From: Candidatus Bathyarchaeota archaeon
Lineage (GTDB): Archaea; Thermoproteota; Bathyarchaeia; Bathyarchaeales; DTEX01
Assembly: GCA_003661975.1 (NCBI GenBank)
Contig: QMXE01000003.1
Location: forward strand, 1-40,021
Reading direction: 5' to 3'
Length of the DNA: 40,021 bases
In this document: in pieces, positions 1-40,021 of the stretch
How the letters are laid out: every line of letters starts with the position of its first letter
Numbering within the stretch: the first letter of the stretch is position 1
Made by a program: the position numbers and the translations under genes
The notes under the pieces: generated by a model
Told to the model about the DNA's origin: nothing
Seen by the model: the letters and a program-made list of their open reading frames with translations, nothing else
The model's database searches: none

Positions 1-693
1 CATATAGGGATAATCCTTGATGGAAATAGAAGATGGGCTAGAAGCCGCTCCTTAGATCCAAGCATGGGACATTATTATGGGGCTGATAAGACGGAGGAGG
101 TTCTAAGATGGTGCTTGGATCTCGGCATAAAGACTATTACACTCTACGTCTTCTCAACTGAGAACTTTAATAGGCCGAGAAGGGAGGTTGAGAGGCTCAT
201 GAATCTCTTCGAGGAGAGACTTCAGAGGCTAAAGGAGAGCAGGGATATACATGAGCATAAAGTCCGAGTGAAGGTAATCGGCAGGATAAATCTACTGCCG
301 AGAAGACTGCAGAAGATCATAGGGGAGATCGAGGATATAACGAGGAATTATGATGGGCATTTCCTAAACCTCGCAATAGCATATGGAGGAAGAGCCGAGA
401 TAATCGACGCTGCAAGGAAGATAGCCAGGAAGGTTCTGAATGGAGAATTATCCATAGAGGATATTGATGAGAAGACATTCGAAAGAAACCTGTATACTTC
501 GCATCTTCCAAAACAGGATCTGGATCTAATAATTAGGACTTCGGGGGAGGAGAGGCTTAGCGGCTTCCTACTCTACCAGTCAGCATACAGTGAGCTCTGT
601 TTCATAGATGTCTACTGGCCTGAGTTTAGACGCATAGACCTGCTGAGGGCAATAAGGACGTATCAGAGTCGAAAGAGGAGATTCGGCAGATAA
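1..693 (+). CDS. uppS: Polyprenyl diphosphate synthase, UppS/cis-prenyltransferase family (5' end outside window)
   Basis: The frame is open from base 1 (HIGIILDGNRRWARSR...), the DGNRRWA motif of cis-prenyltransferases, and continues into the 64..693 ORF with GGRAEI, DLIIRTSGEERLSGFLLYQSAYSE and YWPEF motifs. Confidence 0.93.
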   Translation, partial: HIGIILDGNRRWARSRSLDPSMGHYYGADKTEEVLRWCLDLGIKTITLYVFSTENFNRPRREVERLMNLFEERLQRLKESRDIHEHKVRVKVIGRINLLPRRLQKIIGEIEDITRNYDGHFLNLAIAYGGRAEIIDAARKIARKVLNGELSIEDIDEKTFERNLYTSHLPKQDLDLIIRTSGEERLSGFLLYQSAYSELCFIDVYWPEFRRIDLLRAIRTYQSRKRRFGR

Positions 694-702
694 AGAATCT
701 AA

Positions 703-1923
703 CTACGCCCTCTTCTTCGCACTGACAATCGAGATCACATCTCTATCTTTCAGGATGTAATCCTCCCCTCTTCTAACCTTGCTCCTACAATCAATCGCGT
801 ATATGAAGCTGTCCCCAAGCTCCGTATGTATCAGATAGGCGAATTCACGGGCCGTTGTCCCCTTAGGAACGAGCCAAGCATCCGGGAGAACCCTGCCGCT
901 ATGATCCGTAAGTTTCTCGGGATCCTCAACTGGATACACAACTATCATCTTTAGAAGATCGAAGAAGGCCGCATTAATCGCGTCTTGAACGCCTGTCGTT
1001 CCGAAGGGCCTTAGGATCTTCTCCCTGATCATCTCGAGGGCTCTCTTCTGCTTCTCATTCATCTCAGCCGACCTGAGAATCGAGAAGTCCGGGTCTCCGG
1101 GTCTATACTCTATGAGATTCTTCTCCGCCGCTCTTCTAAGGGCCAATTCAGCCTCTGCACTGCATGGGATCACAATATAGCCGGATTCCCTAAGCCTCTC
1201 AATATTCTCCTCGGCTGATGGAATATCAATCTTATTCGCGGCTATGAGCATGGGCTTCGATAGCCTCCTCAATGCATCGACGAATGATAAAAATTCATCT
1301 TCGCTCCACCCGGATGGCTTATCCGCATTCAGCCCTGTAGCCCTAAGGGCTCCGATGATATGCCTCCTCTTTATTGCGAGGCCGCTAAGCCTATTCTCTA
1401 GGAGCGACTGTAGATCAGCCCTTCTAGACTCTACAGTCCTCACCATTCTCTGCCAGTCTCGCTTTATGATCTGGGCCATCCACATCGTTATCTCCCTCTC
1501 CAGAAATTTGACATCCTCAAGTGGATCATGCATTCCCGGCTTGAGGACTCTGCCTTCAAGATCGGTTGATCCAGAAGCGTCTACTATATGAATGAGGGCA
1601 CTTGCCCTTCGAATCTCATCTAGGAACTGGTTTCCAAGCCCCCTTCCCCGCCACGCATCGGGAACCAAACCGGCTGTATCGATCAATTCGACTGGTATCA
1701 ATCTGACGCCGTCAATGCATATGGAATTAACAGGGTTATCCTTAACGTTGAACTCCTTGCATACGCATTCGGTTCTTAAGTATCCGACTCCGACGTTAGG
1801 CTTTATGGTCGTAAATGGATAGCTTGCAATCTCAACAGTCGCAAGCGTAGCCGCGCTGAAGAACGTAGATTTTCCAACATTCGGCTTCCCAACTATGCCA
1901 ACCGAGAATGTTATCGCTCTCAC
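703..1923 (-). CDS. OBG/YchF-family GTP-binding protein with C-terminal TGS-like domain
   Basis: VGIVGKPNVGKSTFFSAAT P-loop, DTAGLV G3, NKID G4 and a C-terminal TGS-like region (ILKDRDVISIVSA). Confidence 0.92.
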   Translation of the reverse strand: MRAITFSVGIVGKPNVGKSTFFSAATLATVEIASYPFTTIKPNVGVGYLRTECVCKEFNVKDNPVNSICIDGVRLIPVELIDTAGLVPDAWRGRGLGNQFLDEIRRASALIHIVDASGSTDLEGRVLKPGMHDPLEDVKFLEREITMWMAQIIKRDWQRMVRTVESRRADLQSLLENRLSGLAIKRRHIIGALRATGLNADKPSGWSEDEFLSFVDALRRLSKPMLIAANKIDIPSAEENIERLRESGYIVIPCSAEAELALRRAAEKNLIEYRPGDPDFSILRSAEMNEKQKRALEMIREKILRPFGTTGVQDAINAAFFDLLKMIVVYPVEDPEKLTDHSGRVLPDAWLVPKGTTAREFAYLIHTELGDSFIYAIDCRSKVRRGEDYILKDRDVISIVSAKKRA

Positions 1924-2007
1924 CTCTAAACGTCAAATAGGCGATACACCAGAAATTATCCATCCTAAACTTTAAAATATTCGATTTGGAGCTCTGCTTT
2001 GCGACAC

Positions 2008-3432
2008 TTAACCCTTCAATACGCTCTGAGGCTCCCTCCTCATTATCTCCCTAGCCACTATTACCCCGCTCACGCTTGCCTGTATCAGGCCCCTAGTCAC
2101 TCCAGCCCCATCTCCAATCGTAAACAGATTCTTCACTTTCGTCTCCAAGTTCTCATTGAGCTCCAGCCTTGAAGAGTAGAATTTCACCTCAACGCCATAC
2201 AGGAGGGTATGCTTGCTGTAAATGCCAGGTGCAACCTTATCCAAAGCCTGAAGCATCTCTCTGATATCCGTCAAATACCTGTATGGCAGGACGAAGCTTA
2301 GATCCCCTGGAGTAGCCGTCTTTAACGTCGGATTCACAATGCTCCTCTTAATCCTCTCCTCAGTCGATCTTCTGCCCAACAGTAGGTCTCCAAGCCTCTG
2401 AATTATGACTGAGCCGCTTAGGAGATTCGCGAGTCTAGCAATGTATTCTCCATAGGCTATCGGCTCCCTAAACGGATAAGTAAATGAAGTGCTAACGAGG
2501 ATCGCGAAGTTAGTATTCTCGGTCTTTCTGTTGGCGTAGCTCTGCCCATTAACGCTTAGGACTCCGCCGTAAGATTCGGTTATTACTTCGCCGTAGGGGG
2601 CTACACAGAATGTTCTAACCTTATCGTCAAATGCCCGTGAATAATATATGAATTTAGGCTCGTATAGGACATCGGTTAATCTCTCCATGACTGATGCTAA
2701 TGTCTCAACTCTAACCCCTACGTCCACTGGATTATTCAGCGTCTTTAAGCCTAAGGTTTGAGCCTGCATCTTAAGCCATTCAGCCCCGACTCTTCCGGGA
2801 GCGACTATCACATATTTCCCCATGAACCTCTCTCCATCGGCTGTCTCAACCCCTACTGCTCTGCCGTCCTTTACTAGGAGATTCTTAACCTCAGTCCGCG
2901 TTTTGATCTCAACGTGATCGTTAATGTCCTTCTGCATTCTCTGAAGTGTCTCCCTGCATTTCTCAGTGCCCAAATGCCTGATCTTCTGCCTGATCAGTTT
3001 AAGCCCCGCTAATGCCGCTTCCCTCTCTATCTTCTCAACCTCATCCTCATCGTATCCGTAAACCTTCGTCTGCCCAGAATATCTCACGTATATCCCATCT
3101 ACGTAATCCAGAAGTTTCGAGAGCCTTTCCTCTCCTATGTATTCGTCAAGCCATCCGCCGACGAGCGTTGAGAGCGTTAATTTCCCATCGCTGAATGCGC
3201 CGGCTCCACCCCAGCCAGAGAGTAAATGGCATGGATTGCAGTTGAGACATCCAATTCCCCTGCTGGCCGGGCATTTACGCTCATTAATATTCGCTCCCTT
3301 CTCAAGCATTAATATGCCGAGATCAGTCTTGCTGGACAATTCTAGGGCTGAGAATATCCCAGCGGGGCCGGCTCCAACGATTATGACATCATACTTCAAA
3401 AGCGTCCCTTCCCGAAAGAGGAAGGGATCCAA
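2008..3432 (-). CDS. NAD(P)/FAD-dependent oxidoreductase (uncharacterised FAD-dependent dehydrogenase family)
   Basis: N-terminal DVIIVGAGPAGIFSALEL dinucleotide fold, Cys-rich CPASRGIGCLNCNPC then SGWGGAGAFSDGKL, and C-terminal LFTIGDGAGVTRGLIQASVSG. Confidence 0.85.
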   Translation of the reverse strand: MDPFLFREGTLLKYDVIIVGAGPAGIFSALELSSKTDLGILMLEKGANINERKCPASRGIGCLNCNPCHLLSGWGGAGAFSDGKLTLSTLVGGWLDEYIGEERLSKLLDYVDGIYVRYSGQTKVYGYDEDEVEKIEREAALAGLKLIRQKIRHLGTEKCRETLQRMQKDINDHVEIKTRTEVKNLLVKDGRAVGVETADGERFMGKYVIVAPGRVGAEWLKMQAQTLGLKTLNNPVDVGVRVETLASVMERLTDVLYEPKFIYYSRAFDDKVRTFCVAPYGEVITESYGGVLSVNGQSYANRKTENTNFAILVSTSFTYPFREPIAYGEYIARLANLLSGSVIIQRLGDLLLGRRSTEERIKRSIVNPTLKTATPGDLSFVLPYRYLTDIREMLQALDKVAPGIYSKHTLLYGVEVKFYSSRLELNENLETKVKNLFTIGDGAGVTRGLIQASVSGVIVAREIMRREPQSVLKG

Positions 3433-3462
3433 AACTACTTATATTCTTTTTGATGTGAAGGC

Positions 3463-4635
3463 TTAAAGGATCTTCTCCATCCTCTCGCAGGCCTCCCTAA
3501 TCATCTCGACTGGCTGGGTTACCGAGAAGCGGACGTATCCCTCACCATACTCTCCAAATCCTATTCCCGGAGTCGCCACAACCCCAACATCCAAGAGTCT
3601 CCGGCAGAAATCCATAGAGTCTCCTCCACACTTAACCCACACATAGAATGTTGCAAGCGGCTTTCTGCATTTAAGTCCTAAACGCTGTAGTCCCCGGATT
3701 AGCTCGTCCCTTCTCTCTCTGTATATCTCCCTCATCCTCCTAACGTATTCTGGTGGTTCTCCATTCACGTAGCTCCTCAATGCCTTCGCGGCTACAATCT
3801 GAGTGTAACGTGGAGGTCCAGAATCGATTTGGGTCTTAACCCTCAGGAGTCCATTGATTATCTTCTCGTTTCCAACGGCGAATCCTATTCTATCACCAGT
3901 CATGCTGAAGGTCTTTGAGCATGAGTGGAACTCAACTGATACGTCCTTTCCGCCTTCAACCTCAAGTATGCTCGGAGCCCTATAACCATCAAATGTGATC
4001 TCCGAGTATGCATTATCATAGCATACTATTATGTCGTGCCTCTGTGCAAACTCGACGATCTCCTTGAGATAATCTCTATCCATTACGCCTCCGGTTGGAT
4101 TATTCGGGTAATTCAGAAACATCATCTTTACGCCCTTAAGATCCATCCTCTCGAGGGATTCGATGTCTGGCTTAAAGTCATTCTCCTCCAGTAGCGGCAT
4201 ATCTACTGGTATGCCTTCGCTCAGTATCGTCGCTCCATTGGCATATACTGGATATGCGGGGTTTGGAACCAGAACTTTATCTCCAGGATTGACGAATGCC
4301 CTTGCAATATTAGCCAGTCCCTCCTTTGATCCTATCAATGCTATAATCTCGCTCTTCGGGTCGAGGTCCACGTTGAATCTGCCCCTATACCATTCTGCAA
4401 CGGCCTCCTTGAATTCCGGCTCTCCCTGGCTGAAGGAGTAATTGTGATTATTCGGATTTGAGCTCTCCTCGGCTAATGCCTCTAAAACGAATTTCGGCGG
4501 CGGTAAGTCTGGGTCTCCTATGCTCAGGGAGATCAGATCTACTCCTTGACGCTTCTTCTCATTTATGATCTTCTCAAGTTCGGCGAATATGTATGGTGGA
4601 AGATTCTTAACTCTATCGGCAACCTCAAACCTCAA
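3463..4635 (-). CDS. Class I/II aminotransferase, LL-diaminopimelate aminotransferase (DapL)-like
   Basis: NYPNNPTGG, YDNAYSEITFDGY and SCSKTFSMTGDRIGFAVG (PLP lysine). The ORF opens at 4809, but homology-like sequence begins at LRFEVADRVKNLPPYIFAELEK, so a TTG start at 4635 is likely and avoids overlap with the divergent 4762 gene. Confidence 0.85.
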   Translation of the reverse strand: MRFEVADRVKNLPPYIFAELEKIINEKKRQGVDLISLSIGDPDLPPPKFVLEALAEESSNPNNHNYSFSQGEPEFKEAVAEWYRGRFNVDLDPKSEIIALIGSKEGLANIARAFVNPGDKVLVPNPAYPVYANGATILSEGIPVDMPLLEENDFKPDIESLERMDLKGVKMMFLNYPNNPTGGVMDRDYLKEIVEFAQRHDIIVCYDNAYSEITFDGYRAPSILEVEGGKDVSVEFHSCSKTFSMTGDRIGFAVGNEKIINGLLRVKTQIDSGPPRYTQIVAAKALRSYVNGEPPEYVRRMREIYRERRDELIRGLQRLGLKCRKPLATFYVWVKCGGDSMDFCRRLLDVGVVATPGIGFGEYGEGYVRFSVTQPVEMIREACERMEKIL

Positions 4636-4761
4636 ATGATCACGGCTCCCAGCAGATCCTAAACGATTAATCTTTATCTTTTCCTTAATAAGCGTCAGGT
4701 ATAGATGCGGATCTGAAAAACTTATTGGAGAGAATCCGCTAAAATCATCTTTGAGGGGCTG

Positions 4762-5145
4762 GTGATGAGTGAGGATGAAGAGAGGATCTATGTGATCCAG
4801 AGGCATCAAGCGTCACATTTGCATTGGGACCTACGCTTAGAGATGGATGGGGTTTTGAAGAGCTGGGCGGTCCCAAAGGAGCCCCCTACAAGAAGCGGTA
4901 TAAGAAGACTTGCAGTTCAAGTTGAGGATCACCCGATAGAATATGCGAATTTTGAGGGTGTAATCCCGGAGGGGCAGTATGGAGCGGGCATAGTTGAGAT
5001 CTGGGATAAGGGAACATACAGGCTGATAGAGCGAACCCCAGACAAGATAGTCTTTGAGATTCATGGGAAACGGTTAAAAGGTAAATACTGCCTAATAAGG
5101 TTTAAAGGGGAGAAGAATTGGCTTTTCTTCAAGAAGAAGCAGTGA
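4762..5145 (+). CDS. Standalone LigD-type 3'-phosphoesterase (PE) domain protein
   Basis: [32 protein letters not shown], the PE signature His/Asp/Arg motif, followed by [22 protein letters not shown]. Start is GTG 4762 or ATG 4765. Confidence 0.92.
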
Positions 5146-5146
5146 G

Positions 5147-5641
5147 TTGATGATGGATCGCAGAAGATACACGATGCTCGATGCGATCTCAGAAGTTCTC
5201 TCCGAAAAGAGGTCGCCAAAGAGGCTTCCAACCGGTGTGGAGCGAGTTGAGAGGATCAGCTCAGACATCATTAGAATCCAATTCGCGGATGACGTGGACT
5301 ATGGCATTCTCAGAGCTGAGGCCGTAAGGGAGGGATATCGCGTTGAAAGCGGCATGTTCACCCCGAGAATAACATATCATGGCACGATCATAGCTCGTGT
5401 CGGCGGGGAATCTGACCCTGCAAAGCAGAGGAGCATCTTCATATATCTGATCCCGCCGGATAAGAGCGAGATGAATACATACAGGAGGGTCGTCGCCGTC
5501 AGGCATGGGGTGATCGATCCCATAACTGGACGTCTAAACTTCCAGAAATTCCTTGAATATAACCTTAAGATCATCAGGCTGCTGGAGAGATATAGAAAGG
5601 CCAGATATGAGAATCTGCCCGAAAAGGTAGAATTCCATTAA
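5147..5641 (+). CDS. Uncharacterised protein (164 aa)
   Basis: Good ORF immediately downstream of the PE gene; I do not recognise a domain. Confidence 0.75.
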   Translation: MMMDRRRYTMLDAISEVLSEKRSPKRLPTGVERVERISSDIIRIQFADDVDYGILRAEAVREGYRVESGMFTPRITYHGTIIARVGGESDPAKQRSIFIYLIPPDKSEMNTYRRVVAVRHGVIDPITGRLNFQKFLEYNLKIIRLLERYRKARYENLPEKVEFH

Positions 5642-5669
5642 TGACATTCGTCTGTAGGCCTATTTTTTA

Positions 5670-5715
5670 TTTATTACTGATTGGTAATATTTAAATATTA
5701 CCAATCAGTAATAAA
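5670..5715. promoter_or_regulatory. 46-bp perfect palindrome (2 x 23 bp) centred on an archaeal TATA box; probable operator/promoter of the regulator-HSP20 operon
   Basis: TTTATTACTGATTGGTAATATTT|AAATATTACCAATCAGTAATAAA. Arms are perfectly complementary with the centre between 5692 and 5693. The central TTTAAATA lies about 26 nt before the GTG start at 5719. Confidence 0.9.
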
Positions 5716-5718
5716 AAT

Positions 5719-6135
5719 GTGGCGAGACCCATGGGATTGAAGATAAGGCTCATAAAGGACGAGGAGGTGCTCCTGGAGATCCCAATATCAGTAGCCGAAT
5801 GGTCAAGGGAGAACCTAGAGAGCGAGATGAACATGATCGAGGAGGAATTCCAGAAGTTCTCGAGGATCTTCAGCGCACTATCCAATGAGACATGCATGAA
5901 GATGATGTGGAGATTCATGATGAAGGAGGATTCATCGCTGAGGTTCGCCGAGCTGATGCAGAGTCTAAACCTAAATCCGAAGATAGTATGGGAGAATCTT
6001 GGGAGGCTCAGTGAATGCGGATTCCTAGAGAAGATCGGGAGGGGAAGATATAGATGCTCAGAGTTCGGACGAAAAGCCTTCATGCTGATGGGTCTCGCCA
6101 TGAGGCAAATACTCGATGCAATTGAAGAAATTTAA
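5719..6135 (+). CDS. Winged-helix (ArsR-like) transcriptional regulator, putative heat-shock regulator
   Basis: IFSALSNETCMKMMWRFM...LRFAELMQSLNLNPKIVWENLGRLSECGFLEKIGRGRYRCSEFGRKA is an ArsR-like wHTH pattern; in operon with HSP20. Confidence 0.82.
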   Translation: MARPMGLKIRLIKDEEVLLEIPISVAEWSRENLESEMNMIEEEFQKFSRIFSALSNETCMKMMWRFMMKEDSSLRFAELMQSLNLNPKIVWENLGRLSECGFLEKIGRGRYRCSEFGRKAFMLMGLAMRQILDAIEEI

Positions 6136-6150
6136 TGGAGGTGAGTAAAA

Positions 6151-6738
6151 TTGACGGATGAGTGGGACAGATGGTTCAGGAGGAGATTCCCATTCTTTAG
6201 AGGGGGAATATTCGATGACATCGATAGGATATTCAGGGAGATGGAGGAGATGATGCGGAGGGAATTCGAGGAGTTCTCAAGGATCACACCAAAGAATCTC
6301 ATACGTGAGAGGACATTGCCTGACGGCTCAAAGATACGTGAGTGGGGCCCATTCATCTATGGATACAGCGTTACGATAGGCCCGGATGGGAAGCCTGAGA
6401 TCAGAGAGTTCGGCAACGTAAAGCCCGAGATGAAACTTGGAGGTCCAAGGATAAATATCAGAGAGGAGAGGGAGCCGCTCGTTGATGTGATGGAGACAAA
6501 TAATGAGGTTAAGGTTATCGCTGAGCTTCCGGGAGTCGAGAAGAAGGACATTAAGCTCTACGGGACAAAGGATACATTGACGATCTCAGTTGATACTCCG
6601 GAGAGGAAATACTACAAGAAGGTTAAGTTGCCATGCAGGGTTGATAATAAGAGCGCTAAGGCATCATACAAGAATGGAGTTCTAGAGGTTACACTGAAGA
6701 AGGAGAAGGAGCCAGAGGGAGAGCCGATACTGCTGTAG
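6151..6738 (+). CDS. Small heat shock protein, HSP20/alpha-crystallin family
   Basis: SD GGAGGTGA at 6137-6144 before a TTG start; alpha-crystallin domain (VDVMETNNEVKVIAELPGVEKKDIKLYGTKDTLTISV...YKNGVLEVTLKK) and C-terminal EGEPILL. Confidence 0.93.
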   Translation: MTDEWDRWFRRRFPFFRGGIFDDIDRIFREMEEMMRREFEEFSRITPKNLIRERTLPDGSKIREWGPFIYGYSVTIGPDGKPEIREFGNVKPEMKLGGPRINIREEREPLVDVMETNNEVKVIAELPGVEKKDIKLYGTKDTLTISVDTPERKYYKKVKLPCRVDNKSAKASYKNGVLEVTLKKEKEPEGEPILL

Positions 6739-6884
6739 ACCCCTCCACCCCTCTTTCCCAAAACATTTTTCCTTAGCCCCAAGTTCTTTCATGCTGATGG
6801 ACTGAGGGTTCACAAGAGATTTTAAACAGTAGCGATCTCCGCCAGATATATCTGTGGTTGCGGAGCGTATGAATCCTGTTCTAT

Positions 6885-7013
6885 ATGGGTAAGTGCGTAA
6901 AGAGAGGCTCATGGATACTCTGCATATATAAGCGCGAAAATGATGAATACTGCACTGTTAGGCTTGTTAGGGCTGAAATGCCAAAGGATAAGAGTGGGAT
7001 GATTAGGGCTTAG
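6885..7013 (+). CDS. Small uncharacterised ORF, 42 aa (absent from the supplied ORF track)
   Basis: MGKCVKRGSWILCIYKRENDEYCTVRLVRAEMPKDKSGMIRA*. Protein-like composition; the stop overlaps the convergent NAC stop by two bases. Confidence 0.55.
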   Translation: MGKCVKRGSWILCIYKRENDEYCTVRLVRAEMPKDKSGMIRA

Positions 7014-7354
7014 CTGGCTGATCCTTCCTGGCTGAGGAGCAATATTGCCTGCGCAAGATCACCATTCGTCTGCTCCAAAGCGGCTCTTGCACGCTCAAGG
7101 CTTACACCAGCCTGCTGGGCGACCAACTGAACATCCTCATCCGGAATGACCATCTTCTTCCTCTCAGAGACTTCCCCGCCTACAATCTGGAATATCCTTT
7201 GTCCCTGAACCTCCAGAACGGCGACCTCAGGCTTCTGAATGATTATCTCTTTATCTTTAGTCTTCAATATGACTTCGTCAACATCAAGTGGGCTCATGTT
7301 TAGGCCTAGACGCCTCATCATCCTCCTAGCTTCTCTCGGGCTTATCCTCCTCAG
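7010..7354 (-). CDS. nac: Nascent polypeptide-associated complex protein (archaeal NAC alpha)
   Basis: RRISPREARRMMRRLG start region, VLEVQGQRIFQIVGG NAC core and C-terminal UBA (DVQLVAQQAGVSLERARAALEQTNGDLAQAILLL). The best SD-spaced start is CTG at 7354 (SD GGAGGTG then 7 nt); an alternative is GTG 7384. Confidence 0.9.
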   Translation of the reverse strand: MRRISPREARRMMRRLGLNMSPLDVDEVILKTKDKEIIIQKPEVAVLEVQGQRIFQIVGGEVSERKKMVIPDEDVQLVAQQAGVSLERARAALEQTNGDLAQAILLLSQEGSAS

Positions 7355-7373
7355 AAAAATCCACCTCCAAGAG

Positions 7374-7886
7374 CTATTCTCCACTTTTCCCTTTTTTAGT
7401 CTTCTCCATCCTTCCCCTACGAACCCTAACGGCAACTCCCCTCTTAAACTCGAGCATCTCGGATCCCGAGAGCAGAGCTCTTCCAACGGCTATGATCTCG
7501 CCATGCGAATTTAGAACGACTACCTCCTCGAATGGGCGGATAGCCCCGTCAGCGTCGATTACATGCCTCGCAAATACATCTCTTCCCTCCTCGATGAAAT
7601 GTGCGGCATCATCCCTCACCTTAACCCACCTCATCCTAACCTCTCCATTTGAGCATAGCCTCTCAGCACCCTCAATCGTTAAATTTAGAAGTCCAGATCT
7701 GGGATTTAATGTTGCTATGAGAATTCCATTCAGCAGTATCTGCCTGACACGTCCGGTCTTCTTAGAGATCACGAGATCCACATCTTCCGGAAAGAGGATC
7801 TCTCCGGCTCCCAATCCAAACTGGTAATCAGCCGTCTTCCTGATGATCTCAAGGAGCCTCCTCCTTCTAGCATGATCAACGGTCAA
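7374..7886 (-). CDS. PUA domain-containing protein
   Basis: C-terminal PUA pattern VFARHVIDADGAIRPFEEVVVLNSHGEIIAVGRALLSGSEMLEFKRGVAVRVRRG; upstream of NAC. Confidence 0.82.
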   Translation of the reverse strand: MTVDHARRRRLLEIIRKTADYQFGLGAGEILFPEDVDLVISKKTGRVRQILLNGILIATLNPRSGLLNLTIEGAERLCSNGEVRMRWVKVRDDAAHFIEEGRDVFARHVIDADGAIRPFEEVVVLNSHGEIIAVGRALLSGSEMLEFKRGVAVRVRRGRMEKTKKGKSGE

Positions 7887-8010
7887 TTTTAAGTCACCGT
7901 AGATTCAAGGCTTAAGATGCTTCTGAGCATTTAAATATGCTCTATTCAAACCGGAACAGTCACACTTAATTTCATGGAGAGACCATATTATATTTTGATG
8001 GTGCTGTAAG

Positions 8011-8538
8011 TTGCAATGTGATGTCTGCGGCTGCGATATAAAGGGCAAGCCATACCACGTGATAATTGAGGGAGCAAAGCTCACGGTATGCGCTAAGTGT
8101 GCAAGGCTCGGCTCAGCCGAGTGGAAGCCGGAAGAGGGGACCATGAGGTTTACTCCTAAACTTCCACGTCAAATCAAGCCTAGAAGGACAGGCATGAAAT
8201 GGAAGGATGTGATTCAAGAGGATATCACAGTTATCGAGAATTATGGGTCGATCATTAGAAGGGCGAGGCAGAGTATGGGTTTAAGCCAAGAGGACTTGGG
8301 CAGACGGATCAACGAGAAGGTCTCGGTCATTAAGAAGCTTGAGGGGGAGAAGATAGTGCCGGATGAGAGGCTTGCAAGGAAGATCGAGCATGCACTTGGG
8401 ATCAAGCTGCTCGTCCCCTTCACAATGCCCGAGGTTCCATCAGACCTTTCGAGGATAAGCAGGGAGGTCACTCTCGGAGATATAGTTCATCTGAAGGATT
8501 CTAGGAGGAAGCTGCGGAACGAAGGCAATAATAGTTGA
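8011..8538 (+). CDS. Archaeal multiprotein bridging factor aMBF1 (zinc ribbon + HTH)
   Basis: CDVCGCDIKGKPYHVIIEGAKLTVCAKCARLG zinc ribbon and IIRRARQSMGLSQEDLGRRINEKVSVIKKLEGEKIVPDERLARKIEHALGIKL XRE HTH. Confidence 0.92.
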   Translation: MQCDVCGCDIKGKPYHVIIEGAKLTVCAKCARLGSAEWKPEEGTMRFTPKLPRQIKPRRTGMKWKDVIQEDITVIENYGSIIRRARQSMGLSQEDLGRRINEKVSVIKKLEGEKIVPDERLARKIEHALGIKLLVPFTMPEVPSDLSRISREVTLGDIVHLKDSRRKLRNEGNNS

Positions 8539-9811
8539 GAGGCGCGGGCGCTTCGAGAAGTCCAGATTGGAGGAGCTTAAGAGCCTAGCTGAGGCGGCGG
8601 GATATGAGGTTGTAGGTTTTCTGGAGCAGGTTACTCATCCCCATTCACGCTACCGTATAGGCAGGGGGAAGGCTGAGGAACTGGAGAGGATGGTGTCTGA
8701 GCTTGGAGCTGAGAAGATAATCTTCGGGGAGGAACTTAATGTTACGCAGATCTATAATCTCGCAAAGCTGACTGGAGTTGAGGTGATAGATAGATTCCAG
8801 CTCATCTTGGAGATATTCGATAGGAGAGCCTCGACGAGGGAGGCTAAGCTCCAGATAGAGCTGGCTCGCTGGCGCTATGAACTTGCACATGCAAGGGAGA
8901 AGGTCAGACTGGCGAAGATGGGTGAGCAGCCCGGCTTCCTCGGACTCGGAAAATACGAGGTTGACGTATACTATGAGACCGTTAAGAGGCATGTTCACAG
9001 CATCCAAGAAAAACTTAGGAGGGTTAGAAGGACGAGGGAGCTGCATAGGCATAGGAGGAGAGAGCTCGGCTTTCCAACGATCTCCCTTGCAGGATACACG
9101 AATTCCGGGAAGAGCACGCTCTTCAAGACGCTTACAGGAGAGGATGTGCCAATAGACGATGGGCTCTTCACAACTCTCTCCACGACTACGAGGGTGATGA
9201 ATCTCCTCGGCGTTCCAGCTCTGCTCACGGATACAGTCGGCTTCATCGATAGGCTTCCCATAACACTTGTGGAGGCCTTCCGATCTACGCTGGAGGAGAC
9301 GATATTTGCAGATCTCATTCTTCTCGTCGTGGATATAAGCGAGTCTGAAGATGAGATAAGGAGGAAGCTTGAGTGCTGCCTAAATACGTTGAGGGAGATA
9401 GGTGCTACTGGAATGCCGATCATAGCCGTCCTGAACAAGATCGATCTCCTCTCGGATGAGGAATTGCAGTCTAAGATCACCCGTCTCGGAGATTACTCGT
9501 TCGATCTAGTTCCAGTCTCGGCCCTACATAGAATGAACATTGATGAATTGAAGGTTAAGATTGCAGGTCACATATTAAGGCATGTGAGGTCCCTTGCGGT
9601 AATACCCATAAATGGAGATTCATTCTCGCTTCTATCATGGATATACAATCATGCAAAGGTGCTTGAGGTCTCGTATGGAAACTCGGATCTTAAAGTCTCA
9701 TTTTACGCTGAGCCGACTGTCGCCGAGAAGGTAAAGCATAGAGTTGAAGAGTTAGGCGGGGCATTCAAGTATGAAGCCACGGAAGGTCTATATCCTCAGA
9801 TTGAATCATAG
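8519..9811 (+). CDS. hflX: GTPase HflX
   Basis: The track ORF starts at TTG 8567, but the frame runs upstream as (ACG)KAIIVERRGRFEKSRLEELKSLAEAAGYEVVG. GRGKAEEL, ISLAGYTNSGKSTLF, DTVGFIDRLP and NKID motifs present. Start is uncertain (ACG 8519 or TTG 8567). Confidence 0.9.
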   Translation, partial: TKAIIVERRGRFEKSRLEELKSLAEAAGYEVVGFLEQVTHPHSRYRIGRGKAEELERMVSELGAEKIIFGEELNVTQIYNLAKLTGVEVIDRFQLILEIFDRRASTREAKLQIELARWRYELAHAREKVRLAKMGEQPGFLGLGKYEVDVYYETVKRHVHSIQEKLRRVRRTRELHRHRRRELGFPTISLAGYTNSGKSTLFKTLTGEDVPIDDGLFTTLSTTTRVMNLLGVPALLTDTVGFIDRLPITLVEAFRSTLEETIFADLILLVVDISESEDEIRRKLECCLNTLREIGATGMPIIAVLNKIDLLSDEELQSKITRLGDYSFDLVPVSALHRMNIDELKVKIAGHILRHVRSLAVIPINGDSFSLLSWIYNHAKVLEVSYGNSDLKVSFYAEPTVAEKVKHRVEELGGAFKYEATEGLYPQIES

Positions 9812-10316
9812 GCCTCAAAGGGATAAGAGGGTGACAACACATCTCTTCCTCGCAGCTAGGGCATTAGGCGCCACGGGAGGCTTCTATTCGGGCGAGGAGG
9901 ACGAGAAGGTTCAGATGAGCATAGAGAAGGTCAGTAGGTCATGGGGTGGAGACTTCAAGGTCTCCTACGTTCAGAACTGGGCGAAAAAGATAGTGGAGTG
10001 GAAGAGGATGGGAGGGAAGGTGATTCACCTCACAATGTATGGGCTTCCTTTAATGCAGGTGATCGGTCAGATCAGAAGCCTTAGGGAGCCTCTCCTAATA
10101 GTCGTCGGCGGAGCTAAGGTTCCCGGCAGGGTCTACATGATGGCTGACTATAACGTCTCTGTTACGTCTCAGCCCCACTCCGAGATAAGCGCCCTCGCAC
10201 TTTTCCTCCATGAATTGTTTGAGGGGGAGGAGCTCTCAATCTCCTTCGACGATGCGAAGCTTCGAATAGTCCCTCAGGAGAGGGGAAAGCTGGTTTTGAG
10301 GCTGAACGAAAAATAG
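9771..10316 (+). CDS. trm56: tRNA (cytidine(56)-2'-O)-methyltransferase
   Basis: VYILRLNHRPQRDKRVTTHLFLAARALGA and LLIVVGGAKVPGRVYMMADYNVSVTSQPHSEISALALFLHEL (SPOUT, Trm56-type). Confidence 0.93.
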   Translation: MKPRKVYILRLNHRPQRDKRVTTHLFLAARALGATGGFYSGEEDEKVQMSIEKVSRSWGGDFKVSYVQNWAKKIVEWKRMGGKVIHLTMYGLPLMQVIGQIRSLREPLLIVVGGAKVPGRVYMMADYNVSVTSQPHSEISALALFLHELFEGEELSISFDDAKLRIVPQERGKLVLRLNEK

Positions 10317-10383
10317 AGATGATAACGAACAATTTAAGTTTGCAGATGCTATTAAATTAATATGCATGATAGATGGTGATTTA

Positions 10384-10890
10384 ATGGCCCTATCGAACCG
10401 TGAAGTTCTATATAAGGTCGCGAGGATACTCGGCGGGGAGGAAGCGGTTAGCATAGTCAAGATCCTAGAGAATGTTGATGAGATAACCGATGAGGAGATC
10501 GTTGCAAAGACAAAGATAAAATTGAATACCGTTCGAAAGATCCTGTATAGGCTTTATAATCATTCCATTGTGGGGCTTAGAAGGACGAGGGATGAGAAGA
10601 CAGGCTGGTTCATCTTCCACTGGAGGCTTCAGCCAGACCAGATCGAGGGTTTCCTAATAAATCAGAAGAAGAAGATCCTTGAGAAACTTGAGGAGAGATT
10701 GAGATACGAAAAGTCCCATGAATTCTACTATTGTGGAACTCCGGGGCATAGACGCATACCCTTCGAGGAGGCAACCGAGTATATATTTAGATGTCCCGAA
10801 TGTGATAAGCCGCTCATGTATTATGATAATAGCAAGATAATTGAGTTTCTGACGAGGAAGATCGAGCAGTTAAGGGCTGAGTTGCAGTGA
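10384..10890 (+). CDS. tfe: Transcription factor E alpha subunit (TFE/TFIIE-alpha)
   Basis: N-terminal wHTH (EEIVAKTKIKLNTVRKILYRLYNHSIV...GWFIFHWRLQ) and C-terminal zinc ribbon (FYYCGTPGHRR...FRCPECDKPL). SD GGTGAT precedes ATG 10384; the track start is 10366. Confidence 0.9.
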   Translation: MALSNREVLYKVARILGGEEAVSIVKILENVDEITDEEIVAKTKIKLNTVRKILYRLYNHSIVGLRRTRDEKTGWFIFHWRLQPDQIEGFLINQKKKILEKLEERLRYEKSHEFYYCGTPGHRRIPFEEATEYIFRCPECDKPLMYYDNSKIIEFLTRKIEQLRAELQ

Positions 10891-11426
10891 AGGGAAGGAT
10901 CCCAACGCCGGAGGAAGCCATAGAGATCCTCCGTGAAAGCGGATGTTCACCTAACGTCATAAGGCACTGCAGGGCAGTAGCCGAGATCGCGGTGAAAATA
11001 GCATTGAAGTGCCGAGAGAGGGGCATTCCAGTTGATCTTGAACTCATACGCATAGGCGCTCTACTCCATGATTTAGGCCGCTCAAAAACTCACAGCGTTC
11101 ACCATCCAGTAGTTGGGGCTAAAATAGCGGAGGAGCTCGGTCTTCCAGAAGCCATCATAAGGATAATCAAGAGGCATATTGGAGGAGGCTTAACAGCCGA
11201 GGAGGCAGCTGAGCTCGGATGGCCAGTTGAGAATTATCTCCCAGAGACATTAGAGGAGAAGATCGTAACATACGCCGATAAGCTTATAGATGGAGATAAG
11301 GTGGTTCCGATCGAGAAGACAATAGAGGAGTTCAAGAGAAAGCTCGGAGAGGATCATCCATCAATAAAACGGATAATGAATCTGCATAGGGAAATAATGG
11401 AGTTATGCGGTGGATCAATAGAGTAG
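10887..11426 (+). CDS. HD domain-containing metal-dependent phosphohydrolase
   Basis: HCRAVAEIAVKIA...GALLHDLGRSKTHSVHHPVVGAKIAEELG...IIKRHIGGGLTAEEA; GTGA overlap with the TFE gene. Confidence 0.88.
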   Translation: MKGRIPTPEEAIEILRESGCSPNVIRHCRAVAEIAVKIALKCRERGIPVDLELIRIGALLHDLGRSKTHSVHHPVVGAKIAEELGLPEAIIRIIKRHIGGGLTAEEAAELGWPVENYLPETLEEKIVTYADKLIDGDKVVPIEKTIEEFKRKLGEDHPSIKRIMNLHREIMELCGGSIE

Positions 11427-11439
11427 CATTCAGACCTGC

Positions 11440-12084
11440 CTACTCTAAGACGTATTCCTCATTCGGCTCGAGGATAACCACTTTCACATTGGAGGATCCC
11501 TCAACTCTCCTTCTGAACTCCTCGGGGTCAGTGTCCCATCTATGCATTGGAATCACAACCTCAGGATTTATCGCTATGGCCGCCTCAGCCGCTTCTTCAT
11601 TATCCATCGTGTATGTCCCTCCGCTTGGGAGAAGAGCCAACGAGATATCCTTCAGTTCCCTCATTTCAGGAATGAAGTCTGTATCGCCGGCATGATAGAT
11701 CCTCTTATCGCCTATCGTGATGACATATCCATTCCCGAAGCCCTTAGGATGGAATGGAACGCCTGGAGATCTAAACCGCTTGTAATTATATGCATGCACT
11801 GCCTCAACGATTATGCCGTTAACCTCAATCTTCTCGCCCGGCCTTAAGGCTCTAACGTTTCCGCTGATCTTTGAGGCACATTCAGGCGGGCAGATGATCA
11901 CCGTATCCCCGGCGCTTATCCTCTTTATCTTTGAAGTGTCAAAGTGGTCGTAATGTGAATGCGTAACCAATATTAGATCTGCCTTCTCGGCATACTCGCC
12001 CTCATAGGGATCAATGTAAATGTTCCTTCCATCAGCCCTTACTTGAAAACTGGCATGCCCCAGCCACTTCACGACAATACCCAT
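11440..12084 (-). CDS. Metallo-beta-lactamase-fold metal-dependent hydrolase (UlaG-like)
   Basis: VKWLGHASFQV, LILVTHSHYDHFD, YHAGDTDFIPEM and VVIPMHRW. Internal ATG at 12084 fits better than the 12138 track start. Confidence 0.87.
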   Translation of the reverse strand: MGIVVKWLGHASFQVRADGRNIYIDPYEGEYAEKADLILVTHSHYDHFDTSKIKRISAGDTVIICPPECASKISGNVRALRPGEKIEVNGIIVEAVHAYNYKRFRSPGVPFHPKGFGNGYVITIGDKRIYHAGDTDFIPEMRELKDISLALLPSGGTYTMDNEEAAEAAIAINPEVVIPMHRWDTDPEEFRRRVEGSSNVKVVILEPNEEYVLE

Positions 12085-12160
12085 CAAACATCCCCAAAAG
12101 AATAATTTAATTCTCAACTTATCTATTTTCCGCCTCAAGTTCAGGCGGTTATCCCTAGGT

Positions 12161-12823
12161 TTATATTGGGAGAAGCCTGAAATTCAGGAATGTTTTGAGG
12201 CATATATCCAATCCGAAGAGTATCAATATTATGCCAAGCGCTACCAAGAGCGCCCCATATCCCCTGGATCTCAGTATCTTCACACTGCCTTCCCCGGCTA
12301 AGCTCATTAGGGCAAGCCAGAAATAATCCATCCATACATGCGCCGCATACATTACTAGCAGAACTTGAAGGCCCATGCTCATCGACATCCTGATCAGAGG
12401 CATCCCAACGGAGAGCCACCAGAGAAGGAAGTATGGATTGAGCCCAGTTAGGAGTAATCCTATCAGTAATGGATTGTATGCATAGCCTCCTCTCCCACCC
12501 TTAAATTCCCTCTTCAATCTCAGCACACTAATCCCATCCCTTATCGTCAGATATGAAAAGAAGAAGATGAAGGCTGAAATGGCGACGGTCAAGGCGAAGT
12601 TCACAATCGAATTCTCAATCAAGACCGTGACTGATGAGTAGAGCATAGCAATAACCAGAATGTAGGGAAACTCAAATATTGTATGGCCAAGAGCTATAAG
12701 AAGGCCTCCTTTCTCTGATCCCCTAGCCCCAACCATAATAGCCGAGGCCGTTAATGGACCCGGAGACATCACCCCAGAAACCGAGATAGCAACAGTTGTG
12801 ATTATCAGGCCGGTTAAATCCAT
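12161..12823 (-). CDS. LysE/RhtB-family transporter
   Basis: N-terminal ISVSGVMSPGPLTASAIMVGARGSEKGGLLIALGHTIFE and several hydrophobic spans; LTGLNPYFLLWW. Confidence 0.85.
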   Translation of the reverse strand: MDLTGLIITTVAISVSGVMSPGPLTASAIMVGARGSEKGGLLIALGHTIFEFPYILVIAMLYSSVTVLIENSIVNFALTVAISAFIFFFSYLTIRDGISVLRLKREFKGGRGGYAYNPLLIGLLLTGLNPYFLLWWLSVGMPLIRMSMSMGLQVLLVMYAAHVWMDYFWLALMSLAGEGSVKILRSRGYGALLVALGIILILFGLDICLKTFLNFRLLPI

Positions 12824-12878
12824 ACCGATACTCCTTCTCTATTGGATCTGTAGTGCAGTAATCTAAAAGCGAAGAATC

Positions 12879-13040
12879 CTATGGTCCTTCAAATCCGCAG
12901 TTTGGACATTTATATTGCCTGCCGAACTGCCTGCATTTTTCGCATCGCCAGATCATTATCTGCCCACAGTTCGGGCATGGAAACTTCGTCGCATCAGTTC
13001 CGGGCGGGATTATCCTATTGCATGATGTGCATTTCGGCAT
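12879..13040 (-). CDS. Small zinc-ribbon protein (53 aa, four CxxC knuckles)
   Basis: MPKCTSCNRIIPPGTDATKFPCPNCGQIMIWRCEKCRQFGRQYKCPNCGFEGP; ATG at 13040 (track start 13073). Confidence 0.85.
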   Translation of the reverse strand: MPKCTSCNRIIPPGTDATKFPCPNCGQIMIWRCEKCRQFGRQYKCPNCGFEGP

Positions 13041-13118
13041 GCTGACCCGTCTAGCCTCACTCAACCCGCTCACCCAAGGATGATCTTCAGAAAATAGTGA
13101 AGAGTCGCATATTTATGC

Positions 13119-14330
13119 TTATCCATTAATCTGCGGCTTTCCCAAGCCTAAGAGATGTGTTAGCATCTTTAATATCCTCCCGTGATGTATGAGCTCAGAG
13201 ATCACGCGGCTCTGAAAGTCCATGTCTCCAAGCTTGGATATGACTCTGCAGAGATCCTCCCTCTTTATAAACTCGAATAATTTGTCGATCATCCTGTCGG
13301 ATAATGCATTCAGAATCCTTCTGGCCCAGAGCATATACCTGAATTCTCTGCCAAGCATGCCCCTCCAGATCCTCTCGTATGAGACTAGGAAATCACTGTT
13401 GAATCTGCTGAGCCTAACGGCTTCCGCAGCAACCCTGCCGGCGGTCATTCCGCAGATCCCTCCGAGAATAACTCCCCCACCAGTTGTGGGCTTAACCTGT
13501 CCAGCGGCATCCCCAACTATAAGCAGGCGGTCCGCGAATGTCCTCCTTATTGGACCTGAAGTCACTATTGTTCCAGAGCGAACAGCAAGAATCTCATACT
13601 CCTCATCTTTAAATCGTCTCTGAATGAAGCGGTTGAGGAGTATTCTCGGATTTGCCCTCTTACAGCCCAATCCGACCCTCACGGAGTCGCTGCTGAGAGG
13701 GATCAGCCATGCAAAGAATCCTGGAGCAACCTGCCTTCCGAGATGCACCTCAACATATTCCGGGTCCACGCTTACCCCGCTGAGATCAAACTGTAATGCC
13801 GAAAGAAGGCATGAGCTGTTTAGGGGCTCTAAACCAGCGGCCCTAACGAGTCTCGATGATACTCCCTCAGCATCGATAAGGATCTCAGCCATGAACCTGT
13901 CCGGCTTGGAGCATACGTGGACTCCAATTCCATCCACGCTTATACCATAAACTTTACAGTTGAGTCTTATCTCGGCTCCGGCTCTCTCTGCTTGGAAGGC
14001 TAAGAATTTATCGAATAGGGATCGATTAACGACGCATGCCACAGGCCTATCCCTCTCTATCCTTAGGGATAAGCCTGATGGAGAATAGAAGATCGCGCCT
14101 CTAACCATATTCTGCACATAAGAATGATCGATTGGAATCTTCAATCTTTCCAGTCCATTTAGGCTTAGTAGGCCAGCGCAATGGCAGGGAATCCCTACTT
14201 CAGGATGCTCCTCCAAGACTAGAACTTCCACCCCCCTCTTGGAGGCTTCCCTCGCTGAGAGAAGCCCGGAAGGCCCTGCCCCAACAACTATAACCTGTCG
14301 TTTCTCCAAACTCAAGAATACTACTCCCAT
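13119..14330 (-). CDS. Geranylgeranyl reductase family FAD-dependent oxidoreductase
   Basis: VIVVGAGPSGLLSAREASKRGVEVLVLEEHPEVGIPCHCAGLLS and LLIVGDAAGQVKPTTGGGVILGGICG. Confidence 0.9.
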   Translation of the reverse strand: MGVVFLSLEKRQVIVVGAGPSGLLSAREASKRGVEVLVLEEHPEVGIPCHCAGLLSLNGLERLKIPIDHSYVQNMVRGAIFYSPSGLSLRIERDRPVACVVNRSLFDKFLAFQAERAGAEIRLNCKVYGISVDGIGVHVCSKPDRFMAEILIDAEGVSSRLVRAAGLEPLNSSCLLSALQFDLSGVSVDPEYVEVHLGRQVAPGFFAWLIPLSSDSVRVGLGCKRANPRILLNRFIQRRFKDEEYEILAVRSGTIVTSGPIRRTFADRLLIVGDAAGQVKPTTGGGVILGGICGMTAGRVAAEAVRLSRFNSDFLVSYERIWRGMLGREFRYMLWARRILNALSDRMIDKLFEFIKREDLCRVISKLGDMDFQSRVISELIHHGRILKMLTHLLGLGKPQING

Positions 14331-14376
14331 CTTAAGATTGATAACTCAAAAATTGCTCGTATAATACAGAGGGTGC

Positions 14377-15363
14377 TTACCTGTTAATCTTTATCTTTTC
14401 GCCGCGAATTAACCTCTCTACATCCTGCCTCTCTATAACCGGAATATTCACTGGTAATGTTATCTTAAGCGCGGCCATCGCGCTTCCATACTCCAATCCC
14501 GTCTGAACGTCTCTCCTTAAATAGCCATATATGAATCCAGCTGCGAATGCATCTCCAGCTCCGAGAGGATTCACCTCCCTGACTGGATGGGGCCTCCCAC
14601 GGAATATCCTCGTTGTCCTCGCTATGCTGCCCTTATCTCCAAGCGTGATGACAACGACCTCGCTTCCATACTCCTTCTGAAGCCTCAATGCTGCCTCCTC
14701 CGGAGGTAGATCATCATTCAAGAGGATATTCGCGTCTCTCCAAGTCGATATTAGAATATCAATGTTGGGGAGAATCTTGTCTAGGCATCTCCTCGCCTCA
14801 TCCGGGCTCCAAAGTAAAGAGCGGTAATTAACGTCGAATGAGGTCTTAACTCCCATCTCCCTCGCCTTTTCAGCAGCCTTGATCGTGAGTTCCCTGCAGC
14901 ATTCACTCAGCGCAGGGGTGATCCCCGTTTGATGCAATATCTCAGCTTGGCCAATATACTCCCAATCGATCTCCTCAGGCTTAAGCGTCGTGAATGCTGA
15001 TCCAGCCCTATCATAAATTGTCTTTAACGGTCTTGGTTCAGCCCCGAACTCTACGAAGAATAATCCGACACGTCCCTTATCAGTTAGGATTACACGAGAA
15101 ACATCCACGCCGTAGCTCCGCATCGTATTTAGGATCTTCCTTCCAAGGGCATTATCGACTAGCTTACTGATCCATCCTGAATGCATCCCAAGTCTCTCAA
15201 GTCCGATCGAAACGTTAGTCTCAGCGCCCCCGAGCATAGCGATGAATGTATTCGAGTTCTCTATTAGCTGGAAGGGTGGAGGGGCAAACATGATCATGGT
15301 CTCGCCTATCGTTACGGCCTCCACCCTTCTCCTCTCTGAGTTAAGTTCGATTTTCCCCGGCAT
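14377..15363 (-). CDS. PfkB-family sugar kinase, probable 2-keto-3-deoxygluconate kinase
   Basis: ETMIMFAPP, GGAETNVSIGLERLG, FDVNYRSLLWSPDEAR and NPLGAGDAFAAGFIYG. KDGK-like, next to a DHDPS-family aldolase. Confidence 0.88.
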   Translation of the reverse strand: MPGKIELNSERRRVEAVTIGETMIMFAPPPFQLIENSNTFIAMLGGAETNVSIGLERLGMHSGWISKLVDNALGRKILNTMRSYGVDVSRVILTDKGRVGLFFVEFGAEPRPLKTIYDRAGSAFTTLKPEEIDWEYIGQAEILHQTGITPALSECCRELTIKAAEKAREMGVKTSFDVNYRSLLWSPDEARRCLDKILPNIDILISTWRDANILLNDDLPPEEAALRLQKEYGSEVVVITLGDKGSIARTTRIFRGRPHPVREVNPLGAGDAFAAGFIYGYLRRDVQTGLEYGSAMAALKITLPVNIPVIERQDVERLIRGEKIKINR

Positions 15364-15375
15364 ATCCGCTAAACC

Positions 15376-16272
15376 CTACTCGCCGAGTAACCCCAACCTA
15401 ACAAACTCATCCTTCATTCTCTTTCTTTCTTCCTCAGTAACTGGAAGCACAGGTCGCCTTGGAACTCCAACGTCCACTCCGCGCTCCTGAAGCATCGCAT
15501 AGCATGCAGCGGCTGTTGACTTCGCTATGTGAAGTATCCTCCTAGCCTCATTGACCTTAAGCTGCAACTTTACGGCCTCATCATAGTTCTTGTTCACTGT
15601 TGCATTATAGAGGTCAACTACGACCTCTGGGAATGCATTTGCAAGTCCTGAGACGCATCCGTTTGCCCCCAACATGACAGCTGGAAGCAGAAGAGCCTCT
15701 GTTCCAATTATCAAGTTGAAGTCCCTTGAGCCTACCTCCAATACGAAGTGGGAAAACTCAACCAAGTTGAATCCGCTGTCCTTCAAGCCCTTAACTCCAA
15801 CATCGGCCAATTTAACCAGAACTGAGGGGGTTATTGTGAATCCCGAGGTCTTCGGATTATTGTATGCATAGACCGGCAAGTTCACGGAGTTAACCAGCTG
15901 CCTATAATGCTCAACGACCGTTTCATCATCATGCCTATAATAGTATGGGGGGACAGCGGCTACTGCGTCAGCTCCATTATCCTCAGCATGCTTTGCAAGC
16001 TCAATAACCTCATTTGTGCTGGCCGCTCCGACATGCGCTATGATGGCCATCTTACCCCCAACCTGATCAACCGCGATCTCCAATACCCTTTTACGCTGCT
16101 CAACTGTCATTATTGGGCCTAGACCATAGGTGCCGCATAGGAAGACTCCATGAGAGCCCTTTTCCACCTGAAAGTCCAGAAGTCTCCTCAAACCCTCCTC
16201 GTATACTTCCCCGTTCTTATCGAATGGCGTAATTAGCGGAGGTATAACGCCTTTAATCTCCATCTGGGTCAC
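15376..16272 (-). CDS. Dihydrodipicolinate synthase/KD(P)G aldolase family protein
   Basis: GVIPPLITPFDKNGEVYEEGLRRLLDFQ, GTYGLGPIMTVEQRKRVLEIA, PVYAYNNP and GLKDSGFN (Schiff-base lysine region). Start may be ATG 16263. Confidence 0.88.
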   Translation of the reverse strand: MTQMEIKGVIPPLITPFDKNGEVYEEGLRRLLDFQVEKGSHGVFLCGTYGLGPIMTVEQRKRVLEIAVDQVGGKMAIIAHVGAASTNEVIELAKHAEDNGADAVAAVPPYYYRHDDETVVEHYRQLVNSVNLPVYAYNNPKTSGFTITPSVLVKLADVGVKGLKDSGFNLVEFSHFVLEVGSRDFNLIIGTEALLLPAVMLGANGCVSGLANAFPEVVVDLYNATVNKNYDEAVKLQLKVNEARRILHIAKSTAAACYAMLQERGVDVGVPRRPVLPVTEEERKRMKDEFVRLGLLGE

Positions 16273-16381
16273 CTCCAGATTTATTTCCTCTCCGCATATT
16301 AAAAACTATCTTGGATGAACACAACCTTAAAATATACCTAATCCTTCATTAGTGCAACATAAGGCGGATGGAGGAAGAGGC

Positions 16382-16651
16382 TTGGCTAAGGTTCTAATAT
16401 CATTGAAGATATTTCCTTCAGATGTCAACATCGACTTGGAAGGCTTGAAGGGGAAGATCCGGAAAGCCCTTCCAGACTATGCATCCATATATAAGTTTGA
16501 GGAGGAGCCTGTTGCCTTCGGATTGGTAGCGATAATAGCCCACATCTTGGTTCCCGAGGATAGGGCTGGAGGAGTAGATGAGGTTGAAGAAGCCCTGAAG
16601 GGGATTGAGGAAATAAGTAACATACAAACCCTAACTGTTAGACGGTTATAG
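16382..16651 (+). CDS. ef1b: Translation elongation factor 1 beta (aEF1B)
   Basis: AKVLISLKIFPSDVNIDLEGLKGKIRKAL...FEEEPVAFGLVAIIAHILVPEDRAGGVDEVEEALKGIEEISNIQTLTVRRL; TTG start 16382. Confidence 0.92.
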   Translation: MAKVLISLKIFPSDVNIDLEGLKGKIRKALPDYASIYKFEEEPVAFGLVAIIAHILVPEDRAGGVDEVEEALKGIEEISNIQTLTVRRL

Positions 16652-16721
16652 CCGTTCACTACGTTTATATAGTTTTTTGCTCCTTTCATTGTTTGATAAT
16701 CAGATAAGCCATTAATATGCG

Positions 16722-18902
16722 GTGATCCAATTGACTGAGGTTCAGCTTAGAGTAGGTGATGCAAAACAAAGGGATGTAGCCAGAGGAATAGCGAGGATAG
16801 ATCAGCAGACCATGGAGAAACTTCAAGTCTCAGCTGGGGATGTAATCGAGATAATTGGGAAGAAGAGGACATCTGCAATTGCGTGGCCAGCGTACTCGGA
16901 GGATCAGGGTAAGGGAATAATTAGGATTGACGGCTTCACACGTAAGAATGCCGGAGTCTCAATAAATGAGTATGTAACTGTTCGCCGGGCTGAAGTTAGG
17001 GATGCTATAAGCATAGTTTTAGCTCCAATAGATATGCGTCTAAATGTAGATGAGGACTTCACGAACTTCGTTAAGAATAGGCTAATGGAGAGGACATTCG
17101 TTGAGGGAGATACAACTCTGGTCATGATGCTTGGGCATCCAGTTCAGTTCACAGTTATGAAGACTAGGCCCAGGGGCGTAGTTAGATTGACATACGATAC
17201 GAAGCTCCAGATACTCTCTGAGCCTGCTCCCGAGGCGAGGGGCGTTCCAAGGACGACCTATGAGGATATAGGCGGCTTGAAGGAGGAGATACAGAGGCTC
17301 AGAGAGATGGTTGAGCTCCCAATGAGGCATCCTGAGATCTTCCAGAGGCTTGGGATAGACCCGCCTAAGGGTGTTCTCCTGCACGGTCCTCCCGGCTGCG
17401 GTAAGACTCTTCTTGCAAGGGCAGTCGCCAATGAGTCGGATGCGAACTTCTTCTCGATAAATGGACCTGAGATAATGAGCAAATTTTACGGCGAGTCTGA
17501 GGCTAGGCTTCGTGAGATCTTCCAGCAGGCTGAGAAGAATGCCCCTGCAATAATCTTCATTGATGAGTTGGATGCGATAGCGCCTAAACGTGAGGAGGTA
17601 ACGGGGGAGGTTGAGAGGAGAGTTGTAGCTCAGCTCTTAGCATTGCTTGATGGATTGACGAGTAGAGGAAACGTGATCGTTATAGGAGCCACGAACAGAC
17701 CTAACGCCCTTGACCCTGCACTTAGAAGGCCTGGAAGATTCGACCGTGAGATCGAGATTGGAATTCCAGATAAGCAGGGACGATACGAGATCCTACAGAT
17801 CCATACGAGGGGTATGCCTCTGGCGAAGGACGTTGACTTAAGGAAGCTAGCCGAGATAACCCATGGATATACAGGAGCCGACTTGGCTGCTCTATGCCGT
17901 GAAACGGCTATGAAGGCCCTGAGGAGGTATCTGCCCGAGATAGATCTTGAACAGGAGAGGATCCCGCCTAGCGTCTTGGAGAAGATGGAGGTTAAGATGG
18001 AGGACTTCCTGAATGCATATAGGGAGATAACTCCCACGGCTATGAGGGAGGTTGCAGTTGAGGTTCCCACAGTCCACTGGAGTGATATTGGAGATCTAGA
18101 GGAGGTTAAGCAGGAGCTTAGGGAATGCGTTGAGTGGCCTCTTAAGCATCCGGAAGTCTTCAAGAGGATGGGGATAAAGCCTCCTAAGGGTGTTCTACTC
18201 TTCGGTCCTCCCGGCTGCGGTAAGACTCTTCTTGCAAGGGCAGTCGCAACTGAGAGTGAGGCAAACTTCATATCTATTAAGGGTCCAGAGGTCTTCTCAA
18301 AGTGGGTTGGAGAGTCCGAGAGGGCCATCAGGGAGGTCTTCCGAAAGGCTAGAATGTCCGCCCCAGCGATAATCTTCTTCGACGAGATCGACGCGTTGGT
18401 TCCGAGGAGAGGAGCAGGATACGCGGATAGCGGGGTGACCGAGAGGGTTATCAGTCAGCTCCTAACCGAGATAGATGGAATAGAGACCCTTCAGGAGGTT
18501 GTGATATTGGCGGCTACAAATAGGCCTGACATACTGGATCCAGCGATCCTCAGGCCGGGCAGGATCGATAGGATGATCTATGTTTCAGAGCCAGATGAGG
18601 AGGCCAGATACCAGATATTCAGGATACACACGAAGAACATGCCCCTGTCGGAGGATGTCGATCTAAGGAAACTCGCAAGCCTAACTAAGGGATACTCCGG
18701 AGCTGACATAGAGTCTGTCTGCCGTGAAGCAGCATTAATAGCGCTGAGAAGGGACATAAACTCAAAGGCCGTTACATTCGCAGATTTCGAGGAGGCACTC
18801 GAGAAGATCGGGCCGAGCATAACGCCAGACATGGACAAGTGGTATAGGAACTTCATGAAGCAGGCTAGAAAGGCTCAGAAGCCAGCTCCTCTAATAGCAT
18901 AG
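16722..18902 (+). CDS. CDC48/VCP-like AAA ATPase
   Basis: CDC48 N-domain followed by two AAA modules ([15 protein letters not shown] twice; [14 protein letters not shown] / [36 protein letters not shown] / [19 protein letters not shown]). Start GTG 16722, or TTG 16731 after GGTGAT. Confidence 0.95.
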
Positions 18903-18918
18903 AAGGGTAGGAAGTGGA

Positions 18919-19143
18919 ATGAGCACATGGAAGATCCATCCGGTCTACCTGACGATAATAGAGATCCTCAGAGAGAAGGGATCAATGACGGATACGGAGC
19001 TACTAGAAGCCCTAAGAGTCTTCTATAAGGATATAGGAATGGATGACCTAAACAAGAATCTAATGGCCATGGAGATATCGGGACTAATCCACGTCTCATC
19101 ATTGACGAGGGGAAAAAGACTAATTGAACTGATAGAAAAATAA
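18919..19143 (+). CDS. Small winged-helix-like protein (74 aa)
   Basis: Short ORF 17 nt after cdc48; MTDTELLEALRVFYKDIGMDDLNKNLMAMEISGLIHVSSLTRGKRLIELIE resembles a wHTH. Confidence 0.7.
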   Translation: MSTWKIHPVYLTIIEILREKGSMTDTELLEALRVFYKDIGMDDLNKNLMAMEISGLIHVSSLTRGKRLIELIEK

Positions 19144-19408
19144 TATAAATCTTCAGCCGAGTCTTCGCTGAGAAAGCCTCAATGTCTTCTTTAGGATGGG
19201 GCGTTCTCAAGAGAGTGGGCTGAGCGGGGATTAATGCAGCTGTGATCCCAACCTTAAAGCAGATGCCGCAAACATTTTCCTTCAGACTGTTCAGGATCGA
19301 ATAGTTGACGGTGACATCCAATTTCCATTTGAGATGTTCAATGATGAAAACGAAAATGTTAATCTTCTATCGCCGCCATATGATGGCGTCAACATGGAGG
19401 TTCAAATT

Positions 19409-20362
19409 TTGGGTTCATGGATCTTCACTCATGGTGATGTTGATGGCTTATGTGCTGGAGCCATAGCCCTAGCGGCATACCCTGATGCCAATGTATTCTT
19501 CACGCATCCATACGGCTTAGAGGGGGATCTACATGAGGCTAAAGACGCTGACAGAATCATAATATGCGATATTGCCCTCTCAGAGAGTCATCTGAATGGT
19601 CTCTTAAAGGCATTCTCCAAGATAGCCGAGACGAGCGAACTAATATACATCGATCATCATCCATTACCAGAAGGCCTATCCGAAGATGAGATCGCCGGAG
19701 TTGTCGTTCACAGCCTTGACTCCTCAGCCTCAGAGCTAACCTATAGGTTCTTTCAGTCCCGGATAGACTCACTTCATGCCAGAACGGCGATCATGGGCGC
19801 TATTGGAGACTATCTTGATGATACGCCGCTCATCAAACGGTTATTGGAGAGATGGGATAAGAGGACATTATACTTCGAGAGCGGCCTGCTGATTCAGGGG
19901 ATCGAGGGCCAAAAGAGAAACTATGATCTAAAACGGAGCATAGTGTATAATTTGGCGAATAAAATCCCTCCGAGCTTCGATAGGATGCTCGTGGAGCTAG
20001 CAATCCAGAATACGCATTTGGAGGAGATAGCGATTAGGGAGCTACGTGACAGGGCGAAACTATATGGAAATGTAGCATACATACTCAACTTTCCCTTCTC
20101 ACATGGGAAAACCGCAACTTACATTCGGGGATTAACGGGTGCGATGGTTGGATTGGCAGGGGAGGAGAGAAGGGGCATGATAGATATGAGCCTAAGAGCA
20201 AGCAGCCAAAAGATAGACCTAAACAGAATATTAAGGAGGATAACTCCTCATCTCGGCGGAAGCGGAGGTGGACATCCAATGGCAGCGGGAGCAAGAGTCC
20301 CCAAAGAAAAGTTCATGGAGTTCCTTAGGGAACTGAATGAATGCCTAAGGGGGATCGATTAG
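19409..20362 (+). CDS. DHH-family phosphoesterase (archaeal RecJ/nano-RNase-like)
   Basis: THGDVDGLCAGAIAL, IYIDHHPLP and C-terminal GGSGGGHPMAAGARVP. TTG start at 19409 has an SD (GGAGGT, 7 nt); the track ORF starts at 19334. Confidence 0.87.
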   Translation: MGSWIFTHGDVDGLCAGAIALAAYPDANVFFTHPYGLEGDLHEAKDADRIIICDIALSESHLNGLLKAFSKIAETSELIYIDHHPLPEGLSEDEIAGVVVHSLDSSASELTYRFFQSRIDSLHARTAIMGAIGDYLDDTPLIKRLLERWDKRTLYFESGLLIQGIEGQKRNYDLKRSIVYNLANKIPPSFDRMLVELAIQNTHLEEIAIRELRDRAKLYGNVAYILNFPFSHGKTATYIRGLTGAMVGLAGEERRGMIDMSLRASSQKIDLNRILRRITPHLGGSGGGHPMAAGARVPKEKFMEFLRELNECLRGID

Positions 20363-21564
20363 CCTGGAGGCGGGCGGACTTCAAGCTCCAAAGTAACGTT
20401 CACCAGCCTCCCAGCCCTTATAACGGCAATCTGGATCTTATCTCCAGGCTTGGTATTCCTCTCGAGATATGTTGACAAGTCATCTCCATTCCTAATTCTA
20501 GTCCCATTGATCATGACTATTATGTCGCCGCCTACCTTTATGCGCAGGTCATTAACGATTACTGTTCTATTTCCACCTCTCAACCCCGCCTTCTCAGCTG
20601 GGCTTTTAGGTATGACCTCAACGACGAGTAATCCATACGTGACATTCACATTCATTATCTTTGCAATGTCATAGTTCATGTCGACTCCTCTTATCCCAAG
20701 CCATGGATGCGGATAGCTCTTTCCCCTAATCAGATAAGGCAGCTCCCTAAGGATGGTATCTGAGGGAATCGCAAATCCAACTCCCTGAGCCCCCGCGATT
20801 ATGGCCGTCGTAACGCCGACGACTTCACCGCGTAGATTAAGTAGAGGTCCTCCGGAGTTTCCTGGATTTATCGGCGTGCTTATCTGGATCACATCTGCTA
20901 TCGGATATCCTCCAGTCGCAGACTCGCTTATAGATCTGCCGAGCTGACTTATGACGCCAGTCGTTATTGAGCCCGCCAATCCGAAGGGGCTTCCAATCGC
21001 TATTACTGGCTGACCGATCTTAAGGGTGGATGAACTGGCTATTCTAAGCGGCTTAAGCTTAGATGCTGGCGCATCCGCTGATAGTATGGCTAGGTCGCTG
21101 TATGGGTCTCTTCCGATGACATAGGCTGGGTATGTCTCTCCGCTTAGAAGCGAGATCGTTATATCTGAGGCCTTCTCGACGACGTGATTATTAGTTATAA
21201 CTATTAACTTTCCATCGTAAGAGTATATGAAGCCTGAACCTTGAACCTCCCCATATTCGCTTCCGAAGATGGTTTGCCTAATGATCTTCCCGCGAATAAC
21301 GACGACTGAGTCCTTAACCATATCATATACTTCGCTGAATGAGTAGGTTGACTGAACAGAGATGTTTTGTGTCTCCAAATTTGAGATTTCACTACGGATC
21401 TGCGATATTTGATCGCTTAACTCCTTTATCCGTATGCTCTCCTTTTGTATGGTATCCTGCAAATCCCGAAGGTTAAATGCCAGTATGGAGATCGAGCCGA
21501 GATAAATGATCAAAGAGATGACTAGGAAGGTCTTCAGGGTGAACGGCTCGTCTCGTCCACTCAA
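20359..21564 (-). CDS. HtrA/DegP-like membrane-anchored serine protease with PDZ domain
   Basis: N-terminal TM helix, ITNNHVV (His), DPYSDLAIL (Asp), TPINPGNSGGPLLN (Ser), C-terminal PDZ (GLLVVEVIPKSPAEKAGLRGG...). Confidence 0.92.
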   Translation of the reverse strand: MSGRDEPFTLKTFLVISLIIYLGSISILAFNLRDLQDTIQKESIRIKELSDQISQIRSEISNLETQNISVQSTYSFSEVYDMVKDSVVVIRGKIIRQTIFGSEYGEVQGSGFIYSYDGKLIVITNNHVVEKASDITISLLSGETYPAYVIGRDPYSDLAILSADAPASKLKPLRIASSSTLKIGQPVIAIGSPFGLAGSITTGVISQLGRSISESATGGYPIADVIQISTPINPGNSGGPLLNLRGEVVGVTTAIIAGAQGVGFAIPSDTILRELPYLIRGKSYPHPWLGIRGVDMNYDIAKIMNVNVTYGLLVVEVIPKSPAEKAGLRGGNRTVIVNDLRIKVGGDIIVMINGTRIRNGDDLSTYLERNTKPGDKIQIAVIRAGRLVNVTLELEVRPPPG

Positions 21565-21650
21565 GATGCATCCCCAGCAGATCTAAATTACACTTGTAAA
21601 ATTAAGGGTTATCATCCGCTCAGTCATGAAGCCCATGCAATAATAGCATC

Positions 21651-22733
21651 CTAATCGTATCTGCCGTATTTTTTGACGAGCTCTATAACCCTCATGTACT
21701 GCTTGAAGCTGACGTTCTTCGGAACGGAGTGATCCGAATGGTATATGTATCCGCCTCCCTCCTTGGCAACTGTTATCTTCCTCTTAATCTCCTCCTCTAT
21801 GGGCTTCGGATCATCCAGTGCCATTAGCCTGACATCTATTCCGCCCATAAATGCTATTTTATCGCCATACTCCTCCTTTAATTCGATCAAGTCCATTCCA
21901 GCCTTAACCTCTAATGGCTGAAGACAATCTATTCCCTCCTCAATGAAGTATGGTATCAGATCCTTAACTCTCCCGCAGCTATGAAGGATCACGTACATGC
22001 CTCTACTATGAAAGAACCTGCATAGCTCCTTAAAGACTGGGTGTAGCTGCTCCTCAAAGTGCCTCGGAGAGAAGAATAGGCCCTTCCTATATCCCAGATC
22101 ACATGCGAGAAAGGCACCGTCAAATTTGAATCCCGCCCTGATCATCCTATCGCACATCTCCATCACGAGCTTTGCATCAGTCCAATACATGTCTATGACC
22201 CAATCCGGCTCGGCTATCACGGCCTTCAAGAGGCGGGGAGTCGCAACATAGGCTTGGATCTTATCGAATCCAACAGCAGCCCTGTAAGTTATGAATCGTC
22301 CCCGACTGTATTGTCTATGAAACTCCCGGAGGCCTGTGACCCAGTCAACCCTATAATCGCTGGGCTTTAATCTAGGCTTTATCCTCTCCCAGTCCTCCCT
22401 GCTCTTACATGGATAATCAATTATCATTGGAGTTGTGGAGTAGTCGCGATGATTCTTTCTTATGCCGCCGAAGCTCGTCCTCTCCACGATATACTCATCA
22501 TCCTCAGATATGACCTCAACTGGAAACTGAGGGGAAGTATCAGCTCCGAATCCGCATATCTCATAGCCGAAATAATCCGCTGGTGAAACCCCTGAGGGAA
22601 GCCCCTCGGTCCTCCACCTATCAACGGTCGCCTGCCATGGACTATCATGTATTGGGATCCTATCGGCCTCACGGTGCTCAAGGGCCATCTTAACTCTCTC
22701 ACGAGGCTCCATACAGATCACTCCAAGCCTCAT
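21651..22733 (-). CDS. Uroporphyrinogen decarboxylase (URO-D)/MtaA-like family protein
   Basis: MEPRERVKMALEHREADRIPI, GMYVILHSCGRVKDLIPYFIEEGIDCLQPLEVKAGMDLIELKEEYGDKIAFMGGIDVR. Confidence 0.88.
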   Translation of the reverse strand: MRLGVICMEPRERVKMALEHREADRIPIHDSPWQATVDRWRTEGLPSGVSPADYFGYEICGFGADTSPQFPVEVISEDDEYIVERTSFGGIRKNHRDYSTTPMIIDYPCKSREDWERIKPRLKPSDYRVDWVTGLREFHRQYSRGRFITYRAAVGFDKIQAYVATPRLLKAVIAEPDWVIDMYWTDAKLVMEMCDRMIRAGFKFDGAFLACDLGYRKGLFFSPRHFEEQLHPVFKELCRFFHSRGMYVILHSCGRVKDLIPYFIEEGIDCLQPLEVKAGMDLIELKEEYGDKIAFMGGIDVRLMALDDPKPIEEEIKRKITVAKEGGGYIYHSDHSVPKNVSFKQYMRVIELVKKYGRYD

Positions 22734-22785
22734 TCACTAATGCATCCAGAAAATGTTATATCTTTATCGGGCTGGACATAAAGCC

Positions 22786-23634
22786 TCAACGTTGAACCCT
22801 AACGATAACGATTGGTTTATGCTCGATTCTCCTCAACATCTCCCATGTAACACCCGTTAGGTCAACGCTGAATCTATCAGCCATGTCCCAGACTGTCCGT
22901 CCCGCCCCGAAGCCCCTAGCTCTATTCGCCGCCTCAGCTATATTCAAGGCTGACTCTACATCTAATCTTATACCCGAGATGGCAATTGGGGTTGATCTAC
23001 GTTTCAATCTCAGCGCCCTTCCAAGGATATATGCCGCCGCGGGAAGCCTATGTATCCCATTAAAGGAGATTGGGCGGTGTGTAAAGTGAAAGTTTCTGAA
23101 TGAGTATGTCTTGTCGGTATCCACGATCATAACTGCAACTCTCTTTGCAAGCCTGCTTCGTATATAAAGCCTAATCTCATCAGCGTCTCTCTGCGGGTCA
23201 CCAAGTGGGAGACATACATATGCGTATGGCAAGTTGCTACCGTCAATTCCACCCTCAGAGCCCCAAAGCAGAGCCTCCAAGAATCCCGCGTATCTCAATG
23301 CCACTTGCTTATGTCTGCCTCCATCCTCGCATGGATACCTCCTTAATCTCTGAATATTCTTCTTCCTCAGGTGGCATAATCTCCCCAAAAAGTATCCCCA
23401 TATTATCCTCGTCCATAAGCGGGCTAAGAACCTAGCCAGCAATCCTGCCTTCACGCGCTTCTCATCGATTATCAGTCCCTTAGCGATAGACAATGCCTTC
23501 TCAGAGATCACGATTATGTCTCCATCATTCAATTTGCCCCTGAGAGCCGAGACTATAATATCCAAGTAATTCGAATTGGGCATCCAATACTCCGTTCTGA
23601 TCGCGCTGATGGAGTATTCCTTCATCTCCAGCAT
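22786..23634 (-). CDS. Divergent F420-0:gamma-glutamyl ligase (CofE)-like protein
   Basis: GDIIVISEKALSIAKG near the N-terminus, GSEGGIDGSNLPYAYVCLPLGDPQRDADEIRLYIRSRL and VAVMIVDTDKTYSFRN. CofE-like order, but diverged. Confidence 0.72.
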   Translation of the reverse strand: MLEMKEYSISAIRTEYWMPNSNYLDIIVSALRGKLNDGDIIVISEKALSIAKGLIIDEKRVKAGLLARFLARLWTRIIWGYFLGRLCHLRKKNIQRLRRYPCEDGGRHKQVALRYAGFLEALLWGSEGGIDGSNLPYAYVCLPLGDPQRDADEIRLYIRSRLAKRVAVMIVDTDKTYSFRNFHFTHRPISFNGIHRLPAAAYILGRALRLKRRSTPIAISGIRLDVESALNIAEAANRARGFGAGRTVWDMADRFSVDLTGVTWEMLRRIEHKPIVIVRVQR

Positions 23635-23721
23635 TTCCGAAATGAAGCGGTAGAACTAAACGAAATATAAGGGAAATCGCTCTTTTAATGATTAGTTAGG
23701 GATTTCGGGAAATATGAGCGT

Positions 23722-25398
23722 ATGAGTAGCAATCTCCTAGAGCAGAACTTGAAGACATCAATTCAGAATCTGTGCATGCGGAGATTCTCTGAGGAGATGC
23801 TGGCGGCCTCCGCCCAGCCAGTATTCGTAGGGATAAATGGAACAAAGGGCAGGATAGACGTAACTGTAATACTCAAGTCTTCAACCCGTAAGTTGTCTTA
23901 TAGACGGGAAACCCTCAGTGACAGAATAGTCTCCATCCTAGCAGCCGACCATAGAACATTCGAGATGGATGTCGAGAGCGACTGGCTTGGAGGATTACTA
24001 ACCGAGAGCCTGCTCTTTCCGTATGAGCCACTGATCAATGAGGCTCTCCTCAGACACTATGAGATCAAACTTAAAATGAGGATGATAAGCGAGATCATAG
24101 ATAATCTTATCCTCGAGTATCCGGAGCTCTCTAGGGAGATACTGATCAAACCCGAATACTTCATGTGGGAAACTATAGCTCGGAAGATCTCGCTGTATCC
24201 GCCGAGTATATGTAGGCTCTTAGATCCTAAACGCGGAGTGATCATCAGGGAAATTCAAGAATTGATCATGCCCGGTTTTCTTAAGGCCCTTAAGAGACTG
24301 GAAGGGGATCATGTAATCTCCATCTCAAATGGATATGTCAAGATAAGTGAACGCTATATTGAGTCCCTCAAGGGCTGGAGGATAAGAATTCCAAGTCTCC
24401 TCAGGAATGTCAGAGACGCCATACTTAGGCATGGAATTGAGTTCTTCCCTAAAATGATGAGTTCCCTCCTAGAAGATTATACTGCATTTACAACTCAATC
24501 AATTACTGAGGGAAGACTTCCATCTGAAATTGAAGATGCAAAGAGTTTCCTCTTCATTCCGACATCCTCGGGGCTGGCATCCCTGTCGGAAAAGAGGAGA
24601 ATCAGCAGCTTTATAGATTCCCTATTCGCAGGGAAGAGTTCAACTGTTAGGATTGAGAGGCTGGGAGGAGTATTAAACTCCGTTTATCTCATAACGGTTA
24701 GGGAGAATGGAGAGCTCAAGCGAAGAGTCGCAAAGGTCTTTAAGAGCTGGTATAACCTAAAGTGGCTTCCAATAGCATTATGGACCCTCGGATCAAAGGA
24801 GTTCGCGGTTTTGGGGAAGACGAGGCTTGAGAGAGAATACTCCATAAATAGGCTCCTCTCAAGCAATGGGATAGCTGTTCCGAGAATTCTGCATATAAGC
24901 CCATCTGAGGGGATACTGATTCAGGAATATATTGAAGGTGAGAGTTTAACGCGGATAATAAAGAGGATATGCTCATCAGGCGGCGATGACGAGCGGCTCT
25001 ACTCCATAATCAGCATGGTCGGAGAGGAGATAGCCAAGATCCACAGCTTAAACGTCTCGCTTGGAGACTGCAAGCCCGAAAACATCAAGTTAGCCGAGGA
25101 TGGAAGGATATTCTTTCTCGATCTAGAGCAGGCTGAGAGAGGAGGTGATCAAGCATGGGACATAGCAGAGTTCCTTTACTATTCGGGGCACTACGCCTCC
25201 CTATCTCCACTTAAAGTTCCAAGAAGAATTACTGAGAGCTTCATAGATGGGTATTTAAAGGGCGGGGAAAGGGTCGAGAATATTAAGCGTGTTAGATCAC
25301 CAAGATACATTAGGGCCTTCAGCTTCTTCACTCCGCCCCACATAATCTACGTAATAGCGAATACATGCATTAGGAAGATCAGGACGGAATCGGGCTGA
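23722..25398 (+). CDS. Protein with C-terminal RIO/Bud32-like kinase fold and uncharacterised N-terminal half
   Basis: RRVAKVFKSW (Lys), LIQEYIEGESL hinge, VSLGDCKPENIKL catalytic loop, IFFLDLEQAERGGDQAWDIAEFLYY metal loop. No recognised domain in about the first 300 residues. Confidence 0.78.
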   Translation: MSSNLLEQNLKTSIQNLCMRRFSEEMLAASAQPVFVGINGTKGRIDVTVILKSSTRKLSYRRETLSDRIVSILAADHRTFEMDVESDWLGGLLTESLLFPYEPLINEALLRHYEIKLKMRMISEIIDNLILEYPELSREILIKPEYFMWETIARKISLYPPSICRLLDPKRGVIIREIQELIMPGFLKALKRLEGDHVISISNGYVKISERYIESLKGWRIRIPSLLRNVRDAILRHGIEFFPKMMSSLLEDYTAFTTQSITEGRLPSEIEDAKSFLFIPTSSGLASLSEKRRISSFIDSLFAGKSSTVRIERLGGVLNSVYLITVRENGELKRRVAKVFKSWYNLKWLPIALWTLGSKEFAVLGKTRLEREYSINRLLSSNGIAVPRILHISPSEGILIQEYIEGESLTRIIKRICSSGGDDERLYSIISMVGEEIAKIHSLNVSLGDCKPENIKLAEDGRIFFLDLEQAERGGDQAWDIAEFLYYSGHYASLSPLKVPRRITESFIDGYLKGGERVENIKRVRSPRYIRAFSFFTPPHIIYVIANTCIRKIRTESG

Positions 25399-25445
25399 GC
25401 AATCCATTTTTATCCATAATGAGCCTTAATCATTCTTGGTATGAG

Positions 25446-26759
25446 ATGACGAGCATAACCTTCTACGGCGGTGTCAATGAGATAGGTGGAAATAAGATCC
25501 TCATAGAAGATGAGGATTCAAGGATACTTCTAGACTTCGGCATGTCATTCACCCTGAGATACCAGTATTACTCAATTCCATTTCTATCGCCCAAAGATGA
25601 GAATGACCTACTAGAATTTGGGATCCTACCTCGGCTTCGGGGGGCATACCAGTTTGAGTGTGATGAACCAGCAATAGATGCTGTCTTTCTTTCACATTCA
25701 CATCTCGACCACTCGGCGTACATATCCTTCCTCAAAAGGGAGATACCAGTCTACTGCGGCGAGACAACCGCGACCATATTAAGGGCCTACAGTGAAGTCC
25801 ACCTTCCCAGCCTAGAATTCAATATTGAAGGATTAAGATTCAATACGTTCAGAACTGGAGATAAAGTGAGGATTGGAAGCATCGAGGTTGAACCGATCCA
25901 CGTGGATCATTCAGTTCCAGGATCCTATGGTTTTATAGTCCACACAACCTCCGGGACGATCATCTATACGGGAGACTTCAGGAGGCATGGTTCAAGACCC
26001 GATTTAACGGAGGACTTCATAGGCAGATCCTCTGAGAGCCATCCGGAAGCCCTGATCTGTGAGAGCACGAATATGGCTTCAGTTGAGATATCATCTGAGA
26101 GGGAAGTGATGGAGAAGATCAATAATGTGGTCAGTAGAGCATCTGGACTTGTGATGGCAAACTTCTCATGGGCTGATATTGACAGGCTTAGATCATTCTA
26201 TGAGGCCGCTGAGAAGAATGAGAGAAGCCTCGTCGTCACGCCTAAACAGGCTCATCTATTGAATCAGCTAAGCGGAGATCCACACTTGAATGTTCCGAAG
26301 ATCGATGAGCTCCTAATCTTCAGGAGGGAGAAGAAGAGATATTATGATTGGGAGAAGGAGATTATGGATTCAGCCGAGACGATAGATTCCCATGAGATAT
26401 CGGGGAGGCAGAGCGAGATCATCCTTGTCTGCTCCTTTTATGACCTGACCGAACTGACGGAGATAAGACCCGATGCCGGAAGCTGCTACATATTATCCGC
26501 TTCCGAGCCATTCAATGAGGAGATGGAGATGGACTATAATAGGCTGATAAACTGGCTTGAGCACTACGGCCTCCCACAATTTCACATTCACGTATCCGGG
26601 CATATCACGCCTCTGCATCTCAGAGAATCGATCATGACGATAGATCCGAAGCTTGTATTTCCAATTCACGGAGTCCACCTGGATCTCTTCCGCAGATTCA
26701 TGAGGGATATAAGAGGCGAAATAATAACGCCTGAAAAGGATAAAAGATATCGGATTTAA
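25446..26759 (+). CDS. RNase J-like / MBL-fold nuclease (beta-CASP family)
   Basis: ITFYGGVNEIGGNKILIEDEDSRILLDFGMSF, FLSHSHLDHSAYI, IIYTGDFRRHGSRP and HVSGHITPLHLRESIMTIDPKLVFPIHGVH. Confidence 0.88.
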   Translation: MTSITFYGGVNEIGGNKILIEDEDSRILLDFGMSFTLRYQYYSIPFLSPKDENDLLEFGILPRLRGAYQFECDEPAIDAVFLSHSHLDHSAYISFLKREIPVYCGETTATILRAYSEVHLPSLEFNIEGLRFNTFRTGDKVRIGSIEVEPIHVDHSVPGSYGFIVHTTSGTIIYTGDFRRHGSRPDLTEDFIGRSSESHPEALICESTNMASVEISSEREVMEKINNVVSRASGLVMANFSWADIDRLRSFYEAAEKNERSLVVTPKQAHLLNQLSGDPHLNVPKIDELLIFRREKKRYYDWEKEIMDSAETIDSHEISGRQSEIILVCSFYDLTELTEIRPDAGSCYILSASEPFNEEMEMDYNRLINWLEHYGLPQFHIHVSGHITPLHLRESIMTIDPKLVFPIHGVHLDLFRRFMRDIRGEIITPEKDKRYRI

Positions 26760-26789
26760 TAATACACTAAAAGAGGTCAGTGATCAATC

Positions 26790-27563
26790 TTGGAGAATAT
26801 CATCCGAGAGGGGGATGATGTGCTTTTATATCTAGATAAGAGGAGAAGCTACCTTGTTAGGATAGAAAGGCAAAAGAGGATTCACACGCATAAGGGCTTC
26901 ATAGACCTAACTGGGCTGATAGGCAGAGAATTTGGCACTCGAATACATAGCAATAAGGGAGTTGAATTCATAGCGTTCAAGCCGACAATAAGGGATTACA
27001 TATTTAAGATCTCGAGGAGAACGCAGATAATATACCCAAAGGATATATCCCTAATAGTATTCTTCAGCGGGATCGAGCCTGGAAGCCGAGTTGTTGAGGG
27101 AGGAACAGGGGCTGGAGCTTTGACGGCGGCCTTGGCGAGTTATGTGAGGCCGTCCGGAAAAGTTTATAGCTATGAGATCAGAAGGGAATTCCTGGAGGTG
27201 GCGGCTGAAAACCTTAGGAGAATAGGCATGATCGATTATGTCGAATTAAAGAATAGAGATTTAACGGAGGGAATAGAAGAGAGGGATGTCGACGCCGTCA
27301 TCTTAGACATGGCGACTCCTTGGCTTGTAGTTCCGCATGCCTATGAGGCGCTTAGGGGAAGCGGAGCCTTCGTATCATTCAGTCCAACCGTGGATCAAGT
27401 CGTAAAGACTGTTGAGGCTCTGAGGCAGTATGGATTTGCGGGCATAGAAACATTCGAGTCGATGTTTAGGGGAATGCAGATAGAGAGGGGTAGAACTCGC
27501 CCTGAGACATTGATGACTGGTCATACGGGATATATAACTGTCGCGAGGAAAGCATTGAAGTAA
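26790..27563 (+). CDS. trmI: tRNA (adenine-N1)-methyltransferase TrmI-like
   Basis: RRTQIIYPKDISLIVFFSGIEPGSRVVEGGTGAGALTAALA SAM motif, and EMYSYEI-like/GRTRPETLMTGHTGYITVARK at the C-terminus. Confidence 0.9.
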   Translation: MENIIREGDDVLLYLDKRRSYLVRIERQKRIHTHKGFIDLTGLIGREFGTRIHSNKGVEFIAFKPTIRDYIFKISRRTQIIYPKDISLIVFFSGIEPGSRVVEGGTGAGALTAALASYVRPSGKVYSYEIRREFLEVAAENLRRIGMIDYVELKNRDLTEGIEERDVDAVILDMATPWLVVPHAYEALRGSGAFVSFSPTVDQVVKTVEALRQYGFAGIETFESMFRGMQIERGRTRPETLMTGHTGYITVARKALK

Positions 27564-27629
27564 GGCATAGAAGATAAAGTATATGTGTTTGATATTGTGT
27601 GATCTTTTGAGAATGCGGGGAATCCGGGC

Positions 27630-28226
27630 TTGTCTGATAGAGGAGTAAACTCTGGAAGGGATAAGGCCTTAAAGAGTGGATTATTCGGATTCGTCATGCT
27701 CATTCTGCTTGCGCTCATTGGAAGCTTATCTCTCCAATGGATCCTCTCGTTTGCCCTTCATACGAGTGTCCCATTGCATACGCCTATATCGGGAAGCATG
27801 GAGCCGACGTTAAAAATAGGAGATCTACTCGTAATATGTGGAGGACTGAAAGCTGAGGATATCCATGCCAGCCCTAAAGATGGAGACATAATAGTCTTTA
27901 AGAATCCGGATAACCCGAAGGGCATGCCCATAGTTCATAGGGCCATAGGGAAGTTCCAGAAGGATGGGAAGTGGTATTTCATAACGAAGGGAGACAACAA
28001 TTACTATGATGATTATAAGCTCTTCGGCTGGATAATCCCAGAGGACTACATAATCGGGAAGGTGATCTTCGTTATTCCCAAGCTCGGATATGTCTTTAGG
28101 GGGCTTGACGAGATAAAATTGCAGATCGGAGGGTTCGTGGTCACCCTAAGGATGATCCTGATTGCTGTAGATGTTGCGGCACTGTTATATCTGCAACTGG
28201 CGGATTACCGAAGTGAAGGCGAATGA
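27630..28226 (+). CDS. Signal peptidase I
   Basis: N-terminal TM, PISGSMEPTLKIGDLLVI (Ser), GDIIVFKNPDNPKGMPIVHRAIG (His) and ITKGDNN; C-terminal TM. Confidence 0.92.
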   Translation: MSDRGVNSGRDKALKSGLFGFVMLILLALIGSLSLQWILSFALHTSVPLHTPISGSMEPTLKIGDLLVICGGLKAEDIHASPKDGDIIVFKNPDNPKGMPIVHRAIGKFQKDGKWYFITKGDNNYYDDYKLFGWIIPEDYIIGKVIFVIPKLGYVFRGLDEIKLQIGGFVVTLRMILIAVDVAALLYLQLADYRSEGE

Positions 28227-28322
28227 AAAGCTCGTATAGACCATTAAATATAAATTGTGCCGCTTCAATCCTTTATAAGAAAGATAAAGTCCAGCTGGCC
28301 AATTCTGTAAGAGGCGAATCGA

Positions 28323-28883
28323 ATGCCAAAGGTTAAAGCGCAGATTAGAATAGAGAATGTAGTTGCTTCTGCCTCTCTAAATCAAAGGATTGATCTGAAG
28401 GCTGTAGTTAAGAGCTATCCCGGGGTTGAGTATCGCCCGGAGCAATTTCCCGGCTTGGTATTCAGGCTGAAAAAGCCGAAGACCGCAACTTTGATCTTCA
28501 ATTCTGGGAAGATGGTGTGCACGGGTGCCAAGTCTGAGAGGGAGGCTCGTGGAGCGGTAATGAAAGTCATCAATGAACTAAAGAGAAGTGGAATAGTTAT
28601 AGTCGGTAAGCCGGATCTTAAGATTCAGAATATAGTTGCCTCTGCAAATCTATCTGGAATAATCGATCTTGAGCAGGCAGCGTTCGCTCTTGGGAAGACG
28701 ATGTATGAGCCTGAACAGTTTCCCGGCTTAATATACCGCATGGACGATCCGAAAGTCGTTATTCTCCTATTTGCAAGTGGAAAACTCGTATGCACTGGGG
28801 CTAAAAGGGAGGAAGACGTCTACATAGCCGTTGAGAAGCTGCACAGAAGACTTGAAGAGGAAGGTCTTATCTACTATGAGTGA
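28323..28883 (+). CDS. tbp: TATA-box-binding protein
   Basis: Two direct repeats: IRIENVVASASLNQRIDL...YRPEQFPGLVFRLKKPKTATLIFNSGKMVCTGAKS / IQNIVASANLSGIIDL...YEPEQFPGLIYRMDDPKVVILLFASGKLVCTGAK. Confidence 0.97.
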   Translation: MPKVKAQIRIENVVASASLNQRIDLKAVVKSYPGVEYRPEQFPGLVFRLKKPKTATLIFNSGKMVCTGAKSEREARGAVMKVINELKRSGIVIVGKPDLKIQNIVASANLSGIIDLEQAAFALGKTMYEPEQFPGLIYRMDDPKVVILLFASGKLVCTGAKREEDVYIAVEKLHRRLEEEGLIYYE

Positions 28884-29983
28884 ATATATCAATTATGGGG
28901 ATGTCATCGAATATTTATGAGCATTACATGCTCAGAGAGATCCTTGAGGAGCCTGGGGCGTTAAGGAGGACGATAGATCTAGAGCGAGGTAGGATAAGGA
29001 GCGTGGCAAACAGGGTAGTCGCTGAGAATTATGAGATGATTTATATAACGGGGAGCGGAACGAGCTATCACGCTGGACTTGCAAGCCAGTATGCATTATC
29101 TAATCTGTCTGGTCTCACGGCATCGACATTACCCGCTTCGGAGTTTGACCGTTGGGTTCCAAGGAGGTTCTCAAGGCGGACATTATTGATCGCGATATCC
29201 CAATCCGGTGAGAGTTCGGATATTTTGGAGGCTGCTGACGCGGCTTCTGAAAGGGGCATCCCCATACTTGCGGTTACTAATACTCCGGGCAGCAGCTTAG
29301 CGGAGAAGGCTGACTTCCAGATCTTCCCGAGATCCGGAAGGGAGAATGCCGTTCCGGCGACGAAGACTTATGTTACGCAGTTAATGAGTCTATTCATGCT
29401 CTCGTTGGAGCTCGCCATGAGAAGAGTGGGGAATGATGAACTTTCAGATTTTAGGGAGCGCCTTTACATGGCTCCTCAAGCAGCTGAATGCACATTGAAA
29501 TCTTTAATCTCCAAGGTTAGGGAGGCTTCTAGAAGATTTAAGGATTTAAATGTTATCTTCCTGCTTGGAAGCGGATCAAATTTCGCAACGGCGTTGGAGG
29601 GAGCATTAAAGCTGAAGGAGACTTGTAATGTTTTCTCTGAGGGATTCGCTACGGGGGAGTTTCTGCATGGACCATTGAGGCTCGTAAATGAGGGTACCCT
29701 CGTGATAATGATGGCGACTCCGGATGAGATCGAGTCGATCGTTGAGTTGAATAGGAGCTTGAAGGGTTTTGGAGCGTTTACGATGCTCATATCTGAGGGG
29801 ACGCCTAAAGTTACGCGATTATCCAATGAGGTTGATGAGATCTTCACTGTTTCATCTGGTATGCCGCGGATATTCTCTCCGCTCCTCTATGTCCTGCCGC
29901 TTCAGGTATTCGCTTATTACTCCTCCGTAATTAGGGGCTTTAATCCGGATAGACCTGAGAAGCTCAGGAAGGTGGTGAGGTGA
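28880..29983 (+). CDS. SIS-domain protein, GlmS isomerase-like / glucosamine-6-phosphate deaminase-like
   Basis: MLREILEEPGALRRTI, ITGSGTSYHAGLASQYAL, ISQSGESSDILEA, LLGSGSNFATALEGALKLKETCNVFSEGFATGEFLHGP. No glutaminase domain. Start may be ATG 28901. Confidence 0.88.
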   Translation: MNISIMGMSSNIYEHYMLREILEEPGALRRTIDLERGRIRSVANRVVAENYEMIYITGSGTSYHAGLASQYALSNLSGLTASTLPASEFDRWVPRRFSRRTLLIAISQSGESSDILEAADAASERGIPILAVTNTPGSSLAEKADFQIFPRSGRENAVPATKTYVTQLMSLFMLSLELAMRRVGNDELSDFRERLYMAPQAAECTLKSLISKVREASRRFKDLNVIFLLGSGSNFATALEGALKLKETCNVFSEGFATGEFLHGPLRLVNEGTLVIMMATPDEIESIVELNRSLKGFGAFTMLISEGTPKVTRLSNEVDEIFTVSSGMPRIFSPLLYVLPLQVFAYYSSVIRGFNPDRPEKLRKVVR

Positions 29984-30684
29984 GAATGGGTAGGGTGAAG
30001 GCTGTAACATTCGATATAGAGGATACGCTCTACGATGCTTCCCTGCAGATGAGGATGGCGCGTTTGAATGCTATTAGGGCTATGAATGAGGCTGGGCTTC
30101 CGATAGATCTTGAGGCTGGATATAAGGTGCTGGAGGAGATCGTTAGGGATTACGGCGTCCACTATACTAAGCACTTTGATAGGCTGCTTGAGCGGTTAGG
30201 CTTGAGGTGGAATCCTAGGGTGATAGCGGCTGGGGTTGTAGCTTACCGTGAGACGAGCGAGGCCTATTTGAAGCCATACGCCGATACCATTCCGACGCTT
30301 ATTAAGCTGCGTGACTTAGGATATAAGATCGGTGTGATCGCCGAGGGCAGATCAGTTAAGGAGTGGCAGAAGCTCATACAGTTGGGTGTTGATCACATCT
30401 TCCATTCGGTTCTGATATCGGAGGATCTGGGATCTGAGGAGTTCACGGTTGAGCAGTTCATCGAGGCAGCTCGGAGATTGAATGTTAAGGCTGGGGAGGC
30501 GATTTATGTGAGTAGTAAACCTAATAGAGGCATATTATACGCCAATAAGGCTGGATTTATAACCGTTAGGATTAGGCGGGGGGACTCGTTCGCTGAGAGG
30601 CCGAGGGAGGCCGGAAGCGTAGCGGATTATGTGATAGACTCCCTAGCGGAGATATTCGATATTCTGAAGTCTTTGGATGAGTAG
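29980..30684 (+). CDS. HAD-superfamily hydrolase
   Basis: VKAVTFDIEDTLYDAS (motif I, DxE variant), VLISEDLGSEEF, IYVSSKPNRGILYANKAGF. Confidence 0.83.
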   Translation: MRMGRVKAVTFDIEDTLYDASLQMRMARLNAIRAMNEAGLPIDLEAGYKVLEEIVRDYGVHYTKHFDRLLERLGLRWNPRVIAAGVVAYRETSEAYLKPYADTIPTLIKLRDLGYKIGVIAEGRSVKEWQKLIQLGVDHIFHSVLISEDLGSEEFTVEQFIEAARRLNVKAGEAIYVSSKPNRGILYANKAGFITVRIRRGDSFAERPREAGSVADYVIDSLAEIFDILKSLDE

Positions 30685-30758
30685 TATCGGAATGTATAAA
30701 GCCATTTAAATATCCTTTTGTCTACATGAATATTTAGATTTAGATATTATCTGTTGCG

Positions 30759-31190
30759 GTGGGAATTTTGAAGGTATCAGAGGCTATGGATGAGGAGATA
30801 GTTACTGTAGACGAGAACGTCTCGGTTGCTGAGGCAGCGGCTAAGATGAGGGAGAAGGGTAAGGGATGCGCGATCGTTCTTAGTCAGTGTAGGCCAGTCG
30901 GCATGGTGACTGAAAGGGACATAGCATACAAGGTTGCGGCGGAAGGTCTGAATCCGAAGAAGGTGAGGGCTAAAGAGATAATGTCAACTCCGCTGATAGA
31001 GGTTGATCCTGATGCCGACCTCATAGCCGCAGCGAAGATAATGGATGAGCATAAGATCAGGAGGCTGGCCGTTGTTAGAAAGGGCATCCTATACGGCGTC
31101 ATCTCAGCCTTGGATATAGCTCGGAACCTCGAGGGATACGTTGAGAGCGAGGTTCGCAAGATCCTCAGATATGCATTCTTCATGGCTTAA
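30759..31190 (+). CDS. Tandem CBS domain protein
   Basis: KVSEAMDEEIVTVDENVSVAEAAAKMREKGKGCAIV...GMVTERDI and KEIMSTPLIEVDPDADLIAAAKIMDEHKIRRLAVV...GVISALDIA. Confidence 0.92.
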   Translation: MGILKVSEAMDEEIVTVDENVSVAEAAAKMREKGKGCAIVLSQCRPVGMVTERDIAYKVAAEGLNPKKVRAKEIMSTPLIEVDPDADLIAAAKIMDEHKIRRLAVVRKGILYGVISALDIARNLEGYVESEVRKILRYAFFMA

Positions 31191-31230
31191 AATGTAAGTT
31201 CACACGGTTCAGTGCACTACTGGAGCATAA

Positions 31231-31929
31231 ATGTTATTTACTGTGTATTTAACCTACTTGTCGGTGTCGTGTATGCATCCAGATATAGTTAAGGTTGAAG
31301 AGAAGTTAAGGAGTATTCGCCGTGGAGGCTACAAGGTTATCCTCTACTTGACAACCCTCATACTCTCGCTTTCCATCGTGAATTACATTTTCGGCGAGGC
31401 TCCATTCGCTGAGGTTCCGGTTTTCCTGCAACCATACAGAGAATCAATCATGCTTATGAGGCCTCTTCTCATATATGTCCGTGCGGCCTTGATCTTCATC
31501 TTTGGATATCTAGCACTAAACTCGATATGCACGATCATCTACATTTATGCCCTTAGGGTGGCAGATAGGAACACAGCGGCTACGATAAAGAGTTTAGCGA
31601 GGATCTCGGGTATAGCGATACTGCTTGGGCTTGTCGGATCAGTATTTAATGTGAGTCCGGCCGCTGCATTAACAATCGGATCCTTCGGCGGAATGATAGT
31701 CGGCTTCGCCTTTCAAACCACCATGACCCACGTGATAGCGGGCGTCTTCCTGCTGATTACAAGGCCATTCTCCTATGGTGATACTATAACCGTTGCTGGT
31801 CAAACAGGGGTTGTCAAGGAGATTAGGCTTATGCATCTCATCCTAGATGCTGGTGGAGAGGAGATCCTCATACCGAGCGGAACCGTTGTGACTCAGATCC
31901 TCAGGAGGAAGACCTCGCAGCAGAATTGA
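31231..31929 (+). CDS. MscS-family mechanosensitive ion channel
   Basis: TM helices followed by GSFGGMIVGFAFQTTMTHVIAGVFLLITRPFSYGDTITVAGQTGVVKEIRLMHLILDAGGEEILIPSGTVV. Confidence 0.88.
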   Translation: MLFTVYLTYLSVSCMHPDIVKVEEKLRSIRRGGYKVILYLTTLILSLSIVNYIFGEAPFAEVPVFLQPYRESIMLMRPLLIYVRAALIFIFGYLALNSICTIIYIYALRVADRNTAATIKSLARISGIAILLGLVGSVFNVSPAAALTIGSFGGMIVGFAFQTTMTHVIAGVFLLITRPFSYGDTITVAGQTGVVKEIRLMHLILDAGGEEILIPSGTVVTQILRRKTSQQN

Positions 31930-32002
31930 TGGGATAAGAGCTGTAGCCATGCATGAGTATTTCTCAAAATGTTAAAAGGGGACTGTTCTTTATAGTTGAT
32001 CG

Positions 32003-33898
32003 TTGGTGATCGATTTGAGGAAGGAGCTATTCTTTGATCTATCTCAAGCCAGGACGATTAGAAGGGTGAGGCAGGAGCTTGAGAGCTGGTCTCCACCGGC
32101 TGAGGGGCAGATAATAGCCCAGAAGTTCATTAAGCCAATAGTCTGTCATGCCGGATATGATGTTGATGGAATAAAGGAGGCTGTTTTGTGGGCTAACAGT
32201 GTAGATCTTTCCGGTCACTTTGAGATTATCGATGTGACTACGAATAAGCAGCCTCCCGCAATTCCATCAGTAGTTTACAAGGGAGGCTTCAAGAAGTGGG
32301 GATTCCACATTTGGGGCGGAAACAACTATAAGCTTGACTTCACAGACTTCAGGAAGGAAGGCCTCTACTGGATAGAGGTTAAGGTTCCGAAGTCCTATGA
32401 GGTCGCTGTATCCTACGTCTTCAGAATAAAGAAGGATCTATATTTGGATCTGGCCTTGAAGGCAGCCAAGTGGTTCTATTATCAGCGGTGTGGAACTGAG
32501 GTTCCCGGTTGGCATAAAGCCTGCCACACGGAGGATGCAATTATACTCGATGATGGGACAAGGCTGGATGCTACTGGAGGATGGCATGACGCTGGGGATT
32601 ATGGAAAGTGGATTGGAAGCGGAGCCTATGGAGTCTGGGCCTTGAATGTCCTCGCCGAGATCCTATTAGAGTTTGGACGTGAGAGGGAGGCTCATGAGGT
32701 TCTAGAGGAGGCCCTTTGGGAGGGCGAATACTTCAGCAAAGTATACTATAAGAAGATGGGAACTTTCCTTCAGGTATTCACGTCAACGAAGAACTTCACT
32801 CTCTCAGATGAGTTTCCGCCGCTTGAGAATGTATGTGTGTGGCTCGGCTCGCCTGAGAAGGATCCTCCAAGGGTAGTAACCCTAGAGCAGTCGTTGGATT
32901 ATTATCCTCCAAGCCACACCTTTAGGGCGGGAGTGGCAATGTCACTTGCTAAGCTTGGAAGGAACATCTCCAAGTATGATAGGCAAGTCTCAGATAGATA
33001 CATCGGCATAGCAAGGGAAGTTTATGATTACATAATGAATTCTAAGCCTTCAGAGTCCGATCTCAAGAGGTACCTCAACTTTCAATCTTCGCTATTGATG
33101 CTGAGCATTGAACTCTATAGGGCATTGGAGGATAGGGAATACTTGAGAACGGCTGAGAAATGCGTTGAGGAACTGCTGCCACTTCAGGATGAGAGGGGAT
33201 ACTTCTACATTGACAGGAACCGTTCATCCAAGTATCTGTTCTGCGATTATCATGTAATCGGCCTTTATGAGTTCGCTGATCTCGATGTGAACGCTGATCT
33301 TAAGGAAAGGGCTCTGAATGCGTATAGGCGGTGGATAGATTTTGTCGCTTCATTAACGGATCTATCGCCATTCGGTCAGGTTGGAACGTTGGATGAGAAG
33401 GGGAATCCGAGGAATCTGGGGAGGTATCCCACAAGTAAGTTCTTTGGGTCATACGCTTGGGGCTTAGCTACTGCAAGTATGCTATTTAATGAGCCGAAGT
33501 TCCTGAGGATGGCTGAGCATCAGATCCAATGGCTTCTAGGCTTCAATCCTAGGGATGTATCCCTGATGGCTGGTGTTGGTAGGGGTCCAAGCTGCTATCA
33601 TCATAGATACTGCTTCATTGAGGGGCATGAGGATGGAGTTGTGCCTGGAGGAATCCTCAATGGAATTGTCGGCGGGGATGGTGAGAGATTCGATATAGGC
33701 GATTTAAGGACGGCGAACTTCATCGTTTCAGATAGGCTGCCCGTGGATTATCCGCTGATAGACATGGATGTTTGGGGCTGGACATACGCATACTACACGA
33801 ATGAGTATTGGGTGCGCAATAATGCCAGCTTCATAATCGGCGCCGCCCAGGTGCATAGAGCCCTTAAGAGGCTTAAGTCTGAGGGGCTCTTGGACTGA
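32003..33898 (+). CDS. Glycoside hydrolase family 9 protein (N-terminal Ig-like + GH9 catalytic domain)
   Basis: DATGGWHDAGDYGKW (catalytic Asp), FLLGFNPRDVSLMAGVGRGPSCYHHR-type region and C-terminal YYTNEYWVRNNASFIIGAA (catalytic Glu). No hydrophobic signal peptide in MVIDLRKELFFDLSQARTIRRVRQ. Confidence 0.9.
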   Translation: MVIDLRKELFFDLSQARTIRRVRQELESWSPPAEGQIIAQKFIKPIVCHAGYDVDGIKEAVLWANSVDLSGHFEIIDVTTNKQPPAIPSVVYKGGFKKWGFHIWGGNNYKLDFTDFRKEGLYWIEVKVPKSYEVAVSYVFRIKKDLYLDLALKAAKWFYYQRCGTEVPGWHKACHTEDAIILDDGTRLDATGGWHDAGDYGKWIGSGAYGVWALNVLAEILLEFGREREAHEVLEEALWEGEYFSKVYYKKMGTFLQVFTSTKNFTLSDEFPPLENVCVWLGSPEKDPPRVVTLEQSLDYYPPSHTFRAGVAMSLAKLGRNISKYDRQVSDRYIGIAREVYDYIMNSKPSESDLKRYLNFQSSLLMLSIELYRALEDREYLRTAEKCVEELLPLQDERGYFYIDRNRSSKYLFCDYHVIGLYEFADLDVNADLKERALNAYRRWIDFVASLTDLSPFGQVGTLDEKGNPRNLGRYPTSKFFGSYAWGLATASMLFNEPKFLRMAEHQIQWLLGFNPRDVSLMAGVGRGPSCYHHRYCFIEGHEDGVVPGGILNGIVGGDGERFDIGDLRTANFIVSDRLPVDYPLIDMDVWGWTYAYYTNEYWVRNNASFIIGAAQVHRALKRLKSEGLLD

Positions 33899-33942
33899 TC
33901 GATGACTGAATTATTCACCCTTCCATTTTTGGGCTGATTTGA

Positions 33943-34329
33943 TTGAAGAAGGTGTTTATTTCTGGGCCTATACAGGGGATGGAGTCTGATCAGTCCTATA
34001 GGGAGGCTATTAGGAGTATCTGTTTGCGCTGCGGATTTGAGCCTGTTGATCCATGGCTTCGTGAGAGGATCATTTATAGAAAGGGCAAAACTGAGGTTTC
34101 ATCCTTCGATTTCATTAAGAGGGATCTTGAGGATATAGAGCGCTGCGATATTCTGGTCGCGTATATGCCCCGCTTATCAGCCGGGACATGCATGGAGCTC
34201 TTCTATGCGAAGCTTAAGGGCAAAAAGACCATTACGATCTGCAAGATTAAGGATCCAAGCCCTTGGATAATAGCTCACTCAGACGTCATCATAAGGGATA
34301 TTAGGGATCTCGAGAAGCATCTAAAATGA
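33943..34329 (+). CDS. Nucleoside 2-deoxyribosyltransferase-like protein
   Basis: KKVFISGPIQGMESDQSYREAIRSICLRCGFEPVDPWLR...DLEDIERCDILVAYMPRLSAGTCMELFYAKLKGKKTITI. Confidence 0.78.
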   Translation: MKKVFISGPIQGMESDQSYREAIRSICLRCGFEPVDPWLRERIIYRKGKTEVSSFDFIKRDLEDIERCDILVAYMPRLSAGTCMELFYAKLKGKKTITICKIKDPSPWIIAHSDVIIRDIRDLEKHLK

Positions 34330-34472
34330 ACGCTGAGCATCCTCAATTTTAAGGCTCCCATCGGATCCATTTTTGTTGCTGCGTGGAAAAAATTGTATAT
34401 AAAGGAGTGTCATTTCTGGTTCGTCAATGCGGAAAAATACTCATCAGTATGCATTTTTGCTCTGTTATCATT

Positions 34473-35723
34473 TTAGTTGGAGGGTGTTATCTCGATTTTT
34501 ATCTGTCTCCTTATGTTTGTGCATATGTAGATTCTGTCCTCCTTCATCATCCAGGAGTTTGGTTTTAGTCTCTCCGTTGTTCTCTTTATTGGTGTATCGT
34601 TGATCTTTATGCGTTTTATCTCCTTCGAGGTTTTCATGCTGAATGTGAAGTTTGGACAGTTGAATGGAGAGTTGAGTCTCAGCTCGATGCTTCTTGGGCT
34701 TTCATGCAATTTGGGCTTGAAGGTCTTTGAGGCAGCGAAGTATCTGGCTATCTCGCTGCATCTCATCCATAGAACGTTATCTCCAAGATTCCTCTTTATC
34801 CTATGTATTGCCTCCTTCAAGGCTCTAAATCCAGTATTATCATCTATCCTGTGGGTGTTATGCCAGTGTGTATGAAAGATGAGGTATGCCCCATCATTGT
34901 AGAGGTCTATGAGCCTCCCGCTCTTTCCATCACTACTTATCCAAGAATCCGCGATCTTATGGATGTCCCCGTCGGCCTCCTCGACTATTTGGCGTGAAAG
35001 GTAATCCCTCGAGCAGCTCACCACGCTTACAACTGCCTCCCCAGAATCCTCGTCGAGATACATGAGCCTCGGATTCACGAATGGGACGCTCCTATTCGGC
35101 TCCACGTGGAGGAAATACCATGTTAATCCAATATTGTTGACGGTCTTTTCAGCTTCAAGCACGGCTCTCGCATATAATCCCTCAACCTCAACTCCGAAGT
35201 TGCATGGCGACGTAACTCCATTGGCTATTATTTCCGCCTCACGTAGGATCCTAAGGGCATGCGCAATATACCTCGTGAGGCTCTCGAGGCTTTGTCTCTG
35301 AGACCACTCCCACTCAGTTTCATCCATTAGCCTTCCAGTCTCAACATCCAACCTCAATTTATGGGTTAGAATCTCAGGTGTTATGTCAAAGTATACTGAG
35401 GCTTCATCCCTGATGAGCCCTAGGATCCATTGGATCTTCTCTCTCGGTATTCCCCTCAAACCCCTGCTTATGCATCCCAAGATCTCGTACTTCCCGTCCC
35501 CTCCGGGCTTGGTCAAGTATGGCACAAGGCTTATTTTTCCCCTAACACCATCCCTCCCTATGCCTATCATGTCCAGAAGGAAGTCAGACGCCCTTCTGAA
35601 CTCTAAGTCAAGTGGAATCTCCCTTTCGGTGCTTAGATACCCGAATGTCCAATCGTCTATTATAAGCGAGATTGGAGTTCTGAGCATGGGAAACTCGCTC
35701 TTAACATCAGAGATCAAAGCCAT
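34473..35723 (-). CDS. Uncharacterised protein, possible polysaccharide deacetylase-like fold
   Basis: SLIIDDWTFGY near the N-terminus and YLIFHTHWHNTHRIDDNTGFRALKEAIHRIKRNLGDNVLWMRCSEIARYFAA, resembling divergent NodB-like enzymes. Confidence 0.65.
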   Translation of the reverse strand: MALISDVKSEFPMLRTPISLIIDDWTFGYLSTEREIPLDLEFRRASDFLLDMIGIGRDGVRGKISLVPYLTKPGGDGKYEILGCISRGLRGIPREKIQWILGLIRDEASVYFDITPEILTHKLRLDVETGRLMDETEWEWSQRQSLESLTRYIAHALRILREAEIIANGVTSPCNFGVEVEGLYARAVLEAEKTVNNIGLTWYFLHVEPNRSVPFVNPRLMYLDEDSGEAVVSVVSCSRDYLSRQIVEEADGDIHKIADSWISSDGKSGRLIDLYNDGAYLIFHTHWHNTHRIDDNTGFRALKEAIHRIKRNLGDNVLWMRCSEIARYFAASKTFKPKLHESPRSIELRLNSPFNCPNFTFSMKTSKEIKRIKINDTPIKRTTERLKPNSWMMKEDRIYICTNIRRQIKIEITPSN

Positions 35724-35941
35724 TAGGAATCTCCCCTAGGCAGTCCTTGAACTCTTCTATAAGCATCCCGCATAAATAATATTATCTAAGGGGTCTGAGC
35801 AACTGGAATTATTAATTGCCTGCTCCTCAAATTCCCCCATATAATTGCTGGGCTCGCCGATTGGGCTTATCGAGCGGAATCTCTCTTTGGCGGTTAATGG
35901 GTTTGGTGATATTGTATGCGTAGGGATGATGTTTTGGGCGT

Positions 35942-36877
35942 TTATATTAGGAGTGTGATGGCGTAGGATATTAGTGCCCCGATCGCCGGCGCCAGGCACC
36001 ATCCGGCGATGATCCTCCTTATCATGCGCTTATTTATCAGGCGTATCCTCTTTGAGAGGCCTGCCCCGAAGATCCCGCCTATTAGGGCTTGAGTGATCGA
36101 TACGGGAAGCCCGAACTGCGTGAAGAGATGCACCGTCAATGCTCCACTTAGCTGCGCAACGAAGGCCGCTGTAGGGCTTAGGCCAACTATCCTCCTACCC
36201 ACAGACTCGGTTATCTCGCGGCTAAGGAAGTATATGCCGATGGCAGTTCCAGAACCAAAGAGTAGTGGAGTGAGCTGGCTTGCTCCGATGAGGGGTGCAT
36301 ACATCCCATTTAGGAGGCCTACAGTATTCGCGCCTAAAACATAAGCCACATAGAAGGATAGGAAAAGCGATATTCTACCGTAAAGGTTGCTAAGCATCAT
36401 AACATTCTTAACGGATGAGGATAGATGCATCATCAGCCTATATATGGCGATCGCTAGGAAAGCCGCAAAGAACGGATTTATCATCCAAGAAGCAAACACC
36501 GTCAGTGTAAATCTCCAGTTTATGATAGCCCCAAACCCCAATCCAGCGCCAACGGCGGAGCCGATCATACTCTCCGATAATGATAGTGGCACATGGAATA
36601 CAGTGGCTATAACCATGACAACCAAGGCGACAACTATGATTATCCATACGACACTAATATTGCTCTCAGCCAGCACTCCATGATGTATCGCCCTTGATAG
36701 CTTCGCCCCCTCAAGAATCACTCCCAAAAACACCCCTAAAACGGCGGAGCCGGCGATCACGGAGTATCTAAAGAATCTTGCGCCTACATTAGCTCCGAAG
36801 CATGCAGAGGCATTATTCGCCCCTAGGATCATGCAGATCACAAAGCCAAGAGCCAGGAGAAGTGTCTCAAAGATCAC
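35942..36877 (-). CDS. PiT-family inorganic phosphate transporter
   Basis: ILGANNASACFGANVGAR (PiT GANDxxN-type repeat), LGANTVGLLNG, many TM spans. Confidence 0.88.
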   Translation of the reverse strand: MIFETLLLALGFVICMILGANNASACFGANVGARFFRYSVIAGSAVLGVFLGVILEGAKLSRAIHHGVLAESNISVVWIIIVVALVVMVIATVFHVPLSLSESMIGSAVGAGLGFGAIINWRFTLTVFASWMINPFFAAFLAIAIYRLMMHLSSSVKNVMMLSNLYGRISLFLSFYVAYVLGANTVGLLNGMYAPLIGASQLTPLLFGSGTAIGIYFLSREITESVGRRIVGLSPTAAFVAQLSGALTVHLFTQFGLPVSITQALIGGIFGAGLSKRIRLINKRMIRRIIAGWCLAPAIGALISYAITLLI

Positions 36878-37089
36878 TTAACTTCCCTTCCGTCAATAAA
36901 GACTACATCAACATCCTCATTCCTCAAGAGAAGATCCCGATCATAATAATATCTCGGGGCGCCATACTTCTCAGCGAGGCTCCTATCCTTGTCGATGCTG
37001 TGGCTCATAACGGCCACAAGCCTCGAGTTCCCAGCCTCTACTATCGCAAGGGTCTTCTTACTTACTATTGAGCCGCACCCAATCATCAA
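36874..37089 (-). pseudogene. Truncated Gfo/Idh/MocA-like NAD-binding fragment (71 aa), or a mini-Rossmann protein
   Basis: MMIGCGSIVSKKTLAIVEAGNSRLVAVMSHSIDKDRSLAEKYGAPRYYYDRDLLLRNEDVDVVFIDGREVK* matches the first beta-alpha-beta unit and stops there. ATGA overlap with the PiT start. Confidence 0.65.
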
Positions 37090-37221
37090 ACCACCAAAAC
37101 TACTAAATCGGCCATAAAAGAAAAGATTTTTCGCGTGGGAGCATGCTCCTCAAACGAAAAGGCAGAGCATCCCTCTTGATCAATAATTTTATGCTCTCAA
37201 TAGCCTAAATCCCCTTTTGAC

Positions 37222-38379
37222 GTGAGGTTCATGTTGGAGGGTCCTAGGGCAGCTAAACCCGAAGAGCTGGACGATATAGTCCATCTGGTAAACTCGGTCT
37301 TCATGCTAAGACATAATCTGCCCCCGCTGATGAGGAACAGATTTCCACATATCTTCAACGAAGAAAACCTTGAGAATCTCAGGGTGATCGTATGCGACGG
37401 GAAGCCCGTCTCCCACGTTGATATATGGGAGGGTCATCTACTCATCTGCGGTTGCTGGTTTAGGGTTGGAATGCTGGGAAGCGTCTGCACACATCCAGAC
37501 TACAGGAATAGAGGATACGCCTCAGCCCTAGTTAAGGATGCACTCTCAAAGATGCGGAGGGACAATGTCGACTTCATCCTCATTTCGGGCTCAAGAGGCC
37601 TATACAAGAGGCTTGGATGCGTAGAGGCTGGCAGAATCTACAGATACAATCTAAGGCGCGAAGAACTAAACTTAGACCCGAAAGACATAGACCTAATAGG
37701 CTACGATGAGAGCCTACTAAAGGATCTTATCAGAATCTACCATCTGGAACCCGTCAGATACAAGCGCAGCCTAGAAGATTTCAGCCTCCTAGCAGGACGC
37801 GAAATATCGGTGGGGCACGTTAAGATAAAGACTTACCTTGTCATGGCCGATGGTGAGCCGATAGCATACGTGGCTGTCAAGTCGATAAGGGATCCAAGCA
37901 CACTTGAGATATACGAGTATGCAGGATCCAGAAATGCAATTCTACATGCGCTAAGCGTCCTCTATGAGATATTAGATGTAAACGTGATTAGGCTGGCTGT
38001 TCCACATCAGGACATAAATATGCTGCATCTCCTGGAGAGAATAGGCTTGGAAAGGCCGCCCTCAACAGCCCAGGCGGTATTCTCAATCATAAACCCACAA
38101 AGCTTCCTCAGAAAGGTCAAGCCATACCTAGAGGAGAGGATCGGAAAAGAGAGATCAGAAGAACTAATCTCAAGCCTAACAGACGGAAGGATAAGACTAT
38201 ACCTAAACGGCGAGGAGGTGAACCCTCAGGATTCAAGAGCCCTCACACTCCTATTCTTCGGATCGCCGGAAAAACTGAGAGGGCCACCTCAGCCAGAAGT
38301 TGGGATGAAGCCGCATCCAGAATTCATATCGGATGCTCTACCGCTGCCGACGCCAATGCATGGGCTGAATTACATCTGA
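37222..38379 (+). CDS. GNAT-family N-acetyltransferase with C-terminal Eis/SCP2-like extension
   Basis: GMLGSVCTHPDYRNRGYASALVKDALSKMRRDNVDFILISGSRGLYKRLGCVEAG, long C-terminal region with YLNGEEV. Confidence 0.83.
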   Translation: MRFMLEGPRAAKPEELDDIVHLVNSVFMLRHNLPPLMRNRFPHIFNEENLENLRVIVCDGKPVSHVDIWEGHLLICGCWFRVGMLGSVCTHPDYRNRGYASALVKDALSKMRRDNVDFILISGSRGLYKRLGCVEAGRIYRYNLRREELNLDPKDIDLIGYDESLLKDLIRIYHLEPVRYKRSLEDFSLLAGREISVGHVKIKTYLVMADGEPIAYVAVKSIRDPSTLEIYEYAGSRNAILHALSVLYEILDVNVIRLAVPHQDINMLHLLERIGLERPPSTAQAVFSIINPQSFLRKVKPYLEERIGKERSEELISSLTDGRIRLYLNGEEVNPQDSRALTLLFFGSPEKLRGPPQPEVGMKPHPEFISDALPLPTPMHGLNYI

Positions 38380-38426
38380 AGATAATCGACCCTCCAGTTT
38401 GGTAGCACTGCAACCAGCGGCTATTC

Positions 38427-39317
38427 TCAAGTTCTCAAAGAGAGCTGCACCAGTATCCTCTTTGCCCTCCTAATATTATCTATCTTCATTCTGCAGTCTG
38501 GGCATACTTCAGCGGCTCTCCTCAATTCACCGACTAGCTCATCCCTTATATCGGCTCCCTCAACTACCTTCTTTATCGCCCAATCAACCTGTCTTTGGGG
38601 CGCATAGTATGATCCGCATACGCGGCACCTAAGCATCTTAACTTCATTCTCGACGTATGCGTCCTCCCGATCCACAGTTGATAGGTGATATTCCTCTGTA
38701 AGCCTTATAGCCTCTGTTGGACATTCATCTTGGCAGAAGGCGCAGAAGGTGCATCTTCCATAGTTGACTCTTATTATTCGCTTTCCATCCTTATCATGCA
38801 CCTCTATGGCCTCGGAGCTGCATATCTGAGCGCATGCACCGCATCCAATACACTTTTCCCCGTCAAACTCATGCTTCCCCCTGAAACCCTCAGGCGTATA
38901 CCAATAATCCTCCCTCTCCTCCAATTCTATGCCTAAAATCTTCGCTATGGCCGAGATTATGGCCTGAGGCCTAGGCGGGCATCCGGGAATATATAGGTTC
39001 ACTGGAACTATTTGGTCGGGTGGGCCTACCATTGGGTAGCCGTCGCTGAATATCCCCTTAGTGACAGCGCAGTTTCCAACTGCAATAACGATCCTAGGCG
39101 GCCTAAGCCTTTCATAGGCATTTTTTAGCTCCTTTAATCCCTTAACATTTATTCCCCCAGTTATTGCGAGGACATTTGCCTCTTCAGGTGTTGATACTAT
39201 CTCCACTCCAAGAGCCTCAAGCCTATATCTTGGAACGAGACACTCGAGTATCTGCACGTCGCAGCCGTTACAGCCAGCGGACATGAACCTGTAAATTGAG
39301 ATCTTCCCCTCACCCAT
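38427..39317 (-). CDS. [NiFe]-hydrogenase small subunit (NuoB/HycG/EchC-like) fused to a 2x[4Fe-4S] ferredoxin (HycF/EchF-like)
   Basis: SAGCNGCDVQILECL, VGNCAVTKGIF, YIPGCPPRPQAIISAI; then CIGCGACAQICSSEAI and CTFCAFCQDECPTEAI; then CRVCGSYYAP...CPDC. Confidence 0.9.
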   Translation of the reverse strand: MGEGKISIYRFMSAGCNGCDVQILECLVPRYRLEALGVEIVSTPEEANVLAITGGINVKGLKELKNAYERLRPPRIVIAVGNCAVTKGIFSDGYPMVGPPDQIVPVNLYIPGCPPRPQAIISAIAKILGIELEEREDYWYTPEGFRGKHEFDGEKCIGCGACAQICSSEAIEVHDKDGKRIIRVNYGRCTFCAFCQDECPTEAIRLTEEYHLSTVDREDAYVENEVKMLRCRVCGSYYAPQRQVDWAIKKVVEGADIRDELVGELRRAAEVCPDCRMKIDNIRRAKRILVQLSLRT

Positions 39318-40021
39318 CTAAATCAACTCCACCATTCGTCTCCTACCTGTCTTCGCATCTACAACTGTAACGCGATCCGTGCATGCGAAGCATGGATCTA
39401 TACTCTCAATTATCACCCTTGCATCCTGAAGCCTATCGCCGCGAAGCATCTCGATTAATGCAAAGTCATTAGCGAAGGATGGGGTTCTCACCTTCACCCT
39501 TACAGGCATATTCGTCCCATCCGATCTAATGTAATAGACGAGTTCTCCGCGTGGAGCTTCAGCCCTCCCAATCTCCTCCCTCTCCAGAGGCTCACCAGGC
39601 TTAACGGCTATTTCTCCTCCCGGAAGATCATCAAGGGCCTGCTCGATTATGCTTATGCTCTCAAGCGTCTCCCTCGCTCTAACAGAGGTTCTAGCCCACA
39701 CATCACCCTCATCCTCTGTTATCACATTGAAGTCTAGCCTGTCATAGGCAGCGTATGGATCATCCCTACGCACATCGCTTTCCACTCCTGATCCACGTAG
39801 TGTAGGACCGACTGCTCCTAGACTTAACGCCTTCTCCCTTGGCAAGACTCCTATACCCTTAATCTTCTTTGTGAATGCCCCATTCCCATCTAAAAGTGAG
39901 AGCAGATAATCTGAGAGTTTCCTAAGGCTTCTGAGGACCTTACGGATCTTCTCAGCCTTCCTCGGAGTTATATCCCTCCTGACGCCGCCTATCGTATTAA
40001 TCAAATAGTTTATCCTATTCC
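39318..40021 (-). CDS. [NiFe]-hydrogenase large subunit (HycE/EchE/NuoD-like), N-terminus outside window
   Basis: NRINYLINTIGGVRRD continues past the window edge. GAVGPTLRGSGVESDVRRDDPYAAYDRLDF and C-terminal DPCFACTDRV, a [NiFe] CxxC-type motif. Confidence 0.88.
   Translation of the reverse strand, partial: NRINYLINTIGGVRRDITPRKAEKIRKVLRSLRKLSDYLLSLLDGNGAFTKKIKGIGVLPREKALSLGAVGPTLRGSGVESDVRRDDPYAAYDRLDFNVITEDEGDVWARTSVRARETLESISIIEQALDDLPGGEIAVKPGEPLEREEIGRAEAPRGELVYYIRSDGTNMPVRVKVRTPSFANDFALIEMLRGDRLQDARVIIESIDPCFACTDRVTVVDAKTGRRRMVELI

Follow-up and report, generated by a model that had tools for sequence, protein, structure and literature searches.

To our knowledge, dedicated heat-shock transcription factors have been described only in Euryarchaeota, where they are represented by Phr and HSR1. 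Both proteins belong to arCOG01684 (PMC5852551), a mostly euryarchaeal group (PMC9133787, PMC5852551), and each acts on hsp20, CDC48 and its own gene. Phr of Pyrococcus furiosus (PF1790, PDB 2p4w, NF053602) is an ArsR-type winged-helix protein of ~190–200 residues, in which the winged helix is followed by a further C-terminal domain. It represses hsp20, an AAA ATPase gene and its own gene by blocking the promoter; it occupies one 29-bp site over the start, for which the elements TTTA, TGGTAA and AAAA are required. HSR1 of Archaeoglobus fulgidus is encoded first in an operon with hsp20, is autoregulated and binds an inverted-repeat site, CTAAC-N5-GTTAG, upstream of its own gene (PMC9133787); its regulon also includes CDC48. 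For Crenarchaeota, two recent papers state that no thermal-responsive regulator is known (PMC10746257, PMC10653856), and a literature search found no heat-shock regulator of Bathyarchaeota.

The locus considered here lies in a bathyarchaeal window, by which is meant the whole 40,021-nucleotide stretch of DNA that was analysed. An inverted-repeat scan confirmed what a sequence-only reading had described, a perfect 46-bp palindrome at 5670–5715 whose 23-nt arms (5670–5692 and 5693–5715) are 100% complementary with a spacer of 0 nt. It is the strongest inverted repeat in the 40-kb window; perfect arms of at least 23 nt are expected ~6e-10 times per window at the base composition of the window, and ~1e-7 times at the local AT content. 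The regulator–HSP20 operon named in the same reading is also present on the plus strand: the frame of a predicted ArsR-type winged-helix regulator (5731–6135, 134 residues) is followed by a gene for an HSP20/alpha-crystallin small heat-shock protein (6151–6738; PF00011, E 7e-10).

The palindrome, predicted to be a double operator plus core promoter, is a composite, laid out as TTT-ATTACTGATTGGTAAT-ATTTAAAT-ATTACCAATCAGTAAT-AAA, in which two 16-bp self-dyads surround an 8-bp symmetric TATA. Each 16-mer, ATTACTGATTGGTAAT at 5673–5688 (predicted operator unit 1) and ATTACCAATCAGTAAT at 5697–5712 (predicted operator unit 2), is itself a dyad of the form ATTAC-N6-GTAAT, and the two dyads (TTACYnnnnRGTAA) flank the TATA 24 bp apart. 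The symmetric 8-mer ATTTAAAT at 5689–5696 overlaps the TATA element TTTAAATA (5690–5697, plus strand), which lies on the dyad, at the centre of the palindrome as first proposed. Unit 1 overlies the BRE position, beginning 17 nt ahead of the TATA with its TTAC core at -16, while unit 2 lies between the TATA and the expected transcription start, with its TTAC core at +8. The 46-bp symmetry is perfect because two symmetric sites flank a symmetric TATA, and because the two spacer cores resemble each other in a genus-specific manner.

To place these units in context, 101 genomes were searched for the regulator and its promoters were read; 44 loci were examined, three of them nearly identical. TTACYnnnnRGTAA units, one to three each, occur at the regulator's own promoter in 44/44 loci, with at least two in 42. 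In 40 loci a unit lies within 120 nt of the conserved start (two or more in 38), and a control pattern, the same motif read backwards, is found 0 times in the 120-nt windows of the 44 loci. Four loci (L036, L037, L040 and L046) have a longer reading frame, open ~90 codons further upstream, with a pair of units spaced 21 bp apart at the start of that frame, 270 bp up; in these loci the regulator may be fused to an N-terminal domain. Relative to the first TATA base, most loci place the start of TTAC at -16, +8 or +22: the window's genus uses -16 and +8, and other families use -16/+8/+22, -16/+22 or +8/+22. Among 95 TTAC-N6-GTAA sites, Y and R adjoin the half-sites in 93; A and T are favoured outside the half-sites, and the four inner bases show no preference beyond AT-richness. 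What appears to be kept across relatives is the TTAC/GTAA dyad and its register to the TATA, and not the 46-bp symmetry.

The palindrome had originally been treated as one unit, and as such it is not conserved. The four genus-mates that have the operon show one to three mismatches to it, nearly all in the cores, so that the arms do lose some complementarity in close relatives, but both dyads and the 24-bp spacing are kept in all four. Within the window's genus the inner cores are complementary at 15 of 20 positions against 8.8 expected by re-pairing (p ~0.005), weak evidence because it comes from five related genomes; in other families the figure is at chance (25/72 against 26.5 expected). The TATA, too, is mostly asymmetric outside the genus. 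Full symmetry thus looks like a trait of the window's genus, perfect only in the window's species, and not like a shared function.

These comparisons bear on whether the palindrome might act as a structure, either a DNA cruciform or an RNA hairpin or terminator read through from the upstream gene. The window's strand does fold to a 20-bp hairpin (-24.7 kcal/mol, z -10.7), and the raised core complementarity in the genus is what arm-to-arm template switching could produce. The folds of genus-mates, however, reach no more than about -13 to -14 kcal/mol, and the long hairpin does not form in other families. A hairpin or cruciform as the conserved function was rejected because outside the genus the cores are symmetric only at the chance level, while half-sites and TATA register are kept, and a structural role for the palindrome is considered highly improbable.

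The reading that we hold to be probable, with good confidence, is that the adjacent ArsR-fold protein uses the palindrome as a double operator and is an autorepressor of the regulator–hsp20 operon, released under stress. One repressor dimer would sit on each 16-bp dyad, ATTACYnnnnRGTAAT. Since unit 1 overlies the BRE and unit 2 falls between the TATA and the start of transcription, a pair of dimers would keep out TFB/TBP and RNA polymerase, and the operon would stay off. On heat or other protein-folding stress the repressor would let go, so that regulator and HSP20 are made together, and on recovery newly made repressor would re-close the promoter. From this arrangement we infer three steps: the regulator binds these sites, it acts as a repressor, and heat is its signal. 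Autoregulation over the core promoter by the adjacent winged-helix protein had been suggested from the window's sequence; it is the simplest reading and now gains support from comparison, since the type of site, the TATA register and the HSP20 neighbour are kept through the 44 loci.

The regulator could instead activate transcription, or its signal could be one other than heat. ArsR/SmtB metal sensors such as CadC and CzrA regulate themselves via an inverted repeat at their own promoter, and the protein resembles them in fold. Its AlphaFold2 model (pLDDT 90.6) has an N-terminal beta hairpin, a winged helix and one long C-terminal helix, and its top Foldseek matches are CadC and other ArsR proteins (E 1e-4; TM 0.54–0.55 of the query for the metal sensors). 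The family is rich in metal and redox sensors, and HTH_metalloreg is the best NCBIfam profile for the regulator. Both this profile (18.5 bits against 55) and Pfam HTH_5 (16.5 bits against 22) stay below their cut-offs, and the output differs from that of the metal sensors, being a chaperone and not a metal pump. Against another signal, the regulator alignment has only one near-invariant Cys, and across the phylum the regulator lies beside HSP20 or CDC48, which Phr and HSR1 also control. The registers of the units, over the BRE, just after the TATA and over the start, would all fit occlusion, and fit it better than activation. It is therefore judged unlikely that the sites are conserved for a regulator answering to metal, redox or a ligand with HSP20 as a general stress output, or for an activator. 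Another DNA-binding protein could also own the sites; in one genome (G011) twin units precede hsp20 alone, and the regulator was not found in that 71%-complete genome.

Autorepression by the adjacent protein would most likely make this system work like Phr or HSR1, to judge from gene order and sites. As in the HSR1 operon, a winged-helix protein is encoded first, an inverted-repeat site lies upstream of its gene, autoregulation is predicted, and HSP20 lies directly downstream of the regulator in 44/44 loci. The sites differ from that of HSR1, being TTACY-N4-RGTAA rather than the repeat bound by the Archaeoglobus protein. The required elements of the Phr site recall the TTTATTAC..GGTAATA.. pattern found here, and gene order and sites would fit repression of the Phr kind, by blocking of the promoter. 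Phr-family membership was considered and rejected: the regulator scores 14.1 bits against the NF053602 cut-off of 320, which no genome locus exceeds, and with 134 residues it has an N-terminal beta hairpin and lacks the Phr C-terminal domain. The PDB profile match to Phr has an E value of 0.044 and the structural match a TM of 0.42. Whereas Phr uses a single site over the start and has several targets, the operators here consist of two or three units tied to the TATA, and the window's genome has one target. Named relatives of the regulator number nine, with 50–65% identity, and all come from Candidatus Bathyarchaeota MAGs.

The start of the regulator bears on how its transcript begins. The sequence-only reading had placed the start at a GTG about 26 nt downstream of the palindrome's centre, on a leaderless transcript. 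The codon is present (GTG 5719, 26 nt past the dyad), and would give a protein of 138 residues, but a leaderless start there is doubtful. In L009–L011 the matching codon is not a start, and a nearby upstream ATG is out of frame. In most orthologues the start is at the M-x-L-K position, whose equivalent in the window is ATG 5731, and this ATG is the likely start. A few bases ahead of it, GGCGAG (5721–5726) is a candidate ribosome-binding sequence; GGCGAG or a close variant sits at this place in most loci. A transcript that begins near 5719 and has a short leader, rather than a leaderless GTG, would account for this arrangement.

A promoter with such symmetry may also fire on the minus strand. 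In P. furiosus, BRE-TATA-BRE promoters fire both ways, with starts ~50 bp apart, and yield antisense RNAs that are regarded as non-functional (PMC6640164). The window's promoter resembles these in having a near-symmetric TATA with a BRE-like element on either side, and BRE, TATA and operator units are all mirror-symmetric; it differs in that its symmetric flanks are conserved predicted operator units. Firing on the minus strand would give RNA antisense to the 3' end of the gene at 5147–5641, under the same repressor, and would add to autorepression rather than oppose it. In three relatives (L104, L114 and L115, in G165, G214 and G219) the regulator operon and a divergent DUF5320-like gene lie on either side of the block; therefore some relatives probably use both directions. 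At the window's locus, however, no gene is divergent and the upstream gene is co-directional, and the TATA is mostly without symmetry outside the genus. Firing in both directions in the window is thus a tentative addition, with the chances somewhat against it.

The units are specific to this operon in the window's genome, which is 92.9% complete and for which such statements rest on pattern searches. TTACYnnnnRGTAA occurs there only as the two units in 5670–5715, against seven places for the control pattern; looser matches, with 2–3 mismatches, are also fewer than those of the control. A search for the TATA-plus-unit pattern with up to three mismatches gave nothing comparable elsewhere in the genome, and a wider regulon there was rejected, as neither pattern gives a second site. 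The two other HSP20 genes of this genome lie on contigs without the motif, a point that weighs against the operator reading. The twin-unit pattern (10-bp gap), searched for in 257 genomes of the class, turned up at 23 places in 19 genomes, and the control at 0. Twenty of these places precede the regulator, with HSP20 next in 19, one precedes hsp20 alone, and two, in G085 and G095, precede a small DUF5320-like gene. This gene, which looks like a further regulon member from the sites at its promoter, had no match in the window's genome at E 1e-3. Its product has 69–71 residues with the motif xFGHxHFGxRxFLTKEE (L092 and L093 in the two genomes with the operator at its own promoter).

Among farther homologues in the phylum, CDC48 lies next to the regulator in L141, L142 and L146 and before it in L143, in line with the HSR1 regulon, and HSP20 lies beside the regulator in L145 and L149. 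The HSP20 of L145 was identified by BLAST, while the CDC48 genes and the HSP20 of L149 were recognised by reading their translated sequences. TTAC-N6-GTAA units occur in the promoters of L139–L142, L144 and L149, and none was found in those of L143 and L146–L148. The search proposed earlier for such sites before hsp20 or AAA genes has thus yielded hsp20 alone in G011 and a regulator–CDC48 operon in L141 and L142.

The locus is a real and well conserved operon of a chaperone, most likely autorepressed, and the perfection of its 46 bp is the least important part of it. Few self-contained chaperone switches are known in archaea, and this locus points to one. Both gene position and a sharply conserved operator link a small ArsR-fold protein, distinct from Phr, with HSP20 or CDC48 in Bathyarchaeia and some other lineages of the phylum. 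We lean, by a modest degree, towards a dedicated heat-shock (proteostasis) repressor family in these lineages that shares only its fold with Phr; its modular operator would be locked to three TATA registers and would serve one operon in most genomes, regulator–hsp20 or, farther out, regulator–CDC48. Such a system would offer a handle on whether repression of chaperones at the core promoter predates the systems of Euryarchaeota or evolved a second time. The fixed registers would also make it a clean model for repressors that share space with TBP, TFB and polymerase in archaea.

Several neighbouring features were observed at these loci. A truncated second copy of the regulator (L103/L050, G068:C1:301460-301766) has a full three-unit operator with no HSP20 behind it. 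In L144, two operator units are present and the next gene encodes a 153-residue protein with an HEYLH motif, possibly a metallopeptidase, in place of HSP20 or CDC48; a similar protein is found beside a single operator unit in L095 (G075). In several loci of other families (L042–L049), a divergent neighbour on the minus strand, ~80–150 bp upstream, adjoins the operator block and encodes a protein with a CHLCARHCKI motif that, by eye, is radical-SAM-like. Just upstream of the palindrome in the window, at 4762–5641, a gene for a stand-alone LigD-type 3'-phosphoesterase domain (PF13298, E 3e-40) is followed by a hypothetical gene, an order that is kept in the genus-mates L010–L012.
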